A program made the translations under genes and the position numbers. DNA of 64,000 nucleotides from positions 62,001-126,000 of the forward strand of contig NZ_BMCR01000007.1 in the NCBI RefSeq assembly GCF_014635285.1, in the 5' to 3' direction. Of this stretch, positions 1-64,000 are shown one piece after another. The notes under the pieces were generated by a model. The model was given only the letters and a program-made list of their open reading frames with translations. It did no database searches and was not told the origin of the DNA. Position 1 is the stretch's first letter. Every line of letters begins with the position of its first letter. The DNA comes from Stappia taiwanensis. Its GTDB lineage: Bacteria; Pseudomonadota; Alphaproteobacteria; Rhizobiales; Stappiaceae.

Positions 1-503
1 GCCTTGGTCAGGCGCGGGAACAGGTAGATGATGGCAAGGCCGGCGGCGACCATCACGTAGGTCAGCCACGGCACGCCGATCAGCTCCGGCAACTGCGCCA
101 TGAAGATCAGGATGGCAAGCGCGTTGACGAAACCGGTCATCACCGAGCGGGAGACGAAGCGCATCACGTCGCCGAGGCGCAGCAGCCCGGCGCCGATCTG
201 CAGGAGCCCGGCCAGCACCGTGGCGGCGAGCAGGTACTGCAGCCCGTGGTCCTTGACCAGCGTCACCATCAGGACGGCGGTGGCCGCCGTCGCCGCCGAG
301 ATCATGCCCGGGCGCCCGCCGGTGATCGCGGTGATCACGGCGATGGAAAAGGAAGCGTAGAGGCCGACCTTCGGGTCGACACCGGCGATGATCGAAAAGG
401 CGATGGCTTCGGGAATGAGCGCCAGCGCCACGACCAGGCCGGACAGGAGGTCGCGGCGGACGTTGCCGGTCCACTGGTCGCGATAGGCAAAGGCTGAGGT
501 CAT
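1..503 (-). CDS. SulP-family anion transporter, N-terminal part (gene runs off the window)
   Basis: The reading frame begins at an ATG at 501-503 on the minus strand and runs off the left edge, so only about 167 N-terminal residues are visible. They hold the SulP/sulfate permease opening: a short cytoplasmic stretch, then the helix with [18 protein letters not shown] and a [10 protein letters not shown] loop, followed by further hydrophobic helices. SulP proteins are inner-membrane carriers of sulfate, bicarbonate or related anions; the substrate cannot be read here. The C-terminal STAS domain, if present, lies outside the window. The gene is divergent from dnaK. Confidence 0.85.
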
Positions 504-814
504 GCGGTTCGGGGCTTTCCTGTTCGCATGCGGCGGGCCTGCCGGCCGACGTCCGCATGCGAGGGTCTCAAGGGTCTGGAGAATGTGTTGCCCGTTCGAT
601 AGGGGAGTTTGTTTTGCGATGCAACAACAGGGGCAGAGAAAGCAGGCGATGCGGTAGCCTTGCGGTGTGTCGGCGCGCCACTTATATAGCGGTCACGTTC
701 TGCTGCGGCGCTGCATTGGATGCAGGCGTTCGCGGGGACAAGTCACGCGTATCGAAAAGGGGCCGGCCCGATGCCACAACGGGTCTGACCGGTCTGCTGG
801 AAAGAGAGGACAAT
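504..814. other. Intergenic region between the SulP gene and dnaK
   Basis: This 311-base divergent spacer holds the dnaK heat-shock promoter at 659-690, and the dnaK ribosome-binding site AGAGAGGA at 803-810. I see no CIRCE operator (inverted TTAGCACTC) and no convincing small gene. A reading frame that extends dnaK upstream to 557 through this region is not credible as coding, because DnaK proteins begin at the [10 protein letters not shown] segment. Confidence 0.7.
659..690 (+). promoter_or_regulatory. Sigma-32 (RpoH) heat-shock promoter of dnaK
   Basis: CTTG at 659-662 is followed after exactly 18 bases by CTTATATAG at 681-689. This fits the alphaproteobacterial RpoH consensus CTTG-N17/18-CYTATNT. 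It lies about 120 bases upstream of the dnaK start. The match is read directly from the sequence; its use by RpoH is inferred. Confidence 0.8.
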
Positions 815-2731
<1,917 letters not shown>

Positions 2732-2745
2732 TCGGGTCCCCTGAT

Positions 2746-2776
2746 CTGGCGCGGCGCCTTCCCGGCGCCGCGCCAG
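2746..2776 (+). terminator. Hairpin after dnaK
   Basis: Perfect 13-bp inverted repeat: CTGGCGCGGCGCC at 2746-2758 and GGCGCCGCGCCAG at 2764-2776, with a five-base loop TTCCC. The following T-run is weak (TTCGCGTTT), so it may act as an attenuator or an mRNA 3'-end stabiliser rather than a full terminator. It separates dnaK from the FkbM gene. Confidence 0.6.
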
Positions 2777-2808
2777 TTCGCGTTTCGACGAAAGGTTTGG
2801 GCCGGATC

Positions 2809-3711
2809 ATGACCGCGCGTTCGCTCGATCCCCCTTTCGGGACCTGTGCCCTTCCCGGGCCGCTTGAGGCCCTGCGCCGCCGCGCCGCCGCCATGCCGGT
2901 GAACCGCATCGGCCGGATTGGCGTTTCCCTCATCCGCAAGCTCTGCGTCGGCAGCCGCCCCGGCCCCTTCGATGTCGAGGTGTATCCGACCGTCTTCGCC
3001 CGATTGCATCCGCAGTCCAATCGCTGTGAAAAGCGGGCGCTGGCCGGCGTGCAGTTCTTCGATCGTGAGGAGCGGCTGGCCCTCGGCGAGGCGCTTGCCG
3101 CATCGCGGTCCGATCCCTTCGTCTTTGTCGATCTTGGCGCCAATGTCGGGCTGTACAGCCTGTGGCTGGTGTCCGCAGCCCGCGCTCTGGGGCGCAAGGT
3201 GGAGGTGCTGGCGGTGGAGCCGGATCCGGTCACCCGTGCCCGGCTGGAGGCCAATCTTGCCGCGTCTTCCGCGGATATGGTCGCGGTCTCCCCTTGCGCG
3301 GTCAGCGAGACCGCCGGTTTCGGGGCGATGGTCGAACATGACGGCAATCGCGGTGAAAACCGGGTGCAGACCAGTGACGATGCCGAGGGTGCGGGCGTCG
3401 AGATCCTGCCGATCGGCGAGATCTGCCGGCGCAACGGCATTTCCCGCATCGACGCAATGAAGATCGATCTTGAGGGCCATGACGAAGCGGCGCTGCGCGG
3501 CATGTTCGCCGCCGCGCCGGAGACGCTCTGGCCGGACCTGATCGTGGTGGAAGTGGGCAAGGGGGCGGAGTTGCCGCCGGCCGTGCGCCTGTGCCTCGAT
3601 CATGGGTATTCGCTCGACCAGCGCACGCGGCTGAACGCGCTGCTCCGGCGGGGCCCCTCGACAGCCGCTTCGCATGACGGGAGCCGCGATGCTCCCGCCG
3701 GAGCCGTATGA
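2809..3711 (+). CDS. FkbM-family SAM-dependent methyltransferase
   Basis: A 300-residue protein with the FkbM methyltransferase pattern. The SAM-binding motif I is FVFVDLGANVGLYSLW at residues 105-120, an acidic VEPDP follows at about 136-140, and the family signature MKIDLEGHDEAALRG lies at 217-231. FkbM enzymes usually O-methylate sugars or secondary metabolites; the substrate is unknown here. An in-frame TTG at 2797 is a possible earlier start, but the ATG at 2809 is preferred. The gene sits between dnaK and dnaJ, which are normally adjacent in this order, so it looks like an insertion into a heat-shock operon. A hairpin separates it from dnaK. Confidence 0.85.
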   Translation: MTARSLDPPFGTCALPGPLEALRRRAAAMPVNRIGRIGVSLIRKLCVGSRPGPFDVEVYPTVFARLHPQSNRCEKRALAGVQFFDREERLALGEALAASRSDPFVFVDLGANVGLYSLWLVSAARALGRKVEVLAVEPDPVTRARLEANLAASSADMVAVSPCAVSETAGFGAMVEHDGNRGENRVQTSDDAEGAGVEILPIGEICRRNGISRIDAMKIDLEGHDEAALRGMFAAAPETLWPDLIVVEVGKGAELPPAVRLCLDHGYSLDQRTRLNALLRRGPSTAASHDGSRDAPAGAV

Positions 3712-3783
3712 CGACAAACGGTCGGAGCGGATCTTCGTTTCCCGTGAGACGAGGATCACGTTCCGTGAGCAGGTGAAAGCTGG

Positions 3784-4911
3784 ATGGAAAAACGCGATTA
3801 CTACGACGTGCTCGGAGTGGCGCGCGATGCCGACGAAAAGGCGCTGAAAAGCGCCTATCGCAAGCTGGCCATGAAATACCACCCGGACCGCAATCCGGGC
3901 GATGCGGAAGCCGAGGCCCGGTTCAAGGATGTCAGCGAAGCCTATGACACCCTGAAGGACGGTCAGAAGCGGGCGGCCTATGACCGCTTCGGTCATGCGG
4001 CCTTCGAAAATGGCGGCTTTAGCGCCCAGGGCGGCCATCCGGGTGATTTCGCCTCCGCCATGTCGGACATCTTCGACGAGTTCTTCGGCATGGGTGGCGG
4101 TGGCCGCCGGTCGGCCGGCCGCGATCGCGGCGCGGACCTGCGCTACAATCTGGAAATCTCGCTGGAAGAGGCCTTCACCGGCAAGTCGGTGGAAATCGAG
4201 GTGCCGACCTCGGTGTCCTGCGAAAGCTGCTCCGGTTCCGGTGCCAAGCCCGGCAGCGCCCCCGTCACCTGCCGCACCTGTGGCGGCTCGGGCCGGGTGC
4301 GCGCCTCCCAGGGCTTCTTCACGCTGGAGCGCGCCTGCGCCGCTTGTCAGGGGCGGGGCCAGGTGATTTCCGATCCTTGCGAGGACTGCGGCGGCAATGG
4401 CCGCAAGACCGTCAACCGCACCCTGTCGGTCAACATTCCGGCCGGCATTGAGGATGGCACCCGCATCCGCCTCGGCGGCGAGGGAGAAGCGGGCGTGCGC
4501 GGCGGTCCGTCCGGGGATCTTTATATCTTCCTGTCGATCCGCCCTCATGCCTTCTTCCAGCGCGATGGCGCGGATCTTTACAGCCGGGTGCCGATTTCGA
4601 TGACCACCGCCGCGCTTGGCGGCCAGATCGAAGTGCCGACCCTGAGCGGCGACACCGCCCGGGTGAAGATCCCGGAGGGCACCCAGACCGGCAAGCAGTT
4701 CCGCCTGCGCGGCAAGGGCATGCCGGTGATGCGCTCGCAGCAGTTCGGCGACATCTACATTCAGGTGACGGTCGAAACCCCGGCCAATCTCACCAAGCGG
4801 CAGCGTGAGCTGCTCGCCGAGTTCGAACAGGAATCCTCCGGCGCGACCCATCCGGAATCGCACGGGTTTTTCTCCAAGGTGAAGGATTTTCTGGACAATT
4901 TGAGCGGATAA
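3784..4911 (+). CDS. dnaJ: Co-chaperone DnaJ (Hsp40)
   Basis: A 375-residue class A J-protein. The J domain spans residues 1-70 with the HPD motif at 33-35. A Gly/Phe-rich linker follows at about 75-115. Four zinc-binding CxxC motifs have cysteines at 146/149, 163/166, 185/188 and 199/202, followed by the C-terminal substrate-binding domain. DnaJ stimulates the DnaK ATPase and delivers unfolded clients. No strong own promoter was recognised in the 72 bases after the FkbM gene, so dnaJ may be read from upstream. A hairpin terminator follows at 4921-4975. Confidence 0.97.
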
Positions 4912-4920
4912 CCGGAAACG

Positions 4921-4975
4921 AATGCGAGCGGACGGGGCGGGCGCCTTGAATTCGCCATCGCCCGCTCGCATTTTC
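4921..4975 (+). terminator. Terminator after dnaJ
   Basis: AATGCGAGCGG at 4921-4931 pairs perfectly with CCGCTCGCATT at 4962-4972, with a GC-rich loop of 30 bases, and runs into TTTTC. Confidence 0.65.
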
Positions 4976-5003
4976 AGGTCTACGCTCCAACCTGGGATAA
5001 ACG

Positions 5004-5609
5004 ATGCTCGAGGTCTCCACCCGCAAGGTCCGTGGATTCACCGCCAAGATGGCCGATGAAATCCGCTTCATCCGTAGCTGGGCGGAAAACCCCCTGACCA
5101 CCGGGGCGGTGAGCCCCTCCGGGCCGGACCTCACCCGGCGGATGGCCGCCTACATCGAGCCCGAGCGTCCCGGTCAAGTGCTGGAAATCGGGCCGGGCAC
5201 CGGTGTCGTGACCCATTCGATCCTGGAACGGGGCATCGGCCCGGACCGGGTGATCGCACTGGAATACAACGACAATTTCTGCCGTCTTCTGCGCCGGCGC
5301 TATCCGGATATGCAGGTGGTGGAAGGGGATGCCTATCGGCTGCGCGAGACGCTGGCCGATGTACCCGCCGGCTCGCTCGCCAGCATCGTCTCGTCGATGC
5401 CGCTGTTTTCCCGGCCGAAGGAGGAACGGCGCAGCCTGTTGTCTCAGGCGTTCGAGCTGTTGCAGCCGGGCGCGCCCTTCATCCAGTTTTCCTATGCCAT
5501 GGTTGCGCCGATCGCGCTGGAGCCCGGCGTCTTTACCGTCGAGCGCAGCGGCTGGATCCTGAAGAACCTGCCGCCCGCCCGCGTCTGGGTCTATCGCAAG
5601 ACCGCTTGA
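5004..5609 (+). CDS. pmtA: Phospholipid N-methyltransferase PmtA
   Basis: A 201-residue Rossmann methyltransferase. The SAM-binding motif is VLEIGPGTGVVT at residues 59-70, and the N-terminal segment FIRSWAENPLTTGAVSPSG resembles the rhizobial PmtA family. PmtA converts phosphatidylethanolamine stepwise to phosphatidylcholine at the inner membrane. As I recall, pmtA next to dnaJ is also the arrangement in rhizobia and Agrobacterium, which supports the call. The main alternative is an rRNA-dimethyltransferase-like protein of the same fold, but size and context favour PmtA. Confidence 0.85.
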   Translation: MLEVSTRKVRGFTAKMADEIRFIRSWAENPLTTGAVSPSGPDLTRRMAAYIEPERPGQVLEIGPGTGVVTHSILERGIGPDRVIALEYNDNFCRLLRRRYPDMQVVEGDAYRLRETLADVPAGSLASIVSSMPLFSRPKEERRSLLSQAFELLQPGAPFIQFSYAMVAPIALEPGVFTVERSGWILKNLPPARVWVYRKTA

Positions 5610-5724
5610 CCACCGCTTCTGCCCCGGGCAACCGTTTTGCCGCCCGGGTGGGTCCTGAGTGTCGGATATCGGGGCGCCGCTCCAGAACGGCCCCCTCAGA
5701 GCGCCCCCGCTTAGATCGGCCCCC

Positions 5725-8118
5725 TCAGATCGGATTGACCAGCCGCACGGGCCGTCCCGGCGCGATTTCGGAGGCGGCGGCGACGATGGCGTCCGTGTCG
5801 ATCCCGTAGTGATGGTAGAGATCGGCGACCGTGCCGGTCTGGCCGAAGTGCTCCACCCCGAGCGCCGCCGTGCGATGGCCAGCCACCCCGCCGAGCCAGG
5901 CCAGGGTTGCCGGATGGCCGTCGAGCACGGTGATCAGCGTGCAATGGGCGGGCAGGCCGCCGAGCAGCCGTTCGATATGGCTGCGGGCGCCGCGATGGCC
6001 GCGCTTGCGCATGCGCATTGCCGCGTGCCAGCCGGCGTTGAGCCGGTCTGCGGAGGTGACCGCGAGCACGCCGATGTCGCGCCGGTCGGTGCCGATCCGC
6101 CCCGCCGCTTCGATTGCCTCCGGCGCCACCGCCCCCTGATAGGCGATCACCAGCTCGCAGTTCGGTCCCGGTTCGCGCAGCCAGTAGGCGCCGTCGATCA
6201 CCCCTTGGCGGAAGGCATCGTCCTCGCGCCGCGCCGGCTGTTCCAATGAGCGGGTGGACAGGCGCAGGTAGACCGAACCGCCGGTCTCGTCGCGCAGCCA
6301 GGTGCGTTCGTCCGGATCGCTGTCGCCATCCCGCTGCAGATAGTCGAAGCTCCAGTCCATCAGCACCGACAGTTCATCGAGCCACGCCGGCTCGAACGCG
6401 GCCAGCCCATCCTGGCTCATGCCGATCAGCGGCGTGGCAACCGACTGATGCGCGCCGCCCTCCGGCGCCAGCGTCACCCCGGACGGGGTGGCCACCACCA
6501 TGAAGCGGGCGTCCTGATAGCAGGCGTAGTTCAGCGCATCGAGCCCGCGCGAGATGAACGGATCGTAGAGCGTGCCGACCGGGATCAGCCGTTCGCCGAA
6601 CAGCGAATGGGAAAGGCCGGCGGCGCCCAGGAGCAGGAACAGGTTCATTTCGGCGATGCCCAGTTCGATATGCTGCCCGGTCGGCGAAAACGCCCATTTC
6701 TGCGCGGAGGGGATGCGCTGGTCGCGGAATGTGTCGGCCAGCATGTCGCGGGCGAACAGGCCGCGCCGGTTGACGAACGGGCCGAGATTGGTCGAGACCG
6801 TGACATCCGGCGAAGTGGTCAGGATCCGGTCGGCCAGAGGGTGATCCGATTTGGCGAGCTGGTCGAGGATCTTGCCAAAGCCGGCCTGCGTCGACAGCGT
6901 CCGGTCGTCGAGCAGCACCGGACCGGGGGTGGCGACCGGCGCGGCCTGGTGGTGGCGGCGGCCGGCGGCGAAGAACGGGGTTTCGGCGACGAGGCGCGAC
7001 AGGGTGCCCGCGTCGAGGTCGAGCCCCTCCGCCGGGTCCCATTCATGCCCCTCGCGCACGCCCATCTGGATGCGGAAGGCCTCCATCTGCGCCGGGGTCA
7101 TCAGCCCGGCGTGATTGTCCTTGTGCCCGGCGAGCGGGGTGTTCCAGCCCTTGATCGTGTAGGCGACGAAGGCGACCGGCCGGTCATGCCGGGCCTGTTC
7201 GGCGAAGGTGTCGGCCAGGGTTTCAAGGCAGTGGCCGCCCAGATTGCTCATCAACTCCTGCAACTCATCGTCGGAGCGGCTTTCAATCAGACGGGTGACC
7301 GCGCCCTGGTCGCCGATGTCATCAAGCAGCCGCTTGCGCCAGGCCGCGCCGCCCTGGAAGGAAAGCGCCGAGTAGAGCGCGTTCGGGCATGTGTCGATCC
7401 AGTCGCGCAAGGCCTCGCCGCCCGGTTCGGTGAAGGCGGCCCGCTGCAACGCGCCGTATTTGATCCGCACCACATCCCAGCCGAAGGCGCCGAAGATCGC
7501 CTCGATCCGACCGGCCAGCCCCTCGCGCACGACCCCGTCGAGGCTCTGGCGGTTGTAGTCGATGATCCACCAGGTGTTGCGCAGATCGTGTTTCCAGCCC
7601 TCCTGCAGGGCCTCGTAGACATTGCCCTCGTCCAGCTCCGCATCGCCGACCAGGGCGATCATCCGCCCGTCCGGGCGATCTGCGGCGAAGGGCTTGGCTT
7701 TCAGATAGTCCTGGATCATCGAGGCGAAGGCAGTGATCGCCACGCCGAGGCCGACCGAGCCGGTGGAGAAATCCACGTCATCGATGTCCTTGGTGCGGCT
7801 GGGGTAGGACTGGGCGCCGCCATAGGCGCGGAAGGCCTCCAGCTTTTCCCGGGTCTGGTTGCCAGCAAGATACTGCATGGCATGGAACACCGGCGAGGCG
7901 TGCGGCTTGACCGCCACCCGGTCCTCAGGCCGCAGGATGTGGAAATAGAGCGCCGTCATGATCGACACCATCGAGGCACAGGAGGCCTGATGGCCGCCGA
8001 CCTTCATGCCGTCGGTCTTCTCGCGCAGGTGGTTGGCATTGTGCACCGTCCAGCAGGCGAGCCAGAGCAGCTTCTGTTCAATGGCTTTCAGGTCGGCCTT
8101 GCGGGAGGTGTCCATCAT
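5725..8118 (-). CDS. mdeB: MdeB, 2-oxobutyrate dehydrogenase E1 (homodimeric pyruvate dehydrogenase E1-like)
   Basis: A 797-residue thiamine-diphosphate enzyme of the AceE type. The TPP/Mg signature runs from GDAELDEGN to IIDYNRQSLDG (about residues 158-195), and the segment HASPVFHAMQYLAG lies near 73-86. In Pseudomonas putida, mdeB next to the methionine gamma-lyase gene mdeA encodes such an E1, thought to oxidise the 2-oxobutyrate released by MdeA. Same neighbours and same orientation here give the assignment. No E2 or E3 subunit is encoded nearby, so the complex would borrow them. Overlapping ATG codons at 8127, 8118 and 8115 make the exact start uncertain. It is not the housekeeping PDH E1, which in rhizobia is heteromeric. 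Confidence 0.82.
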   Translation of the reverse strand: MMDTSRKADLKAIEQKLLWLACWTVHNANHLREKTDGMKVGGHQASCASMVSIMTALYFHILRPEDRVAVKPHASPVFHAMQYLAGNQTREKLEAFRAYGGAQSYPSRTKDIDDVDFSTGSVGLGVAITAFASMIQDYLKAKPFAADRPDGRMIALVGDAELDEGNVYEALQEGWKHDLRNTWWIIDYNRQSLDGVVREGLAGRIEAIFGAFGWDVVRIKYGALQRAAFTEPGGEALRDWIDTCPNALYSALSFQGGAAWRKRLLDDIGDQGAVTRLIESRSDDELQELMSNLGGHCLETLADTFAEQARHDRPVAFVAYTIKGWNTPLAGHKDNHAGLMTPAQMEAFRIQMGVREGHEWDPAEGLDLDAGTLSRLVAETPFFAAGRRHHQAAPVATPGPVLLDDRTLSTQAGFGKILDQLAKSDHPLADRILTTSPDVTVSTNLGPFVNRRGLFARDMLADTFRDQRIPSAQKWAFSPTGQHIELGIAEMNLFLLLGAAGLSHSLFGERLIPVGTLYDPFISRGLDALNYACYQDARFMVVATPSGVTLAPEGGAHQSVATPLIGMSQDGLAAFEPAWLDELSVLMDWSFDYLQRDGDSDPDERTWLRDETGGSVYLRLSTRSLEQPARREDDAFRQGVIDGAYWLREPGPNCELVIAYQGAVAPEAIEAAGRIGTDRRDIGVLAVTSADRLNAGWHAAMRMRKRGHRGARSHIERLLGGLPAHCTLITVLDGHPATLAWLGGVAGHRTAALGVEHFGQTGTVADLYHHYGIDTDAIVAAASEIAPGRPVRLVNPI

Positions 8119-8299
8119 GCTCCTCATCCTGTCGGTTCGTGGGGCCTGGGGCCGGAGGCTTGGAGGCCGGCATCGCCGGACCCCGTGACGATAGGCAGGG
8201 GCGGCGGCATTTTCAGATCGTTCTGAACGGAAAACGCCGCCGATATGCAAAAAGATACCGCTGAAGCGGCAGGGTCGGAAAGAATATTTCGCGCGTCCC
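8119..8299 (-). other. Spacer between mdeA and mdeB with a palindrome
   Basis: This 181-base gap is long for two co-directional partner genes, and suggests that mdeB has its own promoter or regulatory input. It contains a palindrome at 8212-8227 with AT-rich flanks. No gene is visible. Confidence 0.5.
8212..8227. promoter_or_regulatory. Palindromic candidate operator upstream of mdeB
   Basis: TTCAGA at 8212-8217 and TCTGAA at 8222-8227 form a perfect inverted repeat around TCGT. It lies about 95 bases upstream of the mdeB start. It does not share the CCAAT/ATTGG half-sites seen between mdeA and mdeR, so the protein that would bind it is unknown. Confidence 0.35.
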
Positions 8300-9511
8300 T
8301 CAGGCCGCCGCGCGGGAGGTGTCCGGCAGGGCGGCCACAAGATCGGCGATCACGTCCTCAGGCGTTTCCAGACCGACCGACAGGCGGATCAGCCCGTCGG
8401 AGATGTCATGGGCCTGCCGCTCCTCCGCCGTGTAGGTGGAGTGGGTCATGCTGGCCGGATGTTGTATCAGGGTTTCCGCATCGCCGAGGCTGACCGCCCG
8501 CTTGATCAGGCTCAGCCGGTTGAGGAAGTCGATGCCGGCCGCCATGCCGCCGGTCAGTTCGAAGGCGATCATGCCGCCGAAGCCGGGCATCTGTTGCTGT
8601 GCCAGCGCGTGCTGCGCGAAGCTCGCAAGGCCCGGGTAGTCGACCCGGGCGACCGCCGGATGCGCTTCCAGCATCTCCGCCACCGCCTGGGCGCTGGAGC
8701 AATGGCGCTGCATCCGCAATTCCAGCGTCTTCAGCCCGCGCAGGATCAGATGGGCGTTGAGCGGGGCCAGCACCGCGCCGGTCATGTCCTTCAGCCCGAC
8801 AACGCGCACCTCTTGCATGTCCTCGGCACTGCCGACGGCGATGCCGGCGAGCAGATCGCCGTGACCGCCCAGATACTTGGTCGCCGAGTGGACGACGATG
8901 TCCGCTCCGAGCGTCAACGGCCGGGTCAGCACCGGGGTGGCATAGGTGTTGTCGACGATCACCCTGGCGCCATGCCGATGGGCAATTTCGGAGACAGCTG
9001 CAATGTCCACCAGCCGCATGTTCGGGTTCGCTGGCGTTTCGAAATAGACGATCTTGGTGCGCGGGGTGATTGCCGCCGCCACGTTCTGCGGATCGCGCAT
9101 GTCCACATGGGTGATGGTGATGCCGAATTTCGCCAGCCCGTGCCGGAAGAAGGCGAAGGTGCAGCCGTAAAGGGTCTTGTCGACGAGGATTTCGTCGCCG
9201 GGGGAGAGGAAGGTCCACATCACTGCGGTGATGGCGCCCATGCCGGAGCCGAAGCTGATCGCCGCCTCGCCCTCTTCCAGCAGCGCCATTCGTGCTTCCA
9301 GCAGCTCGAGCGTCGGGTTGGAAATGCGCGAATAGACATGGCCGGACCGCTCGCCGGCGAAGATCTCGCCGCCCTGCTCGGCGGTCTCGAAGGCAAAGGT
9401 GGAGGTGAGATGCAAGGGCGGCGTCAGCGCGCCCTCATGGTCGGCGGGCTGGTAGCCATGATGGATGGCGCGGGTGGCGAAACCAAGCTTTCCGGTGATG
9501 CTGGTGCTCAT
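8300..9511 (-). CDS. mdeA: Methionine gamma-lyase MdeA
   Basis: A 403-residue PLP enzyme of the Cys/Met-metabolism family. The Schiff-base lysine is K212 in HSATKYLGGHGD. Y60 and R62 (YSRISNPT) are the phosphate-contact pair from the neighbouring subunit. Y115 and C117 in YGCTF match Tyr114 and Cys116 of the P. putida enzyme; this cysteine marks methionine gamma-lyases rather than cystathionine synthases or lyases. The reaction turns L-methionine into methanethiol, ammonia and 2-oxobutyrate. The ATG at 9511 has GAGGA about 8 bases upstream. The gene is divergent from mdeR and upstream of mdeB. Confidence 0.9.
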   Translation of the reverse strand: MSTSITGKLGFATRAIHHGYQPADHEGALTPPLHLTSTFAFETAEQGGEIFAGERSGHVYSRISNPTLELLEARMALLEEGEAAISFGSGMGAITAVMWTFLSPGDEILVDKTLYGCTFAFFRHGLAKFGITITHVDMRDPQNVAAAITPRTKIVYFETPANPNMRLVDIAAVSEIAHRHGARVIVDNTYATPVLTRPLTLGADIVVHSATKYLGGHGDLLAGIAVGSAEDMQEVRVVGLKDMTGAVLAPLNAHLILRGLKTLELRMQRHCSSAQAVAEMLEAHPAVARVDYPGLASFAQHALAQQQMPGFGGMIAFELTGGMAAGIDFLNRLSLIKRAVSLGDAETLIQHPASMTHSTYTAEERQAHDISDGLIRLSVGLETPEDVIADLVAALPDTSRAAA

Positions 9512-9609
9512 GATGCGGATCCTCGATCGAAGGGGCCACGCCGGAAATACCGGGGCGGCGGATGGATCGACGATAGCGGTTGGCACATGCGCAAATCTGG
9601 CTTATTTTG

Positions 9610-9662
9610 CCAATTAGCCGAACAATATTGGTAGAATCTGCCAATCATAATGACAAAATTGG
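9610..9662. promoter_or_regulatory. Candidate MdeR operator: two inverted CCAAT/ATTGG pairs, 31 bp apart
   Basis: CCAAT occurs at 9610-9614 and 9641-9645, and ATTGG at 9627-9631 and 9658-9662. This gives two inverted pairs with the same internal spacing, offset by exactly 31 bp (about three helical turns). The last half-site lies inside the mdeR start region. Regular phased arrays are typical for Lrp/AsnC proteins, which wrap DNA as octamers. This is a reading of the sequence; binding is inferred. Confidence 0.55.
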
Positions 9663-10111
9663 ACGAAACGGACCGCAAGATCATTCGCGCCCTGCAGCGC
9701 GAGGGGCGGCTGAGCAATCAGCACCTGTCGCAGCGGGTCAACCTGTCGCCCTCGCCCTGTCTGCGCCGGGTGCGCAATCTGGAGCGCGCCGGGGTGATCG
9801 ACGGCTATGCGGCGATCGTTGACCAGGAAGCCTATGGCCTGCCGGTCACGGTCTTTCTGCAAGTTCGCCTCGACCGGCATTCCCAGGACACCGTCACTGC
9901 CTTCGAGACCGCGGTGGCCGGGATCGATGAGATCATGGAATGTTATCTGATGGCCGGTGACCGGGATTATCTGCTCAGGGTGGTGGTCGCCTCTCTGGCC
10001 GACTACGAGGAGTTCATCCGCCGGCGGATCCACAAGATCCCGGGCATTGCCTCGCTCGATTCCAGCTTCGCCTTCGGCGTGGTCAAGCGCAGTCAGGTGC
10101 TGCCCGGCTAG
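9650..10111 (+). CDS. mdeR: Lrp/AsnC-family regulator MdeR
   Basis: A 153-residue Lrp-type protein. The N-terminal winged helix-turn-helix (about residues 4-63) includes LDETDRKIIRALQREGR and a recognition region LSPSPCLRRVRNLERAG. The C-terminal ligand-sensing RAM domain (about 68-148) carries the GDRDYLLRVVV segment. It is divergent from mdeA, as mdeR is in P. putida, where it activates mdeAB. The spacer holds phased half-sites that overlap its own start codon, which suggests autoregulation. Its 3' end overlaps the convergent yjbR-like gene by 29 bases. Confidence 0.85.
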   Translation: MTKLDETDRKIIRALQREGRLSNQHLSQRVNLSPSPCLRRVRNLERAGVIDGYAAIVDQEAYGLPVTVFLQVRLDRHSQDTVTAFETAVAGIDEIMECYLMAGDRDYLLRVVVASLADYEEFIRRRIHKIPGIASLDSSFAFGVVKRSQVLPG

Positions 10112-10502
10112 GCTTGCCCGTTGTCGCCTTGCGTGCCGCGCTCTTGACCGGAAGGCCGAGTTCCGCCCGCTGGGCGCGGGTCAGCTTGCCGGCGATGATC
10201 TCATGCGCGGCGGTGATATGCGCGCGGATATCCTCATCATCCAGCGCCTCGCCGGTCTCCACCAGCACCCATTTCGCCCGGGCCAGATAGGGCGCGGGCG
10301 AAATCCCCGGCAGGTCGGTGAGGATCCGGTAGCTGAGGTCGCTGCATTTGAAGCTGATCCGGTCCGCTTCCCCGGCGCGCCAGCGGGAGCAGATGGCGAA
10401 GATCTTGCCGCCGACCTTCCACACCGAGGCCCCGCCCCACTGGATCACATGGGTGGCTCCGGTGAGGGTCTGGCAGAAGGCGTCGAATTCGGCTCGGGTC
10501 AC
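10083..10502 (-). CDS. MmcQ/YjbR-family protein
   Basis: A 139-residue protein of the MmcQ/YjbR family (DNA-binding-like CyaY fold): MTRAEFDAFCQTLTGATHVIQWGGASVWKV at the start, then KIFAICSRW and the typical ARAKWVLVET segment. The last part is basic (KSAARKATTGKPSRAA). The biochemical role of the family is unclear. It runs against mdeR and overlaps its end by 29 bases. Confidence 0.75.
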   Translation of the reverse strand: MTRAEFDAFCQTLTGATHVIQWGGASVWKVGGKIFAICSRWRAGEADRISFKCSDLSYRILTDLPGISPAPYLARAKWVLVETGEALDDEDIRAHITAAHEIIAGKLTRAQRAELGLPVKSAARKATTGKPSRAAPDCA

Positions 10503-10657
10503 GGCAAGACTCTTTCGGGACGGGCAGCGGATCGGCTATGCCAGAGGGGCAAGGCCCGCTGGTTGCGGATGGAGCGGGCAATATATCACCCTCCACCGGG
10601 ATGGGGCGAGGGGCACGGTTGTCCCCGGTCCCGTCGTCTCCCCATGAAAGGTGCACC

Positions 10658-11239
10658 ATGCAGGACGTTCGCATTCTGGTCATGTCCGGCTCGATCCGGG
10701 CCGGTTCACTGAACACCCGGCTTGCCGGGCTGGTTGCCAAATCTCTGGCGCTGGCCGATGCCGAGGTCACCCGGGTCTCGCTGGCCGACTATCCGATGCC
10801 GATCTACGATGGCGATCTGGAGCGGGAAAAGGGCGTGCCGGACAGCGCGCGGCGGCTGAAGGCCTTGATGCACAAGCACAATGGGGTCTTCATCGCCAGC
10901 CCGGAGTATAACACCGCCGTCACCCCGCTCTTGAAGAACACGATCGACTGGGTGTCGCGCCGGTCGGACGAGGGCGAAGTGCCGGGCTCCGTGTTCAAGG
11001 ACCGGGTGTTCGCGCTCGGCGCCGCCTCCCCCGGCCAGTTCGGTGGCATGCGCGGCCTGATGGGCTTGCGGACGATCCTGGAGGTCGGTCTTGGCGCGCT
11101 GGTGATTCCCGATATGGCGGTGGTGCCATCGGCGGCGCATGCCTTCGATGAGCGCGGCGAGTTGAAGAACGAGCGCTCCGCCGAGCTGTTGCAGGTGATG
11201 GTGCGCCGCCTGATTGAAGAGGTTCGGCTGCGGCGATGA
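10658..11239 (+). CDS. NAD(P)H-dependent FMN reductase
   Basis: A 193-residue flavodoxin-fold reductase. The FMN phosphate loop is GSIRAGSLNTRLA near residues 10-22, and the SPEYNTAVTPLLKNTIDW motif contacts the isoalloxazine ring. Members reduce FMN, quinones, chromate or azo dyes with NAD(P)H; the natural substrate is not evident. The ATG at 10658 has GAAAGG upstream at 10646-10651. A longer in-frame extension exists but lacks family similarity. The gene stands alone between convergent yjbR and the hslVU operon. Confidence 0.85.
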   Translation: MQDVRILVMSGSIRAGSLNTRLAGLVAKSLALADAEVTRVSLADYPMPIYDGDLEREKGVPDSARRLKALMHKHNGVFIASPEYNTAVTPLLKNTIDWVSRRSDEGEVPGSVFKDRVFALGAASPGQFGGMRGLMGLRTILEVGLGALVIPDMAVVPSAAHAFDERGELKNERSAELLQVMVRRLIEEVRLRR

Positions 11240-11249
11240 CGCGCGCCCT

Positions 11250-11281
11250 GTTGGCAATCCACCGTCAACCGCCTACATAGG
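11250..11281 (+). promoter_or_regulatory. Weak sigma-32-like promoter of hslVU
   Basis: GTTG at 11250-11253 and CCTACATAGG at 11272-11281 are separated by 18 bases. This resembles CTTG-N18-CYTATNTNNG with one mismatch in each element. hslVU is heat-induced in proteobacteria, so the position is plausible. Confidence 0.4.
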
Positions 11282-11358
11282 CGAGACCCGCCGCACGCGG
11301 CCGTTCCTATGCTGGGGGCCAGGCGGCGGACACGAAATGACAGATGTTGAGAGGCGGA

Positions 11359-11919
11359 ATGAGCGCGCAGAACGATCCGACCGGCTGGCATGGAACGACG
11401 ATCCTCGGTGTTCGTAAGGGCGGACGTGTGGTGATCGCCGGCGACGGCCAGGTCTCCCTCGGTCAGACGGTGATCAAGAACACCGCCCGCAAGGTCCGCC
11501 CGCTCGCCAAGGGCGATGTCATCGGCGGCTTCGCAGGGGCGACCGCCGATGCCTTTACCCTGTTCGAACGGCTCGAGGCCAAGCTGGAGCAGTATCCGGA
11601 TCAGTTGATGCGCGCCTGTGTCGAACTGGCCAAGGAATGGCGCACCGACCGCTATCTGCGCCGGCTGGAGGCGATGATGCTGGTGGCCGACCGTTCGGTC
11701 TCATTGGTCCTGACCGGAACCGGTGACGTGCTGGAGCCGGAAGGCGGGGTGATGGCCATCGGCTCCGGCGGCAACTACGCGCTGGCCGCCGCCCGGGCGA
11801 TGATCGACAGCGACCTCGACGCCGAGGCGGTGGCGCGCAAGGCAATGGCCATCGCCGCCGATATCTGCGTCTACACCAATGGCAACCTGACAGTGGAAAC
11901 GCTGGAGTGCGACGACTGA
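11359..11919 (+). CDS. hslV: ATP-dependent protease proteolytic subunit HslV (ClpQ)
   Basis: A 186-residue HslV. The mature enzyme should start at the threonine after [12 protein letters not shown] ([20 protein letters not shown]), leaving a 12-residue propeptide; Thr is the catalytic nucleophile. The ATG at 11359 has GAGAGGCGG directly upstream and gives the family's usual length. HslV forms a double-hexamer peptidase chamber in the cytoplasm, opened by HslU, whose gene follows after 66 bases. Both are expected to be heat-shock induced. Confidence 0.97.
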
Positions 11920-11985
11920 CCGCCGGTCGGCCGCATAGCATCCGTTTTCGATTTCTGATCCCGTCAACCGAGGGGCCAACTTTCC

Positions 11986-13290
11986 ATGACCAATCTGTCT
12001 CCGCGCGAGATTGTCTCTGAACTCGACCGCCACATCATCGGTCAGAAGGATGCCAAGCGCGCGGTCGCCATCGCCCTGCGCAATCGCTGGCGCCGGCAGC
12101 AGCTCGACGAGAGCCTGCGCGAGGAGGTGATGCCGAAGAACATCCTGATGATCGGCCCGACCGGCGTCGGCAAGACGGAGATTTCCCGCCGTCTCGCCAA
12201 GCTCGCCAATGCGCCCTTCGTCAAGGTCGAGGCGACCAAGTTCACCGAGGTGGGCTATGTCGGCCGGGATGTGGAACAGATCGTGCGCGATCTGGTCGAG
12301 GCCGGGATCCTGCTGGTGCGCACCGCCAAGCGCAAGTCGGTCGAGGCCAAGGCCCATCTTCAGGCCGAAGAGCGCGTGCTGGAAGCGCTGGTGGGCAAGA
12401 GCGCCAGCCCCTCCACCAAGGAGAGCTTTCGCAAGAAGCTGCGCGAGGGCGACCTGGACGACAAGGAAATCGACATCGAGGTGCGGGCGCAGCCGCAGAT
12501 GCCCAGCTTCGACATGCCGGGCATGCCCGGTGGCAGCATCGGCGTGATGAACCTGTCCGACATGCTCGGCAAGGCGCTGGGCGGGGCCACCAAGACCCGC
12601 CGCACCACCGTGCGCGACAGCTACCAGATCCTGATCGAACAGGAGGCTGACAGCCTGCTGGACGAGGACAAGGTGGTGGAAGAGGCGATCCATCTGGTGG
12701 AAAACGCCGGCATCGTCTTTCTCGACGAGATCGACAAGATCTGCGTGCGGTCCGAGCGTCAGGGCGGGGACGTGTCGCGCGAGGGTGTGCAGCGCGATCT
12801 GCTGCCGCTGATCGAGGGCACGGTGGTCTCCACCAAGCACGGTCCGGTCAACACCGACCACATCCTGTTCATCGCCTCCGGCGCCTTCCATGTCGCCAAG
12901 CCTTCGGATCTTCTGCCCGAGCTTCAAGGGCGTCTGCCGATCCGGGTTGAGCTGAAGGCGCTGACCAAGGACGACTTCCGGGCGATCCTCACCGACACCG
13001 AGGCCAGCCTGATCAAGCAGTATGTCGCTCTGTTGGGAACCGAGGACGTCACCCTCGAATTCACCGACGATGCCATCGATGAAATTGCCTCGATTGCCGT
13101 CGATCTCAACGCGACCATCGAGAACATCGGTGCGCGCCGACTGCAGACGGTGATGGAGCGGGTGCTGGACGAGGTGTCCTTCTCGGCGCCGGACATGTTC
13201 AACGAAACGCGGGTCATCGACGCGGAGTATGTGCGCAAGAACATTGGCGAGTTGGCGAAGAACGTCGACCTGTCGCGCTTCATTCTGTAA
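11986..13290 (+). CDS. hslU: HslU (ClpY) ATPase subunit
   Basis: A 434-residue AAA+ unfoldase. Walker A is GPTGVGKT at residues 57-64, Walker B is FLDEID at 245-250, and an inserted I-domain lies at about 110-225. The C-terminus ends in LSRFIL, the tail that HslU inserts into HslV to activate it. It unfolds substrates and feeds them into HslV, encoded just upstream in the same operon. Length is normal for the family. Confidence 0.97.
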
Positions 13291-13362
13291 CCCGATGCGC
13301 CGCGCGGACACTGCGGCGCCTTGCCGCTTGCCGGCCGGCCAAGCCGATGGCAGCATGTGATC

Positions 13363-13857
13363 ATGGTCGCTATACGAAAAAGTTTCGAGGTCGGGCATCG
13401 ACGGAAATTCCTGGTCGTCGTCGATGAGACGGCGGAATGCGATCGGGCCATCGTCTATGCCGCCAAGCGGGCGGAGCGCACCAATGGTGTGGTTATCATG
13501 CTCTATGTCATTGCCCCCGGCGATTTCCAGCATTGGCTGGGGGTGGAGAACATCATGCGGGCGGAAGCGCGCGAGGACGCGGACAATTGCCTGGCGCGCG
13601 CCGCCGACCGGGTACGCTCGGTCGCCCGCACCGATCCCGAACTGGTGGTGCGGGAAGGAAACCGCGCCGAGGAGATCGTCAACCTGATCGAGGAAGACGC
13701 CGACATCGCCATCCTGGTGCTGGCGGCGGGAAACAGCACGGAAGGCCCGGGGCCGCTGGTCACCGCGATTGCCGGCAAGGCTGCCGCCAGTTTTCCCATC
13801 CCGGTGACCATCGTCCCCGGAACGCTCGATGACGAGGCAATCGCGGCGCTGGCCTGA
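13363..13857 (+). CDS. UspA-family universal stress protein
   Basis: A 164-residue single-domain Usp: the first strand is RRKFLVVVDETAECDRAIVYAAKRA, and the C-terminal segment is ILVLAAGNSTEGPGPLV. Such proteins bind ATP or other ligands and accumulate under stress; the specific role is unknown. The ATG at 13363 is chosen because upstream sequence lacks similarity. It follows hslU at 72 bases and may be part of the same stress operon. Confidence 0.8.
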   Translation: MVAIRKSFEVGHRRKFLVVVDETAECDRAIVYAAKRAERTNGVVIMLYVIAPGDFQHWLGVENIMRAEAREDADNCLARAADRVRSVARTDPELVVREGNRAEEIVNLIEEDADIAILVLAAGNSTEGPGPLVTAIAGKAAASFPIPVTIVPGTLDDEAIAALA

Positions 13858-13993
13858 CCGGGCAGTGGCCGTCGCTACTCTGGAACAATTCCAATCTGGT
13901 GCAGGCCGCCTCCTGCCTGTATACTGGGGTCAACACCGATCGCGGGCCGGGACCATGCAAGGTTGCCCGCCGCGCGACAAGAGGACAAGAGTG

Positions 13994-14548
13994 ATGTTCA
14001 TTCAGACCGAGGCAACGCCGAACCCCGCGACCCTCAAGTTCCTGCCCGGCCGGATTGTGCTGCCGGAAGGCACCATGGATTTTCGCAAGAGCGAGGATGC
14101 GGCGGCTTCGCCGCTGGCGGAGAAATTGTTTGAGGTCGAGGGGGTCGAGGGGATCTTCTTCGGTCACGACTTCATCTCCGTGACCAAAGGCGATGCCGAC
14201 TGGCAGCATATCAAGCCGGCGATTCTCGGTGCCATCATGGAGCATTTCATGTCTGGCGCGCCGGTGACCCGGATGGACACCGAGGCGGCGGGCGATGAGG
14301 AGTTCTTCGAGGCCGATGACGCCGAAACGGTCGAGACCATCAAGGAGCTGATCGAGACCCGGGTGCGCCCGGCGGTGGCTCAGGACGGTGGCGACATCAC
14401 CTTCCGGGGCTTCCGCGACGGTGTCGTCTATCTGTCCATGCGCGGTGCCTGCTCCGGTTGCCCGTCTTCGACGGCAACCCTGAAGCATGGCATCCAGAAC
14501 CTGTTGCGTCATTTCGTCCCCGAAGTGGAGGAAGTGCGCGCGCTCTGA
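13994..14548 (+). CDS. Nfu-type iron-sulfur cluster carrier
   Basis: A 184-residue protein with an N-terminal Nfu_N domain (MFIQTEATPNPATLKFLPG) and a C-terminal NifU-like domain with the cluster-binding CxxC at C153 and C156 (GACSGCPSS). Nfu proteins accept Fe-S clusters from a scaffold and pass them to client enzymes. The two-domain form is the one typical of alphaproteobacteria and mitochondria. A GTG one codon upstream is an equally possible start. A hairpin follows at 14573-14595. Confidence 0.9.
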   Translation: MFIQTEATPNPATLKFLPGRIVLPEGTMDFRKSEDAAASPLAEKLFEVEGVEGIFFGHDFISVTKGDADWQHIKPAILGAIMEHFMSGAPVTRMDTEAAGDEEFFEADDAETVETIKELIETRVRPAVAQDGGDITFRGFRDGVVYLSMRGACSGCPSSTATLKHGIQNLLRHFVPEVEEVRAL

Positions 14549-14572
14549 CGCGGCATCGCCAGAAACAGGGAC

Positions 14573-14598
14573 CGGCCCGGTCATCGACCGGGCCGTTT
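14573..14598 (+). terminator. Terminator after the nfu gene
   Basis: CGGCCCGGTC at 14573-14582 pairs perfectly with GACCGGGCCG at 14586-14595, with a three-base loop ATC and a short TTT tail. Confidence 0.6.
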
Positions 14599-14712
14599 CG
14601 CGTGGCGGAGGCAGATGCTGGCTCCGCCGCCCGGGTGCTTGCTTCGCTCCGGTCCGGCTGTTAGCCGAAAGGGCAAGTCGACCTTTCTTCTCCCGCACGG
14701 TTTAGTCTCTTC

Positions 14713-15402
14713 ATGCGCCTGCTTGCCATTGATACTGCCCTTGAGGCCTGCTCGGTCGCCGTTCTTGACGGAGAGGGGGAGGGCGCGCGCCTGACCGCTG
14801 CCAGCGAATTGCTGAAACGCGGCCATGCGGAGCGGCTGATGGACATGATCGGCGAGGTGATGGCCGAGGCGGGGCTGGCTTTTTCCGAGCTTGACCGGAT
14901 TGCCGTCACCATCGGGCCGGGGAGCTTCACCGGATTGCGGGTCGGCCTGTCCGCCGCGCGCGGGCTGGCGCTGGTGATCGGCAGGCCGGCGGTGGGCATC
15001 TCCACGCTGGAGGCGATTGCCGAGGCTGCGCGCCGGACCGGAGCGGAGGCTGCGGCGGACGCTTCGATCTGCGCCGTCATCGATGCGCGCGGGCCGGATG
15101 TCTATGCCCAGAGCTTTTCCGCCGATGGCTCGGCCCTGACCCCGCCGCGGGTGGTGGGGGTGGAGGAACTCGCCGCCGAATTGCCTGCCGGAACCCTGCT
15201 TGCCGGCAGCGGCGCCGATAAGCTGGCGGCGGCGATCACCGGTCCGGCGCCGGTGATCCTGGATCGGGCCGGGTTCCCCGAGATCGGCGCGGTGGCCCGT
15301 CTTGGTGCCCGGGCGGAAAGCGCGGAGAATGCGCCGGAGCCGCTTTACCTGCGCCCGCCCGACGCCAAGCCGGCGGTGCGCGCTCCGGGGCTTTTGGCAT
15401 GA
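14713..15402 (+). CDS. tsaB: tRNA threonylcarbamoyladenosine biosynthesis protein TsaB
   Basis: A 229-residue ASKHA-fold protein: MRLLAIDTALEACSVAVLD at the N-terminus and IAVTIGPGSFTGLRVGLS in the family core. TsaB partners TsaD and TsaE in making t6A37 in ANN-decoding tRNAs. It overlaps rimI by four bases (ATGA), so the two are translationally coupled, as in many bacteria. Confidence 0.93.
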   Translation: MRLLAIDTALEACSVAVLDGEGEGARLTAASELLKRGHAERLMDMIGEVMAEAGLAFSELDRIAVTIGPGSFTGLRVGLSAARGLALVIGRPAVGISTLEAIAEAARRTGAEAAADASICAVIDARGPDVYAQSFSADGSALTPPRVVGVEELAAELPAGTLLAGSGADKLAAAITGPAPVILDRAGFPEIGAVARLGARAESAENAPEPLYLRPPDAKPAVRAPGLLA

Positions 15403-15887
15403 CCTTCTGGTGGTTCTGGGCACCGCCCCCGGTGGTGGAGGAGGCGACGGCGGAAGATCTCGACCGGCTCGCCGAGATCCATGCCCGTTCCTTCGACGGT
15501 GTATGGAGCAGTGAGGAACTGGCGGCGCTGCGGGCGCAGACCGGGGTGGTGATTCTGCTGGCTCGCCGCGCCAATGCCCTCGGCAGCCGCAATCCGCTGG
15601 GCTTCGTGATCCTGCGCGCCGTGGCCGACGAGGCAGAGATCCTGACCCTGGCGGTCGATCCGCGCCAGCGCGGCCGGGGCATTGGGGTGCAGCTGATGCG
15701 CGCGGCCATGAGCCGGCTTTACGCGGAGCGCACGAAGATGCTGTTCCTGGAAGTCGATGAGGCCAACGAGCCCGCATTGCGGCTCTATCGCGGGCTCGGG
15801 TTTCGCAAGGTCGGCGAGCGGCGCGGTTACTATCAGGCCGGGGATGGCGGCGGCGGTGCGCTTGTCATGCGCGCCGATCTGGCGTAA
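15399..15887 (+). CDS. rimI: RimI-like N-acetyltransferase
   Basis: A 162-residue GNAT protein. The acetyl-CoA motif is LAVDPRQRGRGIGVQLM, and the C-terminal LYRGLGFRKVGERRGYY is the typical RimI ending. RimI acetylates the N-terminus of ribosomal protein S18. The call rests on motif plus the tsaB-rimI coupling; the N-terminus is a little divergent. Confidence 0.88.
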   Translation: MTFWWFWAPPPVVEEATAEDLDRLAEIHARSFDGVWSSEELAALRAQTGVVILLARRANALGSRNPLGFVILRAVADEAEILTLAVDPRQRGRGIGVQLMRAAMSRLYAERTKMLFLEVDEANEPALRLYRGLGFRKVGERRGYYQAGDGGGGALVMRADLA

Positions 15888-15956
15888 TCGGCCGCCTATC
15901 AGGCATTAGGGGCCAGACCCTAGCGCGGCTCGCTTCGCAAGGAGGGACAAGGCGAA

Positions 15957-16436
15957 ATGACCCAACACGACAGCCCCCAGTCGCTGGAGGACATCTGCGT
16001 CGCGAAGGGCATGCGCATGACCGAGCAGCGGCGCATCATCGCCCGGGTGATCGAGGGGGCCAGCGACCATCCCGATGTGGAAGAGCTCTACCGCCGCGCG
16101 GTGGAGAACGATCCGCGTATCTCCATTTCCACCGTCTACCGAACGGTCAAGCTGTTCGAGGATGCGGGCATCATCGAGCGCCACGATTTCCGCGACGGGC
16201 GCGCCCGTTACGAAACCGTGCCGGAAGAGCATCACGACCACCTGATTGACCTGAAGAGCGGCCGGGTGATCGAATTCCGCAACGAGGAAATCGAGCAGTT
16301 GCAGGAGGCGATCGCCCGCAAGCTCGGATACCGGCTGGTCGACCATCGACTGGAACTCTATGGCATTCCGCTCGGCGGACAGCCCGTGGATACGGACAGC
16401 GAGCCCTGTGCGGACACTGACGGGGAGGCCGGCTAG
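15957..16436 (+). CDS. Fur-family metalloregulator, probably Mur-like
   Basis: A 159-residue Fur protein. The winged-helix DNA-binding domain (about 10-85) includes ISISTVYRTVKLFEDAGII, and the metal-site HHDH lies at residues 92-95. The structural zinc CxxC of E. coli Fur is replaced by D98 and S101 (LIDLKSG). That replacement is usual for rhizobial Fur proteins that work as manganese-responsive Mur. A position between rimI and olsA fits. Function as Mur rather than iron Fur is inference. The next gene begins 3 bases after its stop. Confidence 0.88.
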   Translation: MTQHDSPQSLEDICVAKGMRMTEQRRIIARVIEGASDHPDVEELYRRAVENDPRISISTVYRTVKLFEDAGIIERHDFRDGRARYETVPEEHHDHLIDLKSGRVIEFRNEEIEQLQEAIARKLGYRLVDHRLELYGIPLGGQPVDTDSEPCADTDGEAG

Positions 16437-16438
16437 GC

Positions 16439-17251
16439 ATGTCCCGCGCCCGGGCCGCGATCGTTCTTCTGGCCCTGACGGCGGTGACCCTGCCGCTCAT
16501 TCCGCTGCAGTGGCTGGCCCTGCGCGGCAAGGGCAACCTGAAGCGCCGCCTGCCGGTGGTCTGGCATCGGATCGCCTGCCGCATGGTCGGCATCAAGGTG
16601 CATGAGGTGGGCCGGCCCGCGGCCGAGCGGCCGCTGCTGATCACCGCAAATCATGCCTCCTGGATCGACATCACCGTGCTCGGGAGCCGCACGCCCCTGT
16701 CCTTCATCGCCAAGACCGAGGTGGCAAACTGGCCGGTGTTCGGCCTTTTCGCCAAGCTGCAGCGTTCGGTGTTCGTCGACCGGCAGCGGCGCAGCGCCAC
16801 CGCCCGCACCGCCGAGGAGATCGGCACGCGCATGGCCTCCGGCGATGCGATGGTGCTGTTCGCCGAAGGCACCTCCAACAGCGGCAACTACGTGTTGCCG
16901 TTCCGCTCCGCGCTGATCGGCGCGGCGCGTCACGCGGTCGCCGGCGAGGAGGGCGAGGTCTGGATCCAGCCGCTGGCGATCGCCTATACCGGCCTGCACG
17001 GCCTGCCGATGGGGCGCCAGTTCCGCCCGCATGTGGCCTGGTATGGCGACATGGAGATGGTGCCGCACTTCATGGAAGTGGTGAAGCAGGGGGCGATCGA
17101 CGTCTGGGTCGTCTGGGGCGAACCGGTGAAGGTGCCCGCCGATGCCGACCGCAAGGCGCTGACCCGGCAGCTGGAGGAGACGGTGCGCGCCTTGTCCGCC
17201 GAAGCGCTGGCGGGACGGGCGGCGGCATCCGCGCTATTCTCAAACCGGTGA
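16439..17251 (+). CDS. 1-acyl-glycerol-phosphate-type acyltransferase, probable OlsA
   Basis: A 270-residue PlsC-family enzyme with an N-terminal hydrophobic helix (residues 8-28). The HX4D catalytic motif is NHASWID (H72, D77), and FAEGTSN (E143-T145) is the acceptor-binding motif. In Sinorhizobium meliloti, the acyltransferase at this place before miaB-phoH-ybeY is, as I recall, OlsA, which acylates lyso-ornithine lipid. The alternative is ordinary lysophosphatidate acyltransferase (PlsC). OlsB is not in the window. Confidence 0.85.
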   Translation: MSRARAAIVLLALTAVTLPLIPLQWLALRGKGNLKRRLPVVWHRIACRMVGIKVHEVGRPAAERPLLITANHASWIDITVLGSRTPLSFIAKTEVANWPVFGLFAKLQRSVFVDRQRRSATARTAEEIGTRMASGDAMVLFAEGTSNSGNYVLPFRSALIGAARHAVAGEEGEVWIQPLAIAYTGLHGLPMGRQFRPHVAWYGDMEMVPHFMEVVKQGAIDVWVVWGEPVKVPADADRKALTRQLEETVRALSAEALAGRAAASALFSNR

Positions 17252-17332
17252 AAAACCGTTAAAGCAATCGCGATCCGGCCCGTGACGGCCGGCGGACGGC
17301 ATCAGGCGCCGTCGGCGAGATCCGAGGAATTC

Positions 17333-18778
<1,446 letters not shown>

Positions 18779-18913
18779 CATGGCGCGCCGACCGGCGTGG
18801 CTCCGCTGCGGCGGAACTGCGGTGTCTGACAATCTGGTGCCCGCCCGGTGGTGGGGCCAGCAACCACGGTGCCGGCGAGGGGCGCCAGGAGAGGCGATGC
18901 CAGGAGAATCCGT

Positions 18914-20011
18914 TTGACGGGTGACAGCCGGACCCAGCCGCGAGGAGGGCGCCGCGCGGCGGTCCCCGCCTCGGACATGACCCATGTGGTTCTGGCCTTC
19001 GATGACAATCGCCTGGTCGGCGATCTGTTCGGCCAGTTCGACCAGAACCTTGCCCTGATCGAGCAGCGGCTGTCCGTCGATGCAGTGGCGCGTGGCAATC
19101 AGGTGATCATCAAGGGGCCGCATTCGGCCTGCGAACAGGCGCGGCGGGCGCTGGAGGCGCTGTATATCCGCCTGCAGCAGGGGCATGAGCTTCACCCGGG
19201 CGATGTGGAAGGGGCGCTGCGCATGGCGGTGGCCGAAGAGGCGCAACTCGACCTGCCGACCATCGAGCCGAAATCCCATTTGGCCTTCGCCCAGATTTCC
19301 ACCCGCCGCAAGACGGTGCTGGCGCGCACGCCCGCGCAGGATGCCTATATCCGGGCGATGGACCGCTCGGACCTGACCTTCGGCACCGGCCCGGCCGGCA
19401 CCGGCAAGACCTTTCTCGCGGTTGCCTATGCGGCGGCGCTGCTGGAGCGCGGCGACGTCACCCGGCTGATCCTGTCGCGTCCGGCGGTGGAGGCGGGCGA
19501 GCGGCTCGGCTTCCTGCCCGGCGACATGAAGGAGAAGGTCGATCCCTACCTGCGTCCGCTCTATGACGCGCTTTACGAGATGATGCCGGCGGAGAAGGTC
19601 GATCGCGGCCTGCAATCGGGCATGATCGAGGTGGCGCCGCTCGCCTTCATGCGCGGACGAACCCTCTCCAATGCGGTGGTGATCCTCGATGAGGCGCAGA
19701 ACACCACCACCATGCAGATGAAGATGTTCCTGACCCGTCTGGGCGAGAACTCCCGCATGATCGTCACCGGCGATCCGAGCCAGATCGACCTCCCCGCCGG
19801 CCAGCAATCGGGCCTGCGCGAGGCGCTGGCCCTGTTGCAGGAGGTGGAGGGGGTCGCCCATGTGGCCTTCACCGAGGTCGATGTGGTGCGGCACGAACTG
19901 GTGGCGCGCATCGTCAAGGCCTATGACGATGCCGCGCGCGAAGCTTCGCAGGAGCGCGAGGCGCTAGCGGCAACTGCGCCCGGGCGCGCCAAGGCGGACC
20001 GGGTCCGATGA
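18914..20011 (+). CDS. PhoH-like ATPase
   Basis: A 365-residue P-loop protein with an N-terminal KH-like segment and Walker A GTGPAGTGKT at residues 157-166. The Walker B region is VVILDEAQNTT, and the TGDPSQIDLP motif is present. I take the TTG at 18914 as the start because AGGAG lies at 18902-18906, exactly 7 bases upstream, and because the resulting N-terminus has the length usual for rhizobial PhoH. An ATG at 18977 is the alternative. PhoH with YbeY is linked to RNA metabolism. Its stop overlaps the ybeY start by four bases (ATGA). Confidence 0.9.
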   Translation: MTGDSRTQPRGGRRAAVPASDMTHVVLAFDDNRLVGDLFGQFDQNLALIEQRLSVDAVARGNQVIIKGPHSACEQARRALEALYIRLQQGHELHPGDVEGALRMAVAEEAQLDLPTIEPKSHLAFAQISTRRKTVLARTPAQDAYIRAMDRSDLTFGTGPAGTGKTFLAVAYAAALLERGDVTRLILSRPAVEAGERLGFLPGDMKEKVDPYLRPLYDALYEMMPAEKVDRGLQSGMIEVAPLAFMRGRTLSNAVVILDEAQNTTTMQMKMFLTRLGENSRMIVTGDPSQIDLPAGQQSGLREALALLQEVEGVAHVAFTEVDVVRHELVARIVKAYDDAAREASQEREALAATAPGRAKADRVR

Positions 20012-20538
20012 GCGACACGGTGACCCGGCCCGAACTCGATCTGTCGATCGAGGCGGGCAACTGGCCCGGCGAGACGGAGCTGCACGAGCTGGTCGAGCGG
20101 GTGGTGGGCATGGCCTGCGATCATCTCGATCTGGAGCTTGTGCCGGGAACGGAGCTGTCGCTGGTGTTTACCGACGACGCCCATGTACGCGAATTGAACG
20201 GCGAATGGCGCGGCAAGGACACCGCGACCAACGTCCTGTCTTTCCCCGGCGGCGACGAGACCGAGCCGCCGTTCGGGCCCCTGCTCGGCGATCTGGTGTT
20301 TGCCGAGGAGACGGTCACCCGCGAGGCGGGGGATCTGGAAATTGCATTTTCCGATCATCTTTCTCATCTTGTCGTTCACGGTTTTCTTCACCTTCTGGGC
20401 TACGATCACCAAATGGAGGACGAGGCCGAGGAGATGGAGGAGACCGAGCGTCGGATTCTGTCGCAGCTCGGGATTGCGGACCCCTATCGGGAGCCGCCCT
20501 TGACCAATGGCAATACGGAGAGCAACACGCCCGTCTGA
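20008..20538 (+). CDS. ybeY: Endoribonuclease YbeY
   Basis: A 176-residue zinc hydrolase. The family signature HGFLHLLGYDH supplies the metal ligands H124, H128 and H134. YbeY acts in 16S rRNA 3'-end maturation and ribosome quality control. It overlaps phoH by four bases, which points to coupled translation. Confidence 0.95.
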   Translation: MSDTVTRPELDLSIEAGNWPGETELHELVERVVGMACDHLDLELVPGTELSLVFTDDAHVRELNGEWRGKDTATNVLSFPGGDETEPPFGPLLGDLVFAEETVTREAGDLEIAFSDHLSHLVVHGFLHLLGYDHQMEDEAEEMEETERRILSQLGIADPYREPPLTNGNTESNTPV

Positions 20539-20556
20539 GATGGGCGCAAAACAGAT

Positions 20557-21672
20557 ATGAACGATTCCGAGGATCGAAGTCCCGAACGGCAGCCCGCATC
20601 CGATGCGAGCGCCGTGGGCGAACATGACGACCAGCCGCCGATACCACAGCGATCCCTTTTCGGGTGGGGGGTGCGGCAGGTAAAGCGGCTCGCCGGCCTG
20701 CGTCGGTCCGGCGCGATGTCGCTGCGCCAGAATCTCCAGGATGAACTTGCCCGCGACGCGGATGAGGGGGCGAGCTTTACCCCCGAAGAGCGTGTTCTGC
20801 TGTCGAACATCCTGCGCCTGCGCGAGGTGCGGGTCGACGATGTCATGGTGCCGCGCGCCGATATCGACGCCATCGAGGACACGGTCGCGCTTGGCCGGCT
20901 GATGGAGGTGTTCCGCGAATCCGGCCATTCCCGCATGCCTGTCTACCATGAAGGTCTCGATGACCCGCGCGGCATGGTGCACATCAAGGATCTGATGGCC
21001 TATTTCGCGGTTAAGGCAGGCGCGAACGAGGACGCCGCCGGAGGCGCAGAAGAGGAGGCGGAGGCCACGCACCTGTCCAATCTGGACGCCGATCTCGATC
21101 TGTCGCGGGTCGATCTGTCGCTGCCGCTGCATGAGGCCGGCATCATTCGTCCGGTGCTGTTCGTGCCGCCGTCCATGCCGGCGGCGGACCTGATGGCGAA
21201 GATGCAGGCGGACCGGATGCAGATGGCGCTGGTGATCGACGAATATGGGGGGACCGACGGCCTGGTCTCGCTGGAGGATGTGGTCGAGACCGTGGTCGGC
21301 GATATCGAGGACGAGCACGACGAGGACGAGGAGGCGATGATCTCCAAGGTCTCCGAAGGCAACTGGACCGCCGATCCCCGGGTTCCGCTGGAGGATGTGG
21401 AGCAGGCTCTGGGCACCGGTTTCCAGATCGGCGAGTTGGGCGAGGAAGTCGATACCCTTGGCGGTCTTGTGTTCACGCTGGTGGGGCGGGTGCCGGTGCG
21501 CGGCGAGCTGATCGCCGCCCGCGAACTGCCAGGTTACGAATTCGAGGTTCTGGACGCCGATCCGCGGCGCATCAAGCGGCTGCGGATCCGGGCCAAGCGT
21601 ACCGATCCGCGGCATGGTGACGCGCGGCGCCGGCTTCGCCGGCCCGAGGCGGCGCCGTCCTCGGAAGGGTAG
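20557..21672 (+). CDS. CorC/TlyC-type CBS-domain protein
   Basis: A 371-residue protein without obvious membrane helices. A variable N-terminus precedes paired CBS domains (about residues 95-265, starting around RVDDVMVPRADIDAI), then a CorC/HlyC transporter-associated domain (about 285-355). Family members are called hemolysin C or CorC and are tied to magnesium/cobalt homeostasis. Placement between ybeY and lnt is standard in proteobacteria. Confidence 0.88.
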   Translation: MNDSEDRSPERQPASDASAVGEHDDQPPIPQRSLFGWGVRQVKRLAGLRRSGAMSLRQNLQDELARDADEGASFTPEERVLLSNILRLREVRVDDVMVPRADIDAIEDTVALGRLMEVFRESGHSRMPVYHEGLDDPRGMVHIKDLMAYFAVKAGANEDAAGGAEEEAEATHLSNLDADLDLSRVDLSLPLHEAGIIRPVLFVPPSMPAADLMAKMQADRMQMALVIDEYGGTDGLVSLEDVVETVVGDIEDEHDEDEEAMISKVSEGNWTADPRVPLEDVEQALGTGFQIGELGEEVDTLGGLVFTLVGRVPVRGELIAARELPGYEFEVLDADPRRIKRLRIRAKRTDPRHGDARRRLRRPEAAPSSEG

Positions 21673-21780
21673 GGCATGGCTTGCTTGACCGGTCGCGCCG
21701 CAGCGGGGAACGTCGGCGCATGGGCGGGACGATTCGCACCTCTGGTGCGGGGCATTCGAAAAGGCCGGTAGAGCGGAGCG

Positions 21781-23367
21781 GTGATCTTGCAGCGACTGTC
21801 CCATGTGTTTCTGCTGGCCTTTGGCTGGCAGCGCTGGCTGCTTGCGGCGCTCGGCGGAGCGCTTGCCGCACTGGCGATGCCGCCTTTCGGCTGGTTTCCG
21901 GTGCTCGCCCTCTCCTTCCCCGCGCTGGTCTGGCTGCTCGATGGGGCGATTGCGCCGGGCGCGCGGCTGGCGGCGCGGCTGCGCGCTGGCTTTGTCCTTG
22001 GCTGGTGGTTTGGCTTCGGTTTTCATCTGGCCGGCCTGTGGTGGATCGGCCGGGCCTTTCTGGTCGATGCCCAGCTGCATGCCTGGATGATCCCGCTCGC
22101 CGTGCTGCTGCTGCCGGCCGGACTGGCCATCTTCACCGGGCTCGGCGTTGCGCTCGCCGCCGCCGTCTGGCGCGACGGCTGGGGGCGGCTGCTGGCCCTG
22201 GCGCTGGCGCTCGCCGGTGCCGATGCCCTGCGCGGCAAAGTTCTGTCGGGCTTTCCGTGGAACACCTGGGGCTATGCGTTCGGCGACATGCTCTGGTTGG
22301 CCCAGCCTGCCGCGCTGGTCGGCGTCTATGGTCTTGGGCTGTTGGTCACCCTGATGTTCTGCAGCCTGGCTGGCTTCGCCGAACCGGGTGGCGGGCGCCG
22401 CGCCGGGGTGGCCGGCGTCCTGCTTTTTCTCGCAGTCGGGGGCTTTGGCGCTCTTCGGTTGACGCAGGCCGGTCCGCCGACCTCCGAGCCGCTGGCTCTC
22501 AGGCTGGTGCAGCCCTCGGTGCCGCAGGAGGAAAAGTGGAAGCCGGAGAACCGTTCCCGGGTCTTCGCCACCTATCTTGAAATGAGTACCCAGCCCTGGA
22601 TGGATGCCGGCGGCGGCGATCTGCCCCGGGTGGTGATCTGGCCGGAATCCGCCGTGCCCTTTCTGCTGACGAACGAACCGGGCGCCCTGTCGGCGATTGC
22701 CCGGATGCTTGGCCCGGAAGACACGCTGGTCACTGGCGCGGTGCGCCAGGGCGAGGTGGCCGGATCGTTCTACAACAGCGTTTTCGTGGTGGATGGCGAG
22801 GGGACCATCCGCGATGCCTATGACAAGGTGCGCCTGGTGCCCTTTGGCGAGTTCCTGCCCTTCGGCGACTGGCTGGAGGCCATCGGCTTGACCAAGCTCG
22901 TTGCGACGCCGGGGGAATTCCGCGCCGGCTATCGCCATCGGTTGCTGACACCGGTGACCGGCCCGGCGATGCTGCCGCTGATCTGTTACGAGGCGATCTT
23001 CCCCGAAGCCGCGACTTCCGCCGACGGGCGCCCGGGCTGGATCCTCAATGTCACCAACGATGCCTGGTTCGGCGATACCCCTGGGCCCGTCCAGCATTTC
23101 GTCCAGGCGCGGATGCGGGCGATTGAGCAGGGCGTGCCGGTGGTGCGGGTGGCGAACACCGGAATCAGCGCCGTGGTCGACGCCCAGGGGCGGGTGCGGG
23201 CGCGGCTCGGACTCGGCCAACAGGGGGTGATCGACCTGCGCTTGCCCTCAAGTGCTCCTCCGACGGTTTATTCACGGGCGGGTGTGCTCATCTTGAGCTT
23301 GCTTGTTACGGTTTTGCTTGGCCTCCTTCTGGTATCGCGTTACGTAGGGTATGCGCGTAAAGATTGA
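21781..23367 (+). CDS. lnt: Apolipoprotein N-acyltransferase Lnt
   Basis: A 528-residue inner-membrane enzyme with about six N-terminal helices, then a nitrilase-like domain and a final helix near residues 505-523. The catalytic triad is visible: E289 (WPESAVPF), K349 (YDKVRLVPFGEF) and C402 (LICYEAIFPE). It adds the third acyl chain to lipoproteins. A GTG start at 21781 gives a normal N-terminus. The Sinorhizobium orthologue is actA, needed for acid tolerance, and there too a small XRE regulator (phrR) follows. Confidence 0.96.
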   Translation: MILQRLSHVFLLAFGWQRWLLAALGGALAALAMPPFGWFPVLALSFPALVWLLDGAIAPGARLAARLRAGFVLGWWFGFGFHLAGLWWIGRAFLVDAQLHAWMIPLAVLLLPAGLAIFTGLGVALAAAVWRDGWGRLLALALALAGADALRGKVLSGFPWNTWGYAFGDMLWLAQPAALVGVYGLGLLVTLMFCSLAGFAEPGGGRRAGVAGVLLFLAVGGFGALRLTQAGPPTSEPLALRLVQPSVPQEEKWKPENRSRVFATYLEMSTQPWMDAGGGDLPRVVIWPESAVPFLLTNEPGALSAIARMLGPEDTLVTGAVRQGEVAGSFYNSVFVVDGEGTIRDAYDKVRLVPFGEFLPFGDWLEAIGLTKLVATPGEFRAGYRHRLLTPVTGPAMLPLICYEAIFPEAATSADGRPGWILNVTNDAWFGDTPGPVQHFVQARMRAIEQGVPVVRVANTGISAVVDAQGRVRARLGLGQQGVIDLRLPSSAPPTVYSRAGVLILSLLVTVLLGLLLVSRYVGYARKD

Positions 23368-23575
23368 CGCCGGGTCCTGTCGCACGGCATCATGACAAGC
23401 GTGTCCGCTGGTCGTGTTCGGCGGGTTGAAAAAAAACCGGGAAATGGCAAGGTGCCGGCTCGATGGATGACTGTTCCGGGGCGAAACGGAGCAACATTCG
23501 ATGAGGTGGTGAAAAAGCCTCCGGAGAATAAATGAAGTGGTCACAGCAACCGATAGGCGAGAAAGAAGATCAAAA

Positions 23576-23992
23576 ATGCCCAGCAAGAAAGCACCGAACC
23601 CCATCGATGTGCATGTCGGAAGCCGCGTGCGGCTACGGCGAATGATGCTTGGAATGAGCCAGGAAAAACTTGGTGAGAGTCTCGGGATTACATTCCAGCA
23701 GATCCAGAAATATGAGAAGGGCACCAATCGGATCGGAGCGAGCCGTTTGCAGCATATCGCGACGGTCTTGAAGGTCCCGGTTGCGTTCTTCTTTGAAGAT
23801 GCCCCTGGGACACCGGATGAGGCGACTGGCTTCGGTGAAGCAAAGCCGGCATCCTATGTCGTCGATTTCCTGTCCTCTTCGGAGGGGCTTTCGCTCAACA
23901 AGGCCTTTGTCCGCATCGAGGATGCGAAGGTCCGTCGTCGGGTGGTCGAACTCGTCCGCGCTCTGGCGGGCGAGGAAGCCGACAAGGGCTGA
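23576..23992 (+). CDS. XRE-family regulator, PhrR-like
   Basis: A 138-residue protein with an N-terminal helix-turn-helix (about 13-68: VRLRRMMLGMSQEKLGESLGI then FQQIQKYEKGTNRI) and a C-terminal region ending VRRRVVELVRALAG. In Sinorhizobium the equivalent gene downstream of lnt/actA is phrR, which is acid-induced. The ATG at 23576 is preceded by GAAAGAAGA. About 210 bases separate it from lnt, so it likely has its own promoter. A strong terminator follows. Confidence 0.85.
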   Translation: MPSKKAPNPIDVHVGSRVRLRRMMLGMSQEKLGESLGITFQQIQKYEKGTNRIGASRLQHIATVLKVPVAFFFEDAPGTPDEATGFGEAKPASYVVDFLSSSEGLSLNKAFVRIEDAKVRRRVVELVRALAGEEADKG

Positions 23993-24042
23993 CGGGCCGA
24001 ATGGCTTGACGCGCTCCGCAAAACACTGTCTTTAGTCAGCCG

Positions 24043-24072
24043 AAGCGGCGGGATTTCCCGCCGCTTCTTACT
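24043..24072 (+). terminator. Terminator between the PhrR-like gene and metK
   Basis: AAGCGGCGGG at 24043-24052 and CCCGCCGCTT at 24057-24066 form a perfect 10-bp stem with loop ATTT, and CTTACTGTTTTCTT follows. It sits only about 33 bases before the metK start, so metK transcription must begin very close by or read through it. Confidence 0.7.
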
Positions 24073-24099
24073 GTTTTCTTCCCAGAAGGACGATTGCTC

Positions 24100-25272
24100 G
24101 TGGCGCGTCAAAACTATCTCTTTACCTCTGAATCCGTGTCGGAAGGTCATCCGGACAAGGTTTGTGACCGGATCTCCGATGCCGTGGTCGATGCGTTTCT
24201 CGGCGAAATGCCGGAAGCGCGGGTGGCATGCGAAACGCTGGCCACCACCAACAGGGTCGTGATTGCGGGCGAAACCCGTGGTCCCTCGCACATCACCCAT
24301 GACTACATCGCCCATCTTGCCCGGCTGGCGATGAAGGACATCGGCTATGAGCAGGAAGGGTTCCATTGGGAAACCTGCGATGTCCAGGTTCACCTGCACG
24401 ACCAGTCCGCGCATATCGCCCAGGGCGTCGACGCGGCGGACAACAAGGACGAGGGCGCGGGCGATCAGGGCATCATGTTCGGCTACGCCTGCCGCGAGAC
24501 CCCGGAGCTGATGCCGGCGCCGATCTACTACTCGCACAAGATCCTGCGGCTCTTGGCCGAGGCGCGCAAGACTGGCCGGGAGCCGGTGCTTGGCCCGGAC
24601 GCCAAGAGCCAGGTTACAGTGCGTTACGAGAATGGTGTGCCGGTGGGGGTGACCTCCATCGTGCTGTCGACCCAGCATCTCGACCCGGCGCTGACCTCCG
24701 ACGACATCCGCTCGATCGTCGAGCCCTACATCATTTCCGCCGTTCCTGGCGGCTGGATCACCGACGAGACGGTCTGGCACGTCAACCCGACCGGTGCCTT
24801 CGTCATCGGTGGTCCGGACGGCGATTGTGGCCTGACCGGCCGCAAGATCATCGTCGACACCTATGGCGGTGCCGCGCCCCATGGCGGCGGCGCGTTCTCG
24901 GGCAAGGATCCGACCAAGGTCGACCGCTCGGCGGCCTATGCGGCGCGTTACCTGGCCAAGAACGTGGTGGCGGCGGATCTCGCCGACCGCTGCACCATTC
25001 AGCTCTCCTACGCCATCGGCGTTGCCGAGCCCCTGTCGGTCTATGTCGACCTGCATGGCACCGGCAAGGTAGATGAGGCCAAGCTCGAGAAGGGGATCCG
25101 CAACGTCATGAACCTGACGCCGCGCGGTATCCGTGAGCACCTGCAGCTCAACCGCCCGATCTATGCCCGCACCGCGGCCTACGGCCACTTCGGTCGGGAG
25201 CCGGAGGCCGATGGTGGCTTCTCCTGGGAAAAGATCGACCTGGTCCACGCCCTGCGCGACGTCGCGGGCTGA
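24100..25272 (+). CDS. metK: S-adenosylmethionine synthetase MetK
   Basis: A 390-residue MetK with [16 protein letters not shown] at the start, [13 protein letters not shown] in the middle, and the catalytic P-loop [16 protein letters not shown]. It makes SAM from methionine and ATP, which supplies MiaB, TrmB and PmtA in this window. The GTG at 24100 is chosen because AGAAGGA lies 9 bases upstream. I looked for a SAM riboswitch in the short leader and saw none. Confidence 0.97.
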
Positions 25273-25294
25273 TCCGGGGCTTCAGACCAACGAG

Positions 25295-25326
25295 CAGCGC
25301 CGCCGGAGCCTTCCGGCGGCGTTGTC
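25295..25326 (+). terminator. Terminator after metK
   Basis: CAGCGCCGCCGGA at 25295-25307 pairs with TCCGGCGGCGTTG at 25312-25324 (13 bp, one G-U pair) around loop GCCT. Confidence 0.6.
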
Positions 25327-25401
25327 ATGTCCGCTGCCCTTCGGCAGCCGGAAATTTGCCCGCGCGCGGGACGTGCCGCGCCGGCGGGATGGAAGAATGC
25401 G

Positions 25402-26088
25402 ATGACGGATCACACCAAGGGTTCCTTTTTCGGCCGGCGCGTGGGCAAGCCGCTGCGCAAGGGGCGGCAGGAGCAGTTCGACACAGCGTTGCAGCGGTTG
25501 CAGCCGGATCTCTCGGTGCCGGCGCCCGAAGACGTGGCGACCCTGTTCGCCCGGCCGGTGAGCTCGGTCTGGATGGAGGTCGGCTTCGGCGGCGGCGAGC
25601 ATCTGTTGCATGAGGCGCGGCGCCTGCCGGATGTGGGCTTCATCGGGGTCGAGCCCTTCGTCAGCAGCCTGGCCAAGGCGGTGGCCGAGGTCGACAGCGA
25701 CGGGCTTGAGAACGTCCGGGTCTATGGCGACGACGCGATCAAGCTGCTGGACTGGTTGCCGCCGGCCTGCCTCGACGGAGTCTACCAGCTCTACCCGGAT
25801 CCCTGGCCGAAGCGGCGCCACTGGAAGCGCCGTTTCATCAACCCGGTCAATCTCGACCGCTACGCCCGGGTGCTGAAGCCGGGCGCGTTGCTGCGTTTTG
25901 CCAGCGACATCGATACCTATGTGGATTGGACGCTGCGGCACCTTCGCGATCATCCGGCGTTCGAATGGACCGCCGAGCGGGCCGATGACTGGCGCCGTCC
26001 CTGGGCGCCCTGGTCCGGCACACGCTATGAGCGCAAGGCCGTGCGCGAGGGGCGCGTGGGGCGCTATCTGGAGTTCCGCCGCCTGTGA
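25402..26088 (+). CDS. trmB: tRNA (guanine-N7)-methyltransferase TrmB
   Basis: A 228-residue SAM enzyme with the SAM motif WMEVGFGGGEHLLHEA near residues 62-77 and the TrmB signature LYPDPWPKRRHWKRR. It forms m7G46 in tRNA. The metK-trmB-rimP order is the usual rhizobial one. The ATG at 25402 gives the family start. Confidence 0.95.
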   Translation: MTDHTKGSFFGRRVGKPLRKGRQEQFDTALQRLQPDLSVPAPEDVATLFARPVSSVWMEVGFGGGEHLLHEARRLPDVGFIGVEPFVSSLAKAVAEVDSDGLENVRVYGDDAIKLLDWLPPACLDGVYQLYPDPWPKRRHWKRRFINPVNLDRYARVLKPGALLRFASDIDTYVDWTLRHLRDHPAFEWTAERADDWRRPWAPWSGTRYERKAVREGRVGRYLEFRRL

Positions 26089-26111
26089 ATCCGCTTGCCT
26101 TGGCCAGCGAT

Positions 26112-26138
26112 TTGACTATAGTGATCGTCAAATATTCT
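26112..26138 (+). promoter_or_regulatory. Candidate promoter of the rimP-nusA-infB operon
   Basis: TTGACT at 26112-26117 and TATTCT at 26133-26138 are spaced by 15 bases, which is shorter than ideal. It sits right after trmB and upstream of the attenuator-like hairpin, so the hairpin would be part of the transcript leader. Confidence 0.45.
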
Positions 26139-26163
26139 CTGGCGGCTCATCAAGGGCAGTTTG

Positions 26164-26199
26164 AGAGTGGGCCCCTCCGGGACCCGCTCTTTTTGTTTT
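26164..26199 (+). terminator. Intrinsic terminator or attenuator in the rimP leader
   Basis: AGAGTGGG at 26164-26171 pairs with CCCGCTCT at 26183-26190 (one G-U), with additional CCC/GGG pairing in the loop, and is followed by TTTTGTTTT. This is the most canonical intrinsic terminator in the window. It lies after the likely promoter and 117 bases before the rimP start, so it may attenuate the nusA operon. Confidence 0.7.
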
Positions 26200-26315
26200 A
26201 GGGGTGCCGCCAGGCGCGCGGCGGGTGTCGCTGGCCGGCAAAGGCGCCGGAGTGACGCGTGGCGGTTTCGATGGATCCGTCGCCCGCATGCCGCACCCAG
26301 GGAAATGAGGATTTC

Positions 26316-26984
26316 GTGCAGGACAGTGAACCAAGACTTGTCCGCGAGGCCGGACTGGAGGCGAGGATCGCCGCCATCGTCGAGCCCGTCATCGAGGATC
26401 TCGGCTTCCGCCTCGTGCGGGTCAAGCTCTCCGGTGTCGATGGGCTGACGTTGCAGGTGATGGCCGAGCGCCCCGACGGCACCATGACCATCGATGATTG
26501 TGAGACGGTCAGCCGTGGCATCACGCCGGTGCTCGACGTCGAGGATCCGATCGATCGCGAATACAATCTCGAACTGTCCTCGCCCGGGGTTGACCGGCCG
26601 CTGGTGCGCGCTGGCGATTTCAGCCGCTGGCTCGGTCATCTGGCGAAGATCGAACTTTCGGTGCCGCTCGATGGACGCAAGCGCTTTCGCGGCGTGCTGA
26701 TCGCCGCCGACGCGGACACGGTGACGCTGCGGCTCGAGGAAGAACTGCCCAACGGCCAGCGGGACGTTGAGCTGGCGCTGGCCGACGTCGGCGATGCTCG
26801 CCTGGTCCTGACCGACCTTCTGATCGAGGCGGCGCTGAAGGCCGAAAAAGCCGCGCGCCAGGCTGAGAAGGCGGCGCGTCAGGCGGAACGGGCCGCGCGC
26901 CGGGGGCGGGGCAAGGGGCCTCGCGCCGGGGCTGCGACAGCAACTGACGCGGATCGCGGATCCGGCCGCGGGCCGGGCGAATAG
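26316..26984 (+). CDS. rimP: Ribosome maturation factor RimP
   Basis: A 222-residue RimP with [20 protein letters not shown] at the start and the family core [16 protein letters not shown] and [14 protein letters not shown]. It helps 30S subunit assembly. The GTG at 26316 is chosen because GAGGA lies just upstream and rhizobial RimP starts with the same EPRLVRE-like segment. The last 40 residues are a basic Lys/Arg/Ala-rich tail with repeated AEKAARQ units, longer than in E. coli. Confidence 0.93.
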
Positions 26985-27068
26985 TGAACATCCGGAGCGC
27001 CGGCCAAGCGTTCCTTCAGGAAGACAGAGGGCGCGCCGAGATTTCCGGCGCCAGAGGAGTTGAGCGAG

Positions 27069-28736
27069 ATGGCAATCAGTGCGAACCGGCTTGAACTTCT
27101 GCAGATCGCCGATGCGGTGGCGCGGGAGAAGTCGATCGACCGTCAGATCGTGATCGCGGCGATGGAGGACGCGATCCAGAAGGCGGCGCGTTCCCGCTAC
27201 GGATCCGAGACCGAGGTCCGGGCCGAGATCAATCCGCGCACCGGCGAGATCAAGCTTCAGCGGCTTCTTCTGGTCGCCGAGGAGGTGGAGAATGTAGCCA
27301 CCGAGATCGGGCTTGAGGAGGCGCTGCGGCGCAACCCGCTGGCGCAGATCGGCGATTTCATCGCCGAGCCGCTGCCGCCGCTCGATTTCGGCCGCATCGC
27401 CGCCCAGTCGGCCAAACAGGTGATCGTGCAGAAGGTTCGCGAGGCCGAGCGCGATCGCCAGTATGACGAGTTCAAGGACCGCATCGGCGAGGTCATCAAC
27501 GGCGTTGTCAAGCGCGTGGAATACGGCAATGTGGTCGTTGATCTCGGTCGCGGCGAGGCCGTGGTCCGGCGCGACGAACTGATCCCGCGCGAAATGTTCC
27601 GCACCGGCGACCGCATCCGCGCCTATATCTACGACGTGCGCCGCGAGCAGCGCGGTCCGCAGGTGTTCCTGTCGCGCACCCATCCGCAGTTCATGGCCAA
27701 GCTGTTCGCGCAGGAAGTGCCGGAAATCTACGACGGCATCATCGAGATCCGCGCCGTCGCCCGCGATCCGGGCTCGCGCGCCAAGATCGCGGTGATCTCC
27801 AAGGATTCCTCGATCGATCCGGTTGGCGCCTGCGTCGGCATGCGCGGCAGCCGCGTGCAGGCGGTGGTTGGCGAGTTGCAGGGCGAGAAGATCGACATCA
27901 TCCCCTGGAACCCGGATGCGGCCACCTTCATCGTCAACGCCCTGCAGCCGGCCGAGGTCGCCAAGGTGGTGCTCGACGAGGATGCGGAGCGGATCGAGGT
28001 CGTGGTTCCGGACGAGCAATTGTCGCTGGCCATCGGCCGGCGCGGTCAGAATGTGCGCCTTGCCTCGCAGCTGACCGGCTGGGCAATCGACATCATGACC
28101 GAGCATGATGAATCGGAGCGCCGTCAGCGTGAATTCGCTGAACGGACGCAGCTTTTCGTCGATGCGCTCAATGTGGACGAGGTCGTCGGCCAGCTTCTTG
28201 CCTCCGAAGGATTTGCCTCGGTGGAGGAAGTGGCGTATGTCGAGCGGGACGAAGTCGCGACCATTGAGGGCTTCGACGAGGAAACCGCCGACGAAATTCA
28301 GGCGCGTGCCCGCGAATATCTCGAAGAGGTCGAGACGAAGCTGGACGAAGAGCGCAAGGCGCTTGGGGTTGCCGACGACCTGCGTGCGGTTCCAGGCGTG
28401 ACCACCGCGATGATGGTTGCGCTCGGCAAGGACGAGGTTCGGTCCGTCGAGGATCTGGCCGGCTGCGCCACCGATGACCTGGTCGGCTGGACCGAGCGGT
28501 CGGCGGGCGAGACGGTGCGCCACGAGGGCGCGTTGTCCGGGTTCGATCTCAGTCGCGCCGAGGCCGAGGAGATGATCATGGCCGCGCGCGTCGAGGCTGG
28601 ATGGGTCAGCGCCGAGGAGCTTCAGGCCGCGGCCGAGGACGAAGAGGCCGGCGAGGCCGACGAGACGGGGGACGAGGAGGCCGAAGCGCCGGCGTCCGAG
28701 GAAGTTGTCGCGACGGGTGTCGTGCACGAGGTGTGA
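27069..28736 (+). CDS. nusA: Transcription termination/antitermination factor NusA
   Basis: A 555-residue NusA: an N-terminal RNA-polymerase-binding domain (1-125), an S1 domain (about 130-200), and two KH domains (to about 345, with the segment LSLAIGRRGQNVRLAS). Then come C-terminal helix-hairpin-helix repeats (about 365-515) and an acidic tail. The ATG at 27069 has GAGGAG 9 bases upstream. It regulates pausing, termination and antitermination. Confidence 0.97.
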   Translation: MAISANRLELLQIADAVAREKSIDRQIVIAAMEDAIQKAARSRYGSETEVRAEINPRTGEIKLQRLLLVAEEVENVATEIGLEEALRRNPLAQIGDFIAEPLPPLDFGRIAAQSAKQVIVQKVREAERDRQYDEFKDRIGEVINGVVKRVEYGNVVVDLGRGEAVVRRDELIPREMFRTGDRIRAYIYDVRREQRGPQVFLSRTHPQFMAKLFAQEVPEIYDGIIEIRAVARDPGSRAKIAVISKDSSIDPVGACVGMRGSRVQAVVGELQGEKIDIIPWNPDAATFIVNALQPAEVAKVVLDEDAERIEVVVPDEQLSLAIGRRGQNVRLASQLTGWAIDIMTEHDESERRQREFAERTQLFVDALNVDEVVGQLLASEGFASVEEVAYVERDEVATIEGFDEETADEIQARAREYLEEVETKLDEERKALGVADDLRAVPGVTTAMMVALGKDEVRSVEDLAGCATDDLVGWTERSAGETVRHEGALSGFDLSRAEAEEMIMAARVEAGWVSAEELQAAAEDEEAGEADETGDEEAEAPASEEVVATGVVHEV

Positions 28737-28795
28737 CGTCCCGACGCGCCTGATCCGCCAGAGGCGGGGCGCGTGGGGATCGGCGGAGTAAAAAC

Positions 28796-29443
28796 GTGCC
28801 GAGACGGAACGAGCCGCTGGAGCGGTGCTGCGCCCTGACCCGCGAGACCCGGCCGGTGACGGAACTGATCCGGTTTGTCGCGGACCCTGACGGGAAGATC
28901 GTTCCTGATCTCAAGCGTCAGCTGCCCGGGCGCGGTGTGTGGGTGAGTGCGACACATGCGGCGGTTGCCGCCGCGCAGAAGAAACGGGTGTTCGCCCGCT
29001 CGCTCAAGGAGCAGGTGACCGCCGATGAGGACTTGGCAGAGCGTGTGGACGCTCTGCTGGAACGTGCGGCACTGAATTCGGTGTCGCTGGCACGCAAGGC
29101 GGGGCAGGTCCTTGCTGGGTTTGCCAAGGTCGAAGCGGCTTTGAAGAGCGCGGATGTGATCGCGCTTCTCCTGGCGGCGGACGCGGGCGAGGACGGTGTC
29201 AGAAAGTTGTCGGCGATCGCGAAGGCGCGATTCGCCGGGTCCGGCGGGTGCCGGACGGTACGGAGTTTTGCGTCGACTCAATTGGATTTGGCATTGGGTC
29301 GGTCAAATGTGATACATGCTGCACTGCTCGCGGGATCCGCGAGCGAAAATGCGCTGATGCGGATAGACGCATTGGAGCGTTTCCGAGCCAACCCGGATGA
29401 GCAATCCGGCGGCGTTGCGGGCGGTGCGGCGACCCAGGACTGA
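28796..29443 (+). CDS. YlxR (DUF448) / L7Ae-like RNA-binding protein
   Basis: A 215-residue protein with an N-terminal YlxR domain ([20 protein letters not shown] and PGRGVWVS) and a C-terminal L7Ae-like part ([20 protein letters not shown], about residues 100-190). In many Gram-positives these two are separate genes; the fused form is common in alphaproteobacteria. Both bind RNA. The GTG start at 28796 has GGAG 7 bases upstream. The gene lies between nusA and infB as expected. Confidence 0.88.
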
Positions 29444-29450
29444 AGGCGAT

Positions 29451-32078
29451 ATGAGCGAAACGAAAAATCCCGGCGACAAGACAATCAGCGTTGAACGCAA
29501 GACGCTTGGACTGAAGCGGCCCGGCGTGGAGCAGGGCACCGTGCGTCAGAGCTTCTCGCATGGGCGCAGCAAGGCTGTCGTCGTCGAGAAGAAGAAGCGC
29601 CGGGTCGTCGTGCCGGGGCAGGAAGGCAAGCCGGAGGCGGAAGCGCCGGCTCCGCGCGCGCCCGCTCAGCAGCAGCGCGAGCGTCGCCCCGACATCGAAA
29701 AGGGCGGTTCGGTCAAGGCCGATACCGCAGCGGCGCGCCGTGCGGCCTCCGGCCAGCGGCCGCGTGGCGGCAATATTTTGCGCACGCTGACCAGCGAGGA
29801 AGCGGCCGCACGTCAGGCCGCCCTGCGCGAGGCGCAGCTGCGTGAGGTCGAGGACCGCAAGCGCCGCGAGGAAGAAGAACGCCGCCGCATCGCGGAAGAG
29901 GCCCGCCGCAAGGCCGAGGCCGAGGAGCGCGCCAAGCGCGAGGCCGAAGAGGCCGCCAAGCGGGCCGCCGAGGAGGCGGAACGTGCCAAGCGCGAGGCCG
30001 CGGAAGCGGCTGCCAAGCCGGCGCCGAAGCCCGCGCCGGCCAAGCCTGCGGCGACGCCCGCCCCGGCGCGCCGGCCCGAGGCGGCCGCACCTGCCGACGA
30101 AGGCGAGGCACGCAAGAGCCTGAAGGCGGTCAAGCGCCCGAAGGCGGCGCCGCCGGCCCGTACTCCGGCCCGCAGTGGCGACGACCGTCGCCGGTCCAAG
30201 CTGACCATTTCCTCGGCCACGGGGGATGGCGAGGGCCGGAGCCGTTCGCTCGCCTCGCTGCGCCGTCGCCGCGAGAAGGAAAAGCGCGCCGGCCAGCAGG
30301 TGGTGCGTGAGAAGATTTCGCGTGAAGTGGTACTGCCCGAGGCGATCACCATTCAGGACCTGGCGAACCGCATGGCGGAGCGCGCGGTGGATGTGATCAA
30401 GCTTCTGATGAAGCAGGGGCAGATGCTCAAGATCAACGACGTGATCGACGCCGATACGGCGGAGCTGATCGCCGAGGAGATGGGCCACACCGTCAAGCGC
30501 GTGTCCGAAGCCGATGTCGAGGACGGTCTGTTCTCCGACGAGGTGGAGGCGGATGAGCTGCTGCAGCCCCGTCCCCCGGTGGTCACCATCATGGGCCATG
30601 TCGATCACGGCAAGACCTCGTTGCTCGACGCGCTGCGCCGCTCCAACGTGGTGTCCGGCGAGTCCGGTGGCATCACCCAGCACATCGGCGCCTATCAGGT
30701 CGAGCAGGGCGGTCACAAGATCACCTTCATCGATACACCGGGCCACGCCGCCTTCACGCAGATGCGTGCCCGCGGCGCCAAGTCGACGGATATTGTCATT
30801 CTGGTGGTGGCTGCCGACGATGGCGTGATGCCGCAGACCCGGGAAGCGATCTCCCACGCCAAGGCGGCCGGTGTGCCGATGATCGTCGCGATCAACAAGA
30901 TGGACAAGCCGGCGGCCGATCCGACCCGGGTGCGCACCGAACTGCTCCAGGACGAGATCGTCGTGGAATCCATGGGCGGTGACGTGATCGAGGTCGAGGT
31001 CTCCGCGCTCAAGGGCACCAATCTCGACAAGCTGCTGGAGATGATCCTGCTGCAGGCCGAGGTGCTGGAGCTGAAGGCCAATCCGGATCGCACCGCCGAA
31101 GGCACCGTGATCGAGGCACAGCTCGACAAGGGCCGTGGCCCGGTGGCGACCGTGCTGGTGCAGAAGGGGACGCTCAAGGTTGGCGACATTCTGGTGGCCG
31201 GGTCCGAGTGGGGCCGCGTGCGCGCCATGCTCGACGAGAACAGCGAGCAGGTGAAGGAGGCGGGTCCCTCCAAGCCGGTCGAGGTTCTGGGCTTCCAGGG
31301 CACGCCGGAAGCCGGCGACATGGTGGCCGTGGTCGAGAACGAGGCCCGCGCCCGTGAGATCGTCGACTATCGCCAGCGTCAGAAGCGCGAGAAGGCAACC
31401 CTGCGGGACATCGGTTCGCGTGGCTCGCTCGAGCAGATGATGAACCGGCTGCAGGAAAACGGCGCCAAGGAAACGCCGCTGTTGATCAAGGGCGACGTGC
31501 AGGGCTCGGTCGAGGCAATCGCCGGCGCGCTGGAGGAACTGGGCACCGACGAGGTCAAGGCCCGGGTGCTGCATGCGGGCGTTGGCGGCATCACCGAGAG
31601 CGATGTCACCCTGGCCGCCGCCTCCAATGCGCCGATCATCGGCTTCAACGTGCGTGCCAACAAGCAGGCGCGGGAAGCCGCCGAACGCGAGGGCATCGAG
31701 ATCCGCTACTACAACATCATCTACAACCTGGTGGATGACGTGAAGGCGGCGATGTCGGGCCTCTTGTCGCCGGAACGGCGCGAGACCTTCCTCGGCAATG
31801 CGGAGATCCGCGAGATCTTCAACATTTCCAAGGTCGGCAAGGTCGCTGGCTGCCTGGTCACCGAGGGCATCGTGGAGCGCGGCGCGCAGGTGCGCCTGAT
31901 CCGCGACAATGTGGTGATCCACGAGGGCAAGCTCGGCACCCTGAAGCGCTTCAAGGACGAGGTGAAGGAAGTTCAGTCCGGTCAGGAATGCGGCATGAAC
32001 TTCGAGAACTATCAGGACATGCGTCCTGGCGACGTCATCGAGTGTTACCGGGTCGAGGAAGTGGCCCGCTCGCTCTAA
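29451..32078 (+). CDS. infB: Translation initiation factor IF-2
   Basis: An 875-residue IF-2. The long N-terminal region is rich in Ala, Lys, Glu and Arg and forms a predicted helix (about 130-200). The IF2_N domain follows, then the GTPase domain with G1 GHVDHGKT at residues 382-389, DTPGHAAF (G3) and NKMDKP (G4). Domains II-IV and the fMet-tRNA-binding C-terminus follow. The ATG at 29451 follows AAGG. It positions initiator tRNA on the ribosome. Confidence 0.97.
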
Positions 32079-32102
32079 GAGCCGCCGCGTGGCGAAATGG
32101 GG

Positions 32103-32131
32103 ACGCCGGTGGAGCTCATCCGCCGGCGTTT
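32103..32131 (+). terminator. Hairpin between infB and rbfA
   Basis: ACGCCGGTGG at 32103-32112 and CCGCCGGCGT at 32120-32129 (10 bp, one G-U) with loop AGCTCAT, then TTTGCC. Partial termination or an mRNA processing point is possible. Confidence 0.5.
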
Positions 32132-32174
32132 GCCTTTTCGCGAGCGTGTTGCGTGAAACTGTCTGGATCTGAAC

Positions 32175-32591
32175 ATGGCGCCAACGAACAGGCCGCAGGC
32201 CGGAATGCCGTCGCAACGTCAGTTGCGCGTGGGGGAACTGGTGCGCAAGGAGGTCTCCGACATCCTGTCGCGCGGCCATCTGGCCGATCCGGCGCTGGAG
32301 GGCGTGATCGTCAGCGTGCCCGAGGTGCGGATGACGCCGGACCTGCGTCTGGCCAGTTGCCTGGTCATGCCGCTTGGCGGACAGAACGCGGACAAGGTGG
32401 TGGATGCGCTGAACCGCAGCTCTCGCTTCATCCGCCGCGAATTGTCGCGGGGCTGGACGATGAAATACCTGCCGGACGTGCGGTTCGTGCTGGATACCCG
32501 GTTCGACGACGATGACCGCATCACGCAGTTGCTGAACCGGGACGATGTCCGCCGCGATACCGCCCACACCGACAGCGACGACGACGAGTAA
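32175..32591 (+). CDS. rbfA: Ribosome-binding factor A (RbfA)
   Basis: A 138-residue KH-fold protein with RQLRVGELVRKEVSDILSRG at the start and LSRGWTMKYLPDVRFVLD in the core. It assists late 30S maturation. A short acidic tail ends the protein. Its stop lies 4 bases before the truB start. Confidence 0.95.
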   Translation: MAPTNRPQAGMPSQRQLRVGELVRKEVSDILSRGHLADPALEGVIVSVPEVRMTPDLRLASCLVMPLGGQNADKVVDALNRSSRFIRRELSRGWTMKYLPDVRFVLDTRFDDDDRITQLLNRDDVRRDTAHTDSDDDE

Positions 32592-32595
32592 GCCG

Positions 32596-33570
32596 ATGAG
32601 CCGGCAGCGGAAGAAGCCGCGCAACCGCATCGACGGTTGGCTGGTGCTCGACAAGCCGGTCGGGCTCTCCTCCAACGATGCGCTGACGCGGATCAAGAAG
32701 ATTTTGCACCCGGAGAAAGTCGGCCACGCCGGCACGCTCGACCCGCTGGCCTCCGGCTGCCTGCCGCTGGCCTTTGGCGAGGCGACCAAGACCGTGCCCT
32801 TCGCCATGGACGGGCGCAAGGTCTACCGGTTCACCGTGCGCTGGGGCATCGAGACGGCGACCGACGACACCGAGGGCGAGACGGTCGCGGTCAGCGATGT
32901 GCGCCCGGAGCCGGACGACATCGCGGCGGTCTTGCCGGAGTTTACCGGCACCATCTCGCAGGTGCCGCCGAAATTCTCCGCGATCAAGGTGGAGGGCGCC
33001 CGCGCCTATGATCTGGCGCGCAGCGGCGAGGCGGTGGAGCTCGAAGCCCGTCCGGTCGACATCCATCGGCTGTGGCTGGTCGAGTGTCCGAGCGCCGACG
33101 AAGCGGTGTTCGAGGTCGAATGCGGCAAGGGCACCTATGTCCGGGCGCTGGCCCGGGACCTGGGGCGCCGGCTTGGCACCTGCGGCCATGTCACCGCGCT
33201 GCGCCGGCTCCTGGTGGGGCCCTTCGCGGAAGAGGACATGATTCCGCTGGAAACTCTGGAAGACTTGGGGCAATGTGCGCCCGGCATGGGCCTCGATGAG
33301 GCGCATGCATCTGTCATTTTGCCTGTAGCGACCGCGCTGGACGACATCCCGGCGCTGGCCGTCTCCCGGCAGGATGCCGCCCGCCTGAGAAATGGGCAGG
33401 GCGTTTTGCTACGCGGGCGGGACGCGCCGGCGTTCAAGGGTCTGGTCAGTGTCACCGCTCATGGCGAGTTGGTGGCGCTTGGCGAGATCGAACGCGGGGA
33501 ACTCCGGCCACGGCGTGTTTTCAATATCGCTCCGGTCATGACCGGGGCGACTGTCATCGAAAGGAACTGA
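32596..33570 (+). CDS. truB: tRNA pseudouridine-55 synthase TruB
   Basis: A 324-residue synthase with the catalytic aspartate in GHAGTLDPLASG and the GKGTYVRALARDLG motif. It makes pseudouridine 55 in the tRNA T-arm. The ATG at 32596 begins at the usual family N-terminus. Confidence 0.96.
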   Translation: MSRQRKKPRNRIDGWLVLDKPVGLSSNDALTRIKKILHPEKVGHAGTLDPLASGCLPLAFGEATKTVPFAMDGRKVYRFTVRWGIETATDDTEGETVAVSDVRPEPDDIAAVLPEFTGTISQVPPKFSAIKVEGARAYDLARSGEAVELEARPVDIHRLWLVECPSADEAVFEVECGKGTYVRALARDLGRRLGTCGHVTALRRLLVGPFAEEDMIPLETLEDLGQCAPGMGLDEAHASVILPVATALDDIPALAVSRQDAARLRNGQGVLLRGRDAPAFKGLVSVTAHGELVALGEIERGELRPRRVFNIAPVMTGATVIERN

Positions 33571-33573
33571 CCG

Positions 33574-33843
33574 ATGTCGATTACCGCAGAACGCAAGGCG
33601 GAACTGATCAAGGAATACGCGATCAAGGAAGGTGACACCGGCTCTGCCGACGTGCAGGTCGCCATTCTCACCGAGCGGATCGTCAACCTGACGGAACATT
33701 TCAAGGGCCATGGCAAGGACAACCACTCCCGCCGCGGCCTGTTGAAGATGGTGAGCCAGCGCCGGTCGCTTCTCGACTACCTGAAGAAGACCGACATGGA
33801 ACGCTACCAGAACCTGATCAAGCGGTTGGGTCTGCGCCGCTAA
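33574..33843 (+). CDS. rpsO: 30S ribosomal protein S15
   Basis: An 89-residue S15 of standard length, with [16 protein letters not shown] at the start, the central [21 protein letters not shown] and a C-terminal LGLRR. S15 binds 16S rRNA early in assembly. It follows truB by 3 bases and precedes pnp, as in most proteobacteria. Confidence 0.98.
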
Positions 33844-33859
33844 CACGGCAATGCGAAGG

Positions 33860-33886
33860 CGCGGTGCCCAGTGGGCGCCGCGTTTT
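33860..33886 (+). terminator. Terminator between rpsO and pnp
   Basis: CGCGGTGCC at 33860-33868 pairs with GGCGCCGCG at 33874-33882 (one G-U) and TTTT follows. It resembles the rpsO-pnp arrangement in E. coli, where partial termination occurs after rpsO. Confidence 0.6.
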
Positions 33887-33930
33887 CAAATCCGGTCCCC
33901 CATGGACCCGGCAAGCAAATGACGGTCATG

Positions 33931-33997
33931 GGGCAGGATAGCAAGCGGCTTGGCCGACAGCGGAGCTTACCGTTCCGAACCGCTTGCTGTCTTGCCC
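33931..33997 (+). promoter_or_regulatory. Long pnp-leader stem-loop, candidate RNase III and PNPase autoregulation site
   Basis: The 18-base arm at 33931-33948 (GGGCAGGATAGCAAGCGG) pairs along its full length with 33980-33997 (CCGCTTGCTGTCTTGCCC), with only two G-U pairs. The 31-base loop contains a small CGG/CCG stem. It lies 115 bases before pnp. In E. coli, a long pnp-leader duplex is cut by RNase III and then degraded by PNPase, which represses pnp; the same device is inferred here. Confidence 0.65.
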
Positions 33998-34112
33998 GTG
34001 GCACGTCCCAGGAAGGGCCGGCGCGGCAGAGTGCCTGTGCCGGGCCTTCAAAGACCGCGCCGCGCCGCCTCGTTTCGGAGGTGGACGGGCGACTGAACGC
34101 TAGGAAAGAAAT

Positions 34113-36230
34113 ATGTTCGATATTCATCGTGTAGAGGTCGAGTGGGCCGGACGCCCGCTGACGCTGGAAACCGGCAAGATCGCCCGTCAGGCCGACGGCG
34201 CCGTGCTGGCCACCTACGGCGAGACCAAGGTGCTGGCGACCGTGGTCGCCGCCAAGGCCCCCAAGCCGGGTCAGGACTTTTTCCCGCTGACCGTGAACTA
34301 CCAGGAAAAGGCGTTCGCCGCCGGCAAGATCCCCGGTGGCTTCTTCAAGCGCGAGGGCCGTCCCTCCGAGCATGAGACGCTGACCTCGCGCCTGATCGAC
34401 CGGCCGATCCGTCCGCTGTTCGTCGACGGCTTCAAGTGCGACACCCAGGTGGTGATCACCGTCCTGTCCCATGACATGGAAAACGCGCCGGACATGCTGG
34501 CCATGGTCGCGGCTTCCGCGGCTCTGACCATCTCCGGCATCCCCTTCATGGGCCCGATCGGCGGCGCTCGCGTCGGCTACATCAACGGCGAGTATGTGCT
34601 CAACCCGCTGATCGACGACATGCCGGAATCCTCGCTCGACCTGATCGTGGCGGGCACCGGCGACGCCGTGCTGATGGTCGAGTCCGAAGCCAAGGAGCTG
34701 ACCGAGGAGCTGATGCTCGGTGCGGTGATGTTCGGCTTCAAGGGCTTCCAGCCGGTGATCGACGCCATCGTCAAGCTGGCCGAGACCGCCGCGCGCGAGC
34801 CGCGCGAGCTGAACCTGCCGGATCATTCCGAGCTGGCGGCCCGGGTCAAGGCGCTTGCCGCCGAGGAACTGACCGCCGCCTATGCGATCCGCGAGAAGAC
34901 CGAGCGCAAGAACGCGGTCGATGCGGTCAAGGCCAAGGTGATCGAGACCCTCACCGCCGAAGCCGGCGAGGAGGGCATCGACACGGTGGTGGTCGGCGGC
35001 CTGTTCAAGGAAGCCGAAGCAGCGATCGTCCGCGGCGCGATCCTCGACAACGGCCAGCGGATCGACGGGCGTGACCTGAAGACCGTGCGTCCGATCGTCT
35101 CCGAAGCCGGCATCCTGCCGCGCGCACACGGGTCGGCGCTGTTCACCCGCGGCGAAACCCAGGCGCTGGTCGTGGCGACCCTCGGCACCAACGACGACGA
35201 GCAGTTCGTCGATGCGCTGGAGGGGACCTACAAGTCGACCTTCATGCTGCACTACAACTTCCCGCCGTATTCGGTCGGCGAGACCGGTCGCATGGGCTCG
35301 CCCGGCCGTCGCGAGATCGGCCATGGCAAGCTGGCCTGGCGGGCGGTCCATCCGCTGCTGCCGCCGCACCACGAGTTTCCGTACACGCTGCGCGTGGTGT
35401 CCGAGGTCACCGAATCCAACGGCTCCTCGTCGATGGCAACGGTCTGCGGCACCTCGCTGGCCCTGATGGATGCCGGCGTTCCGCTGAAGGCTCCGGTGGC
35501 GGGTATCGCCATGGGACTGATCAAGGAAGACGACCGCTTCGCCGTCCTGTCCGACATTCTCGGTGACGAGGATCATCTCGGCGACATGGACTTCAAGGTG
35601 GCCGGCACCGCCGAAGGCGTGACCTCCCTGCAGATGGACATCAAGATCGATGGCATCACCGAGGAGATCATGAAGGTGGCGCTGGAGCAGGCCCGCGACG
35701 GCCGCATTCACATCCTTGGCGAGATGAGCTCGGCGCTTTCCGAAGCGCGTGCCGAACTGGGCGAGCACGCTCCGCGCATCGAGGTGATGAAGATCCCGGT
35801 CGACAAGATCCGTGAAGTGATCGGGTCGGGCGGCAAGGTGATCCGCGAGATCGTCGAGAAGACCGGTGCCAAGGTCAACATCGAGGACGACGGCACCGTC
35901 AAGATCGCGTCCGCCGACGGCAAGGCGATCAAGGCCGCCGTCAACTGGATCAACTCGATCGCGGCAGAGCCCGAGGTCGGCGTGATTTACGAAGGCCGGG
36001 TTGTGAAGACCGTCGATTTCGGCGCCTTCGTCAACTTCTTCGGCGCCAAGGACGGTCTGGTCCACATCTCGCAGCTCGCACCGCAGAAGGTTGCCAAGAC
36101 CACCGATGTGGTCAAGGAAGGCGACAAGGTCTGGGTCAAGCTGATGGGCTTCGACGAGCGCGGCAAGGTTCGCCTGTCGATGAAGGTGGTCGATCAGGAG
36201 ACCGGCAAGGACGTCGCCGCCGACGCGTAA
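34113..36230 (+). CDS. pnp: Polyribonucleotide nucleotidyltransferase (PNPase)
   Basis: A 705-residue PNPase: RNase PH domain 1 (1-145), a helical domain, RNase PH domain 2 (about 310-545, with [14 protein letters not shown]), a KH domain (about 555-615, [11 protein letters not shown]) and an S1 domain (about 620-690). It degrades RNA 3' to 5' by phosphorolysis and is a degradosome component. The ATG at 34113 has AGGAAAG upstream. Confidence 0.98.
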
Positions 36231-36303
36231 TTCCAGGCTCGGCACGGGGCGGCGCGGGTTATCCTCCGCGCCTTTCCGGATGCCGGCAGGACGCGACAAG
36301 AAC

Positions 36304-36336
36304 AAGGGCCGGGGACGCCAATCCCCGGCCCTTCTT
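36304..36336. terminator. Bidirectional terminator between pnp and the GGDEF-EAL gene
   Basis: AAGGGCCGGGGA at 36304-36315 and TCCCCGGCCCTT at 36322-36333 form a perfect 12-bp stem with loop CGCCAA. T-rich sequence follows on the plus strand (CTTCTT), and on the minus strand the stem runs into TGTTCTTG. It suits the two convergent genes. Confidence 0.75.
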
Positions 36337-36446
36337 CATGGATCACAGAGCATTCTGAGCAACGTCTTCCCGGACGCTACCAGGCGGCGGACAGGCCCTT
36401 TCGCCCTTCGCTCGCACCCACCCCTTGCCGGTTTCGAAACCGCTCC

Positions 36447-39203
36447 TCAGGCGGCCCCTACATGAAGCCGACCGGCATGGTCGGGCTGGTCCAGATAGGC
36501 AAGAAAATCGGCCTCCGGCATTGGCCGGCCGAGGTGATAGCCCTGGATCTGGCGGCAGCCGAGCGCCAGCAGGGTCTGGCACTGGCCTTGCGTTTCGGCG
36601 CCTTCGGCGATGACATTGATGCCGAGGCTGGCGGCCATGGCAATAATCGCTTTCACCAGCGCCCGGTTTTCCGGGTCGGTTTCCAGATCCCGAACGAAGG
36701 ACTGGTCAATCTTCAGGGTGTCGATCGGGAAGCGCTTGAGGTTGCTCAGCGAGGAATACCCGGTGCCGAAGTCATCGAGCGACAGGCGCACGCCGAGATC
36801 GCGAATGGCGTTCAGCGTCTCGATCGGGCTGGCCCCGGTCTCGTCGAACATGACGCTCTCGGTGATTTCCAGATGTAGGCAGCGGGCGGGCATTCGGGTG
36901 CGTTTCAGGGTACCGCGCACCATGTCGACGAAGGTTTCATCCCTGCATTGGCGCGGAGAGACATTGACGCTGATTACCGGCAGCGACAGTCCCTTTTGCG
37001 CGCAGGCGCGCTGAAAGCGGCAGGCTTCCTCCAGAACCCAGGCGCCCAGCGGGACGATCAGGCCAGTGTCTTCGGCGATCGGGATGAAGTCCGCCGGCGG
37101 GATCGGCCCCTTTTCCGGATGGTTCCAGCGGACCAGCGCCTCGCAGCCGATCACGTGACCTTTGGCGACATCGACGAAGGGCTGGTAATGCAGGCGCAGC
37201 TCCTGGGTCTCCAGCGCCCGGCGCAGGGAGCTTTCGATCTCCATGGAACGGGCCAGATGGTCGTTCATGCTGGAGGAGAAAAAGCGCAGCTTGTTCCCGC
37301 CCTCCGCCTTGGCGTGATACATCGCCGTGTCGGCTTGGCGCAGCAGCACCTCGTCATCGTCGCCATCGTCCGGCGACACGGTGATGCCGATGCTGGCGGT
37401 GGAAAATACCTCGGTGTTGCCATTGACCATCACCGGGCGGGCGAGCTGTTCGAGAATGTGCGCCGATTGCGTTTCGATTTCCCAGACATTGCGAGCATTG
37501 GCGAGGATGATGGCGAATTCGTCGCCGCCCAGCCGCGCGACCGTATCGTGATCGTCGAGCACGCAACTGATCCGTTCGGCCGCAGCCTTGATCAGCATGT
37601 CGCCAGCGCTGTGACCAAGGCTGTCATTGATGTTCTTGAAACGGTCGAGGTCAACGAACAGCAGGGCGAAAACGCCACCGTTCCACTGGGTCCGGGCAAT
37701 CGACTGCAGCAGCCTGTCGCGAAACAGGGTGCGGTTCGGCAAGCCGGTGAGCATGTCGAAATTCGCTTGCCGGATGATCAGCTCTTCCTGCCGCTTGCGT
37801 TCGGAAATGTCGGTGATGGTGACGTAATGGGCGTCGCGGTCATCCCAGCGGGCGGGGCGCACATGCAACTCGATCCAGAGCCGCTCGCCGGTCTTGCTCA
37901 GGCCCTTGGCCTCGAACACGCCGGGCGCCGAGGCGCCCTGTTTTCGGGCGCGCAGATAGGATTTCATCCGGTCGTGCTCTTCCGGCGCAACGAGCGCCAG
38001 AACGCCGCGCGAGACAAGGTCTGCCCGGTCGGACGGGGTATAGCCGAGGATGTTCAGCAGTGACCTGTTGAGGTAAAGGACTTCCAGGTCGGCGTGAATG
38101 CAAACCCCCTGGAAGGAGCCGTCGATCAACTCACGGAACTGCCGGTCCGTATCCCGCAGATCGGTGAAGGCGTGCTCCAGATTGCGGCCGAGATCGTTGA
38201 ACTCCTTCACCGCGCCGGGGTGATAGGTGAGATCAGAGCTGTCCCGGCGAATGCGCGAGGCATAGGCAAGCAGACGCTGCAGCGCGGGGCTGGTAAAGCG
38301 ATGCAGCACATAGGCGGCGACCAGCGCGGCGGCGAGGATGTAAAGCAAGAATGGGCCGAACAGCTCCACATAGGTGGAGCGAATGTTCTCGATCGCCTCG
38401 CTCGGGCGCTCGGTGACCACGTAGAGAGGGTGGCCGTGCCGGTCGACCTTCAGTTCGCTGCGGACCAGAAGCTGGTCTCCGGTCAGCATATGAGCATCTT
38501 CGGTCAGGGTCGCACGGGTGTCCGGATCGAGGGGAGACGAGCCCAGATGGCCGACGCTGGCGATGGCGGTGGTGTCGTGAAACAGGGCAAGGCTGTCGGT
38601 CTCAAGGGCGCGGGACAGCTCGCCCAGCAACGCGATGGTGTCATTGAGGACAAAACCGCCGACCAGGTGACCCAGCACCTTGCCGCTGCGCTCATCCACC
38701 ACCGGGATGGCTTCGGCGGCGACCAGGGTGCCATCGGGGCGTGTTTCGTCGGCCAGGATCATCCAGCTGCCGAGCGGCAGTGATTTGCGCCGGTCCGCCG
38801 GCAACACGCGGTGAAGGTCGAAGATCGAGAAGCTGGCATCTGCCCAGTCCGGTGCCTCCGGCCGGTCGAGCAGCAGCATCTCGAATTGCGCCCCCAGGGG
38901 AGTGTCTGTCGCGGTGCCGAGAATGCGGGTTGCGGCCGCCTTGTCGCCGATCCGCAGCGCCTGTTTCAGTTTGGTATCCTTCGACAGGGCCCGGAGGTAG
39001 GTGTCGAGGCGGGAGAGATTTTGCTCGAATACCAGCCGGGCGAGGGTCTGTTCGCGCTTGGCGAAGCGCTCCAGCTCGTGATCGACAATGGCGAGGCTGC
39101 CGACATAGCTGATGGAAAACAGCGCGGCCGAGGTCGCCAGCAGAGCTACCAGAAACAGGCCGAGCACAAACCGGTTGAAGCTGAAGTCGCGCCTGTCTTT
39201 CAT
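36447..39203 (-). CDS. Membrane c-di-GMP enzyme: LuxQ-like periplasmic domain, PAS, GGDEF and EAL
   Basis: A 918-residue protein. TM1 (about 12-34) and TM2 (about 281-301) enclose a periplasmic domain that resembles that of Vibrio LuxQ: VVDERSGKVLGHLVGGFVLND near residues 168-188 aligns with the LuxQ segment VPILDPSTGEVLGF. After TM2 come a linker with EFNDLGRNLEHAFTDL, a PAS domain (355-470), GGDEF (480-640; intact GGDEF at 559-563) and EAL (655-905). The EAL residues E688, N747, E779, D809-D810 and K831 are all present. The RxxD inhibitory site is absent (DDHD at 550-553). Both activities could be live. Its start overlaps the stop of the luxP gene by four bases, so it is the likely receptor partner of LuxP. 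The LuxQ kinase and receiver domains are absent. Confidence 0.92.
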   Translation of the reverse strand: MKDRRDFSFNRFVLGLFLVALLATSAALFSISYVGSLAIVDHELERFAKREQTLARLVFEQNLSRLDTYLRALSKDTKLKQALRIGDKAAATRILGTATDTPLGAQFEMLLLDRPEAPDWADASFSIFDLHRVLPADRRKSLPLGSWMILADETRPDGTLVAAEAIPVVDERSGKVLGHLVGGFVLNDTIALLGELSRALETDSLALFHDTTAIASVGHLGSSPLDPDTRATLTEDAHMLTGDQLLVRSELKVDRHGHPLYVVTERPSEAIENIRSTYVELFGPFLLYILAAALVAAYVLHRFTSPALQRLLAYASRIRRDSSDLTYHPGAVKEFNDLGRNLEHAFTDLRDTDRQFRELIDGSFQGVCIHADLEVLYLNRSLLNILGYTPSDRADLVSRGVLALVAPEEHDRMKSYLRARKQGASAPGVFEAKGLSKTGERLWIELHVRPARWDDRDAHYVTITDISERKRQEELIIRQANFDMLTGLPNRTLFRDRLLQSIARTQWNGGVFALLFVDLDRFKNINDSLGHSAGDMLIKAAAERISCVLDDHDTVARLGGDEFAIILANARNVWEIETQSAHILEQLARPVMVNGNTEVFSTASIGITVSPDDGDDDEVLLRQADTAMYHAKAEGGNKLRFFSSSMNDHLARSMEIESSLRRALETQELRLHYQPFVDVAKGHVIGCEALVRWNHPEKGPIPPADFIPIAEDTGLIVPLGAWVLEEACRFQRACAQKGLSLPVISVNVSPRQCRDETFVDMVRGTLKRTRMPARCLHLEITESVMFDETGASPIETLNAIRDLGVRLSLDDFGTGYSSLSNLKRFPIDTLKIDQSFVRDLETDPENRALVKAIIAMAASLGINVIAEGAETQGQCQTLLALGCRQIQGYHLGRPMPEADFLAYLDQPDHAGRLHVGAA

Positions 39204-40324
39204 TGCGAATACCGGAAGGCTTTGCGTTTCAAGGTCTCGATGCGCTGTGGGTCGTCCCGGGACGTGATCAGCGCGAAGTCTCCCGAATAGACCTGGGGCA
39301 CCTCATGCCCGCGCCCCTGAAGGTCGAGCGAAATCGCCTCGGCCATGGCCACCCCGTTGTCGTCGTTCATGCGCATGACGGTGGCTTCCAGCGCGCCCTT
39401 GGCGATCTGTTCCAGCTCGGCGCTGCCACCGCCCCAGCCATTTGTGTGAACCTGACCTTCGCGTCCCAGCTCGCGGATGGCATCGAGCACACCGAGCGCG
39501 ATGTCGGTGGAGCAGGAGAAGATGTAGGAGAGCTCCGGATCCTCCAGCAGCAGGGTTCGGGCGGTGGCGTGGGCGCTTTCCCGATCGAAGCCGACGAAAT
39601 AGGAGGTGGAGAGGGTCTTGGAAGGGTGCCCGGCCATCGCCAGACGGAAGGTTTCGCCACGGGCGTGGCTGACATAGCCGCGCGAGCCATAAAAGATGGC
39701 ATAGCGCTCCGCCTCTGGGTGGTGGGCGAGATAGTGCTGCACCAGGGTTCTGGTGCCGGTGGCATGGTCGAAGCCAACATAAAGAAACGGCTGGTTCCGG
39801 GACCAGGCGCGCAGCGGCGTGGTGATGTTCTGCAGGATGACCTTGGGTCGGCCTCGGGCGATCAGCCGTTCGATGATGCTGCGATGGCGGAACGCGTCGA
39901 GCGTGAACACAAGGTAGTCGGGGTCTGATTTCAACGCCTCGCCAATATACTGCATCTGCAGGCGGACTTCGGTCGCCGGCGCGGTGAAGTGGGAGTCCAG
40001 CTCGTAGCGAAGGCCGATTTCATCGAGACGGGCGGTGAATGATTCGATGCTGCGGCGCCAATAGTCCGACGCCTGTTTCCCCGGATACACCGCCGCGATA
40101 CGCACCGGCGGCAGGCTCTGCGTCACGCGCTGGCCAGGCCCCTGAACCCGGTCGTGGAAACGGGAAGCAATCTCAGGTTGTTCAGGTCTGGTGGCGAGAA
40201 AATCCTCAAGGTCCCAGTATTCGGCCCGTGGGCCGGTGCCTGCCTGGGTTGGGAGCGGGAGGGAAAGCACAAGGAATGCAATCGCAAGTAATGCATGCTG
40301 GAGATGGGGCCGGCATTGTTTCAT
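39200..40324 (-). CDS. luxP: LuxP-type autoinducer-2 binding periplasmic protein
   Basis: A 374-residue protein with a signal peptide (MKQCRPHLQHALLAIAFLVL, cleavage near TQA at 26-28) and a periplasmic sugar-binding fold. It matches Vibrio harveyi LuxP along its length. Every AI-2 contact I remember from that structure is conserved at a constant offset: Q84, S86, W89, T141, N166, R222, T273, W297 and R318 (Vibrio Q77, S79, W82, T134, N159, R215, T266, W289, R310). Segments VILQNITTP, TNGWGGGSAEL and TVMRMNDD are near identical. It should bind borated AI-2 in the periplasm and dock on the downstream sensor. A LuxP this typical is not expected in Hyphomicrobiales. Confidence 0.93.
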   Translation of the reverse strand: MKQCRPHLQHALLAIAFLVLSLPLPTQAGTGPRAEYWDLEDFLATRPEQPEIASRFHDRVQGPGQRVTQSLPPVRIAAVYPGKQASDYWRRSIESFTARLDEIGLRYELDSHFTAPATEVRLQMQYIGEALKSDPDYLVFTLDAFRHRSIIERLIARGRPKVILQNITTPLRAWSRNQPFLYVGFDHATGTRTLVQHYLAHHPEAERYAIFYGSRGYVSHARGETFRLAMAGHPSKTLSTSYFVGFDRESAHATARTLLLEDPELSYIFSCSTDIALGVLDAIRELGREGQVHTNGWGGGSAELEQIAKGALEATVMRMNDDNGVAMAEAISLDLQGRGHEVPQVYSGDFALITSRDDPQRIETLKRKAFRYSQ

Positions 40325-40623
40325 GTTGCTTTCCAGGTTTTACGCCTTCACCGCAAGTCTGAATCAGGGAAGATTCTCATTCAAGTATCAACACCGCATT
40401 GAAGAAGCGTGAAGATTGGCGGTGGCGGCGATAAATTCAGGGAAGAGAAAGAAGGACTGGTCGAGTACTTGGCAATTGTTGCAATGAAACGCGTTTCTCC
40501 GAAAGAGTCGCTTTTGGCGCGGCCCCTTTCTGACGTCGCGGCCGCGGGGAGTGATTGCCCTTGTGTTGCGCGGGGCGGGCAAGCTGCTATACCGCCTTGC
40601 ATGGTCTGGGGTTGGAGAAACAC
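40325..40623. other. Divergent spacer between luxP and dapB
   Basis: 299 bases that are more AT-rich than the coding regions. For luxP a weak minus-strand promoter may be TTCACG (plus 40408-40413) and GATACT (plus 40384-40389) with an 18-base spacer; GGAAAG lies 5 bases before its ATG. For dapB, TTGCGC at 40566-40571 and TATACC at 40588-40593 (16-base spacer) is a weak candidate. No gene is visible. Confidence 0.4.
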
Positions 40624-41436
40624 ATGAGCGATATGCGTCTTGCCGTTGTTGGCGCCGCCGGGCGAATGGGGCGGGCGTTGATACGCGCGCTACACGAGAT
40701 GGATGGGGTCTGTCTGGGCGGCGCCATCGAACGTCCGGGCGTGCCGGAGCTTGGCGAGGACGCCGGGGTGCTCGCCGGGGTGGGGCCGCTGGGGGTGCCG
40801 GTGAGCGATGACCCGCTCTCGGTGATTGCCGCGACGGAAGGGGTGCTTGACTTCACCGCGCCGGCGGCGACCCGGCATTTCGCGGAGCTGACGGCGCAGG
40901 CGCGGGTCGTGCATGTGATCGGCACCACCGGCATGAGCGAGGCCGATCTGGCCGAGATCCGCCCGGCCGGTCGTCATGCCCGCATCGTGCGCTCCGGCAA
41001 CATGAGCCTTGGCGTCAATCTCCTGGCCGCGCTTGTCCGGCAGGCGGCGGCGGCGCTGGACGCCGACTTCGATATCGAGATTCTGGACGCGCATCACCGC
41101 AACAAGGTCGATGCCCCCTCTGGAACCGCGCTGCTTCTGGGCGAAGCGGCGGCCGAGGGACGGGGCATCCCGCTGGCGGAAAACGAGCTGCGTGACCGCG
41201 ACGGCATCACCGGGGTGCGTCCGCGTGGCAAGATCGGCTACGCGGCCCTGCGCGGCGGCACGGTGATCGGTGATCATTCGGTGATGTTCGCCGGGCCGCT
41301 GGAAACGCTCACCCTGTCGCACCATGCCCAGGATCGTCAGATCTTTGCCCATGGCGCGGTCAAGGCCGCGCTTTGGGCGCGCGATCAGAAGCCCGGGTTC
41401 TATTCGATGGCCGATGTTCTCGGATTGGCCGACTGA
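40624..41436 (+). CDS. dapB: 4-hydroxy-tetrahydrodipicolinate reductase DapB
   Basis: A 270-residue reductase with NAD(P)-binding GAAGRMGR at residues 10-17, catalytic [13 protein letters not shown] (H157/H158, K161) and [11 protein letters not shown]. It acts in lysine and diaminopimelate synthesis. The ATG at 40624 has GGAG upstream. A pyrimidine tract separates it from gpmA. Confidence 0.96.
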
Positions 41437-41466
41437 TCCTCCTCCTCCCTCCCTCCCTACCTACCC
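41437..41466 (+). repeat. CCTCC-rich pyrimidine tract upstream of gpmA
   Basis: Directly after the dapB stop lies a run of C and T in short CTCC/CCTC units ending in CTACCTACCCC. It can base-pair with the GGAG ribosome-binding site of gpmA at about 41472-41475 and may be prone to slippage. The role is unknown. Confidence 0.55.
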
Positions 41467-41486
41467 CAAGCTGGAGCACGCTATAA

Positions 41487-42107
41487 ATGGAACGCCTGCT
41501 GGTACTCGTTCGTCATGGCCAGAGCGAGTGGAATCTCAAGAACCTCTTCACCGGGTGGAAGGACCCGGACCTGACCGAACGGGGCGTGGCCGAAGCCCGC
41601 GCGGCGGGCGGCAAGCTGAAGGATCTGAAGCTGACCTTTGACGTCGCCTACACCTCGGCGCTGAGCCGGGCGCAGCGCACCCTGGCGCTGCTTCTGGAGG
41701 AGCTCGGCCAGCCGGATCTGGAGACGATCCGCGACGAGGCGCTGAACGAGCGCGACTATGGCGACCTGACCGGCATGAACAAGGATGAGGCGCGGGAGAA
41801 GTTCGGCGAGGAGCAGGTGCATGTCTGGCGCCGCTCGTTCGACGTGCCCCCTCCAGGCGGTGAAAGCCTGGAGATGACCGCCGAGCGGGTCCTGCCCTAC
41901 TACCGGTCGGAAATTCTGCCGCGGGTGATCGCCGGCGAGCGGGTGATCGTTGCCGCCCATGGCAACTCGCTGCGGGCGCTGATCATGGATCTGGAAGGGC
42001 TTTCCCCGGAGGAGATCCTGAAGCGGGAACTGGGCACCGGCGCGCCGATCGTCTACCGGCTCAGCGACGATGGCAGCATCGCCTCGGTGCAGGACCTGAA
42101 GGACTGA
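41487..42107 (+). CDS. gpmA: 2,3-bisphosphoglycerate-dependent phosphoglycerate mutase
   Basis: A 206-residue histidine-phosphatase-fold enzyme. The phospho-histidine lies in [10 protein letters not shown] (H10), followed by [15 protein letters not shown] and the [10 protein letters not shown] and [10 protein letters not shown] motifs. It interconverts 3- and 2-phosphoglycerate. It is about 40 residues shorter than the E. coli enzyme, as is usual in alphaproteobacteria. Confidence 0.95.
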
Positions 42108-42168
42108 CCAGGACCTGAAACCCGGGGCATGGCGGCGCGTGTTGCGCCGCCGCCCCCATGCGGACAAG

Positions 42169-42205
42169 AAAACGGCCGGAGCCTGAAAGGGCGTCCGGCC
42201 GTTTT
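42169..42205. terminator. Bidirectional terminator between gpmA and the adenosine kinase gene
   Basis: AAAACGGCCGGA at 42169-42180 and TCCGGCCGTTTT at 42194-42205 form a perfect 12-bp stem whose arms supply a T-run on each strand. It serves the two convergent genes. Confidence 0.85.
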
Positions 42206-42227
42206 GCGTTCTTCGTGTGCCGTGGGC

Positions 42228-43220
42228 TCAGACGGCGAAGCCCTGCTGCAGCGCGGCCTGCTTTAGCGGCTTCTCCGGCCGGGCGCCCACATGGGCGATC
42301 ACCTGCGCCGCGCACAGGCAGCCCAGTTCCAGCGACGTGGTCAGGTCGAACTCGCGGGAGCGACCGAACAGGAAGCCGGAGGCGAACAGGTCGCCCGCCC
42401 CGGTCAGGTCGACCACATCGGCGACCTCTTCCGCCGCCACATGCACCGTTTCGCCGCGCGAGATCGCCATTGCGCCCTTCTCGCCGAGGGTCAGCGCGGT
42501 CAGCGCGCAATCCTCGCGCACAGCGGCAATCGCGGTGTCCAGGTCGGCAGTCTCATAGAGCGCCTTCAGCTCGTGCTCATTGGCGAACAGGAGATCAATG
42601 GTGCCGGCCCGCATCATCGACAGGAACTCGTCGCGGTAGCGATCGACGCAGAAGGAATCGGACAGGGTCAGGCTCACCTGGCGGCGATGGGCATGGGCGA
42701 TCTCTGCGGCCTTGAGGAAGGCGTCCTTGGCTGCGGGCGGATCCCACAGGTAGCCTTCCATGTAGGTGATCGCCGAGCGAGAGACGACGTCCGCATCAAT
42801 GTCGCCCGGCGACAGCTCGGTGCAGGCGCCCAGATAGGTGTTCATCGTCCGCTCGCCATCGGGCGTGATCAGGATCATCGAGCGCGCGGTGGGAAGCCCG
42901 TCGGCCAGCGCCGGGGTCTCGAAATGAACGCCGGTGCCGCGCATGTCGTGGCGATAGGCGGTGCCCAGCTCATCGGCGGCCACCTTGCCGAAATAGGCCG
43001 ACTGGCCACCGAGCGCGGCGATGCCGGCGGCGGTGTTGCCCGCGCTGCCGCCGGACATGCGGGTGGTCTGGCCCATCTTGTCGTAGAGCCGCACCGCCTC
43101 GTCGGTGTCGATGAGCCGCATGGCTCCCTTGATCAGGTTTTCCCGAACCAGGAAGTCTTCCTCGACATGGGCGAAGACGTCGCAAATGGCATTGCCAATG
43201 CAAAGGGTGCTGAAGGTCAT
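42228..43220 (-). CDS. PfkB-family kinase, probable adenosine kinase
   Basis: A 330-residue ribokinase-fold enzyme. The N-terminal substrate motif is MSGGSAGNTAAGIAALGG (55-72), and the C-terminal anion-hole motif DLTGAGDLFASGF (271-283) carries the catalytic D277. The MSGGSAGNT form is typical of the group annotated as adenosine kinase in alphaproteobacteria. Other nucleoside or sugar kinases cannot be excluded. It is the last gene of the operon kdsB-pheA-pfkB, 24 bases after pheA. Confidence 0.82.
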   Translation of the reverse strand: MTFSTLCIGNAICDVFAHVEEDFLVRENLIKGAMRLIDTDEAVRLYDKMGQTTRMSGGSAGNTAAGIAALGGQSAYFGKVAADELGTAYRHDMRGTGVHFETPALADGLPTARSMILITPDGERTMNTYLGACTELSPGDIDADVVSRSAITYMEGYLWDPPAAKDAFLKAAEIAHAHRRQVSLTLSDSFCVDRYRDEFLSMMRAGTIDLLFANEHELKALYETADLDTAIAAVREDCALTALTLGEKGAMAISRGETVHVAAEEVADVVDLTGAGDLFASGFLFGRSREFDLTTSLELGCLCAAQVIAHVGARPEKPLKQAALQQGFAV

Positions 43221-43244
43221 GGTGCCTCGTGGGTGTGGTCGTCG

Positions 43245-44135
43245 TCAGATGCCGGGTGTCGGGCGCAGCGCCCGATTGGCCTCCGGCTCGCGGATCTTTT
43301 CGCGGAACGGGTCCGCACGGTAGACGCCAAGCATCTTCAGCTCGGCGGAGTAGAACTGCAGCTCCTCCAGCGCCAGCGCGACGGAGCGCTCATCCGGATG
43401 CCCCTCCACATCGGCATAGAACATGGAGGCGAAGAACTGGCCTTCGAGCTGGTAGGATTCCAGCTTGGTCATGTTGACGCCATTGGTGGCGAAGCCGCCG
43501 AGCGCCTTGTAGAGCGCGGCCGGCACGTTGCGCACCCGGAAGATGAAGGTGGTGATCACCGGCTGGCCGTTGTTGGCCGCCCGCAGGGAATCGCGCGACA
43601 GGATCAGGAAGCGGGTGGTGTTGTGCGCCTCGTCTTCCACGTTGGTGCGCAGGATGTCGAGCCCATAGGCGTCGGCCGCCATCTGCGGCGCCAGCGCCGC
43701 CGCGCTGAGGTCGCCCTTTTCGGCAACCTGACGGGCGGAGCCGGCGGTATCGGCGCCGGTGATCGGCGTCAGGCCAAGCTCGCGGATGATCTTGCGGCAT
43801 TGGCCGAGCGCCATCACATGGCTCTGCACCGAGCGCAGGCCCTCAAGGGTTGCCCCGCGTGGCGCCATCAGCTGGAACCGGATCGGCAGGAAATACTCAC
43901 CGATGATATGCAGGCTGGAGCGCGGCAAGAGGTGATGGATATCGGCGACCCGTCCGGCCACCGAATTCTCCACCGGGATCATGCCGAGATCGGCCTCACC
44001 GCTTTCCAGCACCGAGAAGCAATCCTCGAAGGTGGCGCAAGGGATCGGCTGGTAATCCGGGTAGACATTGCGGCAGGCGGTGTGGGAGTTGGCGCCCAGC
44101 TCACCTTGAAAGACGATTTTCTTCTGTTCGGACAT
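43245..44135 (-). CDS. pheA: Prephenate dehydratase PheA
   Basis: A 296-residue monofunctional enzyme. The catalytic domain (1-180) opens with IVFQGELGANSH and ends with the HNTTRFLIL motif (NTTRF at 172-176). The ACT domain (about 193-280) includes KLESYQLEGQFFASMFYADVEG, so phenylalanine feedback is expected. There is no fused chorismate mutase. It makes phenylpyruvate from prephenate. Confidence 0.95.
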   Translation of the reverse strand: MSEQKKIVFQGELGANSHTACRNVYPDYQPIPCATFEDCFSVLESGEADLGMIPVENSVAGRVADIHHLLPRSSLHIIGEYFLPIRFQLMAPRGATLEGLRSVQSHVMALGQCRKIIRELGLTPITGADTAGSARQVAEKGDLSAAALAPQMAADAYGLDILRTNVEDEAHNTTRFLILSRDSLRAANNGQPVITTFIFRVRNVPAALYKALGGFATNGVNMTKLESYQLEGQFFASMFYADVEGHPDERSVALALEELQFYSAELKMLGVYRADPFREKIREPEANRALRPTPGI

Positions 44136-44161
44136 GGGATCTTCGGGACCGGTTGGGAGGA

Positions 44162-44935
44162 TCAGGAGTGCGGCAGCGCCGAGGCCGTGCGCGAGGCGGC
44201 GCCGCGTCTTGTCAGGACGGCCCGCACCGCTTCGATGTCTTCCGGGGTGTTCACATCCATCGGCACGCTGTCGATCAGGCTGACGTCGATGCGCATGCCC
44301 GCTTCCAGTGCGCGCAGCTGCTCCAGCCGCTCGCGAATTTCCAGCGGCGAGGGCGGCAGCGCGACGAACGCCTCAAGGGCGGCCCGGCGAAAGGCATAAA
44401 GACCGATGTGCTGATAGAGCGGACCGGGGCCGGTGGGGGCCGTCGCCCGGGTGAAATAGAGCGCGCGCAGGCGCTTGGCGCCGGTCGGCGTGCCGACGGT
44501 CTTGACCGCGCCGGGATCGTCGCGCAACGCCGGGTCGCGGATTTCCGTGGCGATGGTGCCGATGTCGACCGCTGGATCGGACAGGGGGGCGAAGGCGGCA
44601 CGGATCGCCGCCGGATCGATCAGCGGCACGTCTCCTTGCAGGTTGAGCACCACCGGGAAGCGCCCATCGGGATCGACGGCGTTGGCGGCGACCCGCACCC
44701 GGTCGGAGCCGCTGGCCAGATCCGGATCGGTGAGCACCGCCTCGCCCCCGGCCGCCTCGACCGCCGCCTTGATGCGCGTGTCGTCGCAGGCGACCACCAC
44801 AGGGCCGATATCCGCCGCGCGGGCCTGCTCCAGCACATGCACGATCATCGGCTGTCCGGCGATGTCGAGGAGCGGTTTGTCGGGCAGGCGGGTGGAGGCC
44901 ATGCGCGCGGGAATGACGACGAGAGCGCCGCTCAT
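44162..44935 (-). CDS. kdsB: 3-deoxy-manno-octulosonate cytidylyltransferase KdsB
   Basis: A 257-residue nucleotidyltransferase with VIPARMASTRLPDKPL at the N-terminus, LNLQGDVPLIDP in the centre, and YQHIGLYAFRRAALEAF. It makes CMP-Kdo for lipopolysaccharide. The ATG at 44935 has GGAG upstream. It leads the operon with pheA and the kinase gene and is divergent from the cytochrome gene. Confidence 0.95.
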   Translation of the reverse strand: MSGALVVIPARMASTRLPDKPLLDIAGQPMIVHVLEQARAADIGPVVVACDDTRIKAAVEAAGGEAVLTDPDLASGSDRVRVAANAVDPDGRFPVVLNLQGDVPLIDPAAIRAAFAPLSDPAVDIGTIATEIRDPALRDDPGAVKTVGTPTGAKRLRALYFTRATAPTGPGPLYQHIGLYAFRRAALEAFVALPPSPLEIRERLEQLRALEAGMRIDVSLIDSVPMDVNTPEDIEAVRAVLTRRGAASRTASALPHS

Positions 44936-45138
44936 CGTTGTATCTCCGCCTGCGGGCGGGTGCGCGCGCAGGGTGCGGCTGCGGAATTGGTCGACTGGAA
45001 CATGGATTGCTCTTTTATACCTATGGACACGGGCGTCAAAAACTTTGTAGTTTCCGGCGACTTTTTCACGATGCGCAATGTTGCGCGGGGCCGCGCCCGA
45101 CGCAACCCGAAGCAACCGACGAGTTGGAGCCCGCAGGA

Positions 45139-46059
45139 ATGAACTCCTCCAAGCTAAACACGATTGCCGGCGCCGTCCTGTTCGCACTGTTGGTGACGAT
45201 GGGTCTTGGCATCTTGTCGGACATCATCTTCTCCAAAGCTCCGCCGGAGACGCCCGGCTACGAGATCGTTGTCGCCGATGGGGAAGGCGAGGCCGAGGAG
45301 ACAGTGGCGGAAGAGCCGCAGATCGAGCCGATCGCCGTTCGCCTTGCCAGCGCTTCCGCCGAGAATGGCCAGAAGCTCACCCGCGCCTGCGCCGCCTGTC
45401 ACGACTTCACCAAGGGCGGCAAGAACAAGGTCGGCCCCGCTCTGTGGGGTGTGGTCGGGCGCAAGCCGGCCTCCCATGAAGGGTTCAAGTATTCCGGCTC
45501 CATGACGGAATACGCCGAGGGCACCGATGCCTGGCTCTACGAGAACCTCGACGTGTTCCTGACCAAGCCGAAGGACCTCGTTGCCAAGACCTCGATGAGC
45601 TACAACGGCATGAAGAAGCCGGAGCAGCGCGCCGACGTGATCGCCTATCTGCGCTCGCTCGCCGATGAGCCGATGCCGCTGCCGAGCCCGGAAGCCGCAG
45701 CCGAAAGCAGCACGGAAAGCACCACGGAAGCCGCGACCGAGGCCGTCGAGGGGGCTGCCGAAGCCGTGACCGAGACCGCGACGGAGGCGACTGAAACGGT
45801 AACCGAAGCTGCCGACAGCGCCGCGGAGACCGTGACCGAAGCGGCCGACAGCGCGAAGGAGACCGTGACCGAAGCGGCCGAGAGCGCTGGGGAGACCGTG
45901 ACGGACGCCGCCGAGACGGCGACCGACGCTGCTGAAAGTGCTGCCGAGACGGTCAAGGATGCCGCAGACAGTGCCGCGGAAACGGCCTCCGATGCGGCCG
46001 AGAAGGTTAAGGACGCGGTTGTTGGCGAGGAAGCGCCGGCGGCTGACACCGCTCAGTAA
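45139..46059 (+). CDS. Membrane-anchored cytochrome c with an 11-residue-repeat C-terminal tail
   Basis: A 306-residue protein. An N-terminal helix (about 10-31) likely remains as membrane anchor. The class I cytochrome c domain (about 70-176) has CAACH at 84-88 and the methionine ligand M153 (KTSMSYNGMKKPEQRADVIAYL is split by length here: KTSMSYNGM then KKPEQRADVIAYL). This is like the CycM/c552 electron carriers of rhizobia. A tail of about 125 residues follows, rich in Ala, Glu, Thr and Val, with 11-residue units such as ETVTEAADSAK, resembling LEA or apolipoprotein amphipathic helices. The tail is unusual for CycM. The ATG at 45139 has AGGA just upstream. Confidence 0.85.
   Translation: MNSSKLNTIAGAVLFALLVTMGLGILSDIIFSKAPPETPGYEIVVADGEGEAEETVAEEPQIEPIAVRLASASAENGQKLTRACAACHDFTKGGKNKVGPALWGVVGRKPASHEGFKYSGSMTEYAEGTDAWLYENLDVFLTKPKDLVAKTSMSYNGMKKPEQRADVIAYLRSLADEPMPLPSPEAAAESSTESTTEAATEAVEGAAEAVTETATEATETVTEAADSAAETVTEAADSAKETVTEAAESAGETVTDAAETATDAAESAAETVKDAADSAAETASDAAEKVKDAVVGEEAPAADTAQ
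45825..45923 (+). repeat. Three 33-bp tandem repeats inside the cytochrome gene
   Basis: GGAGACCGTGAC recurs at 45825, 45858 and 45891 with an exact 33-bp period; the third copy has diverged. Each unit encodes one 11-residue repeat (ETVTEAA-type). More diverged units flank the array on both sides. Confidence 0.8.
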
Positions 46060-46426
46060 GGTCCGGTCCCACGCGGGCTTCGGTCCGGAAAAGCGAAGGC
46101 AAGGCCGGGTTCGTCCCGGCCTTGTTGCGTTTCGGGAACGGAACCCTGGGTGGGTGGTCTCTCTCGATCCTTTTCAGTAACTTGATCGGTAGCTTTCCCC
46201 CTGCCCGGCGGTTCAGCAACAAGGAAAATGCGATCGGCGCGAAACGCTCCCGTCCATCGGGAGGCGGTGGGGGCTGGTCGGCACCCGGTGGCGGTATCCG
46301 ATTGAAGGAGTATGGCGTGTTGGCGTGGCGCGGTGGAGATGCTCGGAAGATGACTGGCAATCGCCGCTGGACAGTTGAAGGGGAGGCTGCGGATATTGAG
46401 TGCCGGCCCCGTTCGGGCGGTGGCCG
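46060..46426 (+). other. Intergenic region between the cytochrome c and CHASE-GGDEF genes
   Basis: A 367-base spacer. A terminator lies at 46100-46131. The rest shows no gene and no cyclic-di-GMP (GEMM) riboswitch that I can recognise, although the next gene is a diguanylate cyclase. An in-frame GTG at 46400 could extend the downstream protein by nine residues. Confidence 0.6.
46100..46131 (+). terminator. Terminator after the cytochrome c gene
   Basis: CAAGGCCGGG at 46100-46109 and CCCGGCCTTG at 46115-46124 form a perfect 10-bp stem with loop TTCGT, then TTGCGTTT. Confidence 0.75.
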
Positions 46427-47815
46427 ATGACGACGGAAGGCGTGCCTGGGCACGTGTTGAACCGCTGGAGACGTCGCGCCCTGGTAGGTGCCGTGGTGGT
46501 GCTGGTCATGCTGCTGGGACTCGGTTTGACCTCCTATGTCGTGCGCCTTTTGGAGCAGAATGCGCGGGAGAGCCAGCAGGGGGAAAGCCTCGCCCGTCTT
46601 TCCGAGGTTCGGGCGCGGATCGAGGGGGAGCTGAATGGCACGCTCTACATCGCGCAAGGATTGCTCGGTTTCGTGGCGGTGCAGTCCGACCTGACCGACG
46701 ACCAGTTCCGCAGCTTTGTCAGTGAAATCACACGGGTCGATCAGAACATTCGCATCATCGCGCTCGCCCCGGGCAACGTGGTCCGCTTCATCCATCCGCT
46801 GAAGGGCAATGAAGCGGTGGTTGGCCTCGACTACAGCAAGAGCGAGCAGCAATGGTCCGGCGTTCGCCGGGCGATGCAGTATCTCAGTCCGGTGGTCGCC
46901 GGCCCGGTCGATCTGGTGCAGGGCGGTCGGGCCTTGATTGCCCGTATTCCGGTGCTGGTGCCCACCGGCGGGGGCGGGCATGGGCTGGAGCGTGGCTATT
47001 GGGGCATGGCCTCGATCGTCATCGACAGTGACCGGCTGTTCACGCGTGCCGGCTTGCAGCCCGAGGTGGATGGACATCTTTTTGCGCTTCGTGGCGTCGA
47101 TGGCGCCGGCGCCCAGGGAGGGACAATTCTCGGTGATTCGGCCCTGTTCGAAGGAGACGCGGTGACCCTGCCGGTGACGCTGCCGGACGGGTCATGGCAG
47201 CTTGCCAGCCGACCGGTCGGCGGTTGGGATGGAACCTCGCACGAGGCGCGGGTCGCCCTGGCGATCGGTATTGTGGTGAGCATGGTGGTGGCGGCCCTGT
47301 CGGCGCTGGTGGTGTCCGCCCAGCAGCGATCCCGGTCGATGGCGCTGCACGATCCGCTGACCGGGTTGCCGAACCGCCGGTTGCTTGTCGGCCGGATGGA
47401 GCAGCTTGCGGACATGTCCGATCGCACCGGGTTGGGCTTTCAGGTCTTTTTCGTCGACCTCAATGGCTTCAAGCCGATCAACGACACCTATGGCCATGCG
47501 GCCGGAGATGCGGTGCTGCAGGAGGTGGGGGCCCGGCTGCAGCGGGAAACCCGGGACGTGGACACCATTGCCCGGATCGGAGGGGACGAGTTCGTGGTGG
47601 TGGTGCCCGGAGGCATCAGCCAGACCACGGTTCGTGCCATTGTCGAACGGCTGCGTGAGGCGGTGTGCGCGCCGGTGCAGGTGGGCGAGCATCGGATCGT
47701 TATCCGGGCAAGCATCGGCTACGCCTTCTATCCGGACGACGCGGCCACCATCCCCGAACTGCTCGAGCTTGCCGATCAGCGCATGTATCGCGCCAAGGTC
47801 GAGGTGCCGGCCTGA
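46427..47815 (+). CDS. CHASE-domain diguanylate cyclase
   Basis: A 462-residue membrane protein. TM1 (about 18-38) is followed by a periplasmic CHASE domain (about 65-210; QGLLGFVAVQSDLTDDQFRSF and NVVRFIHPLKGNEAVVGLDY) and TM2 (about 276-298), then a GGDEF domain (305-460). The active-site GGDEF lies at 385-389, and an inhibitory-site RDVD at 376-379 suggests product feedback. No EAL domain. It should make c-di-GMP in response to a small periplasmic ligand of unknown identity. The start is uncertain: ATG 46427 or GTG 46400. Confidence 0.9.
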   Translation: MTTEGVPGHVLNRWRRRALVGAVVVLVMLLGLGLTSYVVRLLEQNARESQQGESLARLSEVRARIEGELNGTLYIAQGLLGFVAVQSDLTDDQFRSFVSEITRVDQNIRIIALAPGNVVRFIHPLKGNEAVVGLDYSKSEQQWSGVRRAMQYLSPVVAGPVDLVQGGRALIARIPVLVPTGGGGHGLERGYWGMASIVIDSDRLFTRAGLQPEVDGHLFALRGVDGAGAQGGTILGDSALFEGDAVTLPVTLPDGSWQLASRPVGGWDGTSHEARVALAIGIVVSMVVAALSALVVSAQQRSRSMALHDPLTGLPNRRLLVGRMEQLADMSDRTGLGFQVFFVDLNGFKPINDTYGHAAGDAVLQEVGARLQRETRDVDTIARIGGDEFVVVVPGGISQTTVRAIVERLREAVCAPVQVGEHRIVIRASIGYAFYPDDAATIPELLELADQRMYRAKVEVPA

Positions 47816-48051
47816 CGACGCTTGCGCAAGGGAACGGGCGACGACCGGGCAAGGGCGACGCGCAGCCCTGCTGGAGGGGGCGGCGTCCGTTTTGCCAGGA
47901 ATTTCAATTAAACTTTGGTCATGAAGCGTTTCACCGCTGTCGGGATTCCCTTGAAGCTCCTAATATAAGACAAATTACCAAGGTACCGCGTTGCGCCTGC
48001 AGGCGCGCCTTGAGGGTGCCGACGAGGGAAACAGGGAGCCGCTATTTCGTC

Positions 48052-49926
48052 ATGTCGCAGCCATACACGCCATTGTCGACCATTCGCCGGGCCGCGCTTG
48101 CCTGCGTGGCCGCGCTTGTTCTGGCCGGACATCCGGTGCGCGCCGAGGAGCCGGCCTGGACCCATGGCACTGCGCTGACGGGCGAGCCCACCTATCAGCA
48201 AGGCTTTACCCATTTCGACTATGTCGACCCGCAGGCGCCGAAGGGCGGCACGGTGCGTCTTGCCGTCTCCACCGGCTTCGACACCTTCAATCCGATCCTT
48301 TCCAAGGGCAATCCGGCGCCGGGCCTTGGCCTTCTTTACGATCAGTTGATGGAAAGCTCGCTGGATGAGCTCGACACCAGCAGCACCTATGGCCTGGTCG
48401 CCGAGGCGGTGCGCTCGCCCGCCGATCATGCCTGGGTCGAATACCGGCTCGATCCCGCCGCGCGCTGGCATGACGGCACGCCGATCACCGCCGAGGATGT
48501 CATCTGGAGCTTCGAGAAGCTGCGTGAGGTCAATCCGAGCCAGGGCTTTTACTATCGCCACGTGGTCAAGGCGGAAAAGGTCGGCGAGCGAACCGTGCGT
48601 TTCACCTTCGATGCGCCGGGCAACCGCGAGTTGCCGCATATCGTCGGCCAGGTGCCGGTGCTGCCCAAGGCCTGGTGGGAAGGCACGGATGCCAACGGCG
48701 TCAAGCGCGACATCGCCAAGGGCACGCTCGAGCCGCCGCTCGGCTCCGGTCCCTACCGGATCAAGTCGTTCGAGCCGGGCCGCCACATCGTCTATGAGCG
48801 GGTGGAGGACTATTGGGCCAAGGACCACCCGGTGCGGGTTGGCACCAACAACTTCGGTGAGATCCGCTACGACGTCTTTCTCGATTCCGCTGTCGAGCTG
48901 GAGGCATTCAAGGGCGACCAGTACGATTTCCGCGAGGAGCTGAGCGCCAATGTCTGGTCCAAGGCTTATGACTTTCCGGCGGTGAAGGACGGGCGCGTGG
49001 TGCTGGAGGAGTTTCCCTCGCGCGCCTCCGGCCGGATGCAGGCCTATGTGCCCAACCTGCGCCGGGAAAAGTTTCAGGATCCGCGCGTGCGCCGGGCGTT
49101 GAACCTTGCCTATGACTTCGAGACCACCAACCAGGTGGTGTCCGCCGGGCTGCACAAACGGATCGGCTCCTATTTCGCCGGGACGGATCTGGCGGCCTCC
49201 GGCCTGCCGGAAGGGCTGGAGCTGGAAATCCTGGAGACCGTGCGCGATGAGGTGCCGCCGGAGGTGTTCACCACCCCTTACGAGAATCCGGTCGGCGGGT
49301 CGCCGAAAAAGGTGCGCGACAACCTGCGTCAGGCGGTGAAGCTGTTCCGCGAGGCAGGCTACAAGCTCGATGGCCGGCGCATGGTCGACGCCAACACCGG
49401 CGAGCAGTTCACCATCGAGTTCATCTACTTCGACCGTTCCGCCGAGCGCGGGTTGCTGCCCTACACGAAGAACCTGGAGAACATCGGCGTCAAGACCGTG
49501 CTGCGGCTGATCGACGTGCCGCAATACATCAACCGGGTGCAGAGCCGCGATTTCGACATGGCGACGCTGGTCTGGGGGCAGTCGCTGTCGCCGGGCAACG
49601 AACAGCGCGACTTCTGGGGCTCGGAGGCCGCCGACCGTCCCCAGTCGCGCAACTACGCCGGCATCAAGGATCCGGCGGTCGACAAGCTGATCGAGCGGAT
49701 CATCTACGCCAAGGACCGGGAAGAGCTGGTCGCCGCCACCCACGCGCTCGACCGGGTGCTGTTGTGGAACCACTTCGTGGTGCCGCAGTTCTATTCCGAT
49801 GTCGACCGCACCGCCCGCTGGGACCGGTTCGGCCGTCCGCAAACCCTGCCGGAGTTCTCCCACGGCTTCCCGACGATCTGGTGGTGGGACAAGGACAAGG
49901 CCGCGCGGGTCGGAGGCCGGGGATGA
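48052..49926 (+). CDS. yejA: YejA-type peptide ABC transporter substrate-binding protein (first copy)
   Basis: A 624-residue family 5 extracellular solute-binding protein with a Sec-type signal peptide (RAALACVAALVLAGHPVRA, cleavage near residue 31). Typical features are FDYVDPQAPKGGTVRLA, ARWHDGTPITAEDVIWSFEKL and GSGPYRIKSFEPGRHIVYER. YejA-like proteins bind oligopeptides and microcin C. The stop overlaps the start of the second copy by four bases. No clear promoter was found in the 236-base gap upstream, which has an AT-rich patch near 47958-47975. Confidence 0.92.
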   Translation: MSQPYTPLSTIRRAALACVAALVLAGHPVRAEEPAWTHGTALTGEPTYQQGFTHFDYVDPQAPKGGTVRLAVSTGFDTFNPILSKGNPAPGLGLLYDQLMESSLDELDTSSTYGLVAEAVRSPADHAWVEYRLDPAARWHDGTPITAEDVIWSFEKLREVNPSQGFYYRHVVKAEKVGERTVRFTFDAPGNRELPHIVGQVPVLPKAWWEGTDANGVKRDIAKGTLEPPLGSGPYRIKSFEPGRHIVYERVEDYWAKDHPVRVGTNNFGEIRYDVFLDSAVELEAFKGDQYDFREELSANVWSKAYDFPAVKDGRVVLEEFPSRASGRMQAYVPNLRREKFQDPRVRRALNLAYDFETTNQVVSAGLHKRIGSYFAGTDLAASGLPEGLELEILETVRDEVPPEVFTTPYENPVGGSPKKVRDNLRQAVKLFREAGYKLDGRRMVDANTGEQFTIEFIYFDRSAERGLLPYTKNLENIGVKTVLRLIDVPQYINRVQSRDFDMATLVWGQSLSPGNEQRDFWGSEAADRPQSRNYAGIKDPAVDKLIERIIYAKDREELVAATHALDRVLLWNHFVVPQFYSDVDRTARWDRFGRPQTLPEFSHGFPTIWWWDKDKAARVGGRG

Positions 49927-51839
49927 AGAAGCCCATGGAGACAAGCCGCCGGACGCTGCTTCAGGGTGTTGCCGCGTTTTCCGCAGCAAACCTGTTGCCG
50001 CTCTCCGTCTCTCGAGCACAGACACAAGACGCGCAAGCGCCGGCCGCCGCGACCCCGGCGGACGGCACCGGGCCGCGCCATGGCCTGTCGGTGTTCGGCG
50101 ATCTGAAATACCCGGCGGATTTCCAGGCGTTCGACTATGTGGATGCGGATGCGCCGAAGGGCGGGCGCATGTCCTTTTCCGCGCCCTCCTGGGGGTACAA
50201 TCAGAACGCACAGACCTTCAACAGCTTCAACACGTTCATTCTCAAGGGCGATGCACCGCCGCGCATGGAACTGTGCTTCGACAGCCTGATGGTGCGTGCG
50301 CTCGATGAGCCGGATGCGGTCTATGGCCTTGTCGCCGAGACGGTGGAGGTCTCCGCCGATGGCAACACCTATACCTTCAATCTGCGGCCCGAAGCCCGGT
50401 TCCATGACGACAGCCCGCTGACCGCCGAGGATGTCGCCTTCTCGCTGATGACGCTGAAGGAGGAGGGGCATCCCTCCATCCGCCAGATCATGGGAGAACT
50501 GGCCGAGGCGGTGGTCCTGGCGCCGCACCGGCTGGCCGTGCGCTTTACCGGCCGGCAGACCCGCAAGGTGCCGTTGCTGGTCACCGGCCTGCCGATCCTC
50601 TCCAAGGCCTATTATACCCGCTACGATTTCGCCCAGACGACCCTGACTCCGCCGCTCTCCTCCGGCCCCTACAAGGTCGGCCGCCATGAGGTCGGCCGCT
50701 ATGTGGAATACCAGCGGGTGGAAGACTGGTGGGCAAAGGACCTGCCGGCGGTGCGCGGCATGTTCAATTTCGACCGGGTCCGGCTGGAGTTCTTCCGCGA
50801 CCGCCAGGTCGGCTTCGAGGCTTTCAAGAAAGGGGTGATGACCTTCCAGGAGGAATTCACCGCGCGGGTTTGGGCGACCGAATACAATTTCCCCGCCGTC
50901 CTCGACGGGCGTGTGGTGCGGCGCGAATTCCCTGACAGACGTCCCGCCGGCGGGCAGGGCTGGTTCATGAACACCCGCCGTGCGCTCTTCGCCGATCCGC
51001 TGGTGCGCCGGGCGATCGGCTACGGTTTCGATTTCGAGTGGTCGAACAAGGCGCTGTTCTTCGGTGCCTACCATCGCACCCAGTCCTTCTTCCAGAATTC
51101 GCCGATGCTGGCGACCGGCCTGCCGACCCCGGCGGAGCTGGCCCTTCTGGAGCCCTTGCGAGCGCAACTGCCGGAAGCCGCCTTTGGCGAGGCGGTGCTG
51201 GCGCCGGTCTCCGATGGCTCCGGCCAGGACCGCGCCATGCTGCGCGAAGCGAACCGGCTGCTGCGCGCCGCCGGCTGCACCCGTGATGGCAAGGTGCTGC
51301 TGCGCCCTGACGGGGAGCCCTTTACCTTCGAGATCATGTCGAACTCGCCGTCCTTCGAGCGGGTGGCGCTGCCTTTCGTGAAGAACCTGGAGCGGCTCGG
51401 CATCGCCGCCACCTTCCGGGTGGTCGATCCGGCGCAGTATCAGGCGCGGCTCAACGACTACGATTTCGATATGGCTTCGCGGCGCTTCGCCCTGTCCCCG
51501 ACCCTTGGCGAGGAGATCCGCGAGATGTGGAGCTCGGCGGCGGCGGATATCCCGGGCAGCGGCAATCTGGCCGGCATCAGCTCGCCGGCCGTCGATGCCT
51601 TGATCGAGGCGGTGTTGCAGGCGACAAGCCGGGAAGAGATGACCACCGCCGCCCGTGCGCTCGACCGGGTGCTACGCGCCGGCTACTACTGGGTGCCGCA
51701 CTGGTACAAGCCCGTGCACACGGTGGCGCTCTGGGATGTGTTCGGCATGCCGGAGGCGTCGCCCGCCTATGACTTCCGGCCCGAACTGCACTGGTGGTTC
51801 GACAAGGAGAAGGCCGAGCGGATCGGCGTTCGCGGCTGA
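49923..51839 (+). CDS. YejA-type substrate-binding protein (second copy) with a twin-arginine-like signal
   Basis: A 638-residue paralogue of the preceding protein. The N-terminus [20 protein letters not shown] resembles a Tat signal (SRRTLLQ), unlike the Sec-type signal of the first copy. Core motifs: [39 protein letters not shown] and [18 protein letters not shown]. Two tandem binding proteins before one yejBEF set suggests a widened substrate range. Translationally coupled to the first copy (ATGA). Confidence 0.92.
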
Positions 51840-51942
51840 GGCGGACGTCCGGCGGGGCTGCCCGAACGAGACTGAAGGATTTCCGCCGCCCCAGGCCCAT
51901 CCCAGGATGGCGGGCGGCCTTGAAACAAGGACGAAGACCACG

Positions 51943-53046
51943 ATGGGCGCCTATATTCTGCGGCGACTGCTGCTGATCGTGCCGACCCTGGTCGGCATCA
52001 TGGCCATCAACTTCGTGATCATCCAGTTCGCGCCCGGCGGGCCGGTCGAACGGGTGATCGCCCAGTTGCAGGGCACGGATGTGTCCGCCACGGCCCGGAT
52101 CAGCGGAGGCGGCGGCGATTTCAGCGGCGCCGGGGCCAGTACGGGCGCCGATGCCACCACCTCCAAATACCGGGGCGCGCAGGGGCTCGACCCGGAATTC
52201 ATCAAAGACCTGGAGCGCCAGTTCGGCTTCGACAAGCCACCGCTGGAGCGCTTCACCTCGATGCTGTGGGACTATGCGCGGTTCGATTTCGGCGACAGCT
52301 ATTTCCGTGATATCGCCGTGCTCGATCTGGTCCTGGAAAAGATGCCGGTGTCGATTTCCCTCGGCCTGTGGATGACGTTGATTTCCTACGCCATTTCCAT
52401 TCCGCTGGGCATTCGCAAGGCGGTGAACGACGGCTCGCGCTTCGATGTCTGGACCTCGGCGGTGATCGTCGTCGGCTATGCGATCCCCGGCTTCCTGTTC
52501 GCCGTGCTCTTGATCGTCCTGTTCGCCGGCGGTTCCTTCCTCGATCTGTTCCCCTTGCGCGGGCTCACCTCGGACAATTGGGAGCAGCTTTCCTGGCCGG
52601 CGCGGATCCTCGACTATTTCTGGCACCTGGCGCTGCCGCTCACCGCCATGGTGCTTTCGGCCTTTGCCACCGTGACCCTGCTCACCAAGAATTCCTTCCT
52701 CGACGAGATCCGCAAGCAATACGTCCAGACCGCGCGGGCCAAGGGCCTGAGCGAGCGCCAGGTGCTCTATGGCCATGTGTTTCGCAATGCCATGCTGATC
52801 GTCATCGCCGGCTTCCCGGGCGCGTTCATTTCCTCGTTCTTTGCCGGCTCGCTGCTGATCGAGACGATCTTCTCGCTCGATGGCCTCGGGCTGCTCGGCT
52901 TCGAGGCGGTGATCAACCGCGACTACGCGGTGGTCTTCGCCACCCTTTACATCTTCTCGCTGCTGGGCCTTTTGGTGAATCTCATCTCCGACCTGACCTA
53001 CACCTGGATCGATCCGCGTATCGATTTCGAAAGCCGGGAGGTCTGA
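51943..53046 (+). CDS. yejB: ABC peptide permease YejB
   Basis: A 367-residue inner-membrane permease with [33 protein letters not shown] split as [18 protein letters not shown] then [16 protein letters not shown] periplasmic insert with Gly/Ser-rich sequence covers about residues 45-80. The EAA-type loop is in [21 protein letters not shown]. It forms the channel with YejE. Confidence 0.93.
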
Positions 53047-53049
53047 GGG

Positions 53050-54216
53050 ATGGAACATCGCTTGACCGAAAACGGCTCCGCTGCCTCCGCAAGCCGCGCT
53101 GACAACCCGCCGCCGCGCCGAGGCTGGCTGTCGCCGATCAACCGGCGGCGGCTGACGAATTTCGCCGCCAACCGGCGCGGCTTCTGGTCGCTGTGGATCT
53201 TTCTCGTTCTGTTCGGCCTGTCGCTGGTCTCGGAGCTGCTGGTCAACGACCGGCCGATCATCGCCGTCTACAAGGGCGAGGTGCTGGCGCCGGTGCTGTT
53301 CGATTATCCGGAGGAGAAATTCGGCGGCTTCCTGGCGGTGACCGACTACCGCGATCCGTTCATTCAGGAAGAGATCAACGCCAATGGCTGGATGCTCTGG
53401 CCGCCGGTGCGCTATTCCTACCGCACGGTGAACAACGAAATCCCGGTGCCGGCGCCGGCCCCGCCCTCCTGGATGCTGGACAAGCAGGAGCGCTGCGTTC
53501 GCTATCCGCTCGGGGCCGAAGATCCCAATTGCGTGATGGGCAACTGGAACTGGCTCGGCACCGACGATCAGGGCCGCGACGTGGTCGCCCGGCTGGTCTA
53601 TGGTTTCCGCATCTCCGTGTTGTTCGGTCTGGCGCTGACCTTGGCCTCCTCCGTGGTCGGCATCGCCGCCGGCGCGGTGCAGGGCTATTACGGCGGCTGG
53701 GTCGACCTGCTGTTTCAGCGTTTCATCGAGATCTGGACGGCGATCCCCACGCTCTACCTGATCCTGATTGTCTCCTCGGTGCTGATCCCCGGTTTCTGGA
53801 CCCTGTTCACCATCCTGCTGGCCTTCTCTTGGGTGGCGCTGGTCGGGGTGGTGCGGGCGGAGTTCCTGCGCGCCCGCAATTTCGAATACGTGACGGCGGC
53901 GCGCGCGCTTGGCGTTGGCAACCGCACCATCATGTGGCGGCACATGCTGCCCAATGCGATGGTGGCGACGCTCACTTTCATGCCCTTCATCCTCAACGGC
54001 TCGATCTCGACCCTGACGGCGCTCGATTTCCTCGGCTTCGGCCTGCCGCCCGGATCGGCCTCGCTTGGCGAATTGCTGGCGCAGGGCAAGAACAACCTGC
54101 AGGCCCCCTGGCTCGGCATCACTGGTTTCATCGTGATCTCGACCATGCTCAGCCTGCTGATCTTCATCGGCGAGGCGGTGCGTGACGCCTTCGATCCCCG
54201 CAAGAGCTTTGCCTGA
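53050..54216 (+). CDS. yejE: ABC peptide permease YejE
   Basis: A 388-residue permease. It has one N-terminal helix (about 35-58), a long periplasmic region with WLGTDDQGRDVVARLVYGFR, and a five-helix core with EYVTAARALGVGNRTIMWRHMLPNA. YejE-type permeases carry this extended N-terminal periplasmic part. It starts 3 bases after the yejB stop. Confidence 0.93.
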   Translation: MEHRLTENGSAASASRADNPPPRRGWLSPINRRRLTNFAANRRGFWSLWIFLVLFGLSLVSELLVNDRPIIAVYKGEVLAPVLFDYPEEKFGGFLAVTDYRDPFIQEEINANGWMLWPPVRYSYRTVNNEIPVPAPAPPSWMLDKQERCVRYPLGAEDPNCVMGNWNWLGTDDQGRDVVARLVYGFRISVLFGLALTLASSVVGIAAGAVQGYYGGWVDLLFQRFIEIWTAIPTLYLILIVSSVLIPGFWTLFTILLAFSWVALVGVVRAEFLRARNFEYVTAARALGVGNRTIMWRHMLPNAMVATLTFMPFILNGSISTLTALDFLGFGLPPGSASLGELLAQGKNNLQAPWLGITGFIVISTMLSLLIFIGEAVRDAFDPRKSFA

Positions 54217-54223
54217 GGCGTCC

Positions 54224-55894
54224 ATGACGAAGACCGATACCGCTCACACCGCCGCCGCCCGCGCAGAGGCTGCCCCGTTGCTGGAAGCGCGCGATCTCTC
54301 CGTTGCCTTCACCCAGAACGGCGTGACGCAAACCGCCGTCGACCGGATTTCCTTTCAGATCGCCCCCGGCGAGACGCTGGCGCTGGTCGGCGAAAGCGGC
54401 TCCGGCAAGTCCGTCTCCGCCCTGTCGGCGGTGAAGCTGCTGCCCTATCCGGCGGCCTCGCACCCCTCCGGCGAAATCCTGTTCAAGGGCGAGAATGTGC
54501 TGACCGCCGATGAAAAGGCACTGCGGCGTATTCGCGGCAACGAGATCTCGATGATCTTCCAGGAGCCGATGACCTCGCTCAATCCGCTGCACACAGTGGA
54601 GCGGCAGGTGGCGGAGATGCTGAAGATCCACCGCGGCATGAGCGACAGCGCTGCCCGGGCGCGGGTGCTGGAGTTGCTCCATCAGGTCGGCATTCGCGAG
54701 CCGGAGCAGCGGCTGCAAAGCTATCCGCACCAGCTCTCCGGCGGACAGCGTCAGCGGGTGATGATCGCCATGGCGCTGGCCAACGAGCCGGATCTTCTGA
54801 TCGCCGACGAGCCGACCACCGCGCTCGATGTCACCGTTCAGGCGCAGATCCTGCAATTGCTCAAGGATCTGCAACGCGAGACCGGCATGGCGATGCTGTT
54901 CATCACCCATGACCTGGGCATTGTCCGCAAGATCGCTGACCGGGTCTGCGTCATGACCGGCGGCAAGATCGTCGAGACCGGCCCGGTGGCCGAGATCTTC
55001 GACAATCCGCAGCACAGCTACACCCGCCACCTTCTGGCGGCCGAGCCGAAGGGCGCGCCGCCGGTCTCCGACACCTCGCGGCCGGTGGTTGTCGAGGCGG
55101 AAGACGTCAAGGTGTGGTTTCCGGTCAAGCGCGGCTTTCTGCGCCGCACCGTCGATCACATCAAGGCGGTGGACGGCATCGACGTGACCGTGCGCGAGGG
55201 GCAGACCCTCGGCATCGTCGGCGAAAGCGGCTCGGGCAAGACAACGCTTGGGCTGGCCCTCTTGCGGATGATTTCCTCGACCGGGCGGATTCGCTTCGAG
55301 GGCAATGAGATCCAGGATCGCTCCTGGCGCGACATGCGCCCGCTGCGCCGGGATATGCAGGTGGTGTTTCAGGATCCGTTCGGCTCGCTCAGCCCGCGCA
55401 TGTCGGTCGCCGATATCGTTGGTGAGGGTCTGGGCGTTCATTTCCCGGGCCTGTCGCTTGACGAGCGCGACCGCAAGGTGGCGGCGGCGCTGGAGGAGGT
55501 GGGGCTCGATGCGACGACCCGCTTCCGCTATCCGCATGAGTTTTCCGGCGGCCAGCGCCAGCGCATTTCCATCGCCCGGGCGATGGTGCTGGAGCCGAAA
55601 TTCGTCATGCTCGACGAGCCGACCTCGGCGCTGGACATGAGCGTGCAGGCGCAGGTGGTCGATCTCCTGCGCGATCTGCAGAAGCGGCATGGGCTGGCCT
55701 ATCTCTTTATTTCTCATGATCTGAAGGTGGTGCGGGCGCTGGCCAATGATGTGATCGTCATGCGCGCCGGCAAGGTGGTGGAGGCCGGCTCCGCCGATGC
55801 GGTGTTCGATGCGCCGGAGACCGAGTACACAAAGGCGCTGATGGCCGCCGCCTTCCGGCTGGAAACGGTGGATGCGGGGGTGGTCAGCGAGTGA
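54224..55894 (+). CDS. yejF: ABC transporter ATPase YejF (two nucleotide-binding domains)
   Basis: A 556-residue tandem ATPase. Walker A motifs are GESGSGKS (56-63) and GESGSGKT (333-340). Signature motifs LSGGQRQRV and FSGGQRQRI, and Walker B segments [12 protein letters not shown] and [11 protein letters not shown], are intact in both halves. It powers the YejBE permease. It starts 7 bases after yejE and ends the operon. Confidence 0.95.
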
Positions 55895-55979
55895 CCGCGT
55901 CGAGTTGGCGAGGAGGATCGACGCGACAGGGTAAAGCGCTATGATCGAAGCGGCCTGAGCTGCGATGGGGGAGAACGAC

Positions 55980-57470
55980 ATGACTGCAAAGCCGGCGCTC
56001 TTGATCGCTTCCCTGACGCTTATTGCGGCCATCGGCCTTTGGGGCGTATTCGATTCCGACGGTCTCGTCGCCATCGCCTCGGTGATCGTCGACGAGTATT
56101 TCCGCAGCCGTGGCTGGTTCCTGATGCTCACTGTTACGGGGATGCTGGTCTTCTGTTTCTGGCTGGCGTTTTCCCGGTTTGGCGATATTCGCCTCGGCGC
56201 CGATGACGACCGGCCCGAGTTTTCCACCCCGTCCTGGATTGCCATGCTGTTCGCCGCCGGCATGGGCGTCGGCCTTCTGTTCTGGGCCGTGGCCGAGCCG
56301 CTGACCCATTTCGAATTCGCGCAAGGCGCCTTGGGCGGACCGGTGGCAGCCGAGCAGGCGCTGGTGACGACGATTTTTCACTGGGGCATTCACGCCTGGG
56401 CGATCTACGGAACCACCGCGCTGATCATCGCCTATTTCGCCTTTCGGCGCGGCACGCCGATGCTGGTGAGCGCGCCGATCACCTATCTCTTCCCGCAGGA
56501 GCGCTGGGCGCGGCTCCTCGGCTGGATGTCGGATTTCCTGGCCATCGTCGCCATTGCCATCGGCGTTGGCGGCTCGATTGCCATGGGCGTGTTTCAGGTC
56601 GCCGACGGCATTGATGTGCTCGCTGGCGGTAACGGCGCCGGGGCGGCGCTGGTCGGTATCGTGTTCGTTGCCATGGTGGCCTGCTATCTCCCGGCGCTGA
56701 TGACGGACCTGGGCAGCGGCATGTCGAAGCTGTCCAACCTCGCCATGCTGCTGGCAATCGGCCTTGTGGTGTTCGTGGTGATCTTTGGCCCGACGGAAGT
56801 GCTCCTGAACTCGGTACTCGGCAGCTTCGGCCAGTATCTGACCAATGCGATCCCGCGCGGCTTTCAGACCTTCACCTTCTTCGACAATGAGGTCGCGTCC
56901 TGGTTCAAGAGCTGGACGCTGACCTACATGGTCTGGTGGATCGCCTGGGGGCCGTTTGTCGGCGTCTTCGTCGCCCGGATTTCGAAAGGCCGCACCATCC
57001 GGGAGTTCGTGCTTGGGGTGCTGATCGGGCCGACGCTGTTTTCGGTGATCTGGTTCGGCGTGTTCGGTGGTATCGGCCTTTATGAAGCGCTGCAGGGCGC
57101 GGGCGAACTGGCGACCGTGGCGGCCACCAACGCGGAGCGGGCGACCTTCGCGCTGCTGGAGCGCATGCCCTTTCCGGTGGTCACGACCCTCGGGACCATC
57201 GTTGCCGCCTTCCTCTTCATCGTCACCAGCGTGGTCAGTGCCGCCTTCGTGCTCGGCACCTTTTCCACCGGCGGCGATCCCGATCCCAAACCGCGCATTC
57301 GCCTGATCTGGGGCGTTCTGCTTGGCGTCGTCGGCTACGCCATGATCCTGTCGGGATCGATGGACGCGGTGAAGAAGCTGATCGCGCTCGGCGCCCTGCC
57401 CTTCGTCTTCATCACCGTGGTGCTGATGATCTGCCTTGTCCGCGCGCTTGCCGAGGAGACCGCGACATGA
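55980..57470 (+). CDS. BCCT-family betaine/choline-type transporter
   Basis: A 496-residue membrane protein with about twelve helices. GMGVG at 94-98 is the glycine-rich helix of sodium-coupled BCCT members. The aromatic substrate box is WWIAW (W319, W320, W323), in the signature MVWWIAWGPFVGVFVARISKGRT. Glycine betaine or a similar quaternary ammonium compound is the likely substrate. The ATG at 55980 has GGGGAG 7 bases upstream. Its stop overlaps a tiny downstream gene. Confidence 0.92.
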   Translation: MTAKPALLIASLTLIAAIGLWGVFDSDGLVAIASVIVDEYFRSRGWFLMLTVTGMLVFCFWLAFSRFGDIRLGADDDRPEFSTPSWIAMLFAAGMGVGLLFWAVAEPLTHFEFAQGALGGPVAAEQALVTTIFHWGIHAWAIYGTTALIIAYFAFRRGTPMLVSAPITYLFPQERWARLLGWMSDFLAIVAIAIGVGGSIAMGVFQVADGIDVLAGGNGAGAALVGIVFVAMVACYLPALMTDLGSGMSKLSNLAMLLAIGLVVFVVIFGPTEVLLNSVLGSFGQYLTNAIPRGFQTFTFFDNEVASWFKSWTLTYMVWWIAWGPFVGVFVARISKGRTIREFVLGVLIGPTLFSVIWFGVFGGIGLYEALQGAGELATVAATNAERATFALLERMPFPVVTTLGTIVAAFLFIVTSVVSAAFVLGTFSTGGDPDPKPRIRLIWGVLLGVVGYAMILSGSMDAVKKLIALGALPFVFITVVLMICLVRALAEETAT

Positions 57471-57583
57471 TTACCGGCGATCTCCTTGATACGGTTCTCA
57501 ACCTTGGAACCTTCGTCTTTATCGGCTTCGCCGGCTGGCTGCTGGTGCGCAAGCTGCCGAACCGGGATGATACGCCCGATTGA
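57467..57583 (+). CDS. 38-residue membrane protein coupled to the BCCT gene
   Basis: The ATG at 57467 overlaps the BCCT stop codon (ATGA). The product is MITGDLLDTVLNLGTFVFIG then FAGWLLVRKLPNRDDTPD, a single hydrophobic helix (about 10-27) followed by a short basic then acidic tail. Four-base overlap and composition support a real gene. Small proteins coupled to transporters can act as subunits or regulators; I do not recognise a family, and function is open. Confidence 0.65.
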   Translation: MITGDLLDTVLNLGTFVFIGFAGWLLVRKLPNRDDTPD

Positions 57584-57598
57584 GGGCTTCGCCCCCCC

Positions 57599-58801
57599 TC
57601 ACTCCAGCCAGCAGGTGGCGGGTTTGCCGGCCTTCTCCTGTGCGGCGCCGAGCGAGCGGCGGGTCTTGAAGCCGATCAGCCCGTCGGCTCCGCCCACGTC
57701 ATGGCCTCTGGCCTCCAGCTGGAGCTGGATCTTGCGCACCGCGCCGCGCGAGCGGGTTTTGATCGGCCGCCAGTCCTGCACGAAGCCGGTGTTGTTGCCG
57801 TAGCGGTCGGCGAGATGGCCGACGAACAGGGCGTAGACGTCGGATTCATTGTAGGATTTCAGCACATAGAAATTGTCGGTGGCGATGAAGGCCGGGCCGA
57901 AGCGGCCCGCCGGCATCAGCAGGAAGCCGGGCTGTGGGACCTCATGGGCGGGAAACGGCCGCTCCTTCACCCGTCGCACGCCCTCGGCCGTCCAGGCACT
58001 GATCGGCTGGCCGCGATCCGGCCCCTCGCGGGTGCAGGAAACGGAGGCCGGAACGACGGCCTCATAGCCCCAGTCGCGCCCCTTTACCCAGCCGTACCAG
58101 TTGAGATAGGCGGCGATCGAGGCGAGCGTGTCGGGCGCTGAATTCCAGATGTCGCGTTTGCCATCGCCATCGAAATCGACCGCATGACGCAGGAAGCTGG
58201 AGGGCAGGAATTGCGGCTGGCCGAGCGCGCCGCCCCAGGAGCTTTTCATGTCCTGTCGCCGGATATGGCCATCGGCGAGGATCTGCAGCGCGGCGACGGT
58301 CTCTTTTGCGAAGAAGTCGCGCCGCTGGCCCATATAAGCGCGGGTGGCCAGGGTGCGCAGCGCATCCTTGGGGATCCGCGCGGCGCCATAGCCCGATTCG
58401 CGCGCCCAGATTGCCAGCACGATCCGGCCCGGCACCCCGTAGCGCTGTTCGATCCGCTGCAGCGTCGATGCGTGTCGGCGAGCAAGGGTGCGCCCCTTGG
58501 CCACCAGCCCGTTGAACTGGCTGTCGCGGAAATAGCCGCCGGGGGCGCGAAACTCCGCCTGGTAATTCACCGGCGGCGGGGCGCCCTTGCCGCCCGGCTT
58601 GCCGAGTCCGGGCAGGGAGGTGTCCGGCGTCATACCGGCAAGCTCGCGCGCAATCACCGCCGCCGGAACCCCGGCTTCGCGGGCCGCGGGCGCAATGGTT
58701 CCGTCGAGAAAGGCGCGAAAGCCGGCATCGTAAGGGCCGGCGCTCGCCGGCGCGGCCAGCAGTGACAGGGCGGCGGCAAGGAGAAGCGGAACGCGGCGCA
58801 T
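57599..58801 (-). CDS. Lytic murein transglycosylase (MltB-like) with peptidoglycan-binding domain
   Basis: A 400-residue secreted enzyme with a signal peptide (MRRVPLLLAAALSLLAAPASA, given as MRRVPLLLAAALSLL and AAPASA). The SLT_2 catalytic domain (about 25-325) has glutamate E135 in IWARESGYGAARI and LGQPQFLPSSFLRHAVD. A peptidoglycan-binding domain covers the last 55 residues. It lacks a lipobox cysteine, so it is probably soluble in the periplasm. It cleaves glycan strands to 1,6-anhydro products. Confidence 0.92.
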   Translation of the reverse strand: MRRVPLLLAAALSLLAAPASAGPYDAGFRAFLDGTIAPAAREAGVPAAVIARELAGMTPDTSLPGLGKPGGKGAPPPVNYQAEFRAPGGYFRDSQFNGLVAKGRTLARRHASTLQRIEQRYGVPGRIVLAIWARESGYGAARIPKDALRTLATRAYMGQRRDFFAKETVAALQILADGHIRRQDMKSSWGGALGQPQFLPSSFLRHAVDFDGDGKRDIWNSAPDTLASIAAYLNWYGWVKGRDWGYEAVVPASVSCTREGPDRGQPISAWTAEGVRRVKERPFPAHEVPQPGFLLMPAGRFGPAFIATDNFYVLKSYNESDVYALFVGHLADRYGNNTGFVQDWRPIKTRSRGAVRKIQLQLEARGHDVGGADGLIGFKTRRSLGAAQEKAGKPATCWLE

Positions 58802-58889
58802 GGCATGTCTCCGGTGGCGCGACGGGAGGCTCGGGGCAACCCTAGCAAACCCCGGCGGGCCGGCGAAACAGGCAAGCGGGGAAGGGGCG

Positions 58890-59498
58890 TCAGAACTGGG
58901 TGCGGGCCTTCATCGCCTGCGCCAGCGTGCCCTCATCGAGATAGTCGAGCTCGCCGCCGACCGGCACGCCATGGGCCAGCCGGGTAACGGAGACATCAAG
59001 GCCACGCAGCCGGTCGGTGATGTAATGGGCCGTGGTCTGGCCCTCCACCGTGGCGTTGACCGCCAGCACGATCTCGCGGATGCCGCCGGCGGCGACCCGT
59101 TCGAGCAGCGCGGTAATGGTCAGGTCGTCCGGGCCGATGCCATCGAGCGGCGACAGGGTGCCGCCGAGCACGTGATAGCGGCAGTTGAGCGCCCCGGCCC
59201 GCTCCAGCGCCCACAAATCGGCCACATCCTCGACGACGACGATGGTGCCGGTGTCGCGGCGCGGGTCCGAGCAGATGGTGCATGGGTCGGTGGTGTCGAC
59301 CGTGCCGCAGGTGGAACAGACGCCGATGCTGTCGACCGCAACGCCCATGGCCCGGGCGAGCGGGATCAGCAACTGATCCTTCTTCTTGATCAGATGCAGC
59401 GCCGCGCGCCGGGCCGAGCGGGGCCCGAGCCCGGGCAGCTTGGCCAGCAGCTGGATCAGCTTTTCGATTTCCGGCCCGGCGACCGCCCGGTTCGACAT
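58890..59498 (-). CDS. recR: Recombination protein RecR
   Basis: A 202-residue RecR with a helix-hairpin-helix ([15 protein letters not shown]), a zinc finger with C61, C64, C73 and C76, and a Toprim domain starting [14 protein letters not shown]. With RecF and RecO it loads RecA at gaps. The order dnaX-ybaB-recR is the usual one. Confidence 0.96.
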
Positions 59499-59523
59499 GG
59501 GGTCCGTCCGCCTTCGCGCGCCG

Positions 59524-59844
59524 TCAGAACGGCAGCTTCATGCCGGCGGGCAGGCCAAGGCCGCCCATCAGCTCCTGGGTCTTTTCCTGCATGGCGGCTT
59601 CCGCCTTGCCCTTGGCGTCCTGATGCGCGGCGAGAATGAGGTCCTCCAGGATCTCGATCTCGTCGGCCTTGGCCAGCGACGGGTCGATCTTCAGGCCCTT
59701 CAATTCGCCCTTGCCGGACATGGTGACCTGCACCAGCCCACCGCCGGAGCTGCCTTCGACTTCCAACTCGGCGAGCTTTTCCTGCAGCGAGCCCATCTGC
59801 TCCTGCATCTGCTTCGCCTGCTTCATCATCTTCAAGAAATCCAT
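59524..59844 (-). CDS. YbaB/EbfC nucleoid-associated protein
   Basis: A 106-residue protein: [20 protein letters not shown], then [21 protein letters not shown], and an end [11 protein letters not shown]. It binds DNA as a dimer. The ATG at 59844 has GGAG about 7 bases upstream. It lies between dnaX and recR. Confidence 0.95.
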
Positions 59845-59973
59845 CTGCGGTCTCCATCGCGTGAGTGGGGCGGCTTGCGCGGCCCGTGTGTCCAGAATGA
59901 GCCGGCCGCCGGGAGGGCCACCGGTCCGGTCCGGCGGTCCCGGTTCAGGGTGCCGGGATCGGCGTGTCAAAGG

Positions 59974-61917
59974 TCAAGGTGCCGGGTTCTCGCTGTCGAT
60001 GTCGTCCTCGACCGGCGGCATGTCAAGCGCTTCGTCGGGCGCCTGCATCCTGACGTCGACCACCTTGGCGCCGGGAAAGGCCTCCAGCAGCGCGGCAACC
60101 GCCGGCTCGGACTTCGCGTCTGAGAGGAGCTGGCGTTGGTTGGCCTCCCGCTCCTCATGCAGGGTCGGGCGCCCTTGCGTCCGGCTGACCGAGACGATCC
60201 AGCGCCGCCCGGTCCATTCGCCAAGCTTGCGGCCGAAGCGCCCGGCCAGATCCGGATCGGCCTCCGGCACCGGTTGGATCTCGATCCGGCCAGGCTCGAA
60301 ACGCACCAACCGCATCTGCCGTTCGATCTCCACCTTCAGGCGGATGTCGCGCTTTTCCGCAGCCAGCGCCGCGCAATCGGCCAGCGATCTGAGCGGAACC
60401 GCATCCGTTTGCGGTTCGGCATGACCCGGGGTCGGGGCATTCTCGGCTTGGGGGACGGGCTGGGCCGCAGCGGCCGGACCGCCGGCGGCACGACCGCCGG
60501 CCAGCGCCTGAAGTCGTGGCTCGCCGCCAACCGGGGCAGAGGAGGGCGCCGCGGCTTGTTGCGGCTGGGAAACCGCTGGCGCAGCCATCTGCGGCGCCGA
60601 AGAGGCGTTCGGTCCGCCCGCTGGCGCCCCGCCGGAGGGGCCGGTCTGCGGCGCGCCCGGCGTGGGCGCGGCCACGGGCAGCGGCTGACCGCTTTTCAGC
60701 AGCTTCAGCGCCTCTTCCGGGTCCGGCAGGTCGGCGGCATAGGCAATGCGCACCAGCACCATGTCCGCCGCCAGATGCGGCTTCGGCGCGGCCTGCACCT
60801 CGGCAACGCCCTTCAGCAGGATCTGCCAGGTGCGCGACAGGATGCGCAGCGACAGGGTATCGGCCAATTCGCGCCCGCGTCGCCGTTCCGCCTCGGTGAC
60901 GGAGGCTTCGTCGCCGGCGCTCGGCACGATCTTCAGCCGGGTGACCAGATGGGTGAATTCGGCAAGGTCCGAGAGCACCACCACCGGATCGGCGCCGCTG
61001 TCGTACTGCGCCCGGAACTCGGCCATGGCGGCGCCAGCGTCGCCCTTCATCAAGTGCTGAAACAGGTCGATGACCCGCGCCCGGTCGGCAAGGCCGAGCA
61101 TGTCGCGCACATCCTCGGCGGCGACGGGGCCTTGTCCATGGGCGATCGCCTGATCGAGCAGTGACAGGGAATCGCGGGCCGAGCCCTCGCCGGCCCGGGC
61201 GATCAGCGCCAGCGCCTCGTCGCTGATCTCGACCGATTCGGCGGCGGAGATCCGGCGCAGCAGCCCCACCAGCTTGTCGGCGTCGATGCGGCGCAGGTCG
61301 AAGCGCTGGCAGCGCGACAGCACCGTCACCGGCACCTTGCGGATCTCGGTGGTGGCGAAGATGAACTTCACATGCTCCGGCGGCTCTTCCAGCGTCTTCA
61401 ACAGGCCGTTGAACGCGGCCTTGGAGAGCATGTGCACTTCGTCGATGATGTAGACCTTGTAGCGCGCCGACGCCGGACGGTAGCGCGCCGCCTCGGTGAT
61501 CTCGCGAATGTCGTCGATGCCGGTGTGCGAGGCGGCGTCCATCTCGATGACATCCACATGGCGCCCGTCCATGATGGCTTCGCAGTGGATGCCCATCTTG
61601 TCGAGCTGCACCGTGGGACGGCTGCTTTCGCCGGGAATTTCGTGATTGAGCCCGCGCGCCAGGATCCGCGCCGTCGTCGTCTTGCCGACGCCGCGCACGC
61701 CGGTCAGCATCCAGGCCTGGGCGATCCGGCCGGTCTCGAAGGCGTTCTGCAGGGTCCGCACCATCGCCTCCTGCCCGACGAGATCGTCGAAGCTGCGGGG
61801 GCGATACTTGCGCGCCAGAACGCGATAGCCGCCGGCTTCAAGGCTGGAAGCCGGATGTGCCGGGTCGTGCCCGTCATCGGGGCCGAGGTCTGTGTCGGTG
61901 TGCGAAGGTCCGTCCAT
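59974..61917 (-). CDS. dnaX: DNA polymerase III subunits gamma/tau (DnaX)
   Basis: A 647-residue clamp-loader ATPase with Walker A GVRGVGKT at residues 73-80, the DEx box YIIDEVHMLS and sensor FATTEIRKVPVTVLSRCQRF. The zinc module of E. coli DnaX is reduced: only one cysteine (in GIHCEAIMDGRHVD) remains, as in other alphaproteobacteria. A Pro/Ala/Gln-rich linker (about 420-520) leads to the tau C-terminal domain. Start at ATG 61917 is preferred over a TTG at 61947. I saw no obvious slippery heptamer for a gamma frameshift. Confidence 0.95.
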   Translation of the reverse strand: MDGPSHTDTDLGPDDGHDPAHPASSLEAGGYRVLARKYRPRSFDDLVGQEAMVRTLQNAFETGRIAQAWMLTGVRGVGKTTTARILARGLNHEIPGESSRPTVQLDKMGIHCEAIMDGRHVDVIEMDAASHTGIDDIREITEAARYRPASARYKVYIIDEVHMLSKAAFNGLLKTLEEPPEHVKFIFATTEIRKVPVTVLSRCQRFDLRRIDADKLVGLLRRISAAESVEISDEALALIARAGEGSARDSLSLLDQAIAHGQGPVAAEDVRDMLGLADRARVIDLFQHLMKGDAGAAMAEFRAQYDSGADPVVVLSDLAEFTHLVTRLKIVPSAGDEASVTEAERRRGRELADTLSLRILSRTWQILLKGVAEVQAAPKPHLAADMVLVRIAYAADLPDPEEALKLLKSGQPLPVAAPTPGAPQTGPSGGAPAGGPNASSAPQMAAPAVSQPQQAAAPSSAPVGGEPRLQALAGGRAAGGPAAAAQPVPQAENAPTPGHAEPQTDAVPLRSLADCAALAAEKRDIRLKVEIERQMRLVRFEPGRIEIQPVPEADPDLAGRFGRKLGEWTGRRWIVSVSRTQGRPTLHEEREANQRQLLSDAKSEPAVAALLEAFPGAKVVDVRMQAPDEALDMPPVEDDIDSENPAP

Positions 61918-62087
61918 GTCGTCCAACTTAACGGCGCTTGGCCGCAATGTAGAGGGCTATCCGTGCCAAAGGCGGATTTGTCCATGACAGATCGCGCGCA
62001 AGGCGATCACCGAAGATGATGCCGGAAACATGCACATCGGTGCTCCCGCGAGCGGGAAGCGGAGACTGGAGGGGGGTTAAGCTGAGG

Positions 62088-62186
62088 TGGGAGGCTGGCA
62101 CGATGACCCGTGCCGCGACTCGTTGGGGCTGCTTCCTTCCGGACCTGACCCGGTTGGCGAGTGGCTCGTCCACCACCAACCTCCCG
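62088..62186 (-). ncRNA. ffs: Signal recognition particle RNA (4.5S-type)
   Basis: Read on the minus strand, the region contains the SRP domain IV core: GGTCAGGTCCGGAAGGAAGC, followed by AGCC, then closing sequence. GGGAGG near 62185-62180 and CCTCCC near 62094-62089 form the terminal helix, giving about 97 bases. It binds Ffh for membrane targeting. Exact ends are estimated. Location next to dnaX is common in rhizobia. Confidence 0.92.
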
Positions 62187-62192
62187 GGCGCA

Positions 62193-62221
62193 TATATCGG
62201 CGTTCATCGCCCCGTTTGCAA
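62193..62221 (-). promoter_or_regulatory. Probable promoter of the SRP RNA gene
   Basis: On the minus strand TTGCAA (62221-62216) and GATATA (62198-62193) are separated by 17 bases. Transcription would then start about 7 bases later, at the predicted 5' end of the SRP RNA. Confidence 0.55.
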
Positions 62222-62300
62222 GGGGAAATCCGGACAAATACGCCTCGGCTGTCCCGATTCGCCGTCCGTGCACAGCCTTGTCCCCATTGCAGGGGGTGGA

Positions 62301-63941
62301 TCAGGGCGCATGCGTGGCCTCATCCTCCGCCTGCCGGCGCAGGGTCTTGCGGATGATCTTGCCGGTGGTGGTCATCGGCAGAGCGTCGACGAAGGCGATC
62401 TCGCGCGGGTATTCATGGGCGGCGAGACGCTGGCGGACAAAGGCCTGAAGCTCGGCGGCCAGCGCCGCATCCGCCGCATATCCCTCGGCAAGCACCACAT
62501 AGGCCTTGACGATTTCCGTGCGCGCCGGGTCCGGCTTGCCCACCACTCCGGCCATCTGCACCGCCGGATGGCCGATCAGGCAGTCCTCGATCTCGCCCGG
62601 GCCGATCCGGTAGCCGGAGGAGGTGATCACATCGTCGTCGCGGCCGATGAAGCGGATCCAGCCATCCGCGTCGCGGATGCCGGTGTCACCGGTCAGAAGA
62701 TAGTCGCCGGCGAATTTCGCCTCCGTCGCCTGCGGGTTGTTCCAGTAGCGCAGGAACATCACCGGATCGCCCCGCCGTACGGCGATCGCCCCTTCCTCGC
62801 CATCGGGCAGTGGCCGGCCCTCGGTATCGACGATAGCCAGATCGTGACCGGGCACCGCCCGCCCCATAATGCCGGGGCGTGGCGGCATCAGCGCGCCGCA
62901 GGAGGAGACGATCATGTTGCACTCGGTCTGGCCGTAGAACTCGTTGATGGTGACACCAAACACCCGGAGGCCCCAGTCGAGCAGCTCCGCGCCGAGGGTT
63001 TCGCCGCCGCTGGCGATGGTGCGCATGTCGAGGCGCCAGCGTGCTCCCGGATCGTCGAAGGCGCGCATCATCTTCAGTGCCGTCGGCGGCAGGAAGGCGT
63101 TGCGGATGCCCTCGCTGGCAATCAGCTCGAAGGCGGCCTCTGCGGTGAACTTGCCAAAGCGCCGGGCGACGACCGGCACGCCGTGGTGCAGCGCCGGCAT
63201 CAACACGTCGAGCAGGCCCCCGATCCAGGCCCAGTCAGCCGGGGTCCAGATCCGGTCCCCCGGGCGGGGAAAGAAGTCATGGCTCATTTCCACGCCCGGC
63301 AGATGGCCAAGCAGCACCCGGTGCGCATGGAGCGCGCCTTTCGGCTGGCCGGTGGTGCCGGAGGTGTAGATCAGGATCGCCGGGTCTTCCGCGCTGGTCT
63401 TCACCGGCTCGAAGGTGTCCGGAAGCCCCTTTGCTTCCGCGTGGAGATCGCGGGTGCCGGGATGGGCGCCATCGATGGTGAAGACCTCGGCAAGGTCCGG
63501 CAGGTCCGGACGAATCGCCGCCAGTTTGGCCGCCCCGGCGGCGTCGGTGATGATCGCCCGGGCGCCGGAATCGCGCAGGCGGTAGGTCAGCGCCTCCTCG
63601 CCGAACAGCAGGAACAGCGGCAGGGAAATGGCGCCGAGCTTGAAGGCGGCAATATGGGTGGCGGCGGTCTCCACCGCCTGTGGCAGCAGGATCGCCACCC
63701 GGTCGCCGCGCGTCACGCCGCTGGCGCGCAGCAGCCCGGCGATCCGGTTGGACAGGCGGCGCAAGCCATCGAAGCTGACGGTCTGGCGGGTCCCGTCCTC
63801 GGCGATGCAGATCAGCGCGTCGCGCGTCGGGTCGCGCTCCGCCCATTTGTCGCAGACGTCGCGGCCGATGTTGTAAAACTCGGGGATCTGCCAGCGAAAC
63901 CGCGTCGTCAGATCATCGTAACTCTCGGCCGCTGGCAGCAT
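62301..63941 (-). CDS. Acyl-CoA synthetase (AMP-forming)
   Basis: A 546-residue ANL enzyme. The P-loop is LIYTSGTTGQPKGALHAH (190-207), the adenylate motif NEFYGQTECNMIV, the hinge GDTGIRDADGWIRFIGRDDDV, and the catalytic lysine is in MTTTGKIIRKTLR. It activates a carboxylic acid to its CoA thioester. The closest group is acetyl-CoA-synthetase-like, perhaps medium-chain; the substrate is not known. The ATG at 63941 follows GAGGGGGGA; an in-frame ATG at 63971 is the alternative. Confidence 0.88.
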   Translation of the reverse strand: MLPAAESYDDLTTRFRWQIPEFYNIGRDVCDKWAERDPTRDALICIAEDGTRQTVSFDGLRRLSNRIAGLLRASGVTRGDRVAILLPQAVETAATHIAAFKLGAISLPLFLLFGEEALTYRLRDSGARAIITDAAGAAKLAAIRPDLPDLAEVFTIDGAHPGTRDLHAEAKGLPDTFEPVKTSAEDPAILIYTSGTTGQPKGALHAHRVLLGHLPGVEMSHDFFPRPGDRIWTPADWAWIGGLLDVLMPALHHGVPVVARRFGKFTAEAAFELIASEGIRNAFLPPTALKMMRAFDDPGARWRLDMRTIASGGETLGAELLDWGLRVFGVTINEFYGQTECNMIVSSCGALMPPRPGIMGRAVPGHDLAIVDTEGRPLPDGEEGAIAVRRGDPVMFLRYWNNPQATEAKFAGDYLLTGDTGIRDADGWIRFIGRDDDVITSSGYRIGPGEIEDCLIGHPAVQMAGVVGKPDPARTEIVKAYVVLAEGYAADAALAAELQAFVRQRLAAHEYPREIAFVDALPMTTTGKIIRKTLRRQAEDEATHAP

Positions 63942-64000
63942 GGATCCCCCCTCGGCGCGCTGGTGAGACATGCTGGCATCGTGCCGTCCTCCCCCAACGT

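What the first reader, a model, noticed from the sequence alone, without database searches (positions are those of the whole stretch)
36447..40324. LuxP AI-2 receptor coupled to a LuxQ-sensor-GGDEF-EAL protein: a candidate AI-2 to c-di-GMP pathway
Seen: two overlapping minus-strand genes. The first is a LuxP with all nine AI-2 contact residues conserved at a steady offset from Vibrio harveyi LuxP. The second has a LuxQ-like periplasmic domain between two helices, then PAS, an intact GGDEF and an intact EAL; the LuxQ kinase and receiver are missing. Known: in vibrios LuxP-LuxQ signals by phosphorelay to LuxU and LuxO, and LuxP is described mainly in Vibrionaceae. Inferred: AI-2 binding switches c-di-GMP synthesis or breakdown directly, with no phosphorelay. 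Most alphaproteobacteria lack luxS, so the cell may sense AI-2 made by others.
Basis: partly seen in the sequence, partly recalled or inferred. Interest (0 to 1): 0.93.

Follow-up and report, generated by a model that had tools for sequence, protein, structure and literature searches.

The report
AI-2 receptor wired to c-di-GMP enzyme
[quoted passage not shown] this has not been tested at the bench.

The parts
39200..40324 (-). luxP: periplasmic AI-2-binding protein, 374 aa, with a signal peptide (about residues 1-28, read by eye)
   Evidence: PDB LuxP E 1e-99; Peripla_BP_4; nine contacts kept; dN/dS 0.16 against L027
36447..39203 (-). LuxQ-periplasm/PAS/GGDEF/EAL transmembrane receptor, 918 aa; overlaps luxP by 4 bp (ATGA)
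38442..39095 (-). LuxQ-type periplasmic double-PAS (Cache) domain, residues 37-254, between TM1 (about 11-33) and TM2 (about 284-301; both by eye)
37800..38105 (-). PAS domain, residues 367-468
   Evidence: PAS_9 47.2 bits
37290..37766 (-). GGDEF domain, residues 480-638; motif GGDEF at 559-563 intact; inhibitory-site arginine absent (D550)
   Evidence: dN/dS 0.025 against L027
36522..37229 (-). EAL domain, residues 659-894; EALVR at 688-692 and DDFGTG at 810-815 intact
   Evidence: closest solved GGDEF-EAL proteins
40325..40620 (.). intergenic region between luxP (-) and dapB (+; named by eye), presumed site of the luxP promoter; read but not analysed

Best explanation
It is a two-gene AI-2 receptor that speaks c-di-GMP. 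Borated AI-2 from other bacteria enters the periplasm and closes LuxP (inferred from the conserved pocket). LuxP sits on the LuxQ-type double-PAS periplasmic domain of the receptor (inferred from homology, LuxQ fold and the coupled genes). Ligand-dependent rearrangement of the LuxP-receptor dimer passes through TM2 and the conserved linker to PAS-GGDEF-EAL (inferred). The receptor is a bifunctional enzyme with both active sites intact (sequence shown, activity inferred) and shifts between synthesis and breakdown of c-di-GMP with no phosphorelay. Direction: I favour AI-2 lowering net synthesis, so phosphodiesterase dominates (about 60:40). Reasons: in Vibrio the AI-2-bound receptor turns from kinase to phosphatase and AI-2 signalling lowers c-di-GMP in V. 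cholerae (stated in PMC11796354, passages), and the top three NCBIfam matches of the receptor are phosphodiesterases, all below their cut-offs. Biological role: a cell without luxS senses AI-2 of neighbours and adjusts biofilm or motility (inferred).
For: LuxP identity and pocket. LuxQ domain by Pfam, NCBIfam, PDB profile and fold: profile of nine Stappiaceae receptors finds LuxQ 3c30 at 9e-15, 1zhh 3e-7, 2hj9 5e-5; next, unrelated, 0.05; profile-profile against HK-type LuxQ N-termini: probability 100 over residues 2-347. luxP and receptor overlap by the same 4 bp in 20 of 20 Stappiaceae genomes with LuxP, taking the first start codon. Catalytic residues intact in 20 of 20 LuxP-linked Stappiaceae receptors. 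dN/dS at or below 0.23 for LuxP and every receptor domain in three species pairs. LuxP was not found without the receptor domain in 87 Stappiaceae genomes: 20 of 20. No luxS, sahH present. LuxP+GGDEF-EAL also outside the family. Precedent for a periplasmic binding protein switching a GGDEF-EAL receptor: NspS-MbaA (PMC8967002, passages).
Against: No direct test of ligand, docking or enzyme. 18 of 38 Stappiaceae genomes with the receptor domain have no LuxP at E below 1e-140, so the enzyme can be kept without LuxP. In one genome of the genus (G001, L029) LuxP has changed 5 of 9 contacts, so AI-2 may not be the ligand everywhere. A co-divergence test was inconclusive: LuxP tracks the periplasmic domain (partial r 0.51) but also EAL (0.44) and PAS (0.35); without L029, PAS tracks best (0.59 against 0.39). 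The structure model used an alignment that included Vibrio LuxQ sequences, which may favour that fold. Direct LuxQ matches of the single window sequence are modest (3c30 1.8e-7; 1zhh 0.05).
Confidence: 0.68

Rival explanations
1. LuxP here binds another small ligand (a sugar or polyol), and the pair is a nutrient sensor that controls c-di-GMP.
For: LuxP belongs to a sugar-binding superfamily. One genus member lost 5 of 9 contacts. LuxQ-type receptors sit beside TctC-family binding proteins in two other genomes.
Against: All nine AI-2 contacts are kept in this window and in 61 of 65 LuxPs compared (two of the 65 are the same genome; one of the four misses is an ambiguous base). Eight LuxP-like proteins beside ABC transporter genes all differ at Q84 (D or E) and D274 (A). 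Caveat: three of these eight lie with an AI-2 kinase gene, so those two changes need not mean loss of AI-2.
Confidence: 0.17
2. LuxP is incidental: the LuxQ-type double-Cache domain senses its own ligand, and LuxP is a dispensable partner.
For: Of 16 LuxP-less Roseibium-type receptors compared, 13 form an orphan clade and 3 fall with the LuxP-linked ones; all tested catalytic residues are kept except one G559S. dCache domains can bind AI-2 directly (PMC7584622, passages).
Against: In all 20 Stappiaceae genomes with LuxP it overlaps the receptor gene by 4 bp, and LuxP is under purifying selection in three species pairs.
Confidence: 0.1
3. AI-2 raises c-di-GMP (NspS-MbaA-like direction): loaded LuxP favours the GGDEF state and settling in mixed biofilms. 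(This concerns direction only and overlaps with the best explanation.)
Against: Top NCBIfam matches are phosphodiesterases; AI-2 signalling lowers c-di-GMP in V. cholerae (statement in PMC11796354).
Confidence: 0.3
4. The GGDEF-EAL half is a c-di-GMP-binding scaffold, not an enzyme.
For: Some GGDEF-EAL proteins are receptors (LapD; recalled). A tandem paralogue in G831 (L231) has a degenerate GGDEF (GYQEF) and EAL.
Against: All tested catalytic residues are intact in 20 of 20 LuxP-linked Stappiaceae receptors.
Confidence: 0.06

Closest known systems
Vibrio LuxP-LuxQ (LuxPQ)
   Same: LuxP with the same nine contacts; receptor with the same TM1-periplasmic double-PAS-TM2-linker-PAS plan; adjacent genes
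   Different: Output is GGDEF-EAL instead of histidine kinase plus receiver; no luxS in this genome
NspS-MbaA (Vibrio cholerae; also Sinorhizobium meliloti)
   Same: Periplasmic binding protein that switches a membrane GGDEF-EAL enzyme without phosphorelay (PMC8967002 passages; PMC9993111 abstract start in a search listing)
   Different: Ligand is polyamine there. Relationship of the sensor domains was not tested here
[not shown]
   Same: AI-2 acts directly on c-di-GMP synthesis (PMC7584622, PMC12268683 passages)
   Different: They bind AI-2 themselves; no LuxP; no LuxQ-type domain
MorA / MucR type GGDEF-EAL enzymes
   Same: Closest solved GGDEF-EAL halves: 4rnh E 2.5e-118, 5m3c E 4e-112 (these entries are titled Motility regulator and Diguanylate cyclase; the name MorA, and MucR for 5m3c, are recalled; 5m1t is titled MucR)
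   Different: Different sensor parts

Membership tests
LuxP | Sequence closest to solved LuxP and not to sugar-binding proteins | tested here: met
   E 1e-99 against 4.7e-8 for the next
LuxP | AI-2 contact residues | tested here: met
   nine of nine (list recalled from the LuxP structure paper)
LuxP | Binds S-THMF-borate | not testable with these tools
   needs protein
LuxQ (AI-2 sensor kinase) | LuxQ periplasmic domain fold | tested here: met
   [not shown]
LuxQ (AI-2 sensor kinase) | Histidine kinase and receiver domains | tested here: not met
   Pfam finds LuxQ-periplasm, PAS, GGDEF and EAL only; NCBIfam LuxQ_Vibrio 102 bits against cut-off 1200
LuxPQ phosphorelay quorum system | Own AI-2 synthase luxS | tested here: not met
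   0 of 1 own genome; 0 of 61 genomes; control rang in 5 of 14
LuxPQ phosphorelay quorum system | LuxU/LuxO partners | not tested
   not searched
Bifunctional GGDEF-EAL enzyme | Intact GGDEF and ExLxR with metal-binding residues | tested here: met
Bifunctional GGDEF-EAL enzyme | Both activities measured | not testable with these tools
   bench
Binding-protein-controlled GGDEF-EAL pair (NspS-MbaA kind) | Binding protein gene coupled to a membrane GGDEF-EAL gene | tested here: met
   4-bp overlap here and in 20 of 20 Stappiaceae
Binding-protein-controlled GGDEF-EAL pair (NspS-MbaA kind) | Physical complex | not testable with these tools
   no complex prediction available

The most novel reading that the evidence does not exclude
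LuxP-LuxQp is a portable AI-2 receiver that evolution has connected at least twice, by parsimony three times, to c-di-GMP enzymes, and elsewhere to histidine kinases, a SpoIIE phosphatase or no recognised output at all; in luxS-less Stappiaceae it is a dedicated eavesdropping device that turns the AI-2 of other species directly into a lifestyle decision.
Probability: 0.55. Interest if true: 0.77.

Novelty: new variant of a known kind. Interest (0 to 1): 0.64.

Why it matters
If true, the best-studied AI-2 receptor is not tied to the Vibrio phosphorelay: its input half is a module that can be plugged into c-di-GMP directly. It would give a testable case of eavesdropping, since the receiver has no LuxS. 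It would offer a one-protein switch from an interspecies signal to c-di-GMP, and natural swaps to learn how LuxQ signals cross the membrane. Two papers of 2020 and 2025 state that LuxP is found only in Vibrio (PMC7584622, PMC11796354, passages).

Tried and rejected
Tried: (1) 'LuxP was simply lost and the receptor kept' as the whole story in Roseibium. The tree with G831's tandem copy shows two groups: R1, LuxP-linked, with LuxP missing in L200, L201 and L202 (the placing of L202 has support 0.65 only); and R2, an orphan clade (support 1.0). (2) N187 as a LuxP-docking mark: N in 20 of 20 LuxP-linked Stappiaceae receptors, T in 13 of 16 without LuxP, N in 54 of 68 other LuxP-linked receptors, with a few duplicate genomes among them. 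But the 13 are one clade and the 3 R1 receptors without LuxP keep N, so this may be a single event; not used. (3) Relaxed constraint on the periplasmic domain without LuxP: not seen. (4) Co-divergence of LuxP with the periplasmic domain: inconclusive. (5) LuxP-like proteins of 190-250 bits in Stappia and Roseibium as a second LuxP receptor: rejected. Those fetched lie beside ABC transporter genes (by eye; 8 of the 14 weaker matches shown were fetched); in three Stappia genomes the set includes an AI-2 kinase, so these look like uptake systems. (6) One origin of all LuxP+GGDEF-EAL pairs: AU test p 0.023 (15 rows against 33). By pairs: Stappiaceae with Marinobacterium rejected (p 0.004); Zobellella group with Marinobacterium (p 0.064) and Stappiaceae with Zobellella group (p 0.156) not rejected; the groups were named after a first tree was seen. 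So two origins are supported and three is the parsimony count (4 changes including SpoIIE). (7) Literature for this combination: searches listed no paper whose title or abstract start described it; I read passages of some, not all. One survey counted 1 cyclase/phosphodiesterase among 115 LuxQ-periplasm proteins of 2012 (table in PMC4822843, passage), so an example had been counted. Supplements could not be searched.

Dropped rows: of 18 LuxP-less receptor genomes, 17 were fetched (not G823) and 16 compared (L212, G825, left out because its frame is broken). One search used 57 of the 65 LuxP rows. The plain Foldseek search was never run; the VIA-align second look was. In one search the LuxP figure for L025-L026 may include about 50 upstream codons that are not coding.
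Full report
What is there. Two minus-strand genes overlap by four bases (ATGA): luxP at 39200-40324 and a 918-aa receptor at 36447-39203. LuxP is closest to solved Vibrio LuxP (E 1e-99; next chain 4.7e-8) and keeps all nine AI-2 contacts (the list is recalled). The receptor reads TM1, LuxQ-periplasm (PF09308, 56 bits), TM2, PAS, GGDEF, EAL (helices by eye).

The output half looks alive. GGDEF and every EAL catalytic residue tested are present in 20 of 20 LuxP-linked Stappiaceae receptors, and in 16 of 16 LuxP-less ones apart from one G559S. The inhibitory-site arginine is missing (D550). dN/dS is 0.025-0.049 for GGDEF, 0.04-0.10 for EAL, 0.05-0.17 for PAS, 0.12-0.23 for the periplasmic domain and 0.12-0.21 for LuxP in three species pairs. 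The nearest solved GGDEF-EAL proteins are at E 1e-112 to 1e-118.

Who has it. Named hits place the window in or next to Stappia: L052, Stappia indica SN13-18, LuxP 90% identical. LuxQ-periplasm is in 14 of 14 genomes of the genus, each with luxP overlapping it by 4 bp. In the 30 family loci checked for synteny (25 different genomes) the receptor lies between pnp and dapB. In a class sample 9 of 385 genomes, own included, had the domain; in 7 of the 8 others I read 8 receptor genes, all histidine kinases by eye and 6 with LuxP beside them, while the sub-cut-off hit in G412 was not identified. In a phylum sample 16 of 398, own included, had it.

Other outputs. Of 80 named LuxP loci (the best 80 of 281), 15 are followed by GGDEF-EAL (12 Stappiaceae; L079 Marinobacterium, L081 Zobellella, L086 Oceanisphaera), 1 by a SpoIIE phosphatase (L069), 56 by a histidine kinase, 1 by a receptor without output (L128); 4 have no receptor next to them and 3 are cut by a contig end (kinases judged by motifs or by eye). 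Pfam confirms LuxQ-periplasm plus GGDEF-EAL in L079, L081, L086 and SpoIIE in L069. On the LuxP tree the GGDEF-EAL cases fall on three branches: Stappiaceae (support 0.96), Zobellella/Oceanisphaera/Oceanimonas (1.0), and Marinobacterium among sulphate-reducer-type LuxPs (0.90); several deeper nodes are weak. A single clade is rejected (AU p 0.023); by pairs, only Stappiaceae with Marinobacterium is rejected (p 0.004), the other two are not (p 0.064, 0.156). I therefore claim at least two origins and regard three as the parsimony count. Named genomes of L052-L065 overlap with the unnamed G set, so the two lists are not independent.

Signal source. This genome has sahH and no luxS; 0 of 61 genomes, own included, have luxS. 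Of 13 genomes reached through loci, 7 have luxS, among them the Marinobacterium, Zobellella, Oceanisphaera and Oceanimonas records; three Stappiaceae, Kiloniella, a Rhodospirillaceae MAG and the Desulfococcaceae record do not. So the luxS-less carriers would listen only, and the gamma carriers could also talk. Non-LuxS routes to AI-2 have been proposed (PMC7584622, passage) and are not excluded. Three of the 14 Stappia-genus genomes (not this one) also carry an AI-2 kinase over its curated cut-off beside ABC genes; of the 14 control genomes none passed that cut-off. This suggests that the genus meets AI-2.

Complications. Eighteen Stappiaceae genomes keep the receptor domain without LuxP. Tree and synteny show two receptor groups in Roseibium, and G831 has both side by side, its orphan-type copy degenerate. 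One genome of the genus, G001 (89% complete, 7% contaminated), has a LuxP with 5 of 9 contacts changed. Both facts warn that the module can change ligand or lose its binding protein. The co-divergence test did not single out the periplasmic domain.

Mechanism. NspS-MbaA shows that a binding protein can move a GGDEF-EAL receptor between synthesis and breakdown (PMC8967002, passages). LuxPQ shows that AI-2-loaded LuxP resets the receptor (PMC7584622 and PMC11796354, passages). Put together, AI-2 on LuxP should reset c-di-GMP turnover directly. Shown here: genes, folds, residues, conservation, absence of luxS. Inferred: ligand, complex, direction, biology.

Novelty. AI-2 acting directly on c-di-GMP enzymes is known through dCache and GAPES1 receptors. 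A 2022 census of c-di-GMP stimuli has no occurrence of LuxP, LuxQ or NspS (PMC8846402, term search of the main text and passages). The LuxP-LuxQp-GGDEF-EAL combination was not found, apart from a count of one in a 2016 table. I file it as a new variant of a known kind.

Noticed in passing
L251-L263, L267 (family of Zobellella, 19 of 75 genomes with LuxQ-periplasm): LuxP beside a LuxQ-type protein without a recognised output: 5 genomes have only 307-334 aa (periplasmic domain and membrane helices) and 9 have 496-649 aa without GGDEF, EAL or kinase motifs (Pfam run on L260, L256 and L128 showed none); 4 have full GGDEF-EAL and 1 a kinase. It looks like output erosion with LuxP kept.
   Followed up: partly
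L215:5276-12559, L216:917-8215, L214 (G002, G003, G004): Three of 14 Stappia-genus genomes carry an AI-2 kinase (793-801 bits, cut-off 528) with an LsrR-like regulator (317 bits in L216, below cut-off 486), ABC ATPase and permease (by eye) and a LuxP-like, not LsrB-named, binding protein: an Lsr-like AI-2 uptake set with an odd binding protein.
   Followed up: partly
L224:1542-5274 and L225:1888-5604: A TctC-family periplasmic binding protein gene lies directly upstream of a LuxQ-periplasm-PAS-GGDEF-EAL receptor: the same receptor plan with a different binding protein.
   Followed up: partly
L069:6001-9473: Desulfococcaceae LuxP followed by LuxQ-periplasm-PAS-SpoIIE phosphatase.
   Followed up: partly
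L226:1780-5489: LuxP-like protein (186 bits; contacts not kept in the same gene read as L146) overlapping an 868-aa protein in which Pfam finds only LuxQ-periplasm.
   Followed up: no
L029:6282-7445 (G001): LuxP of one genome of the genus with 5 of 9 AI-2 contacts changed on a long branch, next to an ordinary receptor.
   Followed up: partly
L231:1264-4029 (G831): Tandem paralogue of the receptor with degenerate GGDEF (GYQEF) and EAL motifs, beside an intact luxP-receptor pair.
   Followed up: partly
L099, L106, L126, L130: LuxP without a LuxQ-type gene next to it.
   Followed up: no
window 46400-47815 (+): A second GGDEF protein with an N-terminal membrane-bound sensor region (by eye), near the pair in the window and also found near it in several relatives.
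   Followed up: no
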